64,000 nt of DNA, from positions 1 to 64,000 of the forward strand of contig NZ_CVRR01000004.1 of NCBI RefSeq assembly GCF_001406815.1. The letters run 5' to 3'. This document shows, piece by piece, positions 1-64,000 of the stretch. The notes under the pieces were generated by a model that was not told the origin of the DNA, searched no databases, and was given only the letters and a program-made list of their open reading frames with translations. The position numbers and the translations under genes were made by a program. How positions within the stretch are numbered: position 1 is the first letter of the stretch; the number at the start of each line of letters is the position of its first letter. The DNA is from Roseburia faecis (GTDB lineage: Bacteria > Bacillota > Clostridia > Lachnospirales > Lachnospiraceae).

Positions 1-13
1 AAAAGTTAATACA

Positions 14-55
14 AAGAAACGCCAAAACCGACATTTGCCGGAATTGGCGTTTCTT
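14..55. terminator. Bidirectional rho-independent terminator
   Basis: AAGAAACGCCAA and TTGGCGTTTCTT form a perfect 12-bp stem around an 18-nt loop, with A-rich sequence before and T-rich sequence after. It probably ends a gene lying left of the window and insulates the following two-component operon. Confidence 0.65.
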
Positions 56-117
56 ATATTAGGGACTTATTTTACAGCCCCCTTTTTTCTCTCTACGTGA
101 ATGACAGCAGATTTCTA

Positions 118-146
118 TAGTAATTTGTCCGATGCTACGGTATAAT
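118..146 (+). promoter_or_regulatory. Putative promoter of the LytTR operon
   Basis: A perfect TATAAT lies about 30 nt before the start codon of the response regulator. No good -35 hexamer lies 17 nt upstream, so the promoter may need an activator. The gene has a clear AAGGAG ribosome site at 163-168. Confidence 0.35.
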
Positions 147-175
147 AAATGTATTGAAAACGAAGGAGATTCCCT

Positions 176-889
176 ATGAAAATTGCCTTATGTGATGACG
201 ATGAGAAGGAATTGTCCAACATACGGTCGCTTTTGGACAGTTATCAGAAAACTCACAATATTCCGTTTACCTATCAAGAATATCACAGCAGCTGTGAACT
301 TGCCCTGCAGGCATCAAAGGAACGATTCGACATTTATCTGCTAGACATCCTCATGCCACATATGACCGGCATGCAGCTTGCACGCGAAATCCGTACTTTC
401 GACCATGCTGCCGATATTATTTTTCTTACAACCTCATCGGATTTTGCGGTGGAAAGTTATACGGTAAAGGCCACCAATTATCTGATGAAGCCGGTATCCT
501 CCAACGCTTTCTTTGCTGCCATGGATGACATCCTACGGGTAAAAACACAGGAACAGGGGCATTTTCTTGTACTAAAAAGCCGGATTGGCGTACATAAAGT
601 TCCCCTGTCCGAACTGATCTATGTAGAAGCCCAGAACCGCAAAGTTATCTACTATACGAGTGGAAGGGAACAGATTGTCTGCACAGAACTGTTCTCGTCC
701 GTATGCAACAGCCTGCTGCAACACCGGGAATTTATTCAGGTACACCGCTCGTTCCTTGTAAATATGAACTATATCCGCTCGATCGGCACAATGGATATGT
801 GTCTTCACAACGGCACAAACATTCCGCTTGCACAGCGCAGGGTTGCCGATATCAAAAAACATTATCTCGCTTTCCAGATGGAGGAATGA
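176..889 (+). CDS. LytTR-family response regulator (AgrA-like)
   Basis: A 237-residue response regulator that should be phosphorylated by the histidine kinase encoded next to it and then bind DNA. Residues 1-120 form a receiver domain: acidic pair near D8-D9, phospho-acceptor D57 in LLDILMP and conserved K105 in NYLMKP. Residues about 135-235 match the LytTR DNA-binding domain (VEAQNRKVIYY, VHRSFLVNMNYI). The start has an AAGGAG site 7 nt upstream. The kinase gene begins 2 nt after the stop, so the two are co-transcribed. No AgrB/AgrD peptide genes are nearby, so the signal is unknown. Confidence 0.92.
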   Translation: MKIALCDDDEKELSNIRSLLDSYQKTHNIPFTYQEYHSSCELALQASKERFDIYLLDILMPHMTGMQLAREIRTFDHAADIIFLTTSSDFAVESYTVKATNYLMKPVSSNAFFAAMDDILRVKTQEQGHFLVLKSRIGVHKVPLSELIYVEAQNRKVIYYTSGREQIVCTELFSSVCNSLLQHREFIQVHRSFLVNMNYIRSIGTMDMCLHNGTNIPLAQRRVADIKKHYLAFQMEE

Positions 890-891
890 TT

Positions 892-2169
892 ATGCCTGAA
901 CTTTCATCCGTTTTTTCTTTAGTTAATTATGCTTTTGTATTATTTTTCGGCATCGTGGCGGCACTGTATCTTGCCGACATCGGTTTTTGCGATCATAAGC
1001 GTGTCTATGTCCTGACGCTTTTTTTCTTTGGTATTGCCCAGCTTCTTTTTTATCTGATCATGGGGGAGTCGGTGCTTTACAAATGCTATCCGTTTCTGAT
1101 CCATATCCCTTTGATTGCCTTAATTTTCCTGCGGTTTCACCGGAATCTGTCAATCTCTGCCATCTCCGTTTTGTCTGCATATCTGCTGTGCACGCCACGC
1201 AAATGGTTTGGCACCTTTGTTGCTTTCTTTTTTGACAGAAATCCCGTTGTATCGAACATTGCCTCCATCATTATTACCATTCCGCTTCTTGTTCTTGTGA
1301 TCCGGTTTGTCTCACCGTATATCATCCGGCTGAAATATGAAAGCCGCACGACACTGCTTTTGTTTTTCCTGCTTCCGCTGGTATACTATGTCCTGGAATA
1401 CACGTTTACTGTCTACACGGATCTGCTCTACACGGGCGGTGCAGTCGTTATTGACTTTATGGACAGTTTTCTTGTCGTATCCTTTTTTATTCTGTCTGTT
1501 CTCTCGCTTAAATTTTCAAGTGAAAAAAATAAAGCAGAACGGGAAAATATTCTGCTTACTACGGCTGCCACACAGGCACAGAAAGAAATTGCCCAGCTTT
1601 CCGCTTCCCAGCAGCAGGCAGCCATTTACCGGCATGACCTGCGACACCATATGAATTTCATCCAGAGTTGTCTGGATCAAAATAACCCAAAAGAAGCGAC
1701 TTCCTACATCCACGAAATCTGTACCAATCTTGAACACAGTTCTGTCATTCGCTACTGTGTCAACGAATCGGTCAATCTGATTGTGTCCTCCTACGCCAAT
1801 CAGGCTGCCGTAAACCACATTCCAATGCAGATTTCCATTACTGCGACCGAATTTTCCCGCTTTCAGATTACAGATCTGTGCAGTTTATTTGCCAATGCAC
1901 TTGAAAACGCACTTCATGCCTGCCAGCAGATGAACCCGCAGTCCCAACGCTATATTTCACTTAAGGTATATGAGAAAAATACACAGTTATGTATCCAGAT
2001 AAAAAACAGTTATGAACAACCTGTCGTTTTTGCAGATGATATTCCGATATCCCGTTCCGTCAACCACGGCATCGGCGTACAGAGCATGATCTCTGTTGTC
2101 GAAAAATACCATGGTGTCTATGGATTCTTTGCAGATCATGGGGAATTCCGGTTTCAGGCTTCCATGTAA
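892..2169 (+). CDS. Sensor histidine kinase with GHKL ATPase domain (AgrC-like)
   Basis: A 425-residue membrane kinase, partner of the preceding LytTR regulator. The first ~200 residues hold about six hydrophobic segments, as in peptide-sensing AgrC proteins. A cytoplasmic helix carries the phospho-acceptor H248 in YRHDLRHH, followed by an N box (NALENALHAC) and a G box (GIGVQSM). The reading frame is open further upstream inside the regulator gene, but ATG 892 follows a GGAGG site overlapping the previous stop and gives a normal AgrC-like N terminus. The ligand cannot be inferred from sequence. Confidence 0.9.
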   Translation: MPELSSVFSLVNYAFVLFFGIVAALYLADIGFCDHKRVYVLTLFFFGIAQLLFYLIMGESVLYKCYPFLIHIPLIALIFLRFHRNLSISAISVLSAYLLCTPRKWFGTFVAFFFDRNPVVSNIASIIITIPLLVLVIRFVSPYIIRLKYESRTTLLLFFLLPLVYYVLEYTFTVYTDLLYTGGAVVIDFMDSFLVVSFFILSVLSLKFSSEKNKAERENILLTTAATQAQKEIAQLSASQQQAAIYRHDLRHHMNFIQSCLDQNNPKEATSYIHEICTNLEHSSVIRYCVNESVNLIVSSYANQAAVNHIPMQISITATEFSRFQITDLCSLFANALENALHACQQMNPQSQRYISLKVYEKNTQLCIQIKNSYEQPVVFADDIPISRSVNHGIGVQSMISVVEKYHGVYGFFADHGEFRFQASM

Positions 2170-2280
2170 CATCTGATTTTCTGTCGATTCGTGAACTTTT
2201 TGTGTCCTCCCCGCAATTTTCATCAAATAGACACAACTTCATACGAAAATATCTCCAGATTGAAACGGAGGTTATTACCT

Positions 2281-3543
2281 ATGGGAAAAAATAAAAAAGA
2301 AAAGCCGGAACTTACTTTAGAAAACTTAAACCGTGCCATCCGCACCTATCAGCGCGAAGAAGTTTTATATCTGATCCAGCACGGTATTTTAAAAGATATT
2401 CCGGAAGATGAAAAAACTGCTACCTATCAGCAGCTGGTTTCTCTGCAGAATATGGAGATCCTGCAGTCTGTTGCCAGGCAGGAAAATTTCCTTGATCCGG
2501 AAATTTTCTGTAATCAGTCCGACTCTTCACAAAGCAAAGTATTTGTCAACCAGTGCCTGACAAAATTCCGAAAACAGTTTCTGCTTCAGGATGATGATGT
2601 CTGCAATACACTTTTTACACTTGCATGCGCATGTGGCTGCATCAGTATGCTGCATATTTTAATTGAACAAAAGAAGGTAAAAGAACGCTATCCGGAACTT
2701 GCACAATATTCTCTGGATGTATTAAAAACAGTAAAAGAAATTCCTGCCGGTACGATGTCCGGCACGGATCTGGTGCAGCTGTATTTTCTTGCTGCCATAT
2801 CTGCGGACTGTGAGAAAAAACTGGATTATCTTTCCGCCAGCGGCTTTGACCTGTATGTGAAAAATGCTTCCGGAAAAACCGTCATTGACCGGTTGGAGGA
2901 ACGCATCAAAGAAAACAAATACAGTAAAAACCGTCGCGGCAGCCTGATGCAGATTGAAGATAAAAAGATGCTTGCCAAACTGACCAAAGCCCTCTATGAA
3001 AAGACACACCCGTCAATAAAAGAAGCTCCATCGAAAAAGATGATTGGCTGCGGTGTGGCAATTGCCTGTGTGGCAATTCTGGCAATCGCAATCTGTGTGG
3101 CATCCTCTTCGTCCAAAAAATCAGACAACAAAAACGAGACAACCACGGAAAATTCATCCGCTTCCCTGACCGGTTCCACCGAAGCAGACAGCACTTCCAC
3201 GGAAACCTCTGCATCGGATTCCTCCGAATCCTCCAGCAGTTCCACGGAAACGGATTACAGCACAGACTCCAGCCTGACGGTAAAAGACGGTGACAAGGTA
3301 AACATTGATTATGTCGGTTATATTGATGGCAAGGCTTTTGACGGTGGAGATACGCAGGGACAAGGAACCGATCTGACCATTGGTTCCGGATCCTACATTG
3401 ATGATTTTGAGGATCAGTTGATCGGTGCCCATCCGGGGGATAAAGTAGAAGTGAAAGTTACCTTCCCGGAGAACTATGGTAACGATGAATTGAATGGGAA
3501 AGAAGCAACATTTAAAGTAACTGTAAATGGAATTTATGAATAA
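2281..3543 (+). CDS. Membrane-anchored FKBP-type peptidyl-prolyl isomerase with ankyrin-like N-terminal region
   Basis: A 420-residue protein of unusual architecture. Residues about 15-240 are cytoplasmic and include ankyrin-like helices (TLACACGCISMLHIL; FDLYVKNASGKTVIDRL). One membrane segment lies at about 254-276, followed by a Ser/Thr-rich spacer. Residues about 333-420 form an FKBP domain resembling that of trigger factor ([38 protein letters not shown]). With this topology the isomerase domain would lie outside the cell and could help fold secreted proteins. ATG 2281 is chosen because a GGAGG site lies 9 nt upstream. The last 202 bp of the gene are repeated exactly 2.87 kb downstream. 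Confidence 0.8.
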   Translation: MGKNKKEKPELTLENLNRAIRTYQREEVLYLIQHGILKDIPEDEKTATYQQLVSLQNMEILQSVARQENFLDPEIFCNQSDSSQSKVFVNQCLTKFRKQFLLQDDDVCNTLFTLACACGCISMLHILIEQKKVKERYPELAQYSLDVLKTVKEIPAGTMSGTDLVQLYFLAAISADCEKKLDYLSASGFDLYVKNASGKTVIDRLEERIKENKYSKNRRGSLMQIEDKKMLAKLTKALYEKTHPSIKEAPSKKMIGCGVAIACVAILAIAICVASSSSKKSDNKNETTTENSSASLTGSTEADSTSTETSASDSSESSSSSTETDYSTDSSLTVKDGDKVNIDYVGYIDGKAFDGGDTQGQGTDLTIGSGSYIDDFEDQLIGAHPGDKVEVKVTFPENYGNDELNGKEATFKVTVNGIYE

Positions 3544-3594
3544 CCAAAACCGTCTGAGAATCTGCATTATGCAAAATTCTCAGACGGTTTTTCT
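3342..3594 (+). repeat. 253-bp perfect direct repeat, copy A
   Basis: It covers the last 67 codons of the FKBP gene, its stop codon and its terminator. Read by eye, it is identical to 6214-6466. The bases immediately outside both ends differ between the copies, which fixes the limits. This copy is in its natural gene context. Confidence 0.95.
3547..3594 (+). terminator. Terminator of the FKBP gene
   Basis: AAACCGTCTGAGAAT pairs with ATTCTCAGACGGTTT and is followed by TTCT, a few bases after the stop codon. The inner loop contains a second short palindrome (TGCATTATGCA). Confidence 0.85.
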
Positions 3595-3595
3595 C

Positions 3596-3646
3596 AAAAA
3601 ACAGGAAAGCGGTTGTGCATTTTGCACAACCGCTTTCCTGTTTTTT
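3596..3646. terminator. Second, very strong terminator hairpin
   Basis: A perfect 24-bp stem with a 3-nt loop; the outer bases are A6 and T6, the inner part GC-rich. It can work in both directions. It follows the FKBP terminator directly and lies outside the 253-bp repeat, so it belongs to the mannanase side of the junction. Confidence 0.85.
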
Positions 3647-3751
3647 GTGTCGGTTTTACCATCCCATTTTTTCTCAATAATCATTTTCTCCAATTTTCGA
3701 TGACCTGTTTCAGCACAAATTCACGAAGATATTTTTTAGTCTTTATTTAAC

Positions 3752-3780
3752 TTGAATATTAATTTTTCAGTGCCTATAAT
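3752..3780 (+). promoter_or_regulatory. Promoter of the mannanase gene
   Basis: TTGAAT and TATAAT are separated by 17 nt, a near-consensus sigma-A promoter 60 nt before the chosen start codon. No obvious operator palindrome overlaps it. Confidence 0.75.
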
Positions 3781-3839
3781 TAAGCTAAATCAAGGTGTTA
3801 AAAACTAAAAATTTTAATCATGAAAGGAAAAGGTGTAGT

Positions 3840-5843
3840 ATGAGAAAGCAAAAACAACTGACAAAGAAACTTATGGGGTTTCTACTGACACTCGTGATGA
3901 TCTGCACATTAATTCCACTGGCTCCACAGACAGTGAAAGCAGCATCTGATGGCTTCTATATAAGCGGAACCAGTGTGTATGATGCCAATGGCAACAAATT
4001 TGTTATGAGAGGTGTCAACATCGCTCACGCCTGGTACACCAGCGAGACCGATACTTCCATTAAGGCAGCCGCAAGCAAAGGTGCCAACTGTGTACGAATT
4101 GTATGTTCGAACGGAAAACAGTACACAAAGACATCTGCTTCCGAATTACAGCACATCATTGATGTATGTAAACAGAACAAAGTTGTCTGCATCGTAGAAG
4201 TCCATGATGCAACCGGTTCTGACAGTACATCGGATCTGAATGCAGCAGTTGATTACTGGAAAGAAATGAAATCCATCTTATCTGCAAATAAGAAATATGT
4301 GATCGTAAACATTGCAAACGAATGGTACGGCACATGGAACGGAAGTGCCTGGGCATCCGGTTACAAAACCGCAATCAAAAATATGCGTAATGCCGGAATC
4401 CATAACTTATTAATGGTTGACTGTGCCGGATGGGGCCAGTATCCGGATTCCATCAAAGATTATGGAAAATCCGTTATCCAGGCAGATTCTGATAACAATA
4501 TTATGTTTTCGATTCATATGTATGAATATGCCGGAAGCGATGCAAATACTGTCCGCACCAATATCGATAACGCACTTGCAACCGGTGCTCCTCTGACAAT
4601 CGGTGAGTTTGGTTTTAAACATACCAATGGTGATGTCGACGAATACACAATCATGCAGTACAGCCAGCAGAAAGGTGTCGGATACATGGGATGGTCATGG
4701 AAAGGAAATGGCGATACATGGAAGTACCTGGATCTTGCAAATTCTTTCGACGGCTCCAGTCTCTCTGATTGGGGAAACACTTTATTCTATGGCGATAACG
4801 GTATCAGCAAAACTGCCAAGACATGTACCGTATTTACCGGTTCTTCCAGCAGTTCTTCCGGAAGCTCCTCCTCTGGAAGCAGCTCTTCTGGTTCAAGTTC
4901 ATCCGGTTCAGGTTCTGGAAGCTCCAGCAGTACCGATTACAACACCAGCGGATTAGATGGTGTGTACTATATTAAGAATGCAAACAGCGGAAAATACCTC
5001 GATATCGTAAACGGTTCTTCCTCTGATGGTACAAATGTACAGCAGTATCAGTACAATGGCTCAAATGCCCAGAAGTTCAAATTAGTAAATGACGGCAATG
5101 GATATTACTCTATCCTTACTGCATGCTCCAAATACAAGAGCGGTGTGGATGTCAGCGGCTGGGGAACATCAAATGGAACTAACATCCAACAGTGGTCTTA
5201 CCACGGTGGTGATTGCCAGAAGTTCCAGTTCGTAAAATCCGGTGATGCATACATCATTAAAACAAAAATGTCCAATTGCTACTCCTGCCTTGATGTTTAT
5301 GCAAAGAGTAAAGCAAACGGTGCGAACGTAAGCCAGTGGTCATACTTAGGTGGAAAGAACCAGTTATGGTACTTAGAGAAAGCTTCTTCCAGCAGTTCCT
5401 CAAGTTCTGGATCTTCCAGTTCTTCAGGTTCCAGCTCCTCAAGCTCTTCGAGCTCAAGCAGCAGTTCTTCAAACTATAAGTCTCTGTTCTGGGGTTCTAA
5501 GTCTTCCAGCAACTGGAATCAGGCAGTATCTGTTATGACTTCTAAAAATGGTGGAAGCTTCAATGGCAGTGACGTGAAAAAAGGCGGCTGCTTCTACGTA
5601 GAATATGATGGTAACAAAGATGATTTAGAGTTAATCTTACAGAGCTGGTCTGGCGGTGCATCCTGGGCAAAGGTTTCCATCAGCGAATCCGGTTCCGCAA
5701 ACGGACACCGTTACATCAAATGCTCTTATGACAATTGTGTATCTGCATTCGGTACCAGTGATTTCTCTGGAAAACTGGATCAGGTTCACGTAAGTGCAAA
5801 ATCAGGTAACATAACTGTTTATTCTGTTTGCTATATATATTAA
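3840..5843 (+). CDS. Secreted GH5 (subfamily 8-like) endo-beta-1,4-mannanase with ricin-type and C-terminal accessory domains
   Basis: A 667-residue secreted enzyme expected to cut beta-1,4-mannan outside the cell. A signal peptide ends near VKA at residues 32-34. The catalytic barrel (about 38-335) resembles bacterial GH5_8 mannanases: GVNIAHAWY, VRIVCSNGKQYTK, acid/base E161 in NIANEW and nucleophile E256 in TIGEFGF. A Ser-rich linker leads to a ricin-type beta-trefoil (about 370-515, three QxW-like repeats such as QQYQY and QQWSY), another Ser linker, and a ~120-residue C-terminal domain of uncertain family, perhaps carbohydrate-binding. ATG 3840 is preferred over ATG 3795 because it starts the signal peptide and follows AGGAAAAGG. 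No cell-wall anchor is seen. The gene lies between two 253-bp direct repeats. Confidence 0.9.
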   Translation: MRKQKQLTKKLMGFLLTLVMICTLIPLAPQTVKAASDGFYISGTSVYDANGNKFVMRGVNIAHAWYTSETDTSIKAAASKGANCVRIVCSNGKQYTKTSASELQHIIDVCKQNKVVCIVEVHDATGSDSTSDLNAAVDYWKEMKSILSANKKYVIVNIANEWYGTWNGSAWASGYKTAIKNMRNAGIHNLLMVDCAGWGQYPDSIKDYGKSVIQADSDNNIMFSIHMYEYAGSDANTVRTNIDNALATGAPLTIGEFGFKHTNGDVDEYTIMQYSQQKGVGYMGWSWKGNGDTWKYLDLANSFDGSSLSDWGNTLFYGDNGISKTAKTCTVFTGSSSSSSGSSSSGSSSSGSSSSGSGSGSSSSTDYNTSGLDGVYYIKNANSGKYLDIVNGSSSDGTNVQQYQYNGSNAQKFKLVNDGNGYYSILTACSKYKSGVDVSGWGTSNGTNIQQWSYHGGDCQKFQFVKSGDAYIIKTKMSNCYSCLDVYAKSKANGANVSQWSYLGGKNQLWYLEKASSSSSSSSGSSSSSGSSSSSSSSSSSSSSNYKSLFWGSKSSSNWNQAVSVMTSKNGGSFNGSDVKKGGCFYVEYDGNKDDLELILQSWSGGASWAKVSISESGSANGHRYIKCSYDNCVSAFGTSDFSGKLDQVHVSAKSGNITVYSVCYIY

Positions 5844-5855
5844 ATGATGATTAAA

Positions 5856-5915
5856 GGGTCAAAAGGTATCATCGATGCATGCTTGCATGCAATTCGATGT
5901 ATACCTTAGTGACCC
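5856..5915. repeat. 60-nt imperfect hairpin after the mannanase gene
   Basis: The outer arms GGGTCA/TGACCC, then AGGTAT/ATACCT, CATCGA/TCGATG and TGCATGC/GCATGCA pair in order, with only small internal loops. It begins 12 nt after the mannanase stop. There is no T run after it, so it is not a typical terminator. It could be an mRNA-stabilising structure or a small palindromic repeat element. Confidence 0.7.
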
Positions 5916-5959
5916 GCACTACACCGAGAAAGTAGCAATTTGCTGCGAAAACGCAGAAA

Positions 5960-6415
5960 ATTTGCGGATTTCGAGGTGGAATCGGCAAAATGTTTGGCCG
6001 CGCTTTTTCCGGCGAGAGCATGTTTGTCAACCGTTACACAGCAAGAAACGGAAACGGACTGATTGCATTCGCATCCAGTTTTCCGGGATCTATTCGTGCA
6101 TTTGAAATCGCACCGGGACAGGAAATCATTGCACAGAAGAGTGCATTCCTGGCTTCAAGTGCTTCCGTAGAAATGTCCATCTTTTTCCAGAAGCGATTCG
6201 GAAGCGGATTATTCGGTGGAGATACGCAGGGACAAGGAACCGATCTGACCATTGGTTCCGGATCCTACATTGATGATTTTGAGGATCAGTTGATCGGTGC
6301 CCATCCGGGGGATAAAGTAGAAGTGAAAGTTACCTTCCCGGAGAACTATGGTAACGATGAATTGAATGGGAAAGAAGCAACATTTAAAGTAACTGTAAAT
6401 GGAATTTATGAATAA
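5960..6415 (+). pseudogene. Chimeric remnant: internal fragment of an AIM24-family gene fused in frame to the FKBP 3' end
   Basis: An open frame of 141 codons from ATG 5990. Its first ~77 residues resemble the inner part of TIGR00266/AIM24 proteins ([48 protein letters not shown]). Similarity continues a few codons upstream of that ATG (GGIGK) before an in-frame stop at 5933-5935, so the AIM24 N terminus is missing. At FGG the frame passes directly into the last 67 residues of the FKBP protein, identical in sequence, and ends at the same stop. There is no ribosome site or signal peptide. It is most likely a non-functional recombination product. Confidence 0.8.
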
Positions 6416-6466
6416 CCAAAACCGTCTGAGAATCTGCATTATGCAAAATTCTCAGACGGTTTTTCT
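6214..6466 (+). repeat. 253-bp perfect direct repeat, copy B
   Basis: Exact copy of 3342-3594, including stop codon and terminator, joined to an AIM24-gene fragment. The junction CGGTGGAGA would also encode the Gly-Gly-Glu expected in AIM24 proteins at this point, so the breakpoint may lie in a short stretch of microhomology (inference). Confidence 0.95.
6419..6466 (+). terminator. Duplicated FKBP terminator
   Basis: Same stem-loop and T tract as the terminator at 3547-3594. Here it separates the chimeric remnant from the convergent oleate hydratase gene. Confidence 0.8.
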
Positions 6467-6498
6467 TTTATGAAATGTTGTAACTATTCAGAAATATT

Positions 6499-8466
6499 TT
6501 AAATCATACCATCCCGCAGCACATCATGATCCCGCAGCAGCTTCTCAATCACCGTTCCTTTGATCTTGCTAAGAAGCGGTTTCTTGATCACATTAAGCGG
6601 TCCAAGATTCATCTGCAGAGGGGACTTGCCATCCATCAGCTTTACGCTGCTGTCGAGAAGCTCACGCACATCGTAGACGCTGCCCCAGACTTCCGGCACA
6701 CCACGATCCACACCAAGCAGTCCATAAACGGCTTCCATAGCGGTACGCACCGAATACTCGGTTGTAAATACGGTATCTCTCGGCGTCTCGGTAAACTGTC
6801 CGAGGAATGCAAAGTTGACACAGCCATCCGGAATGACATCCGGGCGGTCTCCCTTTGTTCTTGGCATGAAAAATGCGGTGATATACGGCATCATGGTCGG
6901 TACGCAGACAGCACTGTGCTCTGCCAGATCTTCAATCTGATCTTCCGGCACACCCAGATGATACAGCCACTCTTCTGTAATCTCTTTACCGGTACACTCT
7001 TTCATTGGCTTCTTGATGTAATCACCCGGTACATCGGTAAACAAACCATATACCCATACGCAGACTTTATCTTTGTCCTGCTCCTTGAACTGTCCCTGAC
7101 GGTTGATCGTCCAGCTTAACAGCCAGCTGGAATCCTTGCAGCTTACGATACCTCCGGTAACCGTCTTTCCGCTGCGCGGATCACGCTGGCAGATCTTCTC
7201 AATATATGGAAGAATCTTGTCATCCAATGTGGTAACGGTTGCCGACTCCCAATTGGTCTTTGTAATATCGGAACAGAATTTTTCCGGATGTCCGAACGCC
7301 GGATCCTGTTTTGCAATGTTCTTCCACAGGCTCCAGCAGCCACTGGTCCGCACTTCGGCATCACCGTTTGGTGCATGGTTCTGATCGCCGTAAATCGTAC
7401 CTTCGGTACAGCTTCCGTTTGTGACAAATACCAGATCGTTTTCCGTCAGGACGATTCCGGTCTCTACACCTTTTACTTTGCAGTCAATGGCTTTTGCCAC
7501 TTTCTTTCCATCTTTGATATCAAAAATAACGTTCGTTACTTCGGTATTGAACTGAAACTCCACACCGGCATCCTCAAGATATTTCTTCATCGGAAGAATC
7601 AGGGATTCGTACTGGTTATAGCGTGTAAATTTCAGTGCAGAGAAATCCGGCAGTCCGGAAATATGGTGGATAAACCGCTGGAAATACAGTTTCATTTCCA
7701 GTGCACTGTGCCAGTTTTCAAAGGCAAACATCGTGCGCCAATATAGCCAGAAGGTCGAGTCAAAAACTTCCTCATCAAACACATCCTCGATGGTCTTATC
7801 ATACAGATCTTCATCCTTTGTCATAAACAGCTTCATGATTTCCATGCAGCCCTTCTGACTCAGATTAAATTTACCATCGGTATGTGCATCCTCACCACGG
7901 TTTTCGGTTGCACGGCAAAGTGAATAGTTTGGATCTTCTTTGTTCAGCCAGTAATACTCGTCCAGCACGGATGCCCCTTCGATTTCCAGTGATGGAATGC
8001 TGTGGAACAGATCCCACAGACATTCAAAATGATTTTCCATCTCACGGCCACCGCGCATCACATAGCCGCGGGTCGGATCAAAGATACCGTCACAGGCACC
8101 ACCTGCCACATCCATTGCCTCTAAAATATGAATATGGGAACCTGGCATCTGCCCGTCTCTTACGAGAAAACATGCCGTTGCAAGTGCTGCAAGTCCACTT
8201 CCTACAATGTATGCATTTTTGTCATCGACACCTTCCGGTTTCTTTGGCCGGGCAAATGCCTCATAGTTTCCATTGGTGTAATAAATGCCTTTGCTGTTTT
8301 TTTCATATTTTCCGCGCTCGGTGTTGCGGTAATCAACCGGTGGTGCTGCCTTTGCAATCTTCTTTACTTTCTGCTGGCTGGTTTTCTGTGCAGCATATAC
8401 AAGTCCTGCACCGGCTGCTGCAACTGCTGCAATTCCAAGTCCTAATTTCTTATTTTTATTTGACAT
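6499..8466 (-). CDS. ohyA: Oleate hydratase (myosin-cross-reactive antigen family)
   Basis: A 655-residue FAD-dependent enzyme (EC 4.2.1.53) that adds water to the cis-9 double bond of unsaturated fatty acids, giving 10-hydroxy acids and probably detoxifying dietary oleate or linoleate. A hydrophobic N-terminal stretch (about 8-25) could anchor it to the membrane. The FAD-binding motif is IVGSGLAALATACFLVRDG, followed by RGGREMENHFECLWDLF and other blocks typical of the family. Length is slightly above usual because of the N-terminal extension. An AAGGAG site precedes the start. A TetR regulator is encoded upstream on the same strand, and similar GTTACAG/CTGTAAC half-sites lie before both genes, suggesting control by that regulator (inference). 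Confidence 0.93.
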   Translation of the reverse strand: MSNKNKKLGLGIAAVAAAGAGLVYAAQKTSQQKVKKIAKAAPPVDYRNTERGKYEKNSKGIYYTNGNYEAFARPKKPEGVDDKNAYIVGSGLAALATACFLVRDGQMPGSHIHILEAMDVAGGACDGIFDPTRGYVMRGGREMENHFECLWDLFHSIPSLEIEGASVLDEYYWLNKEDPNYSLCRATENRGEDAHTDGKFNLSQKGCMEIMKLFMTKDEDLYDKTIEDVFDEEVFDSTFWLYWRTMFAFENWHSALEMKLYFQRFIHHISGLPDFSALKFTRYNQYESLILPMKKYLEDAGVEFQFNTEVTNVIFDIKDGKKVAKAIDCKVKGVETGIVLTENDLVFVTNGSCTEGTIYGDQNHAPNGDAEVRTSGCWSLWKNIAKQDPAFGHPEKFCSDITKTNWESATVTTLDDKILPYIEKICQRDPRSGKTVTGGIVSCKDSSWLLSWTINRQGQFKEQDKDKVCVWVYGLFTDVPGDYIKKPMKECTGKEITEEWLYHLGVPEDQIEDLAEHSAVCVPTMMPYITAFFMPRTKGDRPDVIPDGCVNFAFLGQFTETPRDTVFTTEYSVRTAMEAVYGLLGVDRGVPEVWGSVYDVRELLDSSVKLMDGKSPLQMNLGPLNVIKKPLLSKIKGTVIEKLLRDHDVLRDGMI

Positions 8467-8517
8467 AGAAAAATCTCCTTTCTGATTTCTGGGATACTTC
8501 TCATTTAGTGTTTCTTC

Positions 8518-8575
8518 GTTACAGGTTTCTGATTCATTTCAAAACCAATTCCCATAAAATCATAAAACCTGTAAC
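8518..8575. promoter_or_regulatory. Inverted repeat in the ohyA leader (candidate TetR operator)
   Basis: GTTACAGGTTT and AAACCTGTAAC are exact inverted 11-mers separated by 36 bp, in the leader of oleate hydratase. A second imperfect inverted repeat (ATGGTTATCTT / AAGATACCAT) lies at 8606-8640. No confident -35/-10 pair was found here. The sites may bind the adjacent TetR protein. Confidence 0.5.
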
Positions 8576-8644
8576 ACGACAGATCATTTGTGGAACAAAT
8601 ACGATATGGTTATCTTACCATCTCTGTGAAAAGATACCATTTAC

Positions 8645-8687
8645 AAAATGCCTGAAATGATAAAATTTTTATCATTTCAGGCATTTT
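8645..8687. terminator. Terminator after the TetR gene
   Basis: AAAATGCCTGAAATGATAAA pairs perfectly with its reverse complement across a very short loop, 10 nt beyond the TetR stop codon. A/T-rich ends allow termination in either direction. Confidence 0.75.
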
Positions 8688-8696
8688 GATTAATTT

Positions 8697-9254
8697 TTAT
8701 TTCTGTTTAAAATTCTCAATCGACCGCGCAATATTCCCATCGAGTGCTGTCCCCATCATCATAACGATCTTATGGTAATCCTCCTGCATGCCCTTGTCGA
8801 TCCAGTCAAGCATAATTCCCACAAATCCATATTTATAAAAATCTGCAATAAAGCGTTTATCCCCGTCTGCAATCGCAATACCTTTGCATTTTTCTTCCAC
8901 GACATTTACGATCAGTTCATACGTCAGCTTATACAGATACTGCTCCACTTTTTCGTGGGCAACCGCATGGTATACATTCATAATAAATGGCTTGTTTTCC
9001 AATACTGCCTCAAATATCTGCGCAATTCCCTCAAGCCACGTATCGTATGTCTTTTTGCCCTGCAACGCACGCTTTCCGTCCTCCACACATGCCCACTCCA
9101 CCAGATCATAAATATCCTTAAAGTGATAATAAAACGTCATACGGCTGATGCCACAATGTTCCGTCAGATCATTGATCGTGATCCTGTCAATCGGTTTTGT
9201 CCGCAGGAGTTCTTTTAAAGATGCTTCAAGTGCAAGCTTGGTTGTATTTGCCAT
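8697..9254 (-). CDS. TetR-family transcriptional regulator
   Basis: A 185-residue repressor-type protein. The N-terminal helix-turn-helix reads ITINDLTEHCGISRMTFYYHFKDIYDLVEW, the TetR pattern, and the C-terminal ~130 residues form the ligand/dimer domain with several Tyr/Phe. ATG 9254 is chosen since GGAGGA lies 6 nt before it; an in-frame upstream extension has no ribosome site. The gene lies upstream of oleate hydratase in the same direction, with its own promoter and terminator. A fatty-acid-related ligand is plausible from the neighbour but not shown. Confidence 0.88.
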   Translation of the reverse strand: MANTTKLALEASLKELLRTKPIDRITINDLTEHCGISRMTFYYHFKDIYDLVEWACVEDGKRALQGKKTYDTWLEGIAQIFEAVLENKPFIMNVYHAVAHEKVEQYLYKLTYELIVNVVEEKCKGIAIADGDKRFIADFYKYGFVGIMLDWIDKGMQEDYHKIVMMMGTALDGNIARSIENFKQK

Positions 9255-9287
9255 ATCATTTCCTCCATCCGCCCTTTGTATATATTT

Positions 9288-9316
9288 ATTGTAACGCAGC
9301 TGTATTACAGGGACAA
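9288..9316 (-). promoter_or_regulatory. Promoter of the TetR gene
   Basis: On the minus strand TTGTCC and TACAAT are 17 nt apart. The spacer and -10 carry an inverted repeat TGTAA-N10-TTACA (9290-9309), sharing the TGTAA core with the ohyA leader repeat, consistent with autoregulation. Confidence 0.6.
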
Positions 9317-9387
9317 ATAAAGTTTTTCTAAATAGTCTAAAACTTTTAAAGTTCATTTAAGGAAGGCCTTCTATACTTCATGGCATC

Positions 9388-9450
9388 AAAAGAAAACAGG
9401 TGTTGCCGCCCAGTAAATATCAATCATTTACTGATGCGACAGCACCTCTT
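9388..9450 (-). terminator. Terminator of the FakA-like gene
   Basis: A long, slightly imperfect stem (AGGTG...CAGTAAA with TTTACTG...CACCT) followed on the minus strand by GTTTTCTTTT. Confidence 0.65.
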
Positions 9451-9499
9451 TTCATTTCCAGCGTTACACTATAGTATTCTGTATCGGACGCTCTGCCTT

Positions 9500-9790
9500 T
9501 TATCCCTGCTGCCCTGCTGCCTGCCGGATCATATCCTCGACCACGATGTCATAAATTTCTCCAACCGTATTGCAGTATTCCAGAATTTTCCACGGCTCAT
9601 TGGTGTGGAAATGAATCTTGACCAGATCCTCATCTCCAGCCGCAATCAGACTGTTTCCCTCAAAATTTTCCGTGATGTAATCTGCGATCTCATCCTCGTC
9701 AAGATCCCTGTCTCTTCTGTCGATCAGTAACTGTGTATCATAACGATACGCAAACTGATCATCCTCTGCATCTATGGAATGTACTCCCAT
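9500..9790 (-). CDS. Stand-alone FakA/DAK-like domain protein
   Basis: A 96-residue protein resembling only part of the fatty-acid kinase FakA (DAK2/DegV-associated) family: FAYRYDTQLLID, GNSLIAAGDEDLVKIHFHTNEPWKILEYC. FakA homologues are much larger, and no kinase domain is encoded nearby, so this is a single-domain relative with unknown activity. Similar small proteins are annotated in Lachnospiraceae as kinase to dihydroxyacetone kinase. AGGAGG lies 9 nt before the start. It has its own promoter and terminator. Position near oleate hydratase and TetR hints at a link with exogenous fatty acids, but that is inference. Confidence 0.7.
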   Translation of the reverse strand: MGVHSIDAEDDQFAYRYDTQLLIDRRDRDLDEDEIADYITENFEGNSLIAAGDEDLVKIHFHTNEPWKILEYCNTVGEIYDIVVEDMIRQAAGQQG

Positions 9791-9806
9791 GGTTCTAATC
9801 CTCCTG

Positions 9807-9866
9807 TTATTTCACTGGAACCGCGGTGACAACTTTATGAAGTTCTTCCAGCTGTACCAGCAGCAT
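9807..9866 (-). CDS. Possible 19-residue leader peptide
   Basis: A 19-codon ORF (MLLVQLEELHKVVTAVPVK) between the promoter and the FakA-like gene. Its TAA sits immediately before the AGGAGG of that gene, an arrangement allowing translational coupling. It has no good ribosome site itself, so it may not be translated. Confidence 0.25.
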   Translation of the reverse strand: MLLVQLEELHKVVTAVPVK

Positions 9867-9881
9867 TTTTTCAACAATGTA

Positions 9882-9910
9882 ATTGTATGATATCTACTTT
9901 TTAAAGTCAA
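9882..9910 (-). promoter_or_regulatory. Promoter of the FakA-like gene
   Basis: TTGACT and TACAAT on the minus strand with a 17-nt spacer, a near-consensus sigma-A promoter just beyond the stop of the GH114-like gene. Confidence 0.7.
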
Positions 9911-9928
9911 ATTTAAAAACACATTGTA

Positions 9929-10791
9929 TTAAATACCCAGCTCCAGCGAATCCGCAATATAGTAATCATATTTCTTTTTCCTGCAATACTTCTTAATCCT
10001 GCGGATCAGTTTATGGTCTGTCGTGTATTCCAGCAGATAAACATCCATTCCATCCGCTTTGCATGCCTGCAGATACTGGCAGAAATACTCCCGCTCCGTT
10101 TTTTCTGCGTATGGAATGTTTTGGTTGTAAAATCAATCCTGCTCCACACCGACTCCTGGTTTACACCCGTCATAATATCCGCAGCAGAACCAAAACGGGA
10201 CTGATATGCCGTCACATAGATATCTCCTCCATTGACCACTACCGGCTTCCCCATTGCCCGGATTTTCTTTAAAATCACCGTCAGCCCATCAAAAATATCC
10301 TTTTTATGGGCATAATCATATACATCACAGTTATCAATAAAAAAGCCATCCACTCCCTTTTTCTTTAATTTTCCGGCTAATGTATCCATAAATTCCTGCC
10401 AGTCTTTATCCGCAACATTAACCCATTTTTCCTCTTCCCAGTTTTCATAATCCCCGATTGCCAGATGCTCGTATGTTTTATAATATGGCCGAAAATTTTC
10501 GACAGAGCCAATATTAAGATAGCTGTAAACTTTTGTACCGCCTGCATGTAATTTTCTGATATCTTTCTTCGAAAAATACTGTGCATCAATCACAACAGTT
10601 TCGTAATTTTTTAATTTTGGAACTGCTGTACGGTCTGCATTTAAGAATACTCCATACTCGTATTTTTGTGCCTTCCTTCTATCGGCATTACATGATACCG
10701 AAAGACACAATACTACCGTAACCAGCGACAAAATCCCCAAAAAGAGACAGGCATTTCTTTTTCCCCTGTTTTTACCTGATTTACATTTCAT
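9929..10791 (-). pseudogene. Frameshifted GH114-like (endo-alpha-1,4-polygalactosaminidase family) secreted protein
   Basis: The frame starts with a signal sequence (about 13-33, possibly a lipoprotein with LSVSC) and a TIM-barrel-like region typical of GH114: VVIDAQYFSKKDI, VYSYLNIGSVENFRPYY, KGVDGFFIDNCDVYDY, GKPVVVNGGDIYV. After FHTQKK the frame goes off into unrelated sequence and stops at 10006. A shift at the A6 run (T6 at 10099-10104 on the plus strand) restores a sensible C terminus (EYFCQYLQACKADGMDVYLL...) ending at 9929. One lost A (7 to 6) would explain it. It may be a real null mutation, a slippage site or a sequencing error. The substrate is not proven for this family in gut bacteria. 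Confidence 0.75.
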
Positions 10792-10857
10792 ACTTCAAGA
10801 GCCTTCAAATCCCACAATTACCGGGATCAGGCATTCCCCATCATAAATTTTTCACTG

Positions 10858-10913
10858 CTGTCCGTAATAAGCATTCGCACCGTGCTTGCGGAAGAAATGC
10901 TTATTACGGATAC
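10858..10913 (-). pseudogene. Remnant of a second araD 3' end
   Basis: On the minus strand this stretch reads [19 protein letters not shown]-stop, nearly the same as the last residues of the AraD protein encoded 0.8 kb away. At DNA level 52 of 56 positions match 11665-11720. It begins right after the Uma2 stop codon, has no start and cannot be a gene. It shows that an araD copy was once here, or that its 3' end was duplicated with the Uma2 gene. Confidence 0.8.
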
Positions 10914-10916
10914 TGT

Positions 10917-11459
10917 TCACACAAATTCTGAAATTCTCATTGTAAAATCCGGATAGATTCCCACCGGAATTTCATCTTCAAATAAATACTGCGTGCTGTC
11001 CTCATTTTCTCCAAACAAATATACCAGTACCGTACGTTTCATAGGATTTACGATCCAATATTCCCTCACCCCTGCAGTACGGTATTTGAACAATTTTGTC
11101 AGATAATCCATCCTCTGACTGCTTTGTGATACAATCTCAATCACCCAGTCCGGTGCCCCATTACAGCCCCTGTCATCCAGCTTTCCGTTATCACAGATCA
11201 CAGAAATATCCGGTTCCACATATGTTTTATCATCCTGATTTAAAAACACCGCAAACGGTGCCGGATATACTTTACAGGTTCCTTTATGATCCGCAATATA
11301 ATTTCCGATCGTACGGCTCAACTGCTGCACCAATTCCTGATGAATTCTGCCCGGAGGTGCCATATCATAAATCTGTCCATCGATCAGTTCTGCACGTTTT
11401 CCTTCCGGCAATGCATAAATTTCTTCCGTTGTGTGTGAATATTTTTCTGCTACTGGCAT
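10917..11459 (-). CDS. Uma2-family (DUF820) putative endonuclease
   Basis: A 180-residue protein of the Uma2 restriction-endonuclease-like family. Family features include EIYALPEGKRAELIDGQIYDMAPPG near the N terminus, and the PD-(D/E)XK-like core VEPDISVICDNGKLDDRG...PDWVIEIVSQSS, followed by KYRTAGVREYWIVNP. These proteins are widespread and often multi-copy; their cellular role is unclear. The start has an AGGAGAG site. The gene lies between araD and an araD 3' remnant, so it may have arrived as an insertion behind araD. Confidence 0.85.
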   Translation of the reverse strand: MPVAEKYSHTTEEIYALPEGKRAELIDGQIYDMAPPGRIHQELVQQLSRTIGNYIADHKGTCKVYPAPFAVFLNQDDKTYVEPDISVICDNGKLDDRGCNGAPDWVIEIVSQSSQRMDYLTKLFKYRTAGVREYWIVNPMKRTVLVYLFGENEDSTQYLFEDEIPVGIYPDFTMRISEFV

Positions 11460-11589
11460 ACGCTTTCTCTCCTGCTTTTATTTACCCAATACATCCAATT
11501 AAATATAGTATACTGAAAGATTCGTTTTTCATCAACACATGTCATTATATTTTCTCTATACATTTTCGCAATCGTCTATTTTACACAGA

Positions 11590-11632
11590 AAAAGGAGAGG
11601 GGCTTTTCTAAAAAAGTATCCCTCTCTTTTCT
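11590..11632 (-). terminator. Terminator of the ara operon
   Basis: On the minus strand AAAAGAGAGGG pairs with CCCCTCTCCTTTT with one bulge and runs into a T-rich tract, about 30 nt beyond the araD stop. Confidence 0.65.
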
Positions 11633-11658
11633 TGAGAATATTACCATAAAAATATTGT

Positions 11659-12354
11659 TTAATTCTGTCCATAATAAGCATTCGCACCATGCTTGCGGAA
11701 GAAATGCTTATCGCGGATACAATCCGGTGCCGGCTGCACCTTCGGATTGATCAGTTCGGTACGGGTTGCCATCTTTGCAACTTCCTCTAAGACAACGGCA
11801 TTGTGCACTGCCTCTGCCGCATCCTTGCCCCACGTAAATGGACCATGGTTCGTGCAGAGCACGCCAGGTGTGTAAACCGGGTTGATCCCTCTTGTCTCCA
11901 AGGTTTCAATAATGACTTTTCCGGTGTTGGTCTCGTATGCCTCGTCAATCTCTTCCGGTGTGAGACTGCGTGCACATGGGATCGGTCCAAAGAAATAATC
12001 CGCATGAGTCGTTCCGTAAAGCGGAATATCCCTTCCTGCCTGTGCCCAAGAAGTAGCCTCCGGAGAATGGGTATGTACGATACCGCCGATATCCGGATAC
12101 TTTTTGTACAGTTCGAGATGGGTTGGTGTGTCGGATGATGGCTTCAAATCACCCTCGATTTTATTTCCCTCTAAATCCATAACGACCATATCGTCTGGTG
12201 TCAGTTTATCGTAATCCACACCGCTTGGCTTGATGACAAAGTAGCCGCTCTCACGGTCAATCCCGCTGACATTGCCCCATGTATAAGTAATCAACCCTCT
12301 GCGCGGCAATTCCATGTTTGCTTCGTAAACCTGTTTTTTTAATTCTTCTAACAT
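11659..12354 (-). CDS. araD: L-ribulose-5-phosphate 4-epimerase
   Basis: A 231-residue class II aldolase-fold enzyme (EC 5.1.3.4) converting L-ribulose 5-phosphate into D-xylulose 5-phosphate, the last step of arabinose catabolism. Characteristic blocks are [23 protein letters not shown], the zinc-binding HTHSP pair, HADYFFG and the [10 protein letters not shown] motif. ATG 12354 is preferred because AAAGGA lies 8 nt before it; the frame also allows an upstream GTG. It is the last gene of the araA-araB-araD operon, 80 nt after araB. A diverged copy of its last 56 bp lies beyond the Uma2 gene. Confidence 0.95.
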
Positions 12355-12434
12355 GCTTTCTGTCCTTTCTATATCCACAAAATCCGCCGCTGTAAACGAC
12401 GGATTCTGCCTGTTTCTTATCTGTAACTATTATT

Positions 12435-14048
12435 TTATAAATGTTCGACTGCTGCACGCTCAATTGCAAGCCCTTCGTTGTAGCGTTTTAAAAACTGGTC
12501 AAAGCCTTCCACATCGGCAGGAACCGGATCTTCCGTCACGCCCTCCTGACCGCCAAAGACTCTCTTGCTCAGATAATCGGCAAGGCTCTCGCCCTCTTCT
12601 TTCTGAGCCATGTAAGCTGCAAGAAGTGCGATACCCCATGCGCCGCCCTCACCTGCCGTCTCCATAACGGAAACCGGTGTATCAATGGCTGCTGCCATGA
12701 TGCGCTGTCCGACTACCGGAGTCTTAAACAGACCGCCATGGCCGTACATCTTGTCGATCTGTACGCCTTCCTCTTTGAGCAGGATATCCAGACCATCTTT
12801 CAATGCGCCCAGCGCCGTAAACAAATGCACGCGCATGAAATTTGCAAGATTGAATTTTGCATCCGGTGTGCGGGCAAACAGAGGTCTTCCTTCATCAAAT
12901 GCGGTAATTCCTTCTCCTGAAAAATAGTTGTATGCTAAAAGACCGCCACAATCTGCGTCACCTTCGAGTGCTTTGTTGTATAAAACGGAAAACAGCTCAT
13001 TCTTGTCAATCTTCATGCCAAAGCTGTTTGCAAACTCTTCAAACAGGTTGACCCATGCATTCAGATCGGATGTGCAGTTGTTGCAGTGTGCCATGGCAAC
13101 TGCTTCTCCGGATGGCGTGGTCACCAGATCGATCTCTGTGTGCACATTCTTTAATGCCTTTTCCAGTACAATCATAGCAAATACGGAAGTACCTGCGGAT
13201 ACGTTTCCGGTGCGGACAGCTACACTGTTGGTCGCTGCCATGCCGGTTCCGGCATCACCTTCCGGCGGACATACCGGAATTCCTGCTTCCAGTTCGCCAT
13301 CGGTATCGAGAAGCCTTGCGCCCTCTGCGGTCAGCGTTCCAGCATTTTCTCCGGCAACAAGAACTTTTGGCAGAATGTCACGGAGTGACCAGTCAAAGCC
13401 GTATGGTTCTGCCAGCGCATCGAACTTATCGAGCATTGCTGCATCATAATCTTTTGTATTACTGTCGATTGGGAACATTCCGGATGCATCCCCCACGCCG
13501 AGTACCTTTTCCCCAGTCAGTTTCCAATGGATAAATCCTGCAAGCGTGGTGAAAAATGCGATATCTTTCACATGCTCCTCTTTGTTTAACATTGCCTGAT
13601 ACAGATGGGCAATGCTCCAACGCTGCGGAATGTTATAGGAAAATTCCTTGGTCAGTGCGGCTGCTGCTTCCTCTGTGATGGTATTACGCCATGTGCGGAA
13701 CGGCACGAGAAGCTCCCCAGCCTTGTCAAATGCAAGATATCCGTGCATCATAGCGGAAAATCCAATCGCACGGATCTTTGTCAGTGTCACACCATACTGT
13801 TCTTTTACGTCCTTTTTTAAATCCCGGTAGCAATCCTGCAGACCGCCCCAGATGTCATCCATGGTATAGGTCCAAATTCCGTGATCCAGGCGGTTTTCCC
13901 ATTCATGACTGCCGGATGCGATCGGTGTATGGTCTGCATCGGTCAGTACCGCCTTGATACGTGTAGAGCCAAATTCAATTCCGAGAAATGTTTTCCCGGA
14001 CACAATCTCGTCTTTTCTTTCCACTGTTTCTACCTCTCTTTCTGTCAT
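12435..14048 (-). CDS. araB: FGGY-family L-ribulokinase
   Basis: A 537-residue carbohydrate kinase expected to phosphorylate L-ribulose to L-ribulose 5-phosphate. The first FGGY domain starts with the phosphate-binding [15 protein letters not shown]; the second holds [16 protein letters not shown] and [19 protein letters not shown] with a late glycine-rich [10 protein letters not shown]. It is closer to the XylB-like type of clostridial ribulokinases than to enteric AraB, so the substrate is deduced from its place between araA and araD. ATG 14048 follows a GGCAGGTG site; ATG 14066 would be an alternative without one. Confidence 0.88.
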
Positions 14049-14093
14049 AAACACCTGCCTTTGCATTTTACAAAAGCAGATGTTACCTATCTT

Positions 14094-15590
14094 TTATCTG
14101 TAAAATACCTCTCCAAGCATCAGATCACGCTTGAAATCACGAATCCTAGTATCTTTGTCAATGTATACAGCCTCAATGCCCATGGCTGCTGCCCAGTCGC
14201 CCATCTGCTCTGCCGTCAGGTCATAGGTAAATGCAGTATGGTGTGCGCCGCCTGCAAGAATCCATGCTTCCGCTCCAGTGTAGATATCCGGTTCCGGAGT
14301 CCAGAAGTTGGTTGCGGTCGGAAGTTTTGGCATTGGCTTTTCTGTCTTCTTGCACTCTACATCATTGATAATGAGACGGAAACGGTTGCCCAGATCGATG
14401 AGGGATGTCGCGATTCCGTGTCCTTCCTTGGATGTAAATACAAGTCTTGCCGGATCTTCTCTGTCTCCCATGGAAAGAGGCTGGCACTTGATGCTGATCG
14501 GACCGTCTGCGATGGACGGGCAGATCTCAAGCATGTGTGCTTCAAGAATTCCTTCTTTTCCTTTTACTAAATTGTAGGTGTAATCCTCGAGCATGGATGT
14601 TCCCTTTGCATCCTTCATGCCTGCGGTCATCACTTTCATGAGACGTACCATAGCTGCAACTTTCCAGTCACCTTCTGCGCCAAAGCCATAACCTTTTTCC
14701 ATCAGTCTCTGGATGGCAAGTCCCGGAAGCTGTTTTAATGCACCCAGATCTCCAAAATGGGTAACAATTGCCTGATAATTCTTCTCCTGCAGGAAACGCT
14801 CAAATCCAAGTTCAATCTGTGCCTGTACGGCTACATGTTTCTTAAACTCTTCCGGATCTCTTCCCTCGAGTAAAATCTCATATTTGTCGTAGTATTCATC
14901 TACAAGTGCGTTTGTATCGGACTGGGATACGGCTGCAACAGACTCTGCGATCTCGTTTACCGGATAAGCGTCTACTTCCCAGCCGAACTTGATCTGTGCT
15001 TCTACCTTATCGCCCTCGGTAACTGCTACGTTTCTCATGTTGTCTGCGACACGCATGACACGGATGTGGCTGCTCTCTACGATGCCGACTGCGGTGCGCA
15101 TCCAGCTTGCGATCTTGTCAACGACTACCGGATCACTCCAGTGTCCGACAACGACCTTACGCTCCATACGCATACGGCTCACGATATGACCATACTCTCT
15201 GTCTCCGTGTGCCGACTGGTTTTCATTCATGAAATCCATATCAATGGTATCATATGGAAGTTCCTCATTGAACTGTGTATGTAAATGCATCAGAGGTTTG
15301 CGATACTCCTGCAGTCCAAGAATCCAGGACTTTGCAGGGGAGAACGTGTGCATCCAGGTGATTACACCGGCACATGTCTCATCGTTGTTAGCCTCGTTGA
15401 ATGTCTTGCGGATCAGCTCATTGGTAATGAGTGTCGGTTTCCATACGATTTCATATGGCAAAACGCCTGTCTTGTTTAACTCATCTACAATCTGTTTGGA
15501 ATGCCGGGCTACCTTTGCCAGACATTCCTCTCCATACAGATCCTGTGATCCTGTGCAAAACCAAAATTTGTAATCCTTATTTAACAGCAT
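14094..15590 (-). CDS. araA: L-arabinose isomerase
   Basis: A 498-residue enzyme (EC 5.3.1.4) converting L-arabinose to L-ribulose. Family blocks include WFCTGSQDLYGEE at the N terminus, WMHTFSPAKSWI, QFNEELPYDTIDMDFMNENQSAHGDREYGHI, and the metal-site glutamate regions GYGFGAEGDWK and MLEDYTYN; length is the usual ~500. It is the first gene of the ara operon, with a perfect GGAGG site, and its upstream region carries a 26-bp palindrome likely bound by AraR. Confidence 0.97.
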   Translation of the reverse strand: MLLNKDYKFWFCTGSQDLYGEECLAKVARHSKQIVDELNKTGVLPYEIVWKPTLITNELIRKTFNEANNDETCAGVITWMHTFSPAKSWILGLQEYRKPLMHLHTQFNEELPYDTIDMDFMNENQSAHGDREYGHIVSRMRMERKVVVGHWSDPVVVDKIASWMRTAVGIVESSHIRVMRVADNMRNVAVTEGDKVEAQIKFGWEVDAYPVNEIAESVAAVSQSDTNALVDEYYDKYEILLEGRDPEEFKKHVAVQAQIELGFERFLQEKNYQAIVTHFGDLGALKQLPGLAIQRLMEKGYGFGAEGDWKVAAMVRLMKVMTAGMKDAKGTSMLEDYTYNLVKGKEGILEAHMLEICPSIADGPISIKCQPLSMGDREDPARLVFTSKEGHGIATSLIDLGNRFRLIINDVECKKTEKPMPKLPTATNFWTPEPDIYTGAEAWILAGGAHHTAFTYDLTAEQMGDWAAAMGIEAVYIDKDTRIRDFKRDLMLGEVFYR

Positions 15591-15648
15591 ACTCGTTCCT
15601 CCTTAGAATCAATGCTTTATATCGTTCGTTTTTATACTCTAAGTTTAT

Positions 15649-15674
15649 AACTTGTATGCATGTATTTACAAGTT
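15649..15674. promoter_or_regulatory. Candidate AraR operator before araA
   Basis: AACTTGTA-N10-TACAAGTT is a perfect palindrome with 8-bp arms. The TTGTA/TACAA halves resemble those of the Bacillus AraR operator. On the minus strand it overlaps a possible TTGTAA-16-TATAAA promoter for araA, so binding would block transcription. A related TTGTAT-CATGTAT element lies before araR. Confidence 0.6.
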
Positions 15675-15755
15675 GTTTTTCATGCAAAAAATCAACAAAA
15701 TTGTTGTCTTTTTTCGTTTTAATCCGGCATTGTTTTGGTCAGATTGCACAAGCTG

Positions 15756-16862
15756 TCACCGGTATTCCATGCAGGAATTTCCCTCAATAAGCATTGGCTG
15801 GATGAGAACACTCTCCCCTTCCTCTTTTTCTCCGTTCTGAATCATGGAAAGGAGCAGTTCTGCTGCCATGGCGCCAAGCTTTTCCTGCGGATGATCAATG
15901 GTTGTCAGCCGAAGCCCCTGCTTGTTCGCCAGCGAAGAATTATCATAACCGGTCACCGAAACATCTTCCGGAATACGCAGTCCTTCCTCCTGTAATGCAC
16001 GGATGACAAGCTGTGCCGTCTGATCGTTATAACAAACGACCGCATCCATCCGCCCACGAAGCGTTTTTCCTGCCATTTCACGGATTGCTTCATAGGGATG
16101 GATTTTGCGGTCCTCCGTATGAAACCACACCACTTTATCCGGATCATACAAAATTTCCGCCTCCTGCAGTGCCCGGACATACCCTTTATGACGGTTCTGT
16201 CCCTGCATGTCATCCGCCTTAAATACTCCCACGATATTTTTGTGCCCGTGATCCGTCAGATACTTTGTGATCATATATCCCCCCTGAAAATCATCCAGCA
16301 GCACATGCGGTTTGTCTTTCATCTGTGGGAAACATCCCTGGATAAACACGTATGGAATATGCGATTTTTCCAGTTGTTCGTACAAATTCATATGCCGGCA
16401 GAAAATCTGGCTTTTACTCGGTTCAATGATAACCCCGTCAATATCCTTGCTTAAAATTTCCTGCAGGCATTCCGCTTCCCGGGTCCGGGAATTTTTTGTA
16501 TTTTTTAGGACAATGCTATATCCTGCACCGGTCAGCACATCATCAATTCCCTGTATCACACGGGGAAAAATATAGTCTGACAGATAGGTTGTTACGACAG
16601 CAATATTCTTGGACGGATGTGCGTGCCGCATCATTTCCGAACAGAATGTACCGCGCCCGTGCTCTGCGTATATATATCCTTCATTCTGCAAAATCGCCAA
16701 TGCCTTGCGCACCGTCTGACGGCTGACCTGATACTGTGCGGAAAGCGTATTTTCCGATGGCAGTTTCTGCCCCGGTGCAATCTCCCCGGAGACGATCTGT
16801 AAACGCAGCTGTTCGGTCAGTTCCTGATATTTTGGTGTGTTTCCTCCTGTGATACTCTCCAT
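15756..16862 (-). CDS. araR: GntR/LacI-type arabinose repressor AraR
   Basis: A 368-residue regulator with a GntR-type winged helix (residues about 10-75: YQELTEQLRLQIVSGEIAPGQKLPSENTLSAQYQVSRQTVRKAL) joined to a LacI/periplasmic-binding-like ligand domain (about 85-368: IAVVTTYLSDYIFPRVIQGID, GVIIEPSKSQ, HKNIVGVFKADDMQG, DAVVCYNDQTAQLV, VTGYDN). This fusion is diagnostic for AraR, which releases DNA when L-arabinose binds. It lies upstream of araA in the same direction but with its own promoter. Operator-like sequence follows its -10 element, suggesting autoregulation. Confidence 0.93.
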   Translation of the reverse strand: MESITGGNTPKYQELTEQLRLQIVSGEIAPGQKLPSENTLSAQYQVSRQTVRKALAILQNEGYIYAEHGRGTFCSEMMRHAHPSKNIAVVTTYLSDYIFPRVIQGIDDVLTGAGYSIVLKNTKNSRTREAECLQEILSKDIDGVIIEPSKSQIFCRHMNLYEQLEKSHIPYVFIQGCFPQMKDKPHVLLDDFQGGYMITKYLTDHGHKNIVGVFKADDMQGQNRHKGYVRALQEAEILYDPDKVVWFHTEDRKIHPYEAIREMAGKTLRGRMDAVVCYNDQTAQLVIRALQEEGLRIPEDVSVTGYDNSSLANKQGLRLTTIDHPQEKLGAMAAELLLSMIQNGEKEEGESVLIQPMLIEGNSCMEYR

Positions 16863-16919
16863 AATGTATATTCCCTCTTAAAAAAGCAGATACAGCCTGT
16901 CCGGACTTCTCTACTAAAG

Positions 16920-16977
16920 TTGTATCATGTATGTTTACTTGTACGGTCAGTGTAACACAGGTTTTTTCATATGTCAC
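16920..16977 (-). promoter_or_regulatory. araR promoter with operator-like sequence
   Basis: Minus-strand GTGACA and TACACT are 17 nt apart (16949-16977). Just downstream lie TTGTATCATGTAT and ACTTGTACG half-sites (16920-16944), similar to the araA palindrome but in direct rather than inverted order. Confidence 0.5.
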
Positions 16978-17032
16978 TAAAAGAATTGCACAAAAATACT
17001 GCCCTGCATTTTTATAATAAAATTATTGTGTG

Positions 17033-17356
17033 CTACAGTCCAAGCACTTTTTTCTTTGCGGCCGCAAACTCTTCATCCGTAAGCGCACCTTCCGCATGAA
17101 GCTTTGTCAGCTGCGTCAGTTCTCCGGAAGTGGATTTTGCTTCTTCCGGCTGTTCTAAGTCTTCAGTGTCTTTTACATAGGATGCCTGAAATTCCCCATT
17201 AATCTCTGCAATCTCTTTCTCCCCACGGATATAGGCATCATACATATCAAACAGATCCATGCCGCTTCCTCCCACGCAGTCGTCCGGCTCCTGCCAGGAA
17301 CGAATCAGTGCAATCCTTTCTTCCTTTGTCGTGTCTTTGATCAGATATCCACTCAT
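17033..17356 (-). CDS. SHOCT-domain protein of unknown function
   Basis: A 107-residue protein. The C-terminal ~28 residues (LTQLTKLHAEGALTDEEFAAAKKKVLGL) form a SHOCT motif, a short oligomerisation-type segment found at protein ends. The N-terminal part is acidic, soluble and not recognised. A GGAGG site precedes the start with a somewhat long spacing. It stands alone between araR and an alcohol dehydrogenase gene; its role is unknown. Confidence 0.75.
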   Translation of the reverse strand: MSGYLIKDTTKEERIALIRSWQEPDDCVGGSGMDLFDMYDAYIRGEKEIAEINGEFQASYVKDTEDLEQPEEAKSTSGELTQLTKLHAEGALTDEEFAAAKKKVLGL

Positions 17357-17556
17357 GATAATATTTTCCTCCCTACCGGCGATATAACTTCGGATTCTTC
17401 TTTTTCATTTCCAGACCCTTTTTGTCATCTTCTTACCTATCTGTTTTCAGATTACATATCGTATATTCTACCATATTTGTTCTGTTTTTGATATACTCAA
17501 TGTACTTTAGCCCGGTCAGCACTCATATTTGTTCATTGAAGCACCTGTTGCAAAAA

Positions 17557-17597
17557 AGAAAAGCCCTGCGGTATACAAAAACCGCAGGGCTTTTCTT
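17557..17597. terminator. Terminator after the iron alcohol dehydrogenase gene
   Basis: AAAAGCCCTGCGGT and ACCGCAGGGCTTTT pair perfectly around an 8-nt loop, with A/T runs on both sides; on the minus strand it lies just beyond the dehydrogenase stop. Confidence 0.85.
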
Positions 17598-17609
17598 GCT
17601 TAGTTTCTT

Positions 17610-18827
17610 TTAAAAATCGACATCCGTATCGTAGTAGCAGCACTTTAAGAGTTTCTCCATCTCCTCCTGACTTGGCTGTCTTGGATTGGAACCTGTGCAT
17701 GCGTCAAGAATTGCATTGGCCGCAATCTCCGGAAGTCTCTCTAAGAATACCTCCTCCGGTACAAATCCCTGCTCGGTCGGGAAGCTGTCTGCACCATAGT
17801 TTTTAATGCAGTGCGGAATGTTCAGATCATCGTTCATCCTGCGCAGATGTGCGATCAGAAGCTCCACCTTTTCATCCAGTGTGTTTCCGCCAAGTTTCAT
17901 GAAATCCGCAATCTCACCGTAACGTTTCTTTGCCGTCTCATCCTTTGCATTAAATGCGATAACCTTCGGCAGATACATTGCATTGGCTGCGCCGTGGATG
18001 ATGTGTGCGCCATAATCCGCAAACGCTGCACCTGTCTTATGTGCCATGGAATGTACAATGCCAAGGAGTGCATTGGAAAATGCCATACCAGCCAGACACT
18101 GTGCATTGTGCATGGAATCTCTCTTTTCCATATCCCCGTTGTAAGACGGGATCAGGTCACTCTGGATCATCTTAATCGCATGCAGTGCAAGTGGATCGGT
18201 AAAATCGCAATTTGCGGTAGAAACATATGCCTCAATTGCATGTGTCATTGCATCCATTCCGGTATGCGCTACCAGTTTCTGTGGCATTGTCTCTGCCAGA
18301 TCCGGATCTACGATTGCAACATCTGGTGTAATCTCAAAATCCGCAATCGGATACTTGATTCCCTTCTCATAATCTGTAATGATGGAAAACGCAGTAACTT
18401 CTGTTGCAGTTCCGGAAGTTGATGAAATTGCACAGAAATGTGCCTTGTTGCGCAGCGCCGGAATACCAAATACTTTGCACATATCCTCAAAAGTAATATC
18501 CGGATACTCATACTTGATCCACATTGCTTTTGCCGCATCAATCGGAGAACCACCACCCATGGCTACAATCCAGTCCGGCTCAAACTCCTGCATCACTGCC
18601 GCACCTTTCATAACAGTCTCAACAGACGGATCCGGCTCAATGCCCTCGAAAAGTTTTACTTCCATCCCGGCTTCCTTTAAATAATCTTCCGCCTTCTGAA
18701 GGAAACCAAACCGTTTCATCGAGCCGCCGCCCACGCAGATGATCGCTTTCTTTCCCTTGAATGTTTTCAGGGCTTCGAGTGCTCCCTTTCCATGGTATAA
18801 ATCTCTCGGTAATGTAAATCTTGCCAT
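17610..18827 (-). CDS. Iron-containing alcohol dehydrogenase
   Basis: A 405-residue type III alcohol dehydrogenase, probably NAD(P)H-dependent and reducing aldehydes during fermentation. Visible features are the nucleotide-binding MGGGSPIDAAKAMW, the SSTSGTATEVTAFS loop and the metal-binding region HTGMDAMTHAIEAY with later histidines (GIVHSMAHKTGA, HGAANAMYLP). ATG 18827 is chosen because GGAGG lies 8 nt upstream; the frame extends five codons further without a ribosome site. It is monocistronic with a strong terminator. The physiological substrate cannot be told from sequence. Confidence 0.92.
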   Translation of the reverse strand: MARFTLPRDLYHGKGALEALKTFKGKKAIICVGGGSMKRFGFLQKAEDYLKEAGMEVKLFEGIEPDPSVETVMKGAAVMQEFEPDWIVAMGGGSPIDAAKAMWIKYEYPDITFEDMCKVFGIPALRNKAHFCAISSTSGTATEVTAFSIITDYEKGIKYPIADFEITPDVAIVDPDLAETMPQKLVAHTGMDAMTHAIEAYVSTANCDFTDPLALHAIKMIQSDLIPSYNGDMEKRDSMHNAQCLAGMAFSNALLGIVHSMAHKTGAAFADYGAHIIHGAANAMYLPKVIAFNAKDETAKKRYGEIADFMKLGGNTLDEKVELLIAHLRRMNDDLNIPHCIKNYGADSFPTEQGFVPEEVFLERLPEIAANAILDACTGSNPRQPSQEEMEKLLKCCYYDTDVDF

Positions 18828-19027
18828 ATAAAAAACCTCCATATACTATGTAAATCATTTCGGCTTTCACGGTTGTTTCCGGTGCTTTCCACAATGAAAA
18901 TTTCAACGCCCGTCTTCCACTGTTCTGCCTTTATCACTAGACATATTGCACAAAAAATCGACCGTTGTGTGCCTGCAACTATGCATTTATTCTACCATTA
19001 AAGGTAGGAAATTTCAATTCATATTTT

Positions 19028-19678
19028 TTACTCTCTGCTTCCATATAATGGGTCATCCTCTCCCACCGGTTCCTCGTCTATATATTTTGCAAACACTTTA
19101 TAAAAAAAGAATGAACATACATATGCAAGTAAAGCAAATCCCATCAGAAGCAGCAGCACATCCGTAATGATACTGGTATATGCCATATAGCCTGCCGCCA
19201 GTACTATCACACTTACAAACAGCGTATATGGGAAAAAATGGGCAACCGCCATGGCGGCTGCATTTTTTATCTGCACACGCAAAGGATTTTCCAGTTTTGC
19301 AATCACCGGAAACAGCCATAAGAACACAATAAAAACCAAATAGCCTACGCATACACTCACCACTGTCATAAATACGGACATGAAAGCAGGTCCCACATTG
19401 CGCCAGAAAAACAAATCAATAACAAGCAGGCACACAAAAAGTAAGCCTATCATTCCCACCACAAAAGACTGTTTAAAATTCTGCTTAAACGACCGGAAAA
19501 AAGTCTGTATAACATACCCATCTCCATAGCGTACCGATCGCAATGAAACTGCATACAATGCTGTAATTGCCGGTCCGATCGTCACAACCGGAATACAGCA
19601 CAGCAGAAAAATCAGATTCAGTAAAATCAAATCTGCCATCTTATTTAAAAAAGCAATCACCGGATTTTCTTTTGGCAT
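19028..19678 (-). CDS. YesL-like DUF624 membrane protein
   Basis: A 216-residue integral membrane protein with about five hydrophobic segments. The N terminus MPKENPVIAFLNKMADLILLNLIFLLCCIPVVTIGPAITALY is typical of DUF624/YesL proteins, which often sit in operons with carbohydrate ABC transporters; the function is unknown. The last gene of the upstream transporter operon ends 142 nt away, with a terminator-like hairpin between, so it may be read through or have its own promoter. A GGGGGG ribosome site precedes the start. Confidence 0.85.
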   Translation of the reverse strand: MPKENPVIAFLNKMADLILLNLIFLLCCIPVVTIGPAITALYAVSLRSVRYGDGYVIQTFFRSFKQNFKQSFVVGMIGLLFVCLLVIDLFFWRNVGPAFMSVFMTVVSVCVGYLVFIVFLWLFPVIAKLENPLRVQIKNAAAMAVAHFFPYTLFVSVIVLAAGYMAYTSIITDVLLLLMGFALLAYVCSFFFYKVFAKYIDEEPVGEDDPLYGSRE

Positions 19679-19728
19679 ACGCTGCCCCCCTTTACCATGT
19701 ATAAATGTCTGTTCGTTATAATACTACA

Positions 19729-19776
19729 AAAGCAGTCCGCATCGCGCAAGCGATTTTTATACGAACTGCTTTCTTA
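19729..19776 (-). terminator. Partial terminator after the arabino-oligosaccharide transporter genes
   Basis: On the minus strand AAAGCAGTTCG pairs with CGGACTGCTTT with one mismatch, followed by TTTTG. The T tract is short, so leaky termination before the YesL gene is likely. Confidence 0.5.
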
Positions 19777-19820
19777 TATTTTGTTGAGGATTGAAAAAGA
19801 TGAATTTTATAATTTGTTAC

Positions 19821-20690
19821 TTATTTGATACCGCTGATTGCAATGGACTCAATGATCATTCTCTGGAAAATAAAGAACAATGCCATTGTCGGAATCATTG
19901 CAATTACGGATGCTGCCATGATCAAAGCATAATCACTCTGAATTGCATAATAGGAATTGAAGGAACGGATAACCACCTGCAATGTCCAGTTCTTTTCGCT
20001 TCTCAAGAAAATAGTAGGTGCAAGATAATCATTCCAGATTCCCATAAACCACAACATCAGCTGCGTTGCCAGAGCCCCCTTCATCAATGGCATAAAAATC
20101 TGAAGAAACGTACGGAAATATCCACATCCATCCAATTTTGCTGCTTCCATCAGATCATCCGGAATTCCGATCAGGTTCTGTCGAAGGAAAAAGATAATAC
20201 TGACATTTCCAAAGCATCCCGGAATAATAAGTGGAAGCAGAGTATTGGTCCAGCCCAGTTTGGTAAACATGACATACTGTGGAATCATGACAACCGCAAA
20301 CGGAATCATAATGGTTGCCAGCAATGCCAGAAACAATGCATTTTTGCCACGAAATCTCATTTTTGCAAATCCGAATGCGGCGAGGGAGGAGGTAAATCCG
20401 CCAATAATCAATACCGGAATTGCAACCTTCAGAGAATTAAATATACCGTTTATGAACTGTCCCTTTTTTAATACTTCAGAATATTTTCCTATCAGAATCG
20501 GATCCGGAAGAATTGTTAATGTACCGGACAAAATCTGATTTTTTGTCATGAATGATGTCGCAATCATGTAAATTAACGGGAAAACCATTACAACTGCACC
20601 AAGAAGAAGTAATACAAAGATAATCCAGTTAAAAATTTTCTCTTTTTTTGATACAAGCCGGGAGCTTGCCAAATCTTTTTTTGAACTCAT
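19821..20690 (-). CDS. Sugar ABC transporter permease (MalG/AraQ type)
   Basis: A 289-residue inner-membrane permease with six predicted helices and the EAA loop EAAKLDGCGYFRTFLQIFMPLMKGA that contacts the ATPase. It pairs with the MalF-type permease encoded 11 nt upstream. ATG 20690 is chosen for its GGAGGG site; an upstream in-frame ATG lies inside the previous gene. No ATPase gene is present in this operon, so a shared MsmK-type ATPase elsewhere is expected. The nearby arabinan enzymes suggest uptake of arabino-oligosaccharides. Confidence 0.92.
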   Translation of the reverse strand: MSSKKDLASSRLVSKKEKIFNWIIFVLLLLGAVVMVFPLIYMIATSFMTKNQILSGTLTILPDPILIGKYSEVLKKGQFINGIFNSLKVAIPVLIIGGFTSSLAAFGFAKMRFRGKNALFLALLATIMIPFAVVMIPQYVMFTKLGWTNTLLPLIIPGCFGNVSIIFFLRQNLIGIPDDLMEAAKLDGCGYFRTFLQIFMPLMKGALATQLMLWFMGIWNDYLAPTIFLRSEKNWTLQVVIRSFNSYYAIQSDYALIMAASVIAMIPTMALFFIFQRMIIESIAISGIK

Positions 20691-20701
20691 ATGACTCCCT
20701 C

Positions 20702-21625
20702 CTAGTCCATGGTCTTCACCCATCTATCCTGACCCGCGAAATTAAGAGCCGTGATAATGAAGATGATGATTGCAAGAATAACTGCCAGTGCACATCCGTA
20801 GCCTAACTGTCCGTTTGAAAATGCTTTATCATACAAATAATAAACAACGGTTGCTGCACTATAGTTTGTTCCACCTTTATTCGTCATAACCTGTACTTCC
20901 ACGAACACCTGGAAACCGCCAATCAGGCTGGTAATTAAAATATAGAACGTAACCGGCGAGACCAGTGGAACGGTAATATGACGAAATTTCTGCCATCCAT
21001 TTGCTCCATCAATGGAAGCAGCTTCATAGTAGTTACGCGGAATGTTTTGCAATCCGGCAAGATAAAGAATAATAGAAGTTCCCAATCCTTTCCATACCAT
21101 GAAGATGATTAAAGCTACTTTTACCCAGAACTCATCTCCCAGCCAGTTTGGACCATGATGTCCGGTCAAAAGTTTGATGATTGAATTAAATAATCCATAA
21201 TCGTAATTATAAACCCATGCCCACAAAATAGACACGGCAACCAGTGAAGATACTACTGGTACATAATACATTGTCCGAAGCAGCCGGATTCCCGGAATCT
21301 TACGGTTCATTCCCATTGCCAGAAGCAGTCCAAGGATCATTCCGATTGGAATACCGATCAGATAAATAATGGTTGTAAGCAGAGATTTCCAGAATTTTTC
21401 ATCATGAAAAATATTGATGTAATTCTGCAATCCACAGAAATTATCCACCAGAGAATTCATTCCCGTCCACTTGCTCATACTTGCAAACACTGCAAAGCAG
21501 ATCGGATAAGCCATAAAAAGTAAAAATCCAAGGAAAGGCAGGGCGATGAACAGCCACGCAGTTCTTTCTTCTTTCTTCGCCATTGCCGACATCTTATGTT
21601 TCGGTTGTTTTGTTTTTCCGCTCAT
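20702..21625 (-). CDS. Sugar ABC transporter permease (MalF/AraP type)
   Basis: A 307-residue permease with six hydrophobic segments, beginning TAWLFIALPFLGFLLFMAYPICFAVF, and the EAA loop EAASIDGANGWQKFRHITVPLVSP. Together with the downstream MalG-type protein it forms the membrane channel for sugars handed over by the lipoprotein encoded upstream. The ribosome site (AGGAAAAGAGTGGG) is weaker than those of neighbours. It lies 54 nt after the binding-protein gene in one operon. Confidence 0.92.
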   Translation of the reverse strand: MSGKTKQPKHKMSAMAKKEERTAWLFIALPFLGFLLFMAYPICFAVFASMSKWTGMNSLVDNFCGLQNYINIFHDEKFWKSLLTTIIYLIGIPIGMILGLLLAMGMNRKIPGIRLLRTMYYVPVVSSLVAVSILWAWVYNYDYGLFNSIIKLLTGHHGPNWLGDEFWVKVALIIFMVWKGLGTSIILYLAGLQNIPRNYYEAASIDGANGWQKFRHITVPLVSPVTFYILITSLIGGFQVFVEVQVMTNKGGTNYSAATVVYYLYDKAFSNGQLGYGCALAVILAIIIFIITALNFAGQDRWVKTMD

Positions 21626-21679
21626 ATGCCCACTCTTTTCCTACGGACTGCCCCATGACAGGGGCAATCCGTTTTAATC

Positions 21680-23122
21680 TTAATTATTAGTTGCTGCGTT
21701 CTGTAATTCGATCGCGTTGTCCAGTGCTTCCTGCATCTTTGGCGCTACCTGTTTACAATAATCATCTACGGAAACTTCTCCGGTCAGAACATTCGGCATT
21801 CCTTCCAGGAAAGTATCCCACCATTCACTGTTGTAAGTGTAGGTTGTTTCCGTAAAGATTCCTTTATATTTGTCACTTCCCTCAATATATCCGAAAATAA
21901 CATCTACATTGCTTGCATATGGAATTGTTCCATCATTTACTTTGTCTTTAAATGTTGTCTGTGCATAATCCATAATGTTTGGAATCTGTAAAGACTTACC
22001 GGATGTCTCGCCGCAAAGTTCTTTCTGTCCGTCCAGATCTGTTGATAAGGACTGTATTAACTCTGCACATAAATCCGGGTTCTTTGCCTGTGAAGAAACT
22101 GCGAAACCAACGGTTCCGAGCCATGCTGTGGACTTTCCGTCTCCGTTTGGTCCTACCGGCCATCCACATAAATCCCAATTGTATGGGAATGTTGCATCAT
22201 CCATAAATGCTGCGACATCCCATGTACCACATGCATAAAAAGCAACCTGTCCGTCCAGCCATCTCTGGTATCCGCCAAGCGCAGTATCCTGTTCTACCGT
22301 TGGCGTTACTTTATACTTTAATGTCAGATCCGTATAATACTGGAAAGCATCCTTAAAATTCTGATTTTCATCAATGACTACCTTTGTCTGATCATCATTT
22401 AAGAACTGACCGCCATTGCCGTATACATAAGGAGTAAAACCAAATGCATTTGCATTTGCAACACCCCACTGATCAATTTCGCCATCACCGTCTTTATCCT
22501 TTGTCAGTTTCTGGCACACATCTGCAAATTCTTCCCATGTGTATGGATTTTCCGGATCCGGATACTCCAGTCCTGCTTCATCAAAAAGATCTTTGTTGTA
22601 GGCAAATGCAAAGCAGGATAAATCTTTTGGCAGGCAGTATAACGATCCTGAACCAATATTAGATCCATCATACATATATGCGCTCTTGATCGCCGGCCAC
22701 AGATTGTCAACCGCAGTAGCATCTACGAGATCATCCAACGGCTGTACATATCCGTTATCTACATAACTTCTGACTGCTTCCGGTCCCACATAGAAAATGT
22801 CCGGAAGTTCTCCCGCTGTCATGGCAGCTGTCATCTTCGTTGCGTATTCATCCTGTGTTGTTACCTCAAAGTTTACTGTAGAAATCTCATCTGCATGCTC
22901 TTTTGTAAATTTATCAATTAGTTCCTGATAAACGGCTTTTTCGTGATCCTGTGCATAAATAAGAATATTGATCTCATTATCACCGGTTCCTTTCATCTCT
23001 GCAACGGAGCTTGCCGAGCTTTCTGTGTCTGATCCCCCATCGCTCTTTTCAACTCCGCATCCTGCCACCATCGTTGCGAGCATTGCTGTACAAAGCAATG
23101 TTGATATGATTTTTTTCTTCAT
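21680..23122 (-). CDS. Sugar-binding lipoprotein of the ABC transporter
   Basis: A 480-residue extracellular solute-binding protein (family 1). The lipobox MVAGC gives lipidation at C22; an acidic Ser-rich spacer follows, then the binding domain (INILIYAQDHEKAVYQELIDKFT, GELPDIFYVGPEAVRSYVDNGYVQPLDD, VKFD-like closing region). Many Trp/Tyr suggest stacking with sugar rings. It is the first gene of the operon, expressed from a consensus promoter overlapped by an inverted repeat; a divergent ArsR-type regulator gene lies upstream. The likely ligand is an arabino- or xylo-oligosaccharide (context only). Confidence 0.92.
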   Translation of the reverse strand: MKKKIISTLLCTAMLATMVAGCGVEKSDGGSDTESSASSVAEMKGTGDNEINILIYAQDHEKAVYQELIDKFTKEHADEISTVNFEVTTQDEYATKMTAAMTAGELPDIFYVGPEAVRSYVDNGYVQPLDDLVDATAVDNLWPAIKSAYMYDGSNIGSGSLYCLPKDLSCFAFAYNKDLFDEAGLEYPDPENPYTWEEFADVCQKLTKDKDGDGEIDQWGVANANAFGFTPYVYGNGGQFLNDDQTKVVIDENQNFKDAFQYYTDLTLKYKVTPTVEQDTALGGYQRWLDGQVAFYACGTWDVAAFMDDATFPYNWDLCGWPVGPNGDGKSTAWLGTVGFAVSSQAKNPDLCAELIQSLSTDLDGQKELCGETSGKSLQIPNIMDYAQTTFKDKVNDGTIPYASNVDVIFGYIEGSDKYKGIFTETTYTYNSEWWDTFLEGMPNVLTGEVSVDDYCKQVAPKMQEALDNAIELQNAATNN

Positions 23123-23260
23123 AGTTTCCTCTCCTTTTTACCACTTTGATCATAATGAAATAAAATATAAGCTCCCCTGTTCATTATTCTGACCATCTGA
23201 TTCCGACGCGCCTTTGAAAATCATTCGGCAGATTAACTAATATTTTGAAATTTATCAGGT

Positions 23261-23301
23261 CTTATTGGTTACATTATATAATTGTCCAATAGGTATGTCA
23301 A
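23261..23301 (-). promoter_or_regulatory. Consensus promoter plus operator of the ABC transporter operon
   Basis: TTGACA and TATAAT on the minus strand, exactly 17 nt apart, a perfect sigma-A consensus. An inverted repeat CTTATTGG-N17-CCAATAGG (7 of 8 positions) flanks the -10: one arm lies in the spacer and the other just downstream. Such a strong promoter needs a repressor, most simply the divergently encoded ArsR-type protein. Confidence 0.8.
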
Positions 23302-23395
23302 CATGTTTTTTAGATTTTTCTAAAATATTTTATTTAATTGTTGTTATTTAGCGTTTTTTAAATTATTTTCGTTTTTATTCCTTTTCTTTCACTCA

Positions 23396-23428
23396 TGCGT
23401 TGACGCATTCCGGAAATGATACTATAAT
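23396..23428 (+). promoter_or_regulatory. Promoter of the ArsR-type regulator gene
   Basis: TTGACG and TATAAT are 17 nt apart. A palindrome ATGCGT-TG-ACGCAT (23396-23409) covers the -35; it differs from the repeat in the divergent promoter, so a second factor may act here. Confidence 0.7.
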
Positions 23429-23468
23429 TTATAAAACAGAAATGAAACAAATCAAAAGGGGGTAATTT

Positions 23469-24389
23469 ATGCTTCACATCACTTCACTGGATGATGGACT
23501 GGACATTTTTAAAGCACTTGGCTCCGATGTTCGGATTGAAATTATAAAACTGTTGATTGAAAACAAAGAAATGAACATGAACGAACTGGCAGCAAAACTG
23601 AACATTACGAACGGTGCTCTGACGGGACATATAAAAAAACTGGAGGCATGCGGAATTGTCAATACCTCCAATGATTCCAGCGGGCACGGAAACCAGAAAA
23701 TCTGTACTCTGCATCTGGATAAAATTCTCATTGATCTGGACGCACCGGAAGAAGCGCAGAATGTTTACAATGCAGAACTTCAGGTCGGACATTACTGCAA
23801 TTATGAAGTCTATCCGACCTGCGGGCTGGCTACCGCTTCCCATCTGATCGGTGAAGTGGATGATACGCGCTACTTTGCACATCCTGATCGCTACAATGCA
23901 GATATTCTCTGGTTTTCCAAAGGATTTGTGGAATATGAAATTCCAAACTTTATTCCAGGTTCCCAGAAAATCACGCAGATTTTAATCTCTGCCGAGCTCA
24001 GTTCCGAAGCCCCGGGAATCAATAATGTCTGGCCATCCGATATCAGTTTTTATTTAAATGATGTCTGCATCGGCACCTGGACATCCCCGGGAGATTTCGG
24101 AGATGTCCGCGGTATTTTCACTCCGGACTGGTGGTTTCCGAACTGGAACCAGTATGGATTGTTAAAAATGCTTGTGATCAATAAAAAGGGAACTTTCATT
24201 GACGGATTGCAGATTTCAGATGTCACCATCCGGGACTTTAATCTGGACTATCGCAGCAGCATGAAGCTGCGCATGGCAGTCAATGACAATGCAGAGCACG
24301 TTGGAGGACTCACGATTTTCGGTAAATCTTTCGGTAATTATGGACAGGATATTAAAGTCAGCATTAATTACGCACCAATTGAAGAATAA
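23469..24389 (+). CDS. ArsR-type winged-helix regulator with a large C-terminal beta-rich sensor domain
   Basis: A 306-residue regulator. Residues 1-90 form an ArsR-like winged helix (DIFKALGSDVRIEIIKLLIENKEMNMNELAAKLNITNGALTGHIKKLE). The remaining ~215 residues are rich in Trp, Tyr and Phe and in beta-type sequence (FVEYEIPNFIPGSQKITQILISAEL, WPSDISFYLNDVCIGTW, TPDWWFPNWNQYG), unlike metal-sensing ArsR proteins, and lack the usual cysteine metal sites. It may be a jelly-roll that binds a sugar. It lies between the arabino-oligosaccharide transporter and the arabinan enzyme genes and probably controls one or both. AAGGGGG precedes the start. Confidence 0.8.
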   Translation: MLHITSLDDGLDIFKALGSDVRIEIIKLLIENKEMNMNELAAKLNITNGALTGHIKKLEACGIVNTSNDSSGHGNQKICTLHLDKILIDLDAPEEAQNVYNAELQVGHYCNYEVYPTCGLATASHLIGEVDDTRYFAHPDRYNADILWFSKGFVEYEIPNFIPGSQKITQILISAELSSEAPGINNVWPSDISFYLNDVCIGTWTSPGDFGDVRGIFTPDWWFPNWNQYGLLKMLVINKKGTFIDGLQISDVTIRDFNLDYRSSMKLRMAVNDNAEHVGGLTIFGKSFGNYGQDIKVSINYAPIEE

Positions 24390-24395
24390 TTTTAT

Positions 24396-24441
24396 TAAAA
24401 AAGGCCTTTGCATGTTATTTCTCCATGCAAAAGCCTTTTTA
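24396..24441. terminator. Terminator shared by convergent regulator and GH43 genes
   Basis: AAAAAGGC-TTTGCATG and CATGCAAA-GCCTTTTT pair with one bulge; the outer A and T runs allow function in both directions between converging genes. Confidence 0.85.
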
Positions 24442-24452
24442 ACCAGCATCCA

Positions 24453-25706
24453 TTATACCAGATTTCCGATTCTTTTCGCCCAGAATGCAACACCATCACT
24501 GCGCAGTCCGCACAACAGAATTGTTTCACACTTCCGCTGTGCATCCCAGCCACAATAAACCCGCACCTCCTCCGTATAAGGTCCATATGCAATCATGCCC
24601 CTGTGGTCTGCAGTATACTCCCATTTTCCCTGAACAGAACAGTTCTCATAATATCCATCCGGTGCAAGTTTCATTGGCACAGAACAGGTAATTCCCTGCG
24701 GCAGTGCCGGCGCAAGCGTGATCCGCTCATAAAAACCGCATATCTGTTCTTTCGTTACCGGCTTTATCCCGTCTCCTGTATCTGTCTTCGCAAGGGGCTG
24801 TGCTGCCACAAACGGCCACCCATCCTCACTCCAGAAAATTTCACGTATCTGCATCTCAGACGGTTCTTCCTGTTGTGTAAAGTTTTTCCTGCGGATATGA
24901 CATACAAGATACCACCGTCCGTTTACATCATGTAACACTGAATTATGTCCGGGACCCATATATGCCTGCCCTTCATTCCATTGATATCCACACATGGCGA
25001 GTAATCCTGTGCTGTTATCCTCATCCTCATCTGCAATCAGATCCTTTCCGTGGAAATCAATAAATGGTCCGCAGATACTCCGGCTTCTTCCCACCCGGAT
25101 ATTATAATCGGATTTTAAAGATCCGTAGGACACAAACAGATAATAATAATTATTCTGCGCATTGTATACCATATACGGGCCTTCCATACTGCCGCTCTGC
25201 CACTTCGGGCGTCGTGCAATGCATACCCCGATTCCTTCTTCTTCGGCAAAACCTGTAGTCTTGTTCAGTTTTAATACATGGCAGCCACCCCAGAAAGAGC
25301 CATAAAGCATATACTGCTCCCCTGTTTTTGCATCCTCGATAATATTTGCATCAATTGCATTGGTAACACTCTGCGGAAATTTTTCTGTAGTTTTAAGCAC
25401 ACACCCTTTGGGTTCGAACGGACCTTCCGGGCAGTCTGCCACTGCCAGAAAGATACAGGACTGGCGCACACCCCAGCTGGAATTGGAGCAGTACAGACGA
25501 TATTCTTTTCCCACCTTTACGATATCCGGTGCCCAGATATCTTCACTGCCGGTCCATTCCACCGACTCCTGCGGCGGACGTTCCACAACTTTTCCGATTT
25601 CCTGCCAGTGCACCAGATCTTTTGATTTCTGGCATATAGCACCTGTACTGTATGTATAATAATTTCCACTAACCTCATCATAAAATATTGCCGGATCGTG
25701 TATCAT
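24453..25706 (-). CDS. Intracellular GH43 arabinanase / arabinofuranosidase
   Basis: A 417-residue GH43 enzyme without signal peptide, so it should act on imported arabino-oligosaccharides. The five-blade propeller residues are visible: general base D4 in IHDPAIF, middle aspartate in NAIDANII and acid glutamate in GSMEGPYMVY, then LFVSYGSLKSDYNIRVGRS and YMGPGHNSV. A C-terminal ~110-residue beta-rich part follows. ATG 25706 is chosen for AAGGAGAG; the frame extends ten codons upstream into the previous gene. It overlaps the DUF6171 gene by 29 bp and ends the operon. Confidence 0.9.
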   Translation of the reverse strand: MIHDPAIFYDEVSGNYYTYSTGAICQKSKDLVHWQEIGKVVERPPQESVEWTGSEDIWAPDIVKVGKEYRLYCSNSSWGVRQSCIFLAVADCPEGPFEPKGCVLKTTEKFPQSVTNAIDANIIEDAKTGEQYMLYGSFWGGCHVLKLNKTTGFAEEEGIGVCIARRPKWQSGSMEGPYMVYNAQNNYYYLFVSYGSLKSDYNIRVGRSRSICGPFIDFHGKDLIADEDEDNSTGLLAMCGYQWNEGQAYMGPGHNSVLHDVNGRWYLVCHIRRKNFTQQEEPSEMQIREIFWSEDGWPFVAAQPLAKTDTGDGIKPVTKEQICGFYERITLAPALPQGITCSVPMKLAPDGYYENCSVQGKWEYTADHRGMIAYGPYTEEVRVYCGWDAQRKCETILLCGLRSDGVAFWAKRIGNLV

Positions 25707-25998
25707 GCGTCTCTCCTTCTTGTTCCCATTTTTCATAGGGACAGTTCTGTCCTTTTACCGCAGCACGAAGCTGCACATAGCATCCGCAGGCACGGCACAT
25801 ATGCTCCCCATACCATGTGCATTTCCCACAACATGCCAGACGCCTTGCATACGTCACATCTTCTGCCTGTTCTTCCGGCGTAAGCTGTGCAAGGTACCGC
25901 AAAAGATATTCCTCCAGACCGCCCCCGTATTGTTTTGCCAGTTCGCATTTTCTGCAATACCGTTCTGATTCTTCCATATGATCCTGTCCATTTTGCAT
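25678..25998 (-). CDS. DUF6171-like cysteine-rich small protein
   Basis: A 106-residue protein with two cysteine groups (YCRKCELAK; RLACCGKCTWYGEHMCRACGCYVQLRAAVKGQNCPYEKW) resembling the DUF6171 family, probably binding zinc; function unknown. Its ATG overlaps the GH51 stop codon as TAATG, and its end overlaps the GH43 start by 29 bp, so it is embedded in the arabinan operon. ATG 25977, which has an AGGA site, is an alternative start removing seven residues. Confidence 0.75.
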   Translation of the reverse strand: MQNGQDHMEESERYCRKCELAKQYGGGLEEYLLRYLAQLTPEEQAEDVTYARRLACCGKCTWYGEHMCRACGCYVQLRAAVKGQNCPYEKWEQEGETHDTRSGNIL

Positions 25999-27506
25999 TA
26001 TTGCAGGCGCAGCTCCACCACACTGCATGGAGGAAGCATGACTTTTATCCCATTTCCACACTTTTTATATGCAGTAAATTCTTCTTCTTTTACAAGTTCC
26101 GGAACATCAAACGTATTATGTGCGTGCATCTCTGCCGAGACAACCTTTGCTTCTTTCACTGAATATACGTGTTCATCTCCGGCAAACGCAATCTCTATTT
26201 CCTTTTCCTCATCCGCAGAAAGATTGTTTAATGTAACCGTAATGATATGCTCCGCATCCTCGGATACGGATTCCGTCACCTCCGGAACTTTCCATTCTCC
26301 TATACCGGTTTCGCCCACTCCTGTCAGTGTACTGTTCAAAAGCGTTGCACCCTGATGGTGCCGGTACATATGGAATACATGATACGTCGGTGTCTTAATC
26401 ATCTTTGGTCCTTCTGTGAGAATGACAGACTGCAATACATTTACCATCTGTGCAAGATTTGCCATCTTCACGCGATCACAGTGCTTATTAAAGATATTCA
26501 GGGTGATCCCTGCAACCAACGCATCCCTTATCGTGTTCTGCTGATATAAAAAGCCCGGATTGGTTCCCGGTTCAACTGTAAACCAACAGCCCCACTCATC
26601 CACGATCATTCCGATTTTTTTATCCGGATCGTACTGATCCATAATCTTTCCGTGGCGTTCCACAAGAGTTTCCATATAAAGTGCTTTTTTTAATGTCTTA
26701 TACCACACTTCTTCATCAAAATCCGTTGCACTTCCCTTGATTTCCCAGCCTTCCGGATGCACATAATAATGCAGGGAAAGCCCATCCATAAATCCATGAA
26801 ATTCAGGAACGGTGTGATCATGGGTTGTCTCTAATACCTTCCTTGTCCAGTCATAATCATCCACATTTGCTCCGCCACAGATCTTTTGGATCGGTTTCTG
26901 CGGATCATAATTGCGCACATAGGTCTGATATCTGCGGTACTCATCTGCATAATACTGCGGTCTCATATTTCCCCCACATCCCCAGTTTTCATTTCCAACA
27001 CCAAAATAATCAATGGTCCACGGCTCCTCATGTCCATTTTTTTTGCGCAGATCTGCCATCGGGGACACCCCGTTAAATGTCATATATTCAACCCATTCCG
27101 ACATCTCCTGCACGGTTCCGCTTCCAAGATTTCCGTTAATGTAGGTTTTACATCCAAGCTGACGGCAAAGTTCAAAGAACTCATGCGTTCCGAAACTGTT
27201 GTCCTCTACCACACCACCCCAATGGGTATTAACCATTTTCTTCCGGTTCTCTTTCGGTCCGATTCCGTCTTTCCAGTGATACTCGTCCGCAAAACATCCC
27301 CCCGGCCAGCGCAATACCGGAATCTTAATCTCTTTGAGTGCTTCCACCACATCTGTACGCATCCCATTGACATTTGGAATTTCAGAGTTCTCACCCACAT
27401 AGAGTCCTTCATAGATGCATCTGCCCAGGTGTTCCGAAAAATGCCCGTAGATCTCTGGTGCAATGGTACCTTCTTTTTTATTTCTGTTGATCATTAACTT
27501 TGCCAT
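25998..27506 (-). CDS. abfA: GH51 alpha-L-arabinofuranosidase
   Basis: A 502-residue intracellular enzyme (EC 3.2.1.55) releasing L-arabinose from arabino-oligosaccharides. Typical blocks: [22 protein letters not shown] near the N terminus, [20 protein letters not shown], acid/base E173 in [12 protein letters not shown] and nucleophile E304 in MIVDEWGCW. No signal peptide. It stands in the middle of the arabinan operon, 6 nt after the GH43 lipoprotein gene, and its stop overlaps the next start. The arabinose produced feeds the araABD operon 10 kb away. Confidence 0.96.
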
Positions 27507-27512
27507 ATCTCT

Positions 27513-29036
27513 TTACTCCTTTTGGATATATTGTACGCCCCAGAGAGTTTCCTCGTTGTCTCCTGCAGCCGAAAAACAAAACACCGGATTTTCCGCTTCA
27601 TCGGTCATTTCCATTAATACCCCTTTATAAACGACACCGTCCAGTGTAATGGTAATGTAATTTGTGCCTTCCCTTACCTCATATGTACCGCTTTTTTCTC
27701 CACCGGTTACTTTTCCATCCGCAAACGTATATGCCTCCGCTTCGCGAATCTTACTGCTGATATCTGTTCCATGGTTTACTACATAAAATGTACCGGATAC
27801 ATCCGATTTTTTGTACCCCTTTTCCGAGAGAGTTTCTCCCATTGTGGCAAATGGTGCTGCAACAAACCACCCATCCTCATTTGTGTACATCTGATGTACA
27901 CGCGGTTCATGATACTCTGTGCCATCGTCAAACCGCTGATGATATGTAATGTAATATTTCCCGTCATCATCCTGAAATGTGGACTGACCGCCCGGTGCCA
28001 TATAGGTATAATTTAAACTCGGGAATGTATAATTCCCCATCATTTTTAAACCATAATTGAAATGATCGTCCTGATCTTCCAGTGTATTTCCTGCCACATC
28101 CACATATGGTCCCGTTGGCTTTTCACTGCGAAACTGCCGAATCTGATACCCACCATCACTCTGCAGGTCTCCATAAGAAACAAACAGATAATAATAGCCG
28201 TTTTCTGCGTCATACTGGATATATGGACCCTCAGCAGAGTGATGTCCACCACCAATCAGCCGATATCCATAATACGGATCGGCATCCTTGTCATCCACCG
28301 GATAAATCGGGTATCCAGTGGTGGGATCAATCTCCAGCAGAAAGATACCACCTGACCATGAGCCATAATTCATCCACATCCGCCCGTCTGCATCGGTAAA
28401 AATCGCCGGATCAATACAGTTTGGCCACTCCTTATTGTTGTATCCACCATATTCCAGATATCTGGAAATATCTGCATTTTTTCCGAGTACATCGTACAAA
28501 TTCGTTTCGCTGATATTGCTTTTTCCATATCCGGAATATAAAATCGTATCCACATAAGTATACGGTCCCTCTATATTGTCTGCAGTTGCAAAACAGAGAG
28601 TCGATTTCACATAAGAAGATGTCGTACAGAAATACATGACATATTTCTTCATTGTCTCATTGTAAATTACATTTGATGCCCAGACAGAATACCCATTATC
28701 TGTGTTTTTTCCGACAAAATCAAAGGCAGCGTACGGCTCTGTCAGCAAATTGTCAAACAGTGTATTCGCTGCATCAACACCATTTGCAAAATAATTCCAT
28801 TTACGCAGGTCCTGACACTTTGCCCCTACCATATGACTGCCGAACATATAATATGTATCGCCTTCCCTGATGATCTGCGGATCGTGACAGGATGCTGCAA
28901 CCGTAAATCCGCCTTTTTTTATCTCATCTGCTGCGGCCTCCTTCCCAACGGAAGAACCGCCGGAGGCGCAACCGGATGCAAGGCATGCCAGAAGCCCTGC
29001 AACGGTCAACACACGAACTATTTTTTTCTTAATCAT
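27513..29036 (-). CDS. Surface GH43 endo-alpha-1,5-L-arabinanase lipoprotein
   Basis: A 507-residue lipoprotein with lipobox LASGC (lipidated C23). The GH43 propeller shows base D in ASCHDPQIIREGDTYYMFGSH, NCIDPAIFTDADGRMWMNYGSWSGGIFLLEID and acid E in HHSAEGPYIQYD; a C-terminal beta-barrel-like domain (about 385-507) matches the accessory region of extracellular endo-arabinanases. It should cut arabinan at the cell surface for uptake. The chosen ATG 29036 overlaps the previous stop by 8 nt; ATG 29063 would lengthen the signal peptide by nine residues. Confidence 0.9.
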   Translation of the reverse strand: MIKKKIVRVLTVAGLLACLASGCASGGSSVGKEAAADEIKKGGFTVAASCHDPQIIREGDTYYMFGSHMVGAKCQDLRKWNYFANGVDAANTLFDNLLTEPYAAFDFVGKNTDNGYSVWASNVIYNETMKKYVMYFCTTSSYVKSTLCFATADNIEGPYTYVDTILYSGYGKSNISETNLYDVLGKNADISRYLEYGGYNNKEWPNCIDPAIFTDADGRMWMNYGSWSGGIFLLEIDPTTGYPIYPVDDKDADPYYGYRLIGGGHHSAEGPYIQYDAENGYYYLFVSYGDLQSDGGYQIRQFRSEKPTGPYVDVAGNTLEDQDDHFNYGLKMMGNYTFPSLNYTYMAPGGQSTFQDDDGKYYITYHQRFDDGTEYHEPRVHQMYTNEDGWFVAAPFATMGETLSEKGYKKSDVSGTFYVVNHGTDISSKIREAEAYTFADGKVTGGEKSGTYEVREGTNYITITLDGVVYKGVLMEMTDEAENPVFCFSAAGDNEETLWGVQYIQKE

Positions 29037-29976
29037 ACGCAAACACCGGCTTTCCGTTTTCATCCCATTGAACCTGCATCAGATGTGCATGACGGTTTGG
29101 ATTATAGAGAGGATTTCCCTCTATCTCTGTTTCTGTGCGTGCATGGTATACCATGATATCATTTCCATCTTCATCTTTGGTAAAAGAATTATGTCCCGGT
29201 CCGTAAATTCCTTTTTCATAACTGCTTTGTAATACCGGATGACGCTCCTTTCTCCAATTTAACGGATCCAGCAGATCCGTTCCGCTGGTTGCAGTAAGCA
29301 TACCGACACAATAGGCAACCCCTGTGTCACTCGCCGAATATGTCAGGTACAGTTTATCCCCGTGATGAATCACTGCCGGTCCCTCATTTACCCAGAATCC
29401 CACACGTTCCCAATCATAATCCGGTGTTGTAAGAAGCACCTGCACCGTTGCCAGCTTGCACGGAGACTCCATTTTTGCAATATAAAGATTGGAAATCTGC
29501 TTGCCTACTCCAACCTTTTCTGCCCACACGTAGTAATAATCTCCGGCATCCTCAAATACGGTTGCGTCCAGGGAGAATGCTTCAAACGAGAATTCATCCC
29601 CATCTGCACGCTGCATTTTGCCTTTTTCCACCCATGCATCTGCCAATGGGTCCTGCCCCTGACATTCCAGCACATATGGACGGATTTTCCAGATATCCTC
29701 TTCTTCACCACCGGCAAAATAGATGTACCATTTTCCTTCCAGATAGTGCAGTTCCGGTGCCCAGATATGCTTGCTCATCGGACCACTCTCATGCTTTTTC
29801 CAAATGACCACTTCCTCTGCCTGTGGAAGATCTGCCAATTTTTTTGCCCGGCGCAGTACAATGCTGTCATATGCCGGAACCGATGCCGTAAAATAATACC
29901 AGCCATCCTTTTCATACACATACGGATCTGCTCTCTGCAGAATCCAAGGTTCATTAAATTTCAGTCTCTTATCCAT
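29029..29976 (-). CDS. Intracellular GH43 (subfamily 26-like) exo-arabinofuranosidase
   Basis: A 315-residue one-domain GH43 enzyme without signal peptide. It begins LQRADPYVYEKDGWYYFTASVPAYDSIVLRRAK with base D17, contains FSLDATVFEDAGDYYYVWAEK and acid glutamate in WVNEGPAVI, and ends at YNPNRHAHLMQV. This pattern resembles GH43_26 exo-1,5-alpha-L-arabinofuranosidases. It is the first gene of the arabinan operon, with TGGAGA before the start and a consensus promoter about 60 nt upstream. Subfamily assignment is from memory of motifs. Confidence 0.87.
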   Translation of the reverse strand: MDKRLKFNEPWILQRADPYVYEKDGWYYFTASVPAYDSIVLRRAKKLADLPQAEEVVIWKKHESGPMSKHIWAPELHYLEGKWYIYFAGGEEEDIWKIRPYVLECQGQDPLADAWVEKGKMQRADGDEFSFEAFSLDATVFEDAGDYYYVWAEKVGVGKQISNLYIAKMESPCKLATVQVLLTTPDYDWERVGFWVNEGPAVIHHGDKLYLTYSASDTGVAYCVGMLTATSGTDLLDPLNWRKERHPVLQSSYEKGIYGPGHNSFTKDEDGNDIMVYHARTETEIEGNPLYNPNRHAHLMQVQWDENGKPVFAYD

Positions 29977-30030
29977 ATGTTTTCTCCACTATATTTTATA
30001 ATTTTATAAATTATTTTATTTATATTTAAA

Positions 30031-30059
30031 ATTATATAGAGGATGAACATAAAATGCAA
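30031..30059 (-). promoter_or_regulatory. Promoter of the arabinan enzyme operon
   Basis: Minus-strand TTGCAT and TATAAT are 17 nt apart. Two direct repeats ATTTTAG lie 20 bp apart just upstream of the -35 (30062-30068 and 30082-30088), a spacing of two helical turns that suits an activator. The CCAATAAG motif of the transporter promoter is not seen here. Confidence 0.7.
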
Positions 30060-30135
30060 CTATTTTAGATTTCTTTAAACAATTTTAGTTATGTTGAACA
30101 ATATTGTGCATTTGTTTTTGTGGAAAAACCTGTAT

Positions 30136-30188
30136 TTGACATTTCTCACTTTATGTAATATTATTTATTAGGCTTCTAATAATTAGAA
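30136..30188 (+). promoter_or_regulatory. Promoter with MarR-type palindromic operator
   Basis: TTGACA and TATTAT are 17 nt apart. Ten bases downstream lies a perfect palindrome TTCTAAT-A-ATTAGAA (30174-30188), of the size and AT-rich type bound by MarR regulators, placed to repress the promoter. Only a truncated gene follows. Confidence 0.65.
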
Positions 30189-30214
30189 TACTAACAAAGG
30201 AAACTTTTTATTTT

Positions 30215-30283
30215 ATGAAAGAATCACTTCATTATCTTCTGATGTCCGACCATTTCCTGTTTCAGAAGAAAATGGGCGTGTGA
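30215..30283 (+). pseudogene. Truncated 5' end of a MarR-like gene
   Basis: A 22-codon ORF beginning MKESLHYLLMSDHFLFQKK, which resembles the first helix of Lachnospiraceae MarR proteins, then changes to MGV and stops just before a terminator. The promoter and operator upstream are well formed. It is most likely the remnant of a deleted autoregulated marR gene, or less likely a genuine small protein. Confidence 0.5.
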
Positions 30284-30285
30284 TA

Positions 30286-30313
30286 TAAAAAACGGGAGGC
30301 TTTTGCCTCCCGT
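30286..30313 (-). terminator. Terminator of the XRE regulator gene
   Basis: ACGGGAGGC and GCCTCCCGT form a perfect stem with a 4-nt loop; on the minus strand it is followed by TTTTTT. It can also stop transcripts from the marR remnant. Confidence 0.85.
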
Positions 30314-30324
30314 CATGTGTTTTT

Positions 30325-30891
30325 CTATAAAACAGCCTGCAAAATCAGTGACATAATCACAATGACCGCACATACCACACCGCTTATCCGCATCGTTCTG
30401 CTGACATCTTTTTTCTCACTTATCCGTTTGAGCCATCCCGTTGTATACAGTATGTTTGCAATAAGCGTGCCAAGCGTCCACGCATACAGATCCCGCTTCA
30501 CACTTTCCCAAAACGGAGACACTGCCAGTCCACCTGCGTCCATGACCATTGCAATCAGTATTGTGATCACACCGGTAATTCCTATGATCCGTACCCGTTT
30601 TAAGAGCCTTGCGTTGTTTGTCTCTGTATAATCCGTTACTTTGATTACGGTTTCCTTTAATTCCTCATTCATCTGCTCGCTTTTCCTTTCTCCATCAATG
30701 ATTTCCCGGATATCAACTTCATAAAAATCTGCAAGTTCCAACAGCATGCTGATATCGGGCATATTGCTTCCCGTCTCCCAGCGTGACACCGTGCGGCTTG
30801 TGATCTGAAATTTTTCCGCAAGCTGCTCCTGCGTCAGCTTCTTTTCATTGCGCAGTTGTTTTAAAAAATAACCTGTCTTTTTCTGATCCAT
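30325..30891 (-). CDS. Membrane-bound XRE-family regulator
   Basis: A 188-residue protein. Residues 8-62 form a Cro/CI-type helix-turn-helix (LKQLRNEKKLTQEQLAEKFQITSRTVSRWETGSNMPDISMLLELADFYEVDI). The C-terminal ~90 residues hold three hydrophobic segments (IIGITGVITILIAMVM; LGTLIANILYTTGWL; ISGVVCAVIVIMSLIL), so it should sit in the membrane, a common clostridial architecture. An AGGAGA site precedes the start. It overlaps the toxin gene upstream by 31 bp and so is co-transcribed with the toxin-antitoxin pair. Its target is unknown. Confidence 0.88.
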   Translation of the reverse strand: MDQKKTGYFLKQLRNEKKLTQEQLAEKFQITSRTVSRWETGSNMPDISMLLELADFYEVDIREIIDGERKSEQMNEELKETVIKVTDYTETNNARLLKRVRIIGITGVITILIAMVMDAGGLAVSPFWESVKRDLYAWTLGTLIANILYTTGWLKRISEKKDVSRTMRISGVVCAVIVIMSLILQAVL

Positions 30892-31178
30892 AATGAAATC
30901 TCCTCTTGCTTTCCATCCATGTAAATCTGCTCCTCCTTTCGCAGATTACAATACCTGTTTTTTCCGGCAAAAACCACGACATAAAGCGAGAACTGCCGTA
31001 TTTTCTGCACCGGACATGAAATGTCTGCCCGGAATGGTTTCCCATATCCACCTTCCCTCAATGACAACGGATTCTGGCTGACTTTTTTAATTCCTTTTAA
31101 CACCTGTATCTGAGCTGAATGGTCAAGTTTTTTCATATCCTTTTCCGCTTCCTCTAAAAACTCAATACTCCATATCAT
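30861..31178 (-). CDS. RelE/ParE-type toxin, C terminus possibly degraded
   Basis: A 105-residue protein whose first half fits RelE/ParE toxins (WSIEFLEEAEKDMKKLDHSAQIQVLKGIKKVSQNPLS, GGYGKPF). After that the match is poor: the expected KIKFR-x-IRVVY block is represented only by KIRQFSLYVVV, and the catalytic C terminus is replaced by a charged sequence overlapping the next gene. It may be inactive. Its ATG overlaps the antitoxin stop as ATGA. Confidence 0.6.
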   Translation of the reverse strand: MIWSIEFLEEAEKDMKKLDHSAQIQVLKGIKKVSQNPLSLREGGYGKPFRADISCPVQKIRQFSLYVVVFAGKNRYCNLRKEEQIYMDGKQEEISLWIRKRQVIF

Positions 31179-31498
31179 TCGATATCTGCATCCTCCGCTT
31201 CCAAAAGTTCTGCTTCACTGATGCCCAAATGTTTCATCACTGAATCATATGAAACGGTCTCTTTATTCCCGTTATCATCCAAACGTTTATTTGCTTCCAA
31301 CAAAAGAAAATAATCTTCCTCAATCTCCGTTAATCTTGTATACTCTTCGGGTGACAGAATAATTGCAGAAGGCTGGTTATTTTTTAAAACAATCAGTTCT
31401 TTTTCGGAACGAAGTCTATCAAATATCTTTGCAGCCTGCCCTTTGTTAAATTGTGAAATTGGAACAAGACTCTGTAAAAAATCAGATGCAATTGCCAT
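31175..31498 (-). CDS. Phd/YefM-family antitoxin
   Basis: A 107-residue antitoxin. The N-terminal half (VPISQFNKGQAAKIFDRLRSEKELIVLKNNQPSAIILSPEEYTRL) matches the Phd/YefM DNA-binding fold, and the acidic C-terminal half (ending EAEDADIE) would wrap the toxin. ATG 31498 follows GGAGGTG; an in-frame ATG five codons upstream lies on the ribosome site itself. It overlaps the RelE-like gene by 4 bp, the normal order and coupling for a type II pair, which should repress its own operon. Confidence 0.8.
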   Translation of the reverse strand: MAIASDFLQSLVPISQFNKGQAAKIFDRLRSEKELIVLKNNQPSAIILSPEEYTRLTEIEEDYFLLLEANKRLDDNGNKETVSYDSVMKHLGISEAELLEAEDADIE

Positions 31499-31701
31499 AA
31501 CAGACACCTCCATTGTTTAATTTCACTTATATTATATGCAGGAACAAGCCAAGAATCAATATAAAAAATGTATTATTTTCTTTATAATTTTCATTATTAT
31601 TTATTGTTCTTATTTCATGTTCACAGGACAATACACGATATATGTATACGTTCCATCCTCATTTTTCACAGTAGAATCTCCATTGGGCGGTTCACTTTTT
31701 C

Positions 31702-31730
31702 TTGCCCTGTGACACAAATTTGCATATACT
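31702..31730 (+). promoter_or_regulatory. Promoter of the Crp/Fnr-type regulator gene
   Basis: TTGCCC and TATACT are 17 nt apart. The spacer contains TGTGACACAAATTTGCA, similar to a half-conserved Crp/Fnr box, so autoregulation is possible. Confidence 0.55.
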
Positions 31731-31760
31731 TATTTTATCAAATAACATCAGGAGAAACCC

Positions 31761-32453
31761 ATGATCTATTTAAAAAATCCCCTGTGCCTTGGCATGGAAG
31801 AATCAGAATATAAAGAAATGCTCGCTCTGGGCGGTATGCGCCAGAAACATTTTGAAAAAAATGAAGTGATTTTGTCTGCCGGATGCACCACGCACGAGAT
31901 CGGGCTGGTGCTGTCCGGAAGCGTTAATATTGAAAATCTCGACCTGTGGGGCAGCAAAAGCATTTTGAGCAACATCGGTGCCGGACAGGTTTTCGGGGAA
32001 ACCTATGCATTTTTCCGCGAAACACTGATGGTCGATGCGGTTGCTGCCCAGCAGACCGATATTCTATTCTGGAATCTGGATATTCTTGTCCACACGCCGC
32101 ATCCCGCAAGCACCTGGCAGCCAAAATTTATCCGGAATCTGCTACAGATCTCCCTGCGCAAAAATCTCGCGCTCTCCCAGCGGATTTTCTGTACAACCCC
32201 GAAAACGATCCGCGGGCGGCTGCTTGTCTATCTGTCAAACCAGGCGGCAAAAGCCGGCAGCAATTATTTTAAGATTCCGTTTGACCGGCAGGGGCTGGCA
32301 GACTATCTGAACGTCGACCGCAGTGCGCTTTCCAAAGAGCTTGGCAAAATGCGGGACGAAGGAATTCTGACCACCCGGAAAAATGCGTTTACCCTATACG
32401 GATTGTCTCATGAGCCGCTCCTTTATGTTTCATTTCCAAAGGCCTTTCACTAA
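31761..32453 (+). CDS. Crp/Fnr-family transcriptional regulator
   Basis: A 230-residue regulator. Residues about 15-120 form the cyclic-nucleotide-binding-like barrel (EVILSAGCTTHEIGLVLSGSVNIE, NIGAGQVFGETYAFF), and residues about 150-220 a winged helix (GRLLVYLSNQAAKAG, FKIPFDRQGLADYLNVDRSALSKELGKMRDEGIL). The cysteine pattern of an Fnr iron-sulphur cluster is absent and cAMP-contact residues are not conserved, so the ligand is unknown. A CAGGAG site precedes the start. It is transcribed alone. Confidence 0.92.
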   Translation: MIYLKNPLCLGMEESEYKEMLALGGMRQKHFEKNEVILSAGCTTHEIGLVLSGSVNIENLDLWGSKSILSNIGAGQVFGETYAFFRETLMVDAVAAQQTDILFWNLDILVHTPHPASTWQPKFIRNLLQISLRKNLALSQRIFCTTPKTIRGRLLVYLSNQAAKAGSNYFKIPFDRQGLADYLNVDRSALSKELGKMRDEGILTTRKNAFTLYGLSHEPLLYVSFPKAFH

Positions 32454-32482
32454 TAATACAAACGAAAAATCGGAAAGGTTAC

Positions 32483-32530
32483 AAAAAAAGGAACCCTGTC
32501 CGGATATCTTTCCGGACAGGATTCCTTTTT
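32483..32530. terminator. Terminator between convergent Crp and MCP genes
   Basis: AAAAAGGAA-CCTGTCCGGA and TCCGGACAGG-TTCCTTTTT pair with one mismatch around a 6-nt loop; works for both genes. Confidence 0.85.
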
Positions 32531-32541
32531 ATTATGTTCTC

Positions 32542-34245
32542 CTACTCTGCCAGCTTAAACCTGCCAACCAGATTCTTCAGTCCTTCCGACTGTGCGGAAA
32601 GCTCCTGGCTTGTCGCAGAAGTTTCTTCTGCAGCTGCGGAGTTGCTCTGTACGACACTGGAAATCTGCTCGATTCCCTGCTCGATCTGCTTTAACATATT
32701 TGCCTGCTCGGTAGAACTCTCGCTGGCACCCTTTACCGCATTCGCAAAATCATTCATGGATTCAAGAATCTTATTTAATGCAGCAACCGTCTTTTCTGTA
32801 ATCTGGTTTCCGTTTTCAATTTCCTGCAGAGATTTTTCAATCAGATCGCGAGTATTGACTGCCGCCTGTGCACTGTCACCCGCCAGTTTTCCGATCTGAT
32901 CTGCCACAACCGCAAAACCTTTTCCGGCTTCCCCGGCACGTGCTGCCTCAATGGAAGCATTCAGGGACAACAGGTTGGTCTGACTTGCAATCTCCTCGAT
33001 GGAACCGATGATGTTTTGGATTTCCTGTGAGGTACTGCTGATCCGCTCCATGGCATTGGTCAATGCCTGTAATTCTTCTCTGCTTTGATCTGCCTGTTCT
33101 ACGGCAGTGCGTACCATCTGGTAAGCCCCGGAAGCGCTCTCTGCGCTGGATTCTGCAATTCCGCTGACACTCTCTACCGTTGCTGTCAGTTCTTCTACTG
33201 CACCTGCCTGATCGGTGGCACCTTCTGCCAAAGCCTGTGCCCCGCCTGCCAGCTGCCCGGAACCGGATGCAACCTGCTCAGATGCTTCATTAATCTGTGT
33301 CATGGTATCACTCAGTTCATGTTTTAATTTGCTCATGGACTCATACTGCTGTTTGAAATTTCCAATATAAATCTGTGGATTATTACTGGATACATTGAAA
33401 TTTCCTTCTGCCATTTCTCCCAGAAGATAACTGGTATCCTGCACAATCACCTCCAGAGTTTTGCATGCCTGCCGGAAATTACCGGCAAGTTTTCCGAGTT
33501 CGTCTGGAGATTCATAATTTATTTCCACATCAAGCTGTCCTGCTTTCAGTTTCTCAGCTGCACTTTCCAGTTCCTGAATTGGCTTTAGCATAATTCCGGT
33601 AATGGTGGTCCGGATGACAGTGGAGAAAGCCACTGTTCCTGCTCCTATGAGAATCATCAGAATAATGCTCACAAGTCCCGTTACCCTGGCAGATGTATAC
33701 TGACTCTTTGCCTCTGCGGATGCCACTTTTCCGATATCAACCAATATATCCTGAATTTTCTCTGTTGCATCATTATAATCGGAATTAAACAGTGCCAGAG
33801 CTTCGTCATTTTTATTCCGCTTCGCCAGTTCCACGACCGCTGCCCGCTGTTTTTTCAGTTCTTCTATCGCATCTTTTAATTCCGCAACTTTCTTTTTATC
33901 ATTATAAGACTTCTCCAGTGCGGTAACATTTTTTCCAACCTGATCTGCATACTTCTGTGCCAAATTAGAATAACTCTGTGTGGAACTTGCATCATCGGTT
34001 GTCATCGACCACAAAATATATTTTCCCACAAGCTGTATATCTTTACGGATTTCCATCTGCAATGTGCTGTTTGCATATGCTTCCTTGTAAAACTTATAAG
34101 TATCCACATTCATCTTTACAATGGAAACAAGCGAAACAACCACAGCAATAGCAAGCGTTACAATGACTGTAGTAAATGCATACTTCAACTTCGTTCCTAC
34201 CTTCAGTTTTCGGTAAAACTCTTCTATATTTTTTCGTCCTGCCAT
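32542..34245 (-). CDS. Methyl-accepting chemotaxis protein
   Basis: A 567-residue chemoreceptor. The first membrane segment is at about 20-42, then a four-helix-bundle extracellular sensor (about 45-190), a second membrane segment ([23 protein letters not shown]), a HAMP domain and a long signalling coiled coil whose hairpin tip [39 protein letters not shown] is the CheA/CheW contact. It ends without the CheR-docking pentapeptide. AAAGGAAC precedes the start. No chemotaxis or flagellar genes are adjacent; the ligand is unknown. Confidence 0.95.
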
Positions 34246-34386
34246 TTTCTCTGTTCCTTTCTTTATTCCGCTTTAAAATATTTGTTTTATCATACGCTTT
34301 TTTTCCTCCCACTGCAATGTTTTTGTCGAAAATATGCAAATTTTATCTTTTTCCACACTCAGAAATTCCCCCCTGGTTTGTCCCCT

Positions 34387-34414
34387 TTGCATTCCAATAA
34401 AATGATGGTACAAT
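34387..34414 (+). promoter_or_regulatory. Promoter of the YgjP-type gene
   Basis: TTGCAT and TACAAT with a 16-nt spacer, about 55 nt before the start codon. Confidence 0.5.
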
Positions 34415-34468
34415 GATGACATAACACAAAACATCTGTTTTACATATATTGTTGGAAATGGAAATGAA

Positions 34469-35038
34469 ATGGAAAAAGCACAGATTCGAATAATCCGAAG
34501 CAAAAGAAAAACCGTTGCACTGGAAATCCGTCCGGATTTATCGGTTCTGGTAAGGGCACCTTACTGGATGGCAGACTGGCAGATCCGTAAATTTGTCGAT
34601 GAAAAATCAGACTGGCTGTATGCCCATCTCCGGGAAATGGAACAAAAACAAAAATTGGAAGCTGCACGCCCGAAAGCCGCACCTTTAACTCCCGGGGAAT
34701 TGCAGGTGCTTGCAGATGAAGCACTGCGCGTAATTCCGGAACGGGTACGGTTTTATGCCCCGGTTGTCGGCGTGACCTATGGCAGGATCACCATACGAAA
34801 CCAGCGTACACGCTGGGGAAGCTGCAGTGCAAAGGGCAATCTTAACTTTAACTGCCTGCTGATGAAAGCACCGCCGGAAGTGCTGGATTACGTGGTTGTC
34901 CATGAGCTGTGCCACCGGCTGGAGATGAACCATTCACCACGCTTCTGGGCACAGGTGGAGCGTGTGCTTCCAGACTATAAGGTTTCCCGCAAATGGTTAC
35001 GGGAACATGGCAATGAGCTTATGGATTTAAACCCATAA
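34469..35038 (+). CDS. YgjP-like (DUF45) zinc metallopeptidase
   Basis: A 189-residue protein of the YgjP/DUF45 family. The zinc site is VVHELCHRLEMNHSPRFW, with the HExxH motif and a third histidine; before it are WGSCSAKGNLNFNCLLMKAP, typical of the family. The N-terminal half is beta-rich (IRIIRSKRKTVALEIRPDLSVLVRAP). Relatives are often found near restriction systems, but none is seen here. The ribosome site is weak. The terminator overlaps its stop codon. Confidence 0.88.
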   Translation: MEKAQIRIIRSKRKTVALEIRPDLSVLVRAPYWMADWQIRKFVDEKSDWLYAHLREMEQKQKLEAARPKAAPLTPGELQVLADEALRVIPERVRFYAPVVGVTYGRITIRNQRTRWGSCSAKGNLNFNCLLMKAPPEVLDYVVVHELCHRLEMNHSPRFWAQVERVLPDYKVSRKWLREHGNELMDLNP

Positions 35039-35072
35039 GAAGGAGATACCGGTATTCCTGCATCTCCTTCTT
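35037..35072. terminator. Terminator overlapping the YgjP stop codon
   Basis: AAGAAGGAGAT and ATCTCCTTCTT form a perfect 11-bp stem; the left arm starts inside the TAA stop. It lies between this gene and the converging phosphorylase gene. Confidence 0.7.
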
Positions 35073-35111
35073 GCTTTCATGTTATTTTTTACATGTAATA
35101 TCGTTCTGTTC

Positions 35112-36587
35112 TCAATTACTTTCTATTGTATAAGTCCCCTCTTCAAAATTTACATGCAATTCGGCATATGCCCCGTCATATTCCCAGCGGATTTCCAGAG
35201 AACTCTCCTCTCCGGAGATTGTCACCTCTGCACCTTCCGAAAATGCCTTATGGGTATTTCTCATACGGATTAGCGCAAGCTGTTTTTGAACCACATCTTT
35301 TTTCAGTCCTTCCGCGATCTGATCAACGGAAATATTTGTCCGATTGATTTCCTTATGTCCGGATTCCCCTGCACGCTGCACCGCTTCATGGTCATTTTTT
35401 CCGGCAAACAGATCCAGATACCAGATCTGCGGTTTGCCCGGCATAAACATCTGGATGGCCCGCGCCAGAAGCATTTTTTCATCCGACTCTCCCAATGCAC
35501 TGTAGTACGTGGCATTTACCTGATAATACAGATTCTTTTGTCCATGTAAATTTTTGACCATGCCCCCACGGGATACAATCCGGTCAATTAACGACTGGAT
35601 CTCCTCTTTTGGAAGCAGTCCCTTTAAATCCAGAAGCGGGATACCGTCGTGACAGCCAAGCATGTTGACCGTGGAGATCTTCTTTTCCACAATTTCCTTC
35701 GCCCATGCTGCAAGGTATGTTCCGCGCCTGTTCTCAATCGCATCAATGACCAGTCCCGGCAGGAAAAAGTCGTAGGTCGCATAGCCTTTTTCTGCAAGCG
35801 TCTGGTATATTTTTTCGTCATACGCTGCGTGGATCTCCGGCAAAAGCGTAAGTCCCAAAGGTTCTGCCAGCGCATGAATCTTCTGTAAAAGTTCCCATGT
35901 CTCCGGATCATTGAGGAAGTTTTTCTTTCCCGGTGTCTTCGGCGCATAGGCAAAGGCATCCAGCCGCACGATCGCCGCTCCATAAGAAGCTATTTTCTCC
36001 AGTGTTTCACGATAAAACTCCCACACCTTTGGCGACTGGATGTTTACATCCATCTGTCCAAGATAGTGTCTGCCATGCACTTCCTGATAAAAGGTATTCC
36101 AGTACGGCACCTTTTTTCCATCTGGAAATTCCACCATCAGGATCGGCAGCCCGGGTTTGCGGAAAAACATCTGCTTCAGGCAGCTTTCCTCCGGCTGGAT
36201 ATAGCCTTCCTCCGTCATGGTTCCATGCCCTTCCCAGAAGCGGTTCCAGTCGATGAAAAAATCGCGGTACGCAGAAGCCTCCCCTTTTTCCACAAGATCC
36301 TGAAACTGTGGGGACTGTGCGGAAGCATGGTTTAAAATAAAATCCAGTTTCAGGTCAATCCCCATATTCTTTAACTGGTCAAGGTCTTCCCGGTTGGCAA
36401 GCTGCTCATTCAGGTCATAGTCGATCACGGAAAATCCCCGGTCGAGATCGGAATGATACAGGCTCGGCAGAATGTAAAAGGAAGAAAATACATCCTGCAT
36501 TGCCTCAGTTTTTAGCAATGTTACAATATCTCCCAGATTTCCTCCAAGACTGTCGGGATATGCATTGAGCATCGGTTTATGGTTCAT
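35112..36587 (-). CDS. GH13_18 sucrose (6F-phosphate) phosphorylase
   Basis: A 491-residue phosphorylase that splits sucrose or sucrose 6F-phosphate with phosphate, giving glucose 1-phosphate. Catalytic residues are visible: nucleophile D210 in AAIVRLDAFAYA, acid/base E251 in LLPEIHA and D314 in GCHDGIPLLD; the N terminus NAYPDSLGGNLGDI is typical of the subfamily. Its start overlaps the AgaSK gene by 11 bp. In Ruminococcus gnavus the equivalent neighbour of AgaSK is a sucrose 6F-phosphate phosphorylase, so the phosphorylated sugar is the more likely substrate here. Specificity cannot be fixed from sequence alone. Confidence 0.9.
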   Translation of the reverse strand: MNHKPMLNAYPDSLGGNLGDIVTLLKTEAMQDVFSSFYILPSLYHSDLDRGFSVIDYDLNEQLANREDLDQLKNMGIDLKLDFILNHASAQSPQFQDLVEKGEASAYRDFFIDWNRFWEGHGTMTEEGYIQPEESCLKQMFFRKPGLPILMVEFPDGKKVPYWNTFYQEVHGRHYLGQMDVNIQSPKVWEFYRETLEKIASYGAAIVRLDAFAYAPKTPGKKNFLNDPETWELLQKIHALAEPLGLTLLPEIHAAYDEKIYQTLAEKGYATYDFFLPGLVIDAIENRRGTYLAAWAKEIVEKKISTVNMLGCHDGIPLLDLKGLLPKEEIQSLIDRIVSRGGMVKNLHGQKNLYYQVNATYYSALGESDEKMLLARAIQMFMPGKPQIWYLDLFAGKNDHEAVQRAGESGHKEINRTNISVDQIAEGLKKDVVQKQLALIRMRNTHKAFSEGAEVTISGEESSLEIRWEYDGAYAELHVNFEEGTYTIESN

Positions 36588-39384
36588 AAACTCTTCCGTC
36601 CTTTCCCACGATTAATCCTGCATTTTTGCGCTGCACTTCAAGTTTTTCCTGTTCCAGTTCTACCACGCGGCAGATAAACGGGCTTGCGGCATTCTCATCG
36701 CGGTTTCTGCGGATACGCCGCTCCCTGGTCTCCTCTGGGGAACTTTCCAGAAAGACGGGCAGATCCACACCATGTAAATCGTCACTGCCTCCGTGTGTCC
36801 ACTCCAGAAGTAATACGGATATTCCGGAAAAATCGGTTTCTTCCGATGAAATCTCGCCATCTTCCCGTCCCATATGCCGCAATGTGATCGTATCTTTTCC
36901 CTCATGAAATGCCGCAAGCACTTCATTGATCCGGTCGAAGTCAATCTCTTTCTTTGTTCCGAGATATCCACGCAGTCCATCTTCCCCCGTTTCTTTATAC
37001 ACACGCATCCGTTCTTCATCATTGCGTTTTGGAATCCGGTGTGGATAATCATCGCCCGAGAGCAGATAACAACCAGTTCCGTCATTTAAAAAGTACTGCT
37101 GCAATGCCGTTGCGAGTGTTGTTTTTCCGGAACCGGAACCACCGTAAAGGCTGATGACCACTCGATTTTTGGCATTCCTGTCACACCATTTCTGCACTTT
37201 TTCATATAATGTTCCAGCCTCTTTCAGCTCTGTAAGAGAAAACTGATATGCCTCATATTCTCCGGTAAACGGCGGAAGCGGAATTCCCGCATGCATCAGT
37301 GCTGCACCGGAATACTGCCTGCCGCTCTGTTCTTCCAGATACACGGCATCCGGTTTTAACCCACGCAGGCGGACATAAACGGTCGCCTGATTTGCCTCTG
37401 CCATAAGACGCACTACGCTTACCAGTGCATGATCCTGTTGCTCTGAGACGGACATCCATGCCGCAATTTCATCCGTAAACGGATCCGACAGCCGCCAGTA
37501 CGTTCCCTCGTTAATGAGCGTTTCATACTTCTTGTACGTTTTGATCTGCTCCCGGATCTGCTGTTTTTCCTCATCCGATAAAAGCGCCGGGTTTAATTCG
37601 TAACCGAAAGTTCCTGCCATCGCCGTCACTCCACGGGTATGCAGACTTGTCAATCTTCCTGTCTGGTGATTCGGCACTGCGGAAACATGTGCCCCCACAG
37701 CAGAAACCGGATAAAAAAAGGAGGTTCCGTACTGAATCCTTGTGCGGTTAATCGCATCCGTATTGTCACTGCACCAGATCTGCGGAGAATAATAAAGCAT
37801 TCCTGCATCAAATCTGCCACCTCCGCCGCTGCATCCTTCCAGCAGCAAATCCGGGTAACGGTTCGTCAGACGTTCGAGGAAATCATAAACACCAAGTACA
37901 TAATCATAGGAAAGATTTCCAGCATAGACATCTGCCATGCTGCGGTTCATATCCCACTTGACATAATCAATTTTTCCCTGATCGAGCACGGCACAGATCT
38001 GGTCAAATACACAGTCGCGCACTTCTTTTCTGGAAAAATCAAGCAGTAGCTGGTTTCTCGAGCGCACCGGCTTTTTCCCCGGAATCCGGATCGCCCAGTC
38101 CGGATGCGCCCGGTACAGATCACTGTCTTCATTGACCATCTCCGGCTCAATCCAGATGCCAAATTTCACGCCCTGCTCATGCACACGGGTAATAAGATCT
38201 GCCAGACTGCCCCCCAGTTTCTTTTCGTTGACCTGCCAGTCCCCAAGGGAAGAATTGTCATCATTTCTTTTCCCGAACCAACCGTCATCCATCACTACCA
38301 TATCAATCCCAAGGGAAGCGGCTTCTTTTGCCAGATCCACAATCGTATCTCCCGTAAAATCGAAATAGGCTGCCTCCCAGCTGTTGATCAGCACCGGACG
38401 CTGCATATGGACATATTTGCTGCGGCACACATGGTTACGGATGCAGTTATGATACTGCTGCGACAATGCAGACAATCCATCTGCCGAATAGGATAAAATG
38501 ACTTCCGGCACCGTAAAGGTTTCTCCAGCCGCGAGCGGGTAGGAAAACAGTTCTTCATTTAATCCAAGAAGCAGGCGCGTCTGGTTGAACTGGTCTTTTT
38601 CCGCCTCACAGGAGAAATTGCCGCTGTATACAAACAGCATGCCATAGCAGCTGCCTGCCGTCTCTGTTGTCCCTTTTTCTGCCAGAATTACTGCCGGATT
38701 ATACTGATGGCTGGATGTTCCCCTGCGGCTGCCAAACGCAATCGTTCCATGTCCCAGCGGGGTGCGCTCCAGATTGCGCTCCATGGCATGCTTTCCATAA
38801 AACCGCAGGACATCAAACTCTCCCTGTACAAAATCCAGACAGGCTGCCGCTGCCTTTTCGATCGTAATCTGTCCGGTTCCCATATTTTTAATCCGGACAC
38901 TCCTTGTAATGATATCGGTTTCTTCTAAAACGCCATACAGCAGATGCACTTCAACCTGTGCGTTTTCATCTGCAAGGACTATTTCCAGTGTCTGTGCTTC
39001 GTTTTCATCTGCCCAGACAGCCGGAAGTCCCTGTAACTGATACTTGCCGCTTCGGATCTCATAGCTCTTAAAAAGCAGATCTGCACTTTCCACCCCTTTT
39101 TCATTTTTGATATTCAGCGCGATATTGCGGTAATCCCCTGTGCCAAGGGACGGATACTCCTGTGGCAGCGCATCCAGCGAATAGGTGCGGTCCATGCCCG
39201 CTGCATAAGGATTTCCGGAAAATCCGCGGTCTGCATAGGTTAAGACATAATCCATGGAACTGTTTGTTTTTTCCCCATAGTACAGATGCAGCAGATATCC
39301 CAATGGGTCGACCTGCATCTGATAGGTTGTATGCGCTGTATGCAGGGTAAAGATTTTTTTATTTGGATTGTATATAATTGCCAT
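36577..39384 (-). CDS. agaSK: Bifunctional GH36 alpha-galactosidase / sucrose kinase (AgaSK)
   Basis: A 935-residue fusion. Residues 1-~720 are a GH36 alpha-galactosidase: VLINSWEAAYFDF, MVVMDDGWFGKR, nucleophile D478 in KWDMNRS and acid/base D540 in CSDNTDAINR. The last ~200 residues are a P-loop kinase with Walker A GGSGSGKTT near residue 750, GDDYPHRIPKRNDEERMR and a late arginine-rich lid (ETRERRIRRNRDE). This matches AgaSK of Ruminococcus gnavus, which removes galactose from raffinose and phosphorylates the sucrose to sucrose 6-phosphate. ATG 39384 follows GAGGTGG; an upstream GTG is weaker. It overlaps the phosphorylase gene, completing a raffinose-to-glucose-1-phosphate route. Confidence 0.95.
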   Translation of the reverse strand: MAIIYNPNKKIFTLHTAHTTYQMQVDPLGYLLHLYYGEKTNSSMDYVLTYADRGFSGNPYAAGMDRTYSLDALPQEYPSLGTGDYRNIALNIKNEKGVESADLLFKSYEIRSGKYQLQGLPAVWADENEAQTLEIVLADENAQVEVHLLYGVLEETDIITRSVRIKNMGTGQITIEKAAAACLDFVQGEFDVLRFYGKHAMERNLERTPLGHGTIAFGSRRGTSSHQYNPAVILAEKGTTETAGSCYGMLFVYSGNFSCEAEKDQFNQTRLLLGLNEELFSYPLAAGETFTVPEVILSYSADGLSALSQQYHNCIRNHVCRSKYVHMQRPVLINSWEAAYFDFTGDTIVDLAKEAASLGIDMVVMDDGWFGKRNDDNSSLGDWQVNEKKLGGSLADLITRVHEQGVKFGIWIEPEMVNEDSDLYRAHPDWAIRIPGKKPVRSRNQLLLDFSRKEVRDCVFDQICAVLDQGKIDYVKWDMNRSMADVYAGNLSYDYVLGVYDFLERLTNRYPDLLLEGCSGGGGRFDAGMLYYSPQIWCSDNTDAINRTRIQYGTSFFYPVSAVGAHVSAVPNHQTGRLTSLHTRGVTAMAGTFGYELNPALLSDEEKQQIREQIKTYKKYETLINEGTYWRLSDPFTDEIAAWMSVSEQQDHALVSVVRLMAEANQATVYVRLRGLKPDAVYLEEQSGRQYSGAALMHAGIPLPPFTGEYEAYQFSLTELKEAGTLYEKVQKWCDRNAKNRVVISLYGGSGSGKTTLATALQQYFLNDGTGCYLLSGDDYPHRIPKRNDEERMRVYKETGEDGLRGYLGTKKEIDFDRINEVLAAFHEGKDTITLRHMGREDGEISSEETDFSGISVLLLEWTHGGSDDLHGVDLPVFLESSPEETRERRIRRNRDENAASPFICRVVELEQEKLEVQRKNAGLIVGKDGRVYEP

Positions 39385-39406
39385 AGAAGCCACCTCGTTT
39401 TATTTT

Positions 39407-40249
39407 TTATCCTTTGACTGCACCGTTTGCCACACCATTCAAAATCTGTTTCTGACAGATCATATAAAAGATCAGGATCGGGATCAGTGCCAGAATATAG
39501 GAGGCAAACGCCAGATTGTAATTGGTTCCAAACTGTGTCTGGAAGTTAAGCTGTGCAAGCGGCAGCGTATTCTGTCCGGTTCCGGACATGATAACAAGTG
39601 GTGTCATTACATCATTCCACGTTCCAAGTGCAGTCAGAATCGCAACCGTTGCATGCATCGGTTTCATCATCGGAAAAACGACTTTCCAATAAGTTGTCCA
39701 GGTGCTTGCGCCATCGATATCTGCAGCCTCCTCCAATGCTACCGGAATATTTTTTAAATATCCACTGTAAAGCAGGACATTCATTGGCATGTAAAATACC
39801 AGATACAACACGATGACACCGGCACGGTTTCCAAGTCCCATGTGTGCCGTCTGTTTTACCAGAGGCATCATTAAGATGGAAAATGGAACAAACATACCAC
39901 TGACAATATACAGATAGATAAAACGGAAACTTTTTCTTCTTGCCATGCCCCGCCCGATCACATAGCCTGCAATCGAGTGGATCAGAATTGCCAGTACGAT
40001 CGTTACCAGAGTGATCAGTAAACTGTTTCCAAGAGAACGCCAGAAATCGGTCACTTCCATTGCCTGACGGAAGTTTTCAAAACTCCATTGTTTCGGGAAA
40101 GAAAGTGCACCCGCCACATCGTTTGTCATCTCACTTGGTTTCTTAAACGCAATGATCGCTGCCATATACAGTGGAAAAAATACGGTAACCGTACCCAAAA
40201 TCAGAACAATCGTAAGTACCCGGTTTGTTTTCTGTTTTTCTTTCATCAT
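39407..40249 (-). CDS. Raffinose-type sugar ABC transporter permease (MalG type)
   Basis: A 280-residue permease with six hydrophobic segments and the EAA loop EEAADIDGASTWTTYWKVVFPMMKP. Its start overlaps the stop of the MalF-type gene by 4 bp (ATGA), and the AgaSK gene follows after 22 nt, so transporter and enzymes form one operon. A shared ATPase encoded elsewhere is expected, as none is here. The probable cargo is raffinose-family oligosaccharides, inferred from AgaSK. Confidence 0.92.
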   Translation of the reverse strand: MMKEKQKTNRVLTIVLILGTVTVFFPLYMAAIIAFKKPSEMTNDVAGALSFPKQWSFENFRQAMEVTDFWRSLGNSLLITLVTIVLAILIHSIAGYVIGRGMARRKSFRFIYLYIVSGMFVPFSILMMPLVKQTAHMGLGNRAGVIVLYLVFYMPMNVLLYSGYLKNIPVALEEAADIDGASTWTTYWKVVFPMMKPMHATVAILTALGTWNDVMTPLVIMSGTGQNTLPLAQLNFQTQFGTNYNLAFASYILALIPILIFYMICQKQILNGVANGAVKG

Positions 40250-41121
40250 AACTGCTCCTCCTTCTTATTCATGACTGTCATCTGGAAAAGTGAAATTGCC
40301 ACAATCACAATAAAGAAAATAACTGCATTTGCACTCTGGAATCCAAACTGTCCGCCATCCATACCATTTTTATAAATCAGGTAAGAGATCGATTCGGTGC
40401 TCTGTGCCGGACCTCCCTTGGTCAAAGACATGATCTGGTCGAATACCATGAGAAAATTCTTTGTGCTCAATACTAGATTGATTGTTACAAACGGCATAAC
40501 CAGTGGAAATGTTACTTTCCAGAACTGTTTCCATTTACTTGCTCCATCAAGCATACTCGCCTCGTAAACTTCCTCCGGGACGGTCTGCAGACCGGAAATA
40601 TAAATAATGGTATTCATGGCAACTGCCTGCCATACACCAACAATCAGCACACCAATCCATGCGTATTTTTCACTTGCAAGAATACTGTTCTGCAAAAATC
40701 CAATATGGAACACATTTCCCACAGTTGGGAGAATGTAAGTAAAAATAAAACTAAAAATATAACCGATGACAAGTCCGCCTAAAATATTCGGCACAAAATA
40801 AATACCGCGCAGTGCACTTTTGCAACGGATCTTACTGTTTAATCCAACTGCCATGATCAGACTCAGCACATTTACCAGTATCGTTCCTGCCAGTGCATAT
40901 TTAAACGTAAACACATAGCTTTTTCCCACGCGGGAATCCGTAAACAGATCTGCATAGTTCCGGAACCCGACATAATCGTACGTTCCATATCCTTTATAAT
41001 TGGTAAAGCTGTAAATCACACCTTTAATCATTGGAAGTGTATTGAATGCAAAAAATAAAATCACAACCGGTATGACAACCGCCCAGAATGTTTTGTCCCT
41101 GTTTGACATTTTCTTTTTCAT
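40246..41121 (-). CDS. Raffinose-type sugar ABC transporter permease (MalF type)
   Basis: A 291-residue permease beginning KTFWAVVIPVVILFFAFNTLPMIKGVIYSFTNYKGYG, with six hydrophobic segments and the EAA loop YEASMLDGASKWKQFWKVTFPLVMP. It overlaps both neighbours by 4 bp (ATGA), showing tight translational coupling. It forms the channel with the MalG-type partner and receives sugar from the lipoprotein encoded upstream. Confidence 0.92.
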   Translation of the reverse strand: MKKKMSNRDKTFWAVVIPVVILFFAFNTLPMIKGVIYSFTNYKGYGTYDYVGFRNYADLFTDSRVGKSYVFTFKYALAGTILVNVLSLIMAVGLNSKIRCKSALRGIYFVPNILGGLVIGYIFSFIFTYILPTVGNVFHIGFLQNSILASEKYAWIGVLIVGVWQAVAMNTIIYISGLQTVPEEVYEASMLDGASKWKQFWKVTFPLVMPFVTINLVLSTKNFLMVFDQIMSLTKGGPAQSTESISYLIYKNGMDGGQFGFQSANAVIFFIVIVAISLFQMTVMNKKEEQL

Positions 41122-42419
41122 TGTTCATCCCCCTGTTCTTTCTGATAATCCTGTACTTTCCGAATCAGATCCCGGTTATAGCGCTTCCAGTCGGAATCAA
41201 ATTTTTTCAAAAACTTTTCCTGTGCATTATCGCTTGTATCCAGCAGGAACGTCTGGATCATGGCATCCACACTCATCTCACTCGGATAATGGTGATCCTG
41301 ATAATCTGCCATGCGGTTGTTTTCAATGTAAGGACGCATATCCTTGAGTGTTTCCGGAATTGCAAAATCCCCATCCTTGCAGGCAATTCCGCCCTGATCA
41401 TCCAGATAAATCTGAATGGTTTCATCGTCATACAGATATTTTAAAACTTCATATGCTGCTTCTTTGTTTTTGCATGCTTTCATCACAGAAAACTGTAAAT
41501 CAATTCCTGAATTTAATACATTGTCTGATTCCTCATCATTTGCAGGAAATGTAAAAGAGCCGATATTCATGTCCGGGTTGACCGATTTGATCTGCGGGAT
41601 CGCATAGCTTCCGATCGGATACATGGCAGATTCCCCGCGGGCAAATGCTGTACAAGCATCGTTATAACCGTATGCATACGGATTTTTTTCGGCGTAATCC
41701 AAAAGCGCACGCATCTTTTCTGCTACCGGTCCATACGTATCGGAAAATGTGGTATTTCCCATATTTACCTGATTGCAGGTGTCCGAATCGGTAAGTCCGA
41801 CTGCCAGCGCATTCCACGGAGCCAGACAGGTCCAGGTATCTTTAAAGCCCAGATACAGCGGAAGTGTTCCGCTTTGCTTTATTTCATCACACAGTGTGGT
41901 AAATTCCTGCCAGGTGGTCGGAACTTTCCAGCCATTTTCCTCAAACAGATCTTTGTTATATAAAATTCCTGCCGCGTTTGCCACATATGGAAGTGCATAC
42001 GTGCCATCCTTTGGAATAAACTCCAGTTCCTTATCCATATCCAGATATGCCTGTTTTACGGTCTGGACTTCATCCAGACCGGAAATATCTTCAAACAGGT
42101 CTGCATCTAAAAAATTGGAGTAGTTGATATCACCTCCGATTGCGATGATATCCGGATAATCCTCCCGGATAAAACGTGTCTTTAAAATGGTCATTGCTTC
42201 ATTTGGAGATGAAATCGTCAAATGAATGTCATCATGTGTTTCATTGAACCGCTTTTCAATTTTTTCAAATGCCTTAACTGCTTCTGGTTTGTAGGAAACC
42301 ACTTCAATCTCCGTTTTTCCATCCGCCCTTTTTTCGCTTCCGCATCCAGCAAGTCCTGTCATACACATACCAAGTGCAAGTACAGCCGCAAGACCACGGA
42401 AAATATTCCTTTTTGCCAT
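41118..42419 (-). CDS. Raffinose-type sugar-binding lipoprotein
   Basis: A 433-residue extracellular binding protein with lipobox GLAGC (lipidated C26). The binding domain starts IEVVSYKPEAVKAFEKIEKRFNE and includes the family block PYVANAAGILYNKDLFEENGWKVPTTWQEF. It is the first gene of the raffinose operon, with AAGGAG before the start. The divergent AraC-type regulator and an inverted repeat between them suggest activation by raffinose or a related sugar. Confidence 0.92.
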   Translation of the reverse strand: MAKRNIFRGLAAVLALGMCMTGLAGCGSEKRADGKTEIEVVSYKPEAVKAFEKIEKRFNETHDDIHLTISSPNEAMTILKTRFIREDYPDIIAIGGDINYSNFLDADLFEDISGLDEVQTVKQAYLDMDKELEFIPKDGTYALPYVANAAGILYNKDLFEENGWKVPTTWQEFTTLCDEIKQSGTLPLYLGFKDTWTCLAPWNALAVGLTDSDTCNQVNMGNTTFSDTYGPVAEKMRALLDYAEKNPYAYGYNDACTAFARGESAMYPIGSYAIPQIKSVNPDMNIGSFTFPANDEESDNVLNSGIDLQFSVMKACKNKEAAYEVLKYLYDDETIQIYLDDQGGIACKDGDFAIPETLKDMRPYIENNRMADYQDHHYPSEMSVDAMIQTFLLDTSDNAQEKFLKKFDSDWKRYNRDLIRKVQDYQKEQGDEQ

Positions 42420-42518
42420 ATTCCTCTCTCCTTTTCTTAAATATATCCGCTTGCCTTTTTGATAATCTGATTATAACATACCTTTATGCGTCCTTAAATA
42501 CCCACATTTTTTTAATTT

Positions 42519-42575
42519 TATACCCAAATGCAATATTTTGTGCTATAATAGATACTAATATCGCATTTTGGTATA
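42519..42575. promoter_or_regulatory. Inverted repeat in the divergent raffinose promoter region
   Basis: TATACCCAAATGC and GCATTTTGGTATA are inverted (12 of 13 positions) and 31 bp apart. A TATAAT for the regulator gene lies between them (42544-42549). On the other side the transporter promoter has a good -10 (ATTATA at 42470-42475) but a poor -35, as expected for an activated promoter. The arms are probably AraC-protein sites. Confidence 0.6.
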
Positions 42576-42588
42576 TACGGAGTGTTTT

Positions 42589-43431
42589 ATGAGTAATACA
42601 TTTTTTAATATTTTTCCAAATGAAAATTTTATCGATCTGTGCATGTATCAGTTTGGATACGAACAGTGTGATCCCGGTCATTCTTTCGGACCTGCAACAC
42701 GCAACCACTATCTGTTTCACTATGTTCTTTCCGGAACCGGAACGCTTATGGCAGACAATGCAAAGGGGGATACACAGACCTATTCCGTAAAAAGCGGACA
42801 GGGATTTATGATTTTCCCGGGGCAGATCAATACTTACATTGCCGATGAACAGCTTCCATGGGAATATATGTGGATCGAATTTGACGGCTTACGTGTAAAA
42901 GAGGCTTTAAGTGTCACAGATTTGTGCAAAGACGCGCCCGTTTATCATTCCCATTCCAAAGAATTACGGGAAAAACTTGCCGATGAAATGCTTTATATCG
43001 TCAATCATCCGCAGGAATCCTCCTTCCATCTGATCGGGCATCTGTATCTGTTTTTGGATTATCTGCTGCAGTCGGCAAAGTCAGCAACGCTGATCTCCAG
43101 TGGGCGCATGAGTGATTATTATATAAAAGAAGCGATCAATTATATGGAACAGAATTTTCAGAATACTATTTCGATTGAAGATATCGCTGCGGTATGTGGC
43201 ATCAACCGGAGTTATTTCGGAAAAATCTTCCGCAACTCGACCGGTCGCTCCCCACAGGAATTTCTTATGAACTACCGCATGGTAAAGGCTACGGAATTAT
43301 TAAAGCTGACTTCCTTATCCATTGCAGATGTCGGCTCTGCTGTCGGATACGAAAATCAGCTTCATTTTTCCCGTGCTTTTAAAAATATTTATGGTGTTTC
43401 TCCGCGGGAATGGAGAAAACAGAACAAATAG
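42589..43431 (+). CDS. AraC-family regulator of the raffinose locus
   Basis: A 280-residue regulator. The N-terminal half is an AraC-type cupin (NHYLFHYVLSGTGTLMADNAKG, QGFMIFPGQINTYIADEQLPWEYMWIEFDG). The C-terminal ~100 residues contain two helix-turn-helix units (ISIEDIAAVCGINRSYFGKIFRNSTGRSPQEFLMNYRM; SLSIADVGSAVGYENQLHFSRAFKNIYGVSPREWR). It is similar to RafR/MsmR activators. ATG 42589 is chosen for its CGGAG site. It is transcribed divergently from the transporter operon it probably activates. Confidence 0.9.
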   Translation: MSNTFFNIFPNENFIDLCMYQFGYEQCDPGHSFGPATRNHYLFHYVLSGTGTLMADNAKGDTQTYSVKSGQGFMIFPGQINTYIADEQLPWEYMWIEFDGLRVKEALSVTDLCKDAPVYHSHSKELREKLADEMLYIVNHPQESSFHLIGHLYLFLDYLLQSAKSATLISSGRMSDYYIKEAINYMEQNFQNTISIEDIAAVCGINRSYFGKIFRNSTGRSPQEFLMNYRMVKATELLKLTSLSIADVGSAVGYENQLHFSRAFKNIYGVSPREWRKQNK

Positions 43432-43432
43432 C

Positions 43433-45118
43433 TTATGCTTCCTGCTTCTTTGCAGTAAACAGTTTCTTCAGACAGCTGAATGCAACCAGCACACCGAGAA
43501 CCATCAGAAGAATAGCCACGATAAACTGCAGACCGTCTACCAGGAAAGTTGCCTGACCACCGGAAATATTGGAAACCAGTGCAATGGTCTTCTGGATCAG
43601 TGCGGTAAACGTAACTGCCAGCATAACAAACATCGGTATGTAAAGTGTCCAGCCGGTTCTTCCAGTTGTCTTTAAGAATACCGCAAGTGCAATCAGTACA
43701 AGTGCTGCAAGCAGCTGGTTCGCAGAACCAAACAGTGGCCAGATATTATTGTATCCGCCAAGAGTCAGTAAATAACCAAAGAATAAGGTAATAATTGTTG
43801 CAAAATATTTATTAGTCAGAACTTTCTGCCAGCCCGGCATCTTGGAAGTGTCAGTAGTATCCCCGTAAAACAGCTCCTGAAACGACATACGTCCGATCCG
43901 TGCAACAGAATCGAGAGAGGTCAGTGCCAGTGCAGATACACACATCGTCATAAATACGGTAGCAACCTGTACCGGAATACCGAATTTTTCGAAAAATCCT
44001 GCAACACCAGCAGAGAAAATAGAAAACGGAGTACCCTCCGGCTTTGTTCCGTTTACGGCAACCGCACCAACAACAACCAGTGCAATGACTCCGAGCAGTG
44101 ACTCTACCACCATGGCACCATAACCGACCATTGGCATATCTTTCTCATTACTGATGGTCTTTGATGATGTTCCGGAAGAAACCAGACTGTGGAATCCGGA
44201 TACCGCACCACAGGCAATCGTTACAAATAAGGTAGGGAACAGATAACTGCCATCTACATTAAATCCGCTAAATGCATTCAGCTTCATAGTCGGATGCTCG
44301 GCAATGACACCGACAACCGCACCAATGATCATGCCCAGCAGCATGAAAGTGGTCATGTAATCACGCGGCTCCATGAGCAGCCACATCGGCATGACAGAGG
44401 CAAGGAACAGATATGCCATAACAATATAGATCCAGGTACTCTTTGTCGCATACATTGGAAGTTTCATACCAATGATAAACATGACAACCAACAGGGCAAT
44501 GGCAACCACTGCGCGAACCCACTCTTTCATTTTCCCGACCTTTTTCTGAATCAGGCCAAAGATGATGGCAACAACGATAAACAACATGGAAATGGATGCT
44601 GCTGCGGAATTCGCATAGCCTGTTGCCTTTGTCATCCCTTCCACACCTTTTCCGACAAACGTTCCGGCAACCATATCGGTAAAAGCTGCCATAACCAGAA
44701 GGGTAAACAGCCAGCAGAACAGCATAAATAATTTCCGTCCGGTTCTTCCGATATATTTCTCGATGATCATTCCCATCGATTTTCCTTCATTTTTAACGGA
44801 AGCATACAGTGCACCGAAATCCTGCACGGCTCCGAAAAACAGACCTCCGATCAGCAGCCATAACAATACCGGCACCCAGCCGAATACGGATGCCAGGATC
44901 GGTCCGGTGACAGGTCCCGCACCTGCAATGGAAGAAAACTGATGGGCAAACACTGTCAGTTTGGAGGAAGGAACATAATCCTGTCCATCTTCATGCGTAT
45001 AAGCCGGAGTTTTTGCTTTCGGATCCAGCCCCCATTTGCTGGCAAGCCAGCGTCCGTATAACAGATAGCCGGCACCAAGTACTACAATTGCAATTAATAC
45101 GATAACTAAACCATTCAT
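43433..45118 (-). CDS. cstA: CstA-family transporter
   Basis: A 561-residue membrane protein of the carbon-starvation CstA/BtsT family, which imports pyruvate or peptides. About 15 hydrophobic segments are visible, with characteristic blocks FAHQFSSIAGAGPVTGPILASVFGWVP, VQDFGALYASVKNEGKSMG and HSLVSSGTSSKTISNEKD. ATG 45118 begins the conserved family N terminus; the longer frame upstream lacks similarity and runs into the leader terminator. The ribosome site is weak. It is preceded by a T-box leader, so expression should respond to charging of a tRNA, which favours an amino-acid or peptide role. Confidence 0.88.
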   Translation of the reverse strand: MNGLVIVLIAIVVLGAGYLLYGRWLASKWGLDPKAKTPAYTHEDGQDYVPSSKLTVFAHQFSSIAGAGPVTGPILASVFGWVPVLLWLLIGGLFFGAVQDFGALYASVKNEGKSMGMIIEKYIGRTGRKLFMLFCWLFTLLVMAAFTDMVAGTFVGKGVEGMTKATGYANSAAASISMLFIVVAIIFGLIQKKVGKMKEWVRAVVAIALLVVMFIIGMKLPMYATKSTWIYIVMAYLFLASVMPMWLLMEPRDYMTTFMLLGMIIGAVVGVIAEHPTMKLNAFSGFNVDGSYLFPTLFVTIACGAVSGFHSLVSSGTSSKTISNEKDMPMVGYGAMVVESLLGVIALVVVGAVAVNGTKPEGTPFSIFSAGVAGFFEKFGIPVQVATVFMTMCVSALALTSLDSVARIGRMSFQELFYGDTTDTSKMPGWQKVLTNKYFATIITLFFGYLLTLGGYNNIWPLFGSANQLLAALVLIALAVFLKTTGRTGWTLYIPMFVMLAVTFTALIQKTIALVSNISGGQATFLVDGLQFIVAILLMVLGVLVAFSCLKKLFTAKKQEA

Positions 45119-45181
45119 TGTTTTTTCGCCATTTGGCGACTCCCTTCTTAAATATTTGCAAAGAGACAGGAACAAGAATTT

Positions 45182-45500
45182 AAAAAGCCTCCGTCCCATA
45201 TACCTGTTACAGTATATAAAGACGAAGGCTTATTTTATGCTTCCGCGTTACCACTTTATTTGCCGTATCAAACGACCGCTCACTCTCATCTCAACAGACT
45301 CCCCTCTGCAGAAATAAGGTTCCTGATAACGGTAGAATACCGGTGAAGCTTACTGTCCTGACGGAATTCAGCCCACAGCTCACAGAGGATGGTCACCATA
45401 TCTGTCTGTTGTCTCGCACCGCCCGACAACTCTCTGGAAAAAAGTATATTGTGATCGTATTCTGTTCTATGCATTTGCTCTATGACTCTTCGTTAACAAA
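45182..45500 (-). ncRNA. T-box riboswitch leader of cstA
   Basis: Read on the minus strand, the leader shows a stem I distal loop (AGAGAG...GGCGGTGCGAGACAAC), the T-box bulge AAAGTGGTAACGCGG (45241-45256) and a terminator GCCTTCGTC/GACGGAGGC followed by TTTTT (45182-45229). Uncharged tRNA should bind the leader and prevent termination. The specifier lies near GTGACCATC; ACC (Thr) or ATC (Ile) are candidates, not resolved by eye. Confidence 0.9.
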
Positions 45501-45501
45501 A

Positions 45502-45530
45502 AACATAGCACTTGATTCGACAATTGTCAA
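45502..45530 (-). promoter_or_regulatory. Promoter of the T-box/cstA transcript
   Basis: Minus-strand TTGACA and TATGTT are 17 nt apart, starting transcription just before the T-box stem I. It lies 13 nt after the stop of the upstream permease gene. Confidence 0.7.
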
Positions 45531-45542
45531 TACACCTTTCAA

Positions 45543-46565
45543 CTATTTTCTCTTTTTTCTTGCAAGAACGACACTTTGGATCACCAGGAACAGACAAAGC
45601 ATTGCTGCAATTGTGATGCCTGTCCACCATGCCTGATCCAGTCCGGCGGAGGAAACAATATTCTGAATCGTACTGAGGGAGAGTACACCGAAGAATGTTC
45701 CAATGATGTTTCCGACACCGCCGGTCAGGAGTGTTCCACCAATAATGGATGATGCAATCGCGTTCATTTCCATTCCGCTTGCATGTGTTGCCGCACCGGA
45801 ACCGACATGCAGGAAATATACATAGCCTGCAATACCGGCGAGCAGCCCACTCAGCAGATGCGCAAGAAAACGTGTCTTTTTAACGTTAATTCCAAGCATA
45901 AGAGCACTCTGGCGGTTACCTCCAACCGCATAAAACGAACGGCCAAGCTTCGTCCAGCGAAGCATGACAAACATAATCACAACGATCAGGATTGCCACAA
46001 TCACACCGATTTCCACATATGCATTCACATATTTGCCAATACGGTTGACAGATCCCATTCCCGGAACAATTACACGGGTATCTTTCAATTTCACAAATGC
46101 CTCATTTTGTACATTGAACGGATCTGTATGTACGATAGAAGTCATACCTCTTGCAAAGAACATACCTGCAAGTGTTACGATAAATGGCTGAATATCCAGA
46201 TACGCTACCAAAAATCCCTGTACCAGCCCAAATCCAAGTCCAATGGCAAGTGCAATCAGGAGAGATACAAACACATTTCCGCCCTTGAAATCCAGATATA
46301 CCGCGCAGCACATACTTACAAGTGCAACGACACCGCCGACTGAAATATCAATGCTTCCGGTAATCATAACCAGACTAAGTCCGCATGCTGTAATGATCAA
46401 TGCGCCATTGGCGTTTAAAATATTAAAAAATGTCTGTGGTTTTAAAAATCCGCCGCCCTCAAAAATCATCGCGCCGATATACATCAGGAAAAATACAACG
46501 ATGGTGATTGTCAAAAGCAGGTTGGCATCGGAAAGTGATACCTTTTTTAAGGATTTTGATTTCAT
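45543..46565 (-). CDS. YjfF-type ribose/furanose ABC transporter permease
   Basis: A 340-residue permease of the RbsC family with about nine hydrophobic segments. The most telling blocks are GLSLVMITGSIDISVGGVVAL, DIQPFIVTLAGMFFARG, GGNRQSALMLGINV and ASSIIGGTLLTGGVG. Together with the YtfT-like permease and the ATPase upstream it resembles the E. coli YtfQRT-YjfF galactofuranose transporter. AAGGAGG overlaps the end of the previous gene. It is the last gene of the operon; no terminator is visible before the cstA promoter. Confidence 0.9.
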   Translation of the reverse strand: MKSKSLKKVSLSDANLLLTITIVVFFLMYIGAMIFEGGGFLKPQTFFNILNANGALIITACGLSLVMITGSIDISVGGVVALVSMCCAVYLDFKGGNVFVSLLIALAIGLGFGLVQGFLVAYLDIQPFIVTLAGMFFARGMTSIVHTDPFNVQNEAFVKLKDTRVIVPGMGSVNRIGKYVNAYVEIGVIVAILIVVIMFVMLRWTKLGRSFYAVGGNRQSALMLGINVKKTRFLAHLLSGLLAGIAGYVYFLHVGSGAATHASGMEMNAIASSIIGGTLLTGGVGNIIGTFFGVLSLSTIQNIVSSAGLDQAWWTGITIAAMLCLFLVIQSVVLARKKRK

Positions 46566-46566
46566 A

Positions 46567-47658
46567 TTAGCCTACCTCCTTTGCATTTCTTACTTTCATC
46601 TTCTGTGAAAAAGATGCAAATTTTTCCCGTACCACCGGAGCACTGATGACAACTAGGATAATAACAACAATTGCCTTATAAGCAGAGATTGCTTCGGATT
46701 TTACGTTGAACTTATACAGTGTTGTGGTTAAAAACTGAATGACATATGCACCCAGAATAGATGCCGGCAGATTAAATTTGCCACCGCTTAATGAATTTCC
46801 TCCAAGTGCTACTGCAAGGATCGCATCCATCTCAATATCTTTTGCAATAACAGAATAGTTAATTGTGGAAATACGACTTACTTTGATCAGTGCTGCCACT
46901 GCCACACAAAGTCCTAAAATAACAAAGCTCAAAAACTTGATAAATGCCGGATTTAATCCGTTTAATCGTGAAGAACTCTCATTAATACCGACTGCCTGCG
47001 TATACAAACCAAGGCTTGTAAATTTCATAACCAGTCCCATAACGATCATACATGCTACCGCAATAAAAAACGGAGTCGGAATTGGAATTCCCGGAATAAA
47101 ACCACCAAAGTATCCAAACGACGGATCACTGATTACCGGAAGTTCGTTATTGTTGATCCATGCTGCAATGGAACGCCCTGCAGTATAAAGAATCAGGGTT
47201 GCTACCATCGGCTGAATCTTAAATCCGGCAACGAGGATACCATTAAATGCACCAAAGAGCATAGCTACCACGCAGCTTACGAGAAAGGCTACAATGATTG
47301 GAGCCTGCAGATGATCCGGACGGGAATTTGTGCCGCAAAGTACACGAAGGATAACCGAACCGGCAATCGCGATACCTGCACCAACAGAAATATCCTGTCC
47401 TCCAGAAGCTGCTGTAACTAACGTCATACCGATTGCCAGAATGGCAAGTTCTGAGCCGTAGTCCAAAATTGTGATCAGATAACCGGATAATACATGATTT
47501 CCGGCGCTGTTTACGTCCAGTGTTATTTTATAGAACGATGGATCGGCGATCAGATTAAATACCGCCAGCAGCACCAGGGCCACGATCGGAATCAGAATCT
47601 GCTTTCCGCTGAATATATCCATAAAGTTCTTTTTTTGTAATGTTCTTGTTTTAGCCAT
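46567..47658 (-). CDS. YtfT-type ribose/furanose ABC transporter permease
   Basis: A 363-residue RbsC-family permease. Blocks include GMTLVTAASGGQDISVGAGIAIAG, FKIQPMVATLILYTAGRSIAAWI, AVGINESSSRLNGL and ILAVALGGNSLSGG. ATG 47658 follows GGAGGTG and overlaps the ATPase stop by 8 nt; the longer frame upstream has no ribosome site. It should pair with the YjfF-like permease to form a heterodimeric channel. Confidence 0.9.
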   Translation of the reverse strand: MAKTRTLQKKNFMDIFSGKQILIPIVALVLLAVFNLIADPSFYKITLDVNSAGNHVLSGYLITILDYGSELAILAIGMTLVTAASGGQDISVGAGIAIAGSVILRVLCGTNSRPDHLQAPIIVAFLVSCVVAMLFGAFNGILVAGFKIQPMVATLILYTAGRSIAAWINNNELPVISDPSFGYFGGFIPGIPIPTPFFIAVACMIVMGLVMKFTSLGLYTQAVGINESSSRLNGLNPAFIKFLSFVILGLCVAVAALIKVSRISTINYSVIAKDIEMDAILAVALGGNSLSGGKFNLPASILGAYVIQFLTTTLYKFNVKSEAISAYKAIVVIILVVISAPVVREKFASFSQKMKVRNAKEVG

Positions 47659-49174
47659 TCTTTTTTTCACCTCCGGCAATGGTATCCATAATCTTGCTCT
47701 GCGTTAAGTCTTCACCTGAGATTTCGCCTACTTTCCTGCGATCGCGCATAACGATCAGACGGGAGCAGGTACGCAGCATTTCATCTGTTTCCGAAGAAAT
47801 AAAGGTCACACTCATACCCTCGGATGCAAGCTTTAACACCAGCTTTTGAATTTCAATTTTTGTTCCGATATCAATGCCTCGCGTTGGCTCATCCAGGATC
47901 AGATATTCCGGATGTGTCAGAAGCCAGCGGGCAAGAATTACTTTCTGCTGATTTCCACCGGAGAGAGATTTAATCGGTGTATCCGCCGATGCCGTCTTGA
48001 TTTCCAGCAGCTTGATATATTCGTCCGCAAATTTGTTTGCCTGCGCTTTGCTGAACGGACGGAAGAAACCGCGCAGCACCTGTGCTGCAAGAATGATATT
48101 ATCGCGGACGGAGAGGTCTCCAACGATACCATCCACCTTTCGGTCTTCCGGCAGATAAGCAATTCCGTTTTTCATAGCATCTATAGGTTTTGTAATTTTG
48201 ATTTCTTTTCCGTTCTTTTTGATCTTTCCACCAATGATACGGTCCGCACCAAAAATTGCACGCACACACTCACTTCGTCCAGATCCCAGCAGACCGGTAA
48301 ATCCATTGACTTCTCCTTTTCTTATATAGAAATCAAATGGTTTGATGCCTGCGTTACTCTGTAACTGTTCCACTTCAAATACCGGTGGAACATTTTCATC
48401 CGCATGATATACCTGCGTCTCATCTTTGATCTGCGCCTCATCGTCCAGCTCTTTGCCCAGCATCTTTGCAACAAGCTGCACACGTGGAAGTTTTTCAATC
48501 TCGTATTCTCCCACCAGTTTGCCGTCCCGCAGCACGGTGATACGGTCACATACCTCATATACCTGATCCAGAAAGTGTGTAACAAAGATGATTCCTACAC
48601 CTCTGGCTCTTAAGTCTTTCATTAACCCAAACAGCTTCTGCACTTCTTTATCGTCAAGAGAAGACGTCGGCTCGTCAAGGATAAGCACCTTACAATCCAT
48701 GTCTACAGCCCTGGCAATGGCTACCATCTGCTGGATTGCAATGGAACAGTTTGCCAGCTGCTGTGTTGCTTTTGCCGGAATATCGAGTGATTGCAGAATT
48801 CTGTCTGCATCGGCGTTCATTTTTTTCCAGTTCTGCATTCTTCCTTTTGTTCGTCCGATAAACATGTTTTCTGCTACCGACAGATTCGGGCAAAGCGTAA
48901 TTTCCTGATACACGGTACTGATTCCAAGATTCTGTGCATCCTGCGGCGAATGAATTGCCACTGCTTTGTCGTTTCCTTTGAGGAAAATTTCTCCCTCATC
49001 TTTTTCATATACGCCGGTCAGCACCTTAATCAATGTAGATTTTCCCGCGCCGTTTTCACCCATCAGCGCGTGAATTTCTCCTTCACGCAGGGAGAAATCA
49101 ACCGCCTGCAATGCCTTTACCCCTGTAAAGTTTTTGTGGATATTTTTCATTTGTAATACAACATTTTCTTTCAC
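47651..49174 (-). CDS. YtfR/RbsA-type sugar ABC transporter ATPase
   Basis: A ~507-residue protein with two fused ATPase domains. The first has Walker A GENGAGKSTL, signature-like NCSIAIQQMVAIARAV and Walker B VLILDEPTSSLDD; the second has a degenerate Walker A (TGLLGSGRSECVRAI), signature LSGGNQQKVILARWL and YLILDEPTRGIDIG, as is normal for RbsA proteins. The start is uncertain: a GTG at 49174 with AAGGGG upstream is chosen; a GTG at 49186 sits on that site. A GC-rich hairpin separates it from the binding-protein gene. Confidence 0.9.
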   Translation of the reverse strand: MKENVVLQMKNIHKNFTGVKALQAVDFSLREGEIHALMGENGAGKSTLIKVLTGVYEKDEGEIFLKGNDKAVAIHSPQDAQNLGISTVYQEITLCPNLSVAENMFIGRTKGRMQNWKKMNADADRILQSLDIPAKATQQLANCSIAIQQMVAIARAVDMDCKVLILDEPTSSLDDKEVQKLFGLMKDLRARGVGIIFVTHFLDQVYEVCDRITVLRDGKLVGEYEIEKLPRVQLVAKMLGKELDDEAQIKDETQVYHADENVPPVFEVEQLQSNAGIKPFDFYIRKGEVNGFTGLLGSGRSECVRAIFGADRIIGGKIKKNGKEIKITKPIDAMKNGIAYLPEDRKVDGIVGDLSVRDNIILAAQVLRGFFRPFSKAQANKFADEYIKLLEIKTASADTPIKSLSGGNQQKVILARWLLTHPEYLILDEPTRGIDIGTKIEIQKLVLKLASEGMSVTFISSETDEMLRTCSRLIVMRDRRKVGEISGEDLTQSKIMDTIAGGEKKNG

Positions 49175-49209
49175 CAGCTTATTCACCCCTTGCTTTTTTG
49201 GTTAGAAAA

Positions 49210-49244
49210 CGCGGCGCTACGTTTTCCTCATACGCGGCGCCGCG
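49210..49244. repeat. GC-rich intercistronic hairpin
   Basis: CGCGGCGC and GCGCCGCG form an 8-bp GC-only stem with a 19-nt loop between the binding-protein and ATPase genes. Without a T run it is likely to protect or attenuate the mRNA, giving more binding protein than ATPase. Confidence 0.6.
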
Positions 49245-49264
49245 CCAAATGTTTCCTGTTTTGT

Positions 49265-50269
49265 TTAGATACCGTATTTATTTACATCATCCTCTGTGAT
49301 GGTTGTTGCATCAAAACCTTTCTCATCCATGATGATGGTCTTCTCTGTGATTTCCTCGTTGTTCTGTAATTTCTGGATAACATCGGCAATGTAAGAAGCC
49401 TGGAATGGATTACACTGTCCATCATAGTTCCAGTTCTGATCTAACAGTTCCTGTAATGCCCACTTGTTGCAGTCAAATCCCATAACGACAACGTCTTTGC
49501 CAACACCGTGAGAAATATTTGCTTTGTCAAGAGCGGCAACAGCACCCTTTGCCATATCATCGTTCTCTGCATAGATAACGTTGAATTTCTCTCCACTGTC
49601 GATAACGGACTGTACGATCTGCTGTGCTTTTTCTGCATTCCACTCTGCAGTCTGCTCATTTACAATGTTCCATCCTTCAGCTGCTGCTGTATCTGTTAAT
49701 GCTCCGGATCTTCCTTTCTGTGCTGCAGATCCCATAACACCCTGAATGTGAATGATGTTATACTCATCAAGATTCTGTGCCTTTAACCAGTCACATGCAG
49801 TCTGTCCTTCTTTATCCATATCAGATACGATTGATGCTGCATACAGGCTTTCATCTGCATCGATAACACGGTCAAAAAGAATTACCTGTGTTCCTGCATC
49901 CTGTGCATCCTTTAATACGGAATCCCATCCGGATGTGTCTGCTGCGGAAAGAAGTAAGTAATCCACACCATCCTGAATGAATTTCTGTGCTGCTGTAATC
50001 TGTTCATCGTTCTTTAAGCTGTATGCAAATGATGCATCGTAACCGTTTTCTTTTGTAAACATGTTCTTCATGTCTTTATCGTTTGCGGTACGATATCCGG
50101 ACTCGTTTGGATCATTGTTAATGATTCCGACCTTAATCAGATCTCCGCTCGAACTACTGCCGGCTGCTGATGTATCTCCGGCTCCGTCCTTTGTATCGGT
50201 AGCCCCGCAGGCTGCCAGTCCAAGTACCATCATTGTTGCTGTCAACATTGCTAAGATTCTTTTTTTCAT
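49265..50269 (-). CDS. Furanose/pentose-binding lipoprotein (YtfQ-like)
   Basis: A 334-residue binding protein of the ribose/galactose type (family with LacI-like fold). Lipobox GLAAC gives lipidation at C21. Features: VGIINNDPNESGYRTANDKDMKNMF, FIQDGVDYLLLSAADTSGWDSVLKDAQDAGTQVILFDRVID, IYAENDDMAKGAVAALDKA. It is the first gene of a YtfQRT-YjfF-like operon. GGGAGG precedes the start. A second, related binding protein is encoded 3 kb away beside a two-component system. The sugar (galactofuranose, arabinofuranose, fructose or other) cannot be told. Confidence 0.9.
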   Translation of the reverse strand: MKKRILAMLTATMMVLGLAACGATDTKDGAGDTSAAGSSSSGDLIKVGIINNDPNESGYRTANDKDMKNMFTKENGYDASFAYSLKNDEQITAAQKFIQDGVDYLLLSAADTSGWDSVLKDAQDAGTQVILFDRVIDADESLYAASIVSDMDKEGQTACDWLKAQNLDEYNIIHIQGVMGSAAQKGRSGALTDTAAAEGWNIVNEQTAEWNAEKAQQIVQSVIDSGEKFNVIYAENDDMAKGAVAALDKANISHGVGKDVVVMGFDCNKWALQELLDQNWNYDGQCNPFQASYIADVIQKLQNNEEITEKTIIMDEKGFDATTITEDDVNKYGI

Positions 50270-50315
50270 ACCCTTTTACCTCCCAATATGAAATCTTTTG
50301 TTTGCTTGTGCATTT

Positions 50316-50344
50316 ACTATACCATCCGTATTTTTCTGTTTCAA
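50316..50344 (-). promoter_or_regulatory. Promoter of the furanose transporter operon
   Basis: Minus-strand TTGAAA and TATAGT are 17 nt apart, about 45 nt before the binding-protein start. Confidence 0.7.
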
Positions 50345-50370
50345 TCCGATTTATGCCTGTTTTAAACGGT

Positions 50371-50387
50371 TTGTAATATGTTTACAA
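50371..50387. promoter_or_regulatory. Candidate operator between the transporter and GntR-LacI regulator genes
   Basis: TTGTAA-N5-TTACAA is a perfect inverted repeat upstream of the transporter -35, with a further ATACA...TGTAT repeat beside it (50388-50405). The halves resemble the TTGTA/TACAA halves of the araA operator, fitting the related GntR-LacI protein encoded divergently. The rest of the 370-bp gap to that gene shows no other clear element. Confidence 0.5.
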
Positions 50388-50638
50388 TACATATTTTGTA
50401 TGATATCATCTAAAAAAAATACAAATTTATTTTTATGTGGAAAGATCTTTGATTTGAGGTGGAAAATCTTTTGATTTTATGGTATTTTCTGTAATTTCTG
50501 ATGAGATTCTGTCTGAAATCTTATTGGTGAAAACGATAAATTTCTCTGGAAAAGTGGATTGTTTTTGAAAAAGGTAGAATCTTCTTTGATAAAAAAAATA
50601 ATTACACGCCTGTTTCCACCAAAGAAAGGAAAAATTTT

Positions 50639-51652
50639 ATGGCAATCAAATATAAATGGCTGGCAGGACACCTGCGCGAACAATTACCGGATTATACAGC
50701 CAATGGAATTCACCGGCTTCCAACCGAAGCTGCCATCAGCCAGCGCTATAAAGTGAGCCGCCAGACCGTGCGGCAGGCACTGTCCGTTCTGGAACAGGAG
50801 GGATTAATCGAAAAAAGGCAGGGAAGCGGGTCCTATATCACGGGACGCAGCCGCGGAGAAGACCGGATCGACCTTCTGCTCTCCAGTGACTCTGCTTATT
50901 TGTATCCGATGCTTTTGCATGACATCAAAAAAACACTTGCGGCACAGGGCTTTTCCACGACTGTACACATCACGGAAAACACCTTTTCCACAGAACATAC
51001 TCTTTTACAGAAGATTCTCCACCAGCCGCCGCGCGCCCTGCTTGTGGAAGGTGTAAAAACTGCGCGCACGAACCCGAATCTGGATCTGTACCGTAAACTG
51101 CAGAAAAAGAAATGCCCTGTTCTCTTTTTACAGGAATCCTATCCGGAACTGACCAATTGCCCATGCGTCACCATGGATGACTTTGGCGGTGGCATTTTGC
51201 TCACCCGGCATCTGCTCGCCACCGGCCATACCCGCATCGGTGCGATCTTTCCTGCGGATATGCGTTCCGGACTTTTGCGCTGCCAGGGGATGCTGCATGC
51301 CCTGCGGGACACAGGTGCACTTCCGGAAGATTCCCTGATATGCTGGTATTTTTCCAATGATCCGGACTATGGCATACAAAAAGCGATGCAGAAACTCATT
51401 TCTTCCTGCACCGCTATTGTCTGTTATAATGATACCATTGCCTATGCACTTTGCCGTGCTGTCTCAGACCTGCCACAGCCACCGGAGATTACGGTTGCCT
51501 CCTTTGACCACAGCTACCTGTGCCACTTTGGACACACAGAGTTTCTCTCCCTGACCCCGGCCGAAGCGCCTGGCAGCCGCGCCGCCGGGGTTCTCCTCCA
51601 CCAGCTGCAGGGGATTTTAGTCTCTTCCACAGAAATTCCCTGGAAGCTTTAA
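50639..51652 (+). CDS. GntR/LacI-type transcriptional regulator (AraR-like)
   Basis: A 337-residue regulator with a GntR winged helix (IHRLPTEAAISQRYKVSRQTVRQALSVLEQEGLIEKRQGSGSYIT) and a LacI-like ligand domain (LLVEGVKTAR, CVTMDDFGGGILLTRHLLATGHTRIGAIFPADMRSG, TAIVCYNDTIAYALC, VASFDHS). It has the same design as AraR in this window but is clearly different in sequence. AAAGGA precedes the start. It is divergent from the furanose transporter, its probable target. Its stop overlaps, by 3 bp, the stop of the converging response regulator gene, with no terminator between. Confidence 0.9.
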   Translation: MAIKYKWLAGHLREQLPDYTANGIHRLPTEAAISQRYKVSRQTVRQALSVLEQEGLIEKRQGSGSYITGRSRGEDRIDLLLSSDSAYLYPMLLHDIKKTLAAQGFSTTVHITENTFSTEHTLLQKILHQPPRALLVEGVKTARTNPNLDLYRKLQKKKCPVLFLQESYPELTNCPCVTMDDFGGGILLTRHLLATGHTRIGAIFPADMRSGLLRCQGMLHALRDTGALPEDSLICWYFSNDPDYGIQKAMQKLISSCTAIVCYNDTIAYALCRAVSDLPQPPEITVASFDHSYLCHFGHTEFLSLTPAEAPGSRAAGVLLHQLQGILVSSTEIPWKL

Positions 51653-53259
51653 ATACTGCTGCGGTATTCACGCGGACTGCACCCCTGCGTCTTTTTAAAT
51701 ACAAAACTGAAATAATGAGGATCTTTGTACCCCACCTGTGCGGCAATTTCCGATGTCGGAAGTTCCGTACTTTTCAGTAGCTTTTTTGCCTTTTCCATAC
51801 GTTTTTCCGAAATATATTCGGTAAATGTCTTCTGCATATTCTGACTGAAGACAGAACTTAAATAATTAGCACCCACCTGTACCTCGCACGCAACGGTACC
51901 CAGCGATAAATTCTCACTCGTGTAATGCTCATCAATATAAGCAAGTGCTTTTTTTAACGTTTTACTGCTCAGATTGGTGTTCTGTTCATCACGCAGATCG
52001 ATTGCCGTCTGTAAAATACTCAGGAAATATTCAAATACCTCGTCCTGCTGCACATGCACATTGGTTCCGTATTTGCCGATATGCGCCAGAAATTCTTCTT
52101 TTGTCACACCGTTTCGCTCCATAAACGCAATCGCCGTAAACCGGATATTAAGCACAACATAGTCACGGAATATCACGGAATGTATTACCTCGGATATGCT
52201 CTGCAGATAAGACTCTACAAAGTTGTATACTTCTTTGCTGCTTCCTTTTGCCAGAAATTCCGAGATAATTTCCGGTGACATTTTTGTCGCATCTACTTCC
52301 GCAATCCGCGTGTCATCCTGCGCCGGCAGATAACTTTTTAATGTCTCTTCCGAAAGTACATGCATTTGCGGATACAAAAAACGATATGCACCATAATGAT
52401 TTACACGATCATAACACTCTTTCAGCATCGACAGCCGTTCCACAGGCGTTCCCACAACAACATACCAGTCTGCATTGGCGTTTTGTGACTCGCAGTTCAT
52501 CTGGATCTGTGCAATCGCCCGCTGTGTATAATCTTCCATTTCCTCCGCATCGCATTTGACTAAAACCCCATAACAGTTGACGTTCCAGCGAAACAGGATA
52601 TATTGCGGAAAACGCAGAAAATACTGCAGAATTTCTTCCTGCAGGTGCACAAAAGTATTCATCTCCCGCTCGGAACCATTCTCTTTTTCCTGCTGCACGT
52701 ACAAAAACAGCAGATTGTAACACGATGCTGACAGATCCAGCGACCATTTGGCAGCTTCATCATAAATTTCTGTTACACAAAGCTCGCCTTCTAACACCTG
52801 CTCAAAGAAATGCCTTATGGAAAACTGCTCATATTCGTGCATTTCGTTTGCCAGTTTGCTCTGAAAATCTTCCTGCTCCTGCTCTGCCTCGATTTTTTCT
52901 TTTAATTCCTGCAGCACCTTGCGCAGACTCATTCTCGTAACCGGTTTCAGGATATACTGATCCACGCCAATGGAAATTGCTTCTCTCGCATATTCAAAAT
53001 CATCATAACCGCTGATAATGAGTATCTTTGTCTTCGGGAATTCCTCCCGCACAATCCGGCTGAGTGACAGCCCGTCCATAAACGGCATCTTAATATCGGT
53101 AATCAGTACATCCGGACGTGTCTTTCGAATCAGCGGCAGTGCAACTTCACCGTCTGCTGCCTCCCCGACAAACCGATACCCATACTGTTCCCAGGGAATC
53201 CGGTCCCGCAGCCCCTCACGGATAACGGTCTCATCTTCCACCAAAAATACTTTTAACAT
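51649..53259 (-). CDS. YesN-type response regulator with AraC DNA-binding domain
   Basis: A 536-residue response regulator. The receiver domain (1-125) has acidic E8-D9, phospho-acceptor D55 in LITDIKMPF and lysine in QYILKPVT. A ~270-residue linker follows, then an AraC-type double helix-turn-helix (LSLGTVACEVQVGANYLSSVFSQNMQKTFTEYISEKRM; LPTSEIAAQVGYKDPHYFSFVFKKTQGCSPREYR). It is the last gene of the kinase, binding protein, regulator operon and probably activates the nearby sugar transporter. AAAGGGG precedes the start. Confidence 0.93.
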   Translation of the reverse strand: MLKVFLVEDETVIREGLRDRIPWEQYGYRFVGEAADGEVALPLIRKTRPDVLITDIKMPFMDGLSLSRIVREEFPKTKILIISGYDDFEYAREAISIGVDQYILKPVTRMSLRKVLQELKEKIEAEQEQEDFQSKLANEMHEYEQFSIRHFFEQVLEGELCVTEIYDEAAKWSLDLSASCYNLLFLYVQQEKENGSEREMNTFVHLQEEILQYFLRFPQYILFRWNVNCYGVLVKCDAEEMEDYTQRAIAQIQMNCESQNANADWYVVVGTPVERLSMLKECYDRVNHYGAYRFLYPQMHVLSEETLKSYLPAQDDTRIAEVDATKMSPEIISEFLAKGSSKEVYNFVESYLQSISEVIHSVIFRDYVVLNIRFTAIAFMERNGVTKEEFLAHIGKYGTNVHVQQDEVFEYFLSILQTAIDLRDEQNTNLSSKTLKKALAYIDEHYTSENLSLGTVACEVQVGANYLSSVFSQNMQKTFTEYISEKRMEKAKKLLKSTELPTSEIAAQVGYKDPHYFSFVFKKTQGCSPREYRSSI

Positions 53260-53273
53260 TTGTTTTATCCCCT

Positions 53274-54290
53274 TTAATACACTCTGTCTCCCAAAACAGA
53301 AAGCACATTTTTTTGTGTATACACTTTTTCTTCTACATAATTAATTTTGTCTACCGACTCACCGTCTTCCAGCCGGTTGATAATTTCCTGTATGTATGTT
53401 CCCTGCAACGGATTACATTCAATATCCACATTGATCACGCCGGACTTTACTTTTTCAAGTGCACTCCTCGTTCCGTCAAAAGAAATCAGCGTAATATCGC
53501 CTCCCGTCCCGGTCGTCTTTCCGGCCGCACGAATTGCCTCGATTGCACCAAACGTCATATCATCATTCTGCGATACAACCACATCAATATCTTTATATTT
53601 CTGCAGATATTTTTCCATCACTTCTCTGCCTTTTGCCGTGGTAAAATCAGCATCATCGGAATCCAGAATTTCCCAGTTCGGATGCGTCTTTGCAATCTCT
53701 GCAAACCCTTTTGTGCGCCCTAACGTTGCAGATGCATTGGAAGTCCCTCGCAGTACCACGATATGTACCGTTTCCTTTTGATCAAATTTCTTCCCCTTCA
53801 GGTCTTCCTCCAGCCAGCGCGCGGCATTTCTTCCTTCTTCCGTAAAATCGGAACCGACCCACGCCGTATACAGCGATGGATCACAGCTGACATTCCGATC
53901 CATGACAATCACCGGAATATCAGCCTCTTTTGCTTCCTGCAGCACGGTTTCCCAGCCATCCTCCACAATGGGTGAAAAGACAATATAATCCACACGCTGC
54001 GAAATATAACTGCGAATTGCTTTAATCTGGTTTTCCTGTTTTTGCCTGGCATTGTTAAACAGTAAAAAATAACCGTTTTCTTTGCACAGTGCCTGTTGGA
54101 TGGATGCCGAATTTGCGGTACGCCACATAGACTCGCTGCCAAGCTGTGACACCCCTACCACAATTTGATTCTGACTGGGAATCTCCTGCTCTGCCGTACT
54201 TTGAATATCTATCGTTTTTCCACAACCTGCCAGAAAAAGCACCAGCATCAAACACCCGATGACCGGTATCCATCTGCCTTTCTTTTTCAT
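53274..54290 (-). CDS. YtfQ-like sugar-binding lipoprotein linked to a two-component system
   Basis: A 338-residue lipoprotein (lipobox FLAGC, C23) of the ribose/galactofuranose binding type: VGVSQLGSESMWRTANSASIQQAL, YISQRVDYIVFSPIVEDGWETVLQEAKEADIPVIVMDRNV, VVVSQNDDMTFGAIEAIRAAG. It lies between the kinase and regulator genes and overlaps the kinase stop by 4 bp (ATGA), with no transporter gene in this operon. It is therefore likely a sensor subunit that presents sugar to the kinase rather than a transport component (inference). Confidence 0.88.
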   Translation of the reverse strand: MKKKGRWIPVIGCLMLVLFLAGCGKTIDIQSTAEQEIPSQNQIVVGVSQLGSESMWRTANSASIQQALCKENGYFLLFNNARQKQENQIKAIRSYISQRVDYIVFSPIVEDGWETVLQEAKEADIPVIVMDRNVSCDPSLYTAWVGSDFTEEGRNAARWLEEDLKGKKFDQKETVHIVVLRGTSNASATLGRTKGFAEIAKTHPNWEILDSDDADFTTAKGREVMEKYLQKYKDIDVVVSQNDDMTFGAIEAIRAAGKTTGTGGDITLISFDGTRSALEKVKSGVINVDIECNPLQGTYIQEIINRLEDGESVDKINYVEEKVYTQKNVLSVLGDRVY

Positions 54291-55774
54291 GTTATCGCCT
54301 CCCCTGTTACGTTGTGCACCGCCGGAATCACGATCGTCACCTGCGTCCCTTCCCCCGGTCTGGATGCAATCTTTACCCCATATTCCGCGCCAAAATACAT
54401 GTGCAGGCGTTCATTGACGTTTGCGAGTCCAAAGCCACGATCCGTCTGTTTGCATGGCTTTTCAATCTCTTTTTGCAAATCCTGCAGATCGGCTTCCTCC
54501 ATCCCCACGCCGTCATCTGTCACCGTCAGTATCAGCAGATCCTGTTTCTTTTCTCCACGGATACAGATCTGTCCTTTGGAGCGCTTGCATTTGATCCCAT
54601 GATACAGTGCATTTTCTACGATTGGCTGCAATGTCATTTTAGGAATCTGATAGCCATAGAGTTCCGGATCTATTAAAATATGATATTCCATAATATCATG
54701 ATAACGGGTCTCCTGAATCTGCAAATAACTCCTGACATGCTGTTCCTCCATGCGGATACTGATAAATTCCTGACCATGACTGAGTACAAGTCTGAAAAAA
54801 TCAGACAGGGTAACAACCATTTCCGTTGCCTGTTCTGTCTCGTTACACTCAATCAGCCACACAATCGTATCCAGTGTGTTGTATAGAAAATGGGGATTAA
54901 TCTGCTCCTGCAGCAGACGTAAATCTGCCTTCCGCATTTTCTGTTCATCCTCACGCACCTTATTCACCAGAATCTGTATATTTTCCGCCATATCGTTAAA
55001 TCCGTGTGCAAGCACCGCCACTTCATCGTGCGATTTTACGTGTGTCCGCACAGCAAAATTTCCCTCCGAAATCTCTCCGGTCGCATTGTAAAGCTGTCTC
55101 AGCGGGCGTAATATTCCGGACGTAACAAAAAAACCTGCGCCTCCGACAACAATCCCCAGTGCCGCAAGAACTACAGCAAACACAATAACAAATGTGTGGA
55201 TCTGCTGGTTTAAGGTGTTTGTCACAGCCTCCATGTAATTTGTCTGATAATAAATATAGTACTGAATGTCCTCCTGAATCAGTTCTGTCAGGATATAGAT
55301 ATTGTCATCCAGCTGCCGGATGTTCTCATCGTAGCGATCACCCTTTTTGACATTTTCTGCAATATCATCCACACGGTTTTTAAGTGTATCTACATTGCGC
55401 AGCAGACTATCCAGCCACATACGGCTTTCATAATCACTCGTCACATCCCGCAAACCGGTACAGCTCTTCTTCAGGTTCCGGATAAGCACATACGGGTCTT
55501 TAAGCGTCTCATCATTTGCAATATTGTCCATCGAAACATATCCCACAACGACTTTGTAAAGACTTTCATCCATCTGTTCTTTGAATTGAATATTGTAGGT
55601 GTTTGCAATGGTAAGATGATCCACAATCTCATGATATGTCTGGTTGTAATTAGCTATGGAAATTAACAGATATACTGCAATCAGCAGAAATGGCAGCATT
55701 GATGCAGACAGCAATAACAGCAGCTTGCTCCGAATGGAAAACGCTACCTTCTTCGTTCTTCTTTTCTTTTTCAT
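54287..55774 (-). CDS. YesM-type sensor histidine kinase
   Basis: A 495-residue membrane kinase. Membrane segments at about 16-40 and 195-218 flank a ~150-residue extracellular helical sensor; then come a HAMP domain, the phospho-acceptor region LRLLQEQINPHFLYNTLDTIVWLIECNE and an ATPase domain (LQPIVENALYHGIK, DDGVGMEE, GFGLANVNERL). It should autophosphorylate in response to the sugar-loaded lipoprotein encoded next and pass phosphate to the AraC-type regulator. AGGTAGGG precedes the start. Confidence 0.93.
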   Translation of the reverse strand: MKKKRRTKKVAFSIRSKLLLLLSASMLPFLLIAVYLLISIANYNQTYHEIVDHLTIANTYNIQFKEQMDESLYKVVVGYVSMDNIANDETLKDPYVLIRNLKKSCTGLRDVTSDYESRMWLDSLLRNVDTLKNRVDDIAENVKKGDRYDENIRQLDDNIYILTELIQEDIQYYIYYQTNYMEAVTNTLNQQIHTFVIVFAVVLAALGIVVGGAGFFVTSGILRPLRQLYNATGEISEGNFAVRTHVKSHDEVAVLAHGFNDMAENIQILVNKVREDEQKMRKADLRLLQEQINPHFLYNTLDTIVWLIECNETEQATEMVVTLSDFFRLVLSHGQEFISIRMEEQHVRSYLQIQETRYHDIMEYHILIDPELYGYQIPKMTLQPIVENALYHGIKCKRSKGQICIRGEKKQDLLILTVTDDGVGMEEADLQDLQKEIEKPCKQTDRGFGLANVNERLHMYFGAEYGVKIASRPGEGTQVTIVIPAVHNVTGEAIT

Positions 55775-55817
55775 ACCCTACCTTTATTTTGATATACCTC
55801 TCCCTGTCTCCTTGTTG

Positions 55818-55846
55818 ATTATATACCCAATTATGCAAAAGGTCAA
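55818..55846 (-). promoter_or_regulatory. Promoter of the kinase/binding protein/regulator operon
   Basis: Minus-strand TTGACC and TATAAT, 17 nt apart, about 45 nt before the kinase start. It lies back to back with the MATE gene promoter. Confidence 0.75.
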
Positions 55847-55864
55847 AACCCGTCTGCCTGGCTA

Positions 55865-55894
55865 TTGACTTTTGTTTTTGCCCGGGATTATAAT
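55865..55894 (+). promoter_or_regulatory. Promoter of the MATE gene
   Basis: TTGACT and TATAAT with an 18-nt spacer, about 42 nt before the start codon. Confidence 0.65.
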
Positions 55895-55936
55895 CGTGTT
55901 TGCCAGTAAACAGGATAAAAAGAAGGTTTTATAACT

Positions 55937-57283
55937 ATGAAAATAAAGCAGAAAAATACAATTGATATGACCCACGGAACACTGTGGAATAAATTACTGA
56001 TTTTTGCTCTGCCTCTGGCTGCCAGTAGCATCTTACAGCAATTATTTAATTCTGTGGATACCGCAGTGGTCGGCCGTTTTGCAAGCAGCCGTGCATTGGC
56101 GGCCGTGGGAAGCAACAGTTCGCTCATCGCACTGATGATTAATCTGTTCATCGGAATTTCGCTCGGTTCCAACGTAATTATTTCCCGCTACATCGGACAG
56201 AAAGCCGAAGAACATGTAAAAGGGGCAATTCACACCGCCATCGTTGTCGCTTTATGCAGTGGCATTTTCGTGCTTGTACTGGGGCAATTCATTGCCAGAC
56301 CGGTACTGACACTGATGGGAACGCCAAAAGATGTTCTCGATCTGGCAGTTTTATATCTACGGATCTATTTTCTCGGCATGCCATTTATCATGCTTTATGA
56401 TTTCAGTTCCTCAATCCTGCGCAGCATCGGTGACAGCCGCCGCCCGCTGTATGCCCTGATTGCCGCCGGAATCATCAATACCGGACTGAACCTGATTCTT
56501 GTCATTGTATTTCATCTGGGAGTATCCGGTGTCGCAATTGCCACCGTTGTTTCTAATATTGTAAGTTCCGGTATTCTGTTTTATATTTTACTGCATGAAC
56601 AGGAACCAATCCGTGTCAAACTCTCCGGCTTGTCCATTGACTGGGGCGAACTGAAAAAAATTCTGATCATTGGTGTTCCTGCCGGCCTGCAGGGCATGGT
56701 CTTTTCCCTTGCCAACGTCTGCATCCAGAGCATGATTAACAGTTTTGGATCAAACGCTATCGCAGGATCTGCAGCTGCACTGAACTTTGAATTTTTTGCG
56801 TATTTTATGGTAAACGCATTTGCCCAGACTACCGTAACTTTTACGAGCCAGAATTACGGTGCCGGAGATTTTCAGCGGTGCAAAAAAGTATACCGTCTCT
56901 GCATGATTTTTTCCGTGATATTCTGTGGTCTGTTATCCGGTATTTTTGTACTTGGCCGGGACTTTTTCCTTCGCCTGTACACGACCGATCCGAATGTCCT
57001 GACTTTTGCCGTACAGCGCCTTCTGATCGTCACCACACTGGAACTTCTGACCTCCACTTACGAGATCAGCGGCGGTGCCATGCGTGGCTTTGGCCATTCC
57101 CTGACACCGGCTCTGATCACCGTGGTCGGCTCCTGTGTGCTGCGCCTTATCTGGATCAACACCGTCTGCCGTGCCGTACATGAATTCTGGGTTGTTATGA
57201 TTATCTATCCGATCTCCTGGGTACTGACCGGTACGGTTATGATCACGGCGTATCTGCTTCTGCGGCGGAAACTGATGCGTTAA
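55937..57283 (+). CDS. MATE-family efflux transporter
   Basis: A 448-residue cation-coupled exporter with twelve hydrophobic segments. Family marks are LPLAASSILQQLFNSVDTAVVGRFASSRALAAVGSNSS in the first half and the repeated IIGVPAGLQGMVFSLANVCIQSMINSFGSNAIAGSAAA in the second. It may export drugs or metabolites; the substrate is unknown. GAAGG precedes the start. Its stop codon shares bases with the stop of the convergent dipeptidase gene, with no terminator between. Confidence 0.92.
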   Translation: MKIKQKNTIDMTHGTLWNKLLIFALPLAASSILQQLFNSVDTAVVGRFASSRALAAVGSNSSLIALMINLFIGISLGSNVIISRYIGQKAEEHVKGAIHTAIVVALCSGIFVLVLGQFIARPVLTLMGTPKDVLDLAVLYLRIYFLGMPFIMLYDFSSSILRSIGDSRRPLYALIAAGIINTGLNLILVIVFHLGVSGVAIATVVSNIVSSGILFYILLHEQEPIRVKLSGLSIDWGELKKILIIGVPAGLQGMVFSLANVCIQSMINSFGSNAIAGSAAALNFEFFAYFMVNAFAQTTVTFTSQNYGAGDFQRCKKVYRLCMIFSVIFCGLLSGIFVLGRDFFLRLYTTDPNVLTFAVQRLLIVTTLELLTSTYEISGGAMRGFGHSLTPALITVVGSCVLRLIWINTVCRAVHEFWVVMIIYPISWVLTGTVMITAYLLLRRKLMR

Positions 57284-58731
57284 GCATCGGAACGGGCAAA
57301 TGCATTCTTCATCTGTCCACACAGTTCAAACAGAACTTTATCAAGTGTATCGGCAGCTTCTTTTTTTACCATATCTGCCACCGCATTGTTTGCTTCTGTC
57401 TTAAGTGCCATGCGCTTTCCTGCGTCGGTTTCTTTTTCCAGCAGCTTATCATAATGATTGATAATCTCATGTCCTTTAGACAGCACTTTCTCCTGATACC
57501 GCTCGACATGGAACACCGATTTCTTATAAGAGGCATCTGCCATCGCACCAATCATCCGGCTTACCCAGTAAAAATTATCTGTAGAAACTTCTGCTGTCGT
57601 ATTGGCCACATATTCCGGAGTTTCCTCCACCTGCGCATAAAACGGCACCATGGCATTAAAAGCATTGGAGCCATATGCAACCCACTCCAGTACATTGGCA
57701 TCCTCTCCATGCTCCGGGCGGATATGCACAAGACCAACAAAATCATTGCGGTTGATACCGATGGAACGATACATGCCGCGCTGCCCCGGATCTCCATACG
57801 CTCCATATGGATCGTAAGGTGTTCCCTGATAATGCGAAGAAAGCACATATTTCACATCTTCCACCGTAATCCTGCGCTCCGGTACCAGTGTCCATGGCAG
57901 ATCATCGGACTCCGGTGTAAAATCCGCATCCGGTCCATCCCAGTTGTATGTGTGTGGATTCAGGCAACGCAGCATATACCACGCACGCGGTGTATTGTAC
58001 ACATGATCTGCATCGTCATGGCTGCCAAAAGCTTCGCGCGGATTCAGAGTGCCATCCATGGATAGATTCAGGTGATGGTTCGCAATAAACTCCCGCATAT
58101 CTGCAGAACACATATGATTTTCCTGCATGGTAAATGCATCATCCAGATCAAATGCATCAATTCCAAGCTGATTTGGCATAACCACATACGCATCATCCGG
58201 CACACGGCGTGCAATCCAGTGATGTCCGCCAATGGTCTCCATCCACCAGATTTCATTCTGATCGGAAAAGGCAATTCCATTCATTTCATAAGTGCCATAT
58301 GTTTCCAGAAGTTCTCCCAGCCGCTGGACACCCTCTCTTGCATTGTGGATATAAGGAAGTACTAACGATACAATATCTTCCTCTCCAATGCCGTTTTCCA
58401 CCAGCGGATCTGCACCGAGTACACGTGGATTGGATGTGATTGTCTCGGTTGCCGTCATTCCGGTCCGTGCTTCATTAACTCCGCATGCACCCCAGATTCC
58501 TTTCCCTTCCACTGCATTTGGCATAGCTGTATAGCAAAGTGGATTTTCTGGAAGCGGAATTTCTACAGAAGAAAGTACCGCTTTGTATACACGCGGCTGC
58601 TCCTTTGGCTGCACCACAATCATTTTCTTTGGCGTAAAGTGATCATTTCCACCCGCATCATCATTCCTTGCAATCATGGTTGAACCATCATAGGTTGCAT
58701 TTTTTCCTACTAATATCGTTGTACAAGGCAT
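57280..58731 (-). CDS. C69-family dipeptidase
   Basis: A 483-residue peptidase of the N-terminal nucleophile type: MPCTTILVGKNATYDGSTMIARNDD places the catalytic Cys at position 3, exposed after removal of the first residues, with GACGVNEARTGMTATETITSNPRVLGADPLV and GGHHWIARRVPDDAYVVMPNQLGI following, as in PepD enzymes. It hydrolyses a wide range of dipeptides in the cytoplasm. AGGAGAC precedes the start. It is downstream of the Rpn-like gene and a small ORF. Confidence 0.92.
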   Translation of the reverse strand: MPCTTILVGKNATYDGSTMIARNDDAGGNDHFTPKKMIVVQPKEQPRVYKAVLSSVEIPLPENPLCYTAMPNAVEGKGIWGACGVNEARTGMTATETITSNPRVLGADPLVENGIGEEDIVSLVLPYIHNAREGVQRLGELLETYGTYEMNGIAFSDQNEIWWMETIGGHHWIARRVPDDAYVVMPNQLGIDAFDLDDAFTMQENHMCSADMREFIANHHLNLSMDGTLNPREAFGSHDDADHVYNTPRAWYMLRCLNPHTYNWDGPDADFTPESDDLPWTLVPERRITVEDVKYVLSSHYQGTPYDPYGAYGDPGQRGMYRSIGINRNDFVGLVHIRPEHGEDANVLEWVAYGSNAFNAMVPFYAQVEETPEYVANTTAEVSTDNFYWVSRMIGAMADASYKKSVFHVERYQEKVLSKGHEIINHYDKLLEKETDAGKRMALKTEANNAVADMVKKEAADTLDKVLFELCGQMKNAFARSDA

Positions 58732-58762
58732 ATTTTTTGTCTCCTTTTCTTTCTATTTGCCA

Positions 58763-58837
58763 TTACATTTTTATTTCCGGTTGCCAGACGGACAGTTCTT
58801 CTTCATTTTCATAATAAATATGATAATCTTCTCTCAT
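58763..58837 (-). CDS. Small ORF of 24 codons coupled to the Rpn-like gene
   Basis: Starts MREDYHIYYENEEELSVWQ and ends EIKM. Its ATG overlaps the Rpn-like stop (ATGA) and follows AAGGGAG at good spacing. The composition is acidic and aromatic, more protein-like than random. No family is recognised; it could also be the start of a lost gene. Confidence 0.4.
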   Translation of the reverse strand: MREDYHIYYENEEELSVWQPEIKM

Positions 58838-59637
58838 GGAAGCTCCCTTATAAAATATCCTGCTTCTTTCATGGCTTTTGCGAACTTCTCCACCGGCATC
58901 TCTGCCTTTGTTGCTGCAATCTCAAGAGACAGTGTTCCGTCCTGCACCAATGAAAAAAGCATATCATTACGGCCCTTTTCCATCATTTCATTGTCTCTCA
59001 TAAGTAACGTCATGTATTCCACCTTCCATTCCTCATGTTTTTTTGCCTTCAGAACAGCATTTTCAAGCTTATTCACGAATTGGCTATTGCCTGTCTGTCC
59101 TGTCGTAAGCCAGTTTAAAAAGTCCTTCATTTCATCCGATACATCATCTGCATGCCCACCGGCACACAAGAATATTTTCGTTGACTCATCTCCCAATACA
59201 AGTTCTGGTATCTCTTTACATTGATTTTCAAATGTGTACTTGTGTAACCCCTCCTGAAATTGATCAAATGGACAAATAAAGATCACATAGCTCTTTTTCA
59301 GTTCTTTATAATCCGCACCCCTTTCAAGTAAATTTAAATCTATCATTCCCTGATAATATCTCGTACGCTTCGGAAGATTATCTTTTTTGCTCGTCTGCAT
59401 TTCACAATCATACACAATCCCGGAATCATCCTCGCTGTACACATCAAATCGTATGCCCTTTCCATCAGCCGTCATTTCTATTGGTTTCTGTTGATCAAGT
59501 CGGGTGAAAGCACCTACTTTCTTTCCAAGAATAAGTTCTAACAACTCGTGACAGAGTTCCGGGTTCGTTGTCATTACTTTACAGAACATAAAATCATCTG
59601 TAAACGTTAAGTCATCATACTTTTTTGCATTTGCCAT
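58834..59637 (-). CDS. Rpn-family (PD-(D/E)XK transposase-like) nuclease
   Basis: A 267-residue protein. The opening YDDLTFTDDFMFCKVMTTNPELCHELLELILGKKV, then IRFDVYSEDDSGIVYDCEMQTSKKDNLPKRTRYYQGMID, match the Rpn/PD-(D/E)XK transposase family, with the D...ExQ nuclease core present. The C-terminal part (MLFSLVQDGTLSLEIAATKAEMPVEKFAKAMKEAGY) is the usual helical tail. These proteins promote recombination or act as abortive-infection-like nucleases; the role here is unknown. ATG 59637 follows AAGGAGAAG; the frame extends 29 codons upstream without similarity. Confidence 0.85.
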   Translation of the reverse strand: MANAKKYDDLTFTDDFMFCKVMTTNPELCHELLELILGKKVGAFTRLDQQKPIEMTADGKGIRFDVYSEDDSGIVYDCEMQTSKKDNLPKRTRYYQGMIDLNLLERGADYKELKKSYVIFICPFDQFQEGLHKYTFENQCKEIPELVLGDESTKIFLCAGGHADDVSDEMKDFLNWLTTGQTGNSQFVNKLENAVLKAKKHEEWKVEYMTLLMRDNEMMEKGRNDMLFSLVQDGTLSLEIAATKAEMPVEKFAKAMKEAGYFIRELP

Positions 59638-59931
59638 ATCATTCTTCTCCTTCTTCCTTTTGTGAATAGAGAAGACACTGGGAGCATCGATATTGTTATG
59701 AAAGTCTTTTTTATAGTATAACATACACTATTAATTAAGCAATCATTCATCCGCAGAAACAAGCCATTTTCCCAAATGCCATCCCATATTTAATTGTTAA
59801 AACTCGTGGTATTGTAAGCACCTGAACTTCTTGTGCTTTAAACGATTTGTCCAGCCTGTTTTTGACTGAATTTGATTGGTGTGAGTTTTGTAAATATAGA
59901 ATAACGTATCTATCTGTTCTCGTCAACTCAT

Positions 59932-59947
59932 ATTTACAATTGTAAAT
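59932..59947. promoter_or_regulatory. 16-bp perfect palindrome
   Basis: ATTTACAATTGTAAAT. It contains TACANNTGTA, the core bound by BlaI/CopY-type repressors, but no such gene is near and it lies downstream of the nitroreductase gene. Function unknown. Confidence 0.35.
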
Positions 59948-59949
59948 TT

Positions 59950-60001
59950 TCCACTTTCGGAAGTGGCTGGAAAACAGGTGCAGTTACAACACCTATTTCC
60001 C
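59950..60001 (-). terminator. Tandem hairpins after the nitroreductase gene
   Basis: Minus strand: GGAAATAGGTG pairs with CACCTGTTTTCC (small bulges), then CCACTT-CCGA-AAGTGG followed by AAAATTTAC. Together a plausible though not classical terminator. Confidence 0.45.
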
Positions 60002-60013
60002 AAATTTTTATCT

Positions 60014-60535
60014 TTATTTCAAATAGAAGACGCGGTTTTCTTTTCTAGGAATAACATCCGGATAATCCCCGTCCACATAGCCGAGCGCACAGTGTCCGAT
60101 TCCCTCATATTCATCCTCAATCCCAAGGGATGCAAGCAGTTCCCTGCCCCAGCTGCTTTCAAATTCCTCTTTCGCGCGGTGAATCCAGCAGCTGCCGATT
60201 CCCAGATCATGGGCTGCAAGCATCAGGTTTCCCATCACAAGACTGCCGTCATAGACATGTGTCGGCCAGTCTTTTTTTCCTAAAACGATGAGTATTGCCG
60301 GTGCGCCGTAAAACGGATCACCCTCACTTCCCATGATTTCTGCATTTTTCTTTGCGATTTCATCGCGCTTCTCTTTGTTTGTCACCTGAATGATGATGAC
60401 ATTCTGTGCGCCTCTGCCGTTTGCCGCATAGGTTCCCGCTTCAATGATCTGGTCTAAAAATTCCTGTGGGATGGCATCCGGTTTGAATTTACGGATGCTT
60501 CTTCTGGTTTTCATTTCTTCTAATACGTTGCTCAT
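60014..60535 (-). CDS. Nitroreductase-family FMN oxidoreductase
   Basis: A 173-residue flavoprotein. KTRRSIRKFKPDAIPQEFLDQIIEAGTYAANGRGAQN at the N terminus contains the FMN phosphate-binding RRSIR, and LMLAAHDLGIGSCWIHRA is the conserved middle block; HCALGYVDGDYP is near the end. It probably reduces quinones or nitro compounds with NAD(P)H. AGGAGG precedes the start. It follows the truncated AAA-ATPase gene by 41 nt, and may be co-transcribed with it. Confidence 0.9.
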   Translation of the reverse strand: MSNVLEEMKTRRSIRKFKPDAIPQEFLDQIIEAGTYAANGRGAQNVIIIQVTNKEKRDEIAKKNAEIMGSEGDPFYGAPAILIVLGKKDWPTHVYDGSLVMGNLMLAAHDLGIGSCWIHRAKEEFESSWGRELLASLGIEDEYEGIGHCALGYVDGDYPDVIPRKENRVFYLK

Positions 60536-60576
60536 TTTGGTTTCCTCCTGTCAGTCTTCTTTTGTTAATTGCTCAA

Positions 60577-61809
60577 TCACACACGTATGCGTTTTTGTCT
60601 CTCTGTTGTAGTTGATTCCAGCAGATTTTTCGACGCTTCGACAGAATCAATCACCTCATGCCAGTCCATGGTACTGATTGCATTTACATATTCCTGTGAC
60701 ACTTCTTTGTTTGGAATCGACACCGTTTTGTCCATCCAGTGATAACTCAGATAACCCAGATGAACCAGGAGTGTCAGAACATCATCCCGGTTCTGGAATG
60801 TTGTCATATCATTGGAAAATGTCCCTGTATTGATTTCCACACGATCCCCGGCAAGCATCCGCACAATGGCATCTTTTAACCCGTCAAAATTCATCTGGAT
60901 ATAAATTTTTAATGCCTCATATGTTTCGGTCTGATTCCAGTAATTATCATACAGACCGCTTAACATTGCATCGACCACTGATTTCGGGCTGTACATGGAA
61001 TAGATTTTGGGGTTTTCTCCGTCCATTGCGACAAGTTCATAGCCATCATACCACGCCTGCGCTTCTTCAAAATTGCGCTTGTATGTTGCGCACAATGCGT
61101 GCACTTCCTCTTCGGTAAAACCGAAAAACTCCGCCATCTCGCGTGGATTGGTCATGGAATATTCCGTAAACATGTTGAGTGCCGAATGCGAACCGTATTT
61201 TTTTATCGGTAAAATTCCGGTCATGTAGGCAAGTGCCACATATTCCTGATCTTTCATCCATACCCGCAGGAAATCCAGATATTTTTTCTGTGCCTCTTTG
61301 TCCTGCTTGTACTCGCGGAACAGACAGTCCCATTCGTCGATCAGTATGATAAACGGGCACTTCGTATGTGCATATACGTCTTTCATCGCAAACACCAGAC
61401 TGTCTTCTCCATCCATGACATAATCAGGATATCCTCTTTTCAGATCTGCAATCATGCGTTTTTGAAAAACCGCAAGCATTTCATCCATACTGTGCGTCAT
61501 GCTTAAAAATTCCTGCATATTCACTTTCAGCACATCATATTGATTCCGGTATTTCTGATAAGTCTCTGCCTTTGCAATCTGCAGAGTATCAAACAACCGC
61601 GCCGTATCGACGCTCTGATCGTAATATGCTGCCAGCATATCCGTCGCCATAGATTTTCCAAATCGCCGCGGACGGCTGACACAAATATATTTCTGCCGTG
61701 TGTTAACAACCGCATTTATTTTTTCGATTAACCCAGTTTTATCTACATAAATTGCGGAATTTAAGCTCTCCTCAAAGCCTTTGCAGCCCGGATTCAGATA
61801 ACTTCCCAT
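60577..61809 (-). CDS. AAA-ATPase-like protein (DUF1703 family) lacking its C-terminal nuclease domain
   Basis: A 410-residue protein: YVDKTGLIEKINAVVNTRQKYICVSRPRRFGKSMATDML (P-loop-like), then PFIILIDEWDCLFREY (Walker B), MTGILPIKKYGSHSALNMFTEYSM and the AWYDGYEL block, all typical of the AAA-ATPase-like/PD-(D/E)XK nuclease family, common and multi-copy in gut Firmicutes. Family members normally continue for another ~120 residues with the nuclease domain; here the frame ends soon after VIDSVEASKNLLE with an unrelated TERQKRIRV tail. It is probably truncated. ATG 61809 is set by GGAGGTG. Confidence 0.82.
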   Translation of the reverse strand: MGSYLNPGCKGFEESLNSAIYVDKTGLIEKINAVVNTRQKYICVSRPRRFGKSMATDMLAAYYDQSVDTARLFDTLQIAKAETYQKYRNQYDVLKVNMQEFLSMTHSMDEMLAVFQKRMIADLKRGYPDYVMDGEDSLVFAMKDVYAHTKCPFIILIDEWDCLFREYKQDKEAQKKYLDFLRVWMKDQEYVALAYMTGILPIKKYGSHSALNMFTEYSMTNPREMAEFFGFTEEEVHALCATYKRNFEEAQAWYDGYELVAMDGENPKIYSMYSPKSVVDAMLSGLYDNYWNQTETYEALKIYIQMNFDGLKDAIVRMLAGDRVEINTGTFSNDMTTFQNRDDVLTLLVHLGYLSYHWMDKTVSIPNKEVSQEYVNAISTMDWHEVIDSVEASKNLLESTTTERQKRIRV

Positions 61810-62038
61810 GCCTAACACCTCCGTAATGTCATTCGTAACCATCCACCATTTTACCAACAAACCGTTACGACCAGATTTCTGTCTTTAGCATACCACAAAC
61901 ATTCTGTCTTTGCACTTATATTTTTTCCGATATTCTATCCATGATTTTACAAATGGTTCCTGTCCATTGATGTTTTCTGCCCATAATACTTTCTTCATAT
62001 TTTTGGGGTAGGGATTTGTATATCCCGAAAAAATTTCA

Positions 62039-62073
62039 GGGGACATTGTGATTCTTTCCATCACAATGTCCCC
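62039..62073. terminator. Terminator downstream of the GH3 gene
   Basis: GGGGACATTGTGA and TCACAATGTCCCC form a perfect 13-bp stem; on the minus strand a TGAAATTTTTTC tract follows. Confidence 0.8.
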
Positions 62074-62094
62074 TGCTTTAAATTATGTTCTTCC

Positions 62095-62143
62095 TGACAT
62101 TTGAGATTCTCAAAATGCCCGGAGAATCATTCATCAAATGTCA
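62095..62143. repeat. Large hairpin directly after the GH3 stop codon
   Basis: TGACATTTGA/TCAAATGTCA outside and GATTCTC/GAGAATC inside are both perfect, with a 10-nt loop and a 5-nt bulge. It starts 3 nt after the GH3 stop. Likely an mRNA 3'-end structure preceding the terminator. Confidence 0.7.
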
Positions 62144-62145
62144 AC

Positions 62146-64000
62146 TCAAAAGGCATAAAGGATACTCCCCGCTTCTGACCTACTACTGTTTCCAACAATA
62201 AAACGAAACTGGACATCTCCATCTATGAGTTCCATATTCTCTCCATAAAAAGCTAGTTCCTTCCGATTAACCGTAAATTTTACTTCCTGCTCTTCACCCG
62301 GCAACAGAAAAATTTTCCGAAACCGGATAAGTTCTCTATCCGGTCGCACAACAGGAGCACAAAGTGTCTCCACATAACACTGCACGACTTCTGCCCCAGG
62401 CACTTCTCCCACATTCTTCACCTTGCAGGATATGTCAATCTTATCCTCTCTTTCCTGTTTCTCAAATATGGGGGGCGTAATGGTGAACTCTGTGTAAGAG
62501 AGACCGAATCCAAATGGATAAAGCGGTTCATTCGGAATATCCATATACCGGCTCGTAAAGCGATTCTCCGGATTCGTTTCTACCATCCGGTGTCCGGTCT
62601 TTACATCCCAGTAACTGACAGGCACCTGTCCCACACACCATGGTATGCTCACAGACAGTTTTCCTGATGGGGTCTCTTCTCCATACACCAAGCGAACAAC
62701 AGCCTCAGCTCCCATTGTTCCCGGTCTCCAGACAAAAAGGACAGCCTGGGATTTCTCCGCTATTTTCCGTATATCCAACGGCCTGCCCGATAGAATGACC
62801 GTCACAATATGGGAGGTACGGCCAGCTACTGCATCAAAAAACTTCTGCTGCCCTTCCGGCAGATCAAGAAATGCCCTGCTCGCGGCTTCACCTGACTGTG
62901 CCTCATGTTCTCCAAGTACAAGTACCACGGTATCCTCCGGTTCAATTTCATCCAGTGTGGCATATTGTTTTCCACTATTCACGCATATTTCAGGTATCTC
63001 TTTATCCTGTTCTCCGCTGTCCTGAATTCTACAGTTTTCAGCCTGCCACAGCCTCCTTTCCTCTTCTGTCAGAATCTCACATTCTGGCAGAAAACGAACC
63101 GGCATCTTCCGGGCTTTCAGGACTTCTCTGATCGTTTCCACATCATCATAACGGCCGAAAATTGCCCATCTGCTCAGCAATTCCCTTGACTCCACATAAG
63201 GTCCGCCCCAAAATACCTTCCTCTCCGGTTTCAGAGGAAGCATATCATCATTTTTCAGAAGAACCGAACTCTCACATGCCAGCGCAAGCGCGGTTTTCTT
63301 TGCCTCAGCAGACAACGGTTCTTCTCCCTGCATTCCTGCAAATGGATTTTCAAACAAGCCAAGCCGATTCTTCATCACCAGCACATTCCATGCACTTTTG
63401 TCTATCAACGAAGTTGGAATACTCCCTTCTTTAACCAGTTCTTCCAGATGGAACATATATGCCGGACTCATCATGTCAATGTCAACTCCCGCACGGACTG
63501 CGGCCTCTGCGGCCTCTTTCTGGCTTGACACTACATTCTGTTCCTCCAACTGCCCTATGGATCCCCAATCTGAAATCACAGTGCCACTGAAACCCATTTC
63601 TTCCCTGAGAGTGCCTTCAAGCAGTTCCTTGTTTCCACTGACCGGTCTGCGGTCAACTGCATTAAACGCTGTCATCACCATTGCCGGATCTGCATGCATT
63701 GCCATACGGAATGGTTTGAGATACTGTTCCCGGAAGGTTCTCTGTGATATTTCCACATCATTGTATTCTCTTCCCGCACTCACTGCACCATAACCTGCAA
63801 AATGCTTTAAACAGCCTGCGATACCGGACTCCGGTATTTTTTTGTTCCCTGCCGGGTCTTTTCCTTCTTCGCCCTGATATCCTCTAAGCATTGCGGTTCC
63901 CATAACTCCGTTCAGAAAAGGATCCTCTCCGAAAGACTCCATTATCCGCCCCCACCTCGGGTCTCTGGATACATCAATCATTGGAGAAAACGTAGCCCTG
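62146..64000 (-). CDS. GH3 beta-glycosidase, 5' part outside the window
   Basis: The C-terminal ~617 codons of a GH3 enzyme; the frame is open to the window edge (ATFSP precedes MIDVSRDPRWGRIMESFGEDP), so the true start lies beyond base 64000. Visible are LKHFAGYGAVSAGREYND, the nucleophile aspartate in GTVISDWGS, the second alpha/beta domain (RTSHIVTVILSGRPLDI) and a C-terminal fibronectin-III-like domain (VKNVGEVPGAEVVQCYVETL). It probably cleaves beta-glucosides or beta-xylosides in the cytoplasm; specificity is not clear. Two hairpins follow its stop. Confidence 0.93.
   Translation of the reverse strand, partial: RATFSPMIDVSRDPRWGRIMESFGEDPFLNGVMGTAMLRGYQGEEGKDPAGNKKIPESGIAGCLKHFAGYGAVSAGREYNDVEISQRTFREQYLKPFRMAMHADPAMVMTAFNAVDRRPVSGNKELLEGTLREEMGFSGTVISDWGSIGQLEEQNVVSSQKEAAEAAVRAGVDIDMMSPAYMFHLEELVKEGSIPTSLIDKSAWNVLVMKNRLGLFENPFAGMQGEEPLSAEAKKTALALACESSVLLKNDDMLPLKPERKVFWGGPYVESRELLSRWAIFGRYDDVETIREVLKARKMPVRFLPECEILTEEERRLWQAENCRIQDSGEQDKEIPEICVNSGKQYATLDEIEPEDTVVLVLGEHEAQSGEAASRAFLDLPEGQQKFFDAVAGRTSHIVTVILSGRPLDIRKIAEKSQAVLFVWRPGTMGAEAVVRLVYGEETPSGKLSVSIPWCVGQVPVSYWDVKTGHRMVETNPENRFTSRYMDIPNEPLYPFGFGLSYTEFTITPPIFEKQEREDKIDISCKVKNVGEVPGAEVVQCYVETLCAPVVRPDRELIRFRKIFLLPGEEQEVKFTVNRKELAFYGENMELIDGDVQFRFIVGNSSRSEAGSILYAF

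Follow-up and report, generated by a model that had tools for sequence, protein, structure and literature searches.

The window, a stretch of 64,000 nucleotides from Roseburia faecis, carries on its reverse strand cstA (43433..45118, −), which encodes a CstA family transporter of 561 amino acids (PF02554, 498 bits against a cut-off of 27), and upstream of it a T-box leader. A full-length match to the T-box model RF00230 lies at 45478-45215 (−) and covers model positions 1-219 (cmscan; 94.1 bits against a gathering cut-off of 93, E 2.5e-19). The cstA start at 45118 is 96 nt past the end of this match, and no other ORF of at least 80 codons on the same strand lies between the two. The span 45182-45530 comprises promoter, T-box and terminator hairpin. 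The putative sigma70-like promoter (45502..45530, −) consists of TTGACA (45530-45525), a 17-nt spacer and TATGTT (45507-45502); it precedes the leader, which occupies 45215..45478 (−) over the whole length of the covariance model. Within stem I (45374..45475, −), covarying helices flank the specifier loop on both sides, and the apical region shows the conserved CAGAGAG...GGYG at 45436-45417 (−). The T-box sequence AAAGUGGUAACGCGG (45243..45257, −) holds UGGU at 45253-45250, the expected partner of which is the ACCA end of tRNA-Ile. The antiterminator helix of the Rfam structure (45211..45258, −) folds alone at −6.7 kcal/mol and the intrinsic terminator (45182..45229, −), a hairpin at 45229-45187 with its U run, at −24.2 kcal/mol; the 5' arm of the terminator is also used by the weaker antiterminator in these folds.

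A complete T-box leader before cstA is what the preliminary description had proposed, naming a covariance search as the check that could overturn it. The match over the gathering cut-off, together with stem I, the UGGU, the terminator and a CstA gene as the next gene, bears the proposal out, and the assignment to RF00230 draws further on the covariation of stem I, the fit between UGGN and the discriminator base, and the competition between antiterminator and terminator. A crude scan, which misses the window's own terminator, picks up terminators in 30 of the 46 distinct relatives and in 6 of 46 shuffled sequences.

The Shine-Dalgarno sequence AAGGGAG (45146-45140) is followed, before the cstA AUG, by a 5-bp hairpin, UCGCC-AAAU-GGCGA (45139-45126; both within 45126..45146, −). 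Hairpins of at least 5 pairs occupy this interval in 17 of 34 distinct close relatives, a count that includes L116, which looks spurious, against 5.2 in shuffles, and their stems vary (CCGCC/GGCGG, UCGCC/GGCGA, GUCUG/CAGAC). The hairpin may reduce spacing or serve as a regulator-binding site. A five-codon leader ORF overlapping the cstA start (AUG GCG AAA AAA CAA UGA, 45132-45115) was considered for the same place and rejected: its AUG varies in relatives, and the surrounding hairpin is kept.

How would such a leader act? We infer a response to tRNA by transcription attenuation, in which uncharged tRNA-Ile(GAU) would be read by pairing of its anticodon with the AUC of stem I and of its free ACCA end with the UGGU bulge. 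The antiterminator would then sequester the terminator's 5' arm, allowing transcription of cstA; with charged tRNA, the terminator would form. Isoleucine starvation would in this scheme induce an importer of the CstA type that contributes to the supply of branched-chain amino acids.

By our reading of the translations, the neighbours of cstA in the window encode sugar ABC transporters and a regulator of the AraC type, and are not amino-acid genes; it is therefore the T-box by itself that links cstA to a pathway there. Elsewhere the window holds a Clostridiales-1 RNA (5848-6029, +; RF01699, 73.4 bits against a cut-off of 48) and a 938-aa ORF (36577-39393, −) that we take to resemble an AgaSK-like fusion of an alpha-galactosidase with a kinase-like P-loop domain. 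The source genome (3.33 Mb, 100 contigs) yields ten T-box matches at E 0.001, of which five exceed the cut-off. From sequence features we take the genes behind them to be ileS, valS, thrS, pheS, tyrS, aspS, trpE and the gene of a Trp-type ABC substrate-binding protein; the remaining two, which were also tested with Pfam, are those of a BASS-family transporter and cstA. The leader of the former is a second Ile-type T-box with AUC and UGGU (L001, G000:C37:199430-199670, −). The protein behind it matches Pfam SBF above the cut-off, and its best NCBIfam matches, TIGR00841 and PanS, both fall below theirs; at E 1e-60 it is present in 7 of 80 genomes, the source genome and six others at 38-44% identity, close orthologues being rare. 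BASS-type transporter families carry 2-oxo acids.

Specifier codon and conservation of the leader

The 3' loop of stem I has eight bases, GACCAUCC, and its bases 5-7 form the AUC (isoleucine) specifier at 45388..45390 (−), a register adopted because the ileS (GAAAAUCA) and thrS (GAAGACCA) leaders of the same genome share it. Immediately 3' of the specifier, cstA leaders often have C where these two have A. A covariance model of the cstA stem I, which we call R1, matches five control leaders of aminoacyl-tRNA-synthetase or tryptophan genes; it reads four correctly (ileS AUC, thrS ACC, Trp-ABC UGG, pheS UUC) and places the specifier of the fifth, trpE, one base off; the valS, tyrS and aspS leaders give no R1 match at E 0.1. 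The UGGU of the T-box bulge calls for discriminator A, which is found in the tRNA-Ile(GAU) of the source genome, and the thrS leader has UGGA, in agreement with the discriminator U of tRNA-Thr.

The same loop also contains ACC and CAU, and a specifier for threonine or histidine would thus have the letters that it needs. Neither triplet is conserved, whereas AUC/CUC keep their U and C without exception across 32 and 30 aligned leaders, and the UGGU fits neither the own-genome tRNA-Thr (U in all three read) nor tRNA-His (C); we regard both codons as extremely improbable. CCA was ruled out by conservation alone, since tRNA-Pro shares discriminator A. The choice between ACC and ATC that had been left standing in the preliminary description is thereby decided for ATC on register, conservation and the tRNA-Ile discriminator, and ACC is dropped.

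To what extent is this arrangement conserved? The search for CstA was made without reference to T-boxes, in 200 family genomes, 398 phylum genomes and a genome contig collection, and the branch of the window's protein comprises 89 loci at >50% identity, with some species present in two collections. T-boxes lie in 59 of the 80 branch loci that have at least 450 nt upstream, among them records from Roseburia, Agathobacter, Eisenbergiella, Lachnospira and Anaerotruncus. All 59 carry AUC or CUC: the specifier is AUC in 49 and CUC (leucine) in 10, those of L119 and L123 having been read by eye from a second alignment. With identical upstream regions merged (n=74), 45 have AUC, 9 have CUC and 20 are without a T-box. 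The difference between AUC and CUC amounts to two changes on the tree (FastTree, 134 CstA proteins), and control has therefore moved within the branched-chain amino acids. The proposed tie of cstA to one amino acid thus holds for the source genome, where the specifier names isoleucine; to judge from the codons of the relatives, it would be refined to a tie to branched-chain amino acids rather than strictly to isoleucine, because 10 of the 59 branch leaders carry CUC.

Among the 21 branch loci without a T-box, 20 (all but L074) have no Rfam T-box at E 0.01, and 18 gave no credible stem I when R1 was run unfiltered. L052 gives a weak R1 match (E 0.037) distant from the leader, and L053 has a T-box-like core with UGGC and no recognisable stem I. 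A TwoAYGGAY RNA (86.3 bits against a cut-off of 43) lies upstream of cstA at L098:2165-2328, in a relative without a T-box match. One strain has two copies of cstA, an intact one (L091) and one interrupted by four in-frame stops (L100), and the same is seen in G122 (G122:C74).

The pairing of stem I is preserved by compensated changes. In an alignment of 65 matches fitted to the R1 model (57 cstA leaders, 2 leaders of divergent ilv genes and 6 other own-genome T-boxes; 58 distinct rows), pairing over the 24 base pairs of stem I amounts to 91.7%, compared with 65.2% when shuffled and 33.0-47.1% when slid, and covariation reaches 0.753 against 0.252, a value attained by none of 500 shuffles. When 30 cstA leaders are simply aligned with MAFFT, 22 of the 24 predicted pairs show at least one compensated change. 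The two ilv leaders belong to Oscillospiraceae relatives in which the divergent neighbour facing cstA has a stem I of its own: ilvBN with AUC (L102:2357-2458, −; R1 62.8 bits) and ilvE with CUC (L104:2268-2367, −; R1 55.8 bits). They represent one association, at most two, because the lineages are sisters.

The CstA protein and its sister branch

PF02554 is the only Pfam family that the window's CstA matches at E 0.001, with no match to BrnQ/LIVCS (PF05525) at that threshold. It belongs to the same family as E. coli CstA and BtsT, with 31.8% and 30.0% identity respectively, and 63 columns are near-universal across these two, the window's branch and its sister branch; against the equivalog model of the pyruvate/proton symporter CstA (NF011590) it scores 239.5 bits, below the cut-off of 1188. 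CstA proteins have been placed among LeuT/APC-type folds. An AlphaFold model built from 26 sequences (pLDDT 78.9, pTM 0.81) has broken helices at residues 53-64/68-79 and 294-305/308-318 and resembles LeuT-fold transporters, with the amino-acid transporters SLC7A10 (Z 24.4, spanning residues 45-541) and BasC (Z 24.3) leading the VIA list; the ion carriers NKCC1, KimA and Nramp follow closely, and Foldseek ranks NKCC1 first. The predicted fold alone names no substrate. A sequence search for a solved CstA structure found none, its one match having E 0.13.

A comparison of 74 branch members with 58 sister members and the two E. coli proteins reveals that derived columns are concentrated in the window's branch: 5 against 0 in the sister branch at 90% conservation, 10 against 1 at 80% and 17 against 5 at 70%. 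The five near-fixed residues are V56, Q60, K109, M328 and A406, and at each of these positions the sister consensus has the residue of E. coli CstA and BtsT. V56 and Q60 stand just ahead of the first helix break, and the derived residues may contact the substrate. To our knowledge, no substrate has been assigned to this branch.

The sister branch (58 proteins) separates with 92% local support in the FastTree phylogeny of 134 CstA proteins. An ORF of ~180 codons neighbours cstA in 57 of the 58 sister loci (L129-L187) and never in the window's branch; the one such ORF tested has no Pfam match. Seven sister loci have a nearby cluster of membrane proteins that are LytS-like by appearance. The view that this branch is wholly without T-boxes was overturned after a cut-off match in L167 exposed the 800-nt flanks as too short, because the ~180-codon ORF intervenes. 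The rescan reached up to 2 kb upstream in 39 loci, namely 37 of the 58 sister tree rows together with G169 (42% identity) and G033:C29 (34%); the regions of L217 and L228 extend only ~1 kb, and L151 and L161, near contig ends, were outside it. T-boxes appeared in 2 of these 39 loci, both ahead of the small ORF and cstA and both with a specifier read from the alignment: L224:761-1025 (−; 106.8 bits, AUC) and L211:594-894 (+; 67.6 bits, CUC). None of the 19 sister loci of the phylum search gave a T-box, 14 of them in an Rfam scan and L133, L136, L138, L142 and L143 in an R1 scan only.

The R1 scores of L224 (89.6) and L211 (61.0), to be set beside 38.4 to 98.7 for cstA leaders, 41.6 for ileS and 52.4 for trpE, suggest that the same kind of leader may have been placed before a sister-branch operon. 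The CstA proteins of these two operons have the five E. coli-like residues; control by the T-box therefore does not require the derived residues, and the claim that it belongs only to the derived proteins is weakened. In G004 and G069, where the family-genome search saw no copy of the window's branch, CstA has all five E. coli-like residues.

Candidate substrates of the transporter behind the T-box

What could be the compound carried by the transporter? The T-box does not settle this. We infer inward transport and consider it probable that an isoleucine-reading T-box controls a LeuT-fold CstA branch that most likely imports branched 2-oxo acids or amino acids for branched-chain supply; the 20 of 74 distinct branch upstream regions without a T-box count against this reading. 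We lean towards a branched 2-oxo acid or amino acid, with pyruvate as the main rival; a branched-chain compound is favoured by the agreement between T-box specifiers and gene function, which Wels et al. 2008 report for all verified cases (PMC2494555). The same paper pairs a LIVCS homologue of Bacillus anthracis with an Ile T-box (PMC2494555). The BrnQ/LIVCS permeases and the window's CstA are alike in being transporters under an isoleucine T-box and differ in protein family (PF05525 vs PF02554).

The main rival holds that CstA imports pyruvate as in E. coli, and that cells short of isoleucine need more pyruvate as a substrate of acetolactate synthase. Both E. coli proteins, CstA and BtsT, are described as narrow pyruvate/proton symporters; the Km of CstA for pyruvate is 242 uM, and competition was seen with pyruvate and bromopyruvate alone (PMC7730263). 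Pyruvate is a precursor of isoleucine, leucine and valine, and the switch between Ile and Leu specifiers would fit; the ilvBN with an Ile stem I next to cstA in L102 and the two sister operons that share the T-box kind with E. coli-like residues point the same way. IlvC is present in 36 of 36 window-branch genomes tested, which says little, as 183 of 200 family genomes have it. Against pyruvate stand the low identity to the E. coli protein, the score far below the symporter cut-off and the change of five core residues away from the E. coli state, and we consider this explanation unlikely, if the most serious of the alternatives. Import of peptides, with the T-box taking isoleucine as a gauge of general amino-acid hunger, would follow older work, summarised in PMC5847655, in which CstA figures as a peptide transporter; later work showed the E. 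coli protein to be pyruvate-specific (PMC7730263), and the 59 branch T-boxes carry only Ile and Leu specifiers, which makes it improbable. Finally, the T-box as a leftover of a rearranged unit that does not control cstA, as proposed for cstA1 of Bacillus methanolicus, where a transcription break lies between start site and gene (PMC4342826), is hardly credible in view of the T-box in 59 of 80 loci, the compensated changes in stem I, the conserved specifier and the short distance to cstA.

It is possible, and we offer it tentatively, that the CstA branch constitutes a new importer class for branched-chain amino acids or 2-oxo acids, which arose from a pyruvate transporter via few binding-site changes (H60Q and others) and would be a hitherto unassigned Ile/Leu supply route of Lachnospiraceae and Oscillospiraceae, many of them without BrnQ. 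The source genome has no match to BrnQ (PF05525), which is found in 7 of 31 genomes with the window's CstA branch; as few genomes of the family have it at all (32 of 200), its absence is no proof of replacement. LivJ-type proteins (PF13458) occur in 13 of 22 T-box-cstA genomes at E 0.001, 9 of them over the cut-off, and were not found in the source genome at E 0.001.

Relation to known T-box targets

Targets of Ile-type RF00230 T-boxes include ileS, ilv and brnQ. The window's leader has the same architecture, AUC, UGGU and terminator/antiterminator switch, and here the target is cstA. The regulators in print for the E. coli genes are CRP, CsrA and BtsSR (the latter for btsT), in contrast to the T-box here. 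The only T-box-cstA pair among the matches listed in our search is that of B. methanolicus MGA3, annotated as (T-box)-cstA1 and judged possibly a residue of rearrangement; the T-box stands before cstA in both cases, and the text concerning that pair assigns no amino acid, whereas isoleucine is assigned here (PMC4342826). The term CstA is absent from the main texts of Wels 2008 (PMC2494555), a 2013 regulon survey (PMC3766115) and the TBDB paper (PMC7778990), and supplements and TBDB entries may list other pairs. Within the literature searched, we found no prior description of cstA as what it is here, a conserved, amino-acid-assigned target of a known regulator.

The conservation of the T-box-cstA pair argues against dismissing such pairs as leftovers, as was suggested for B. 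methanolicus. With Ile and Leu specifiers both occurring ahead of the same gene, these leaders show cleanly how a T-box can switch its amino acid within one pathway group. CstA proteins are widespread, and the conserved Ile/Leu T-box provides a direct hint that, in common gut bacteria, one large branch of them may have a role in branched-chain supply.
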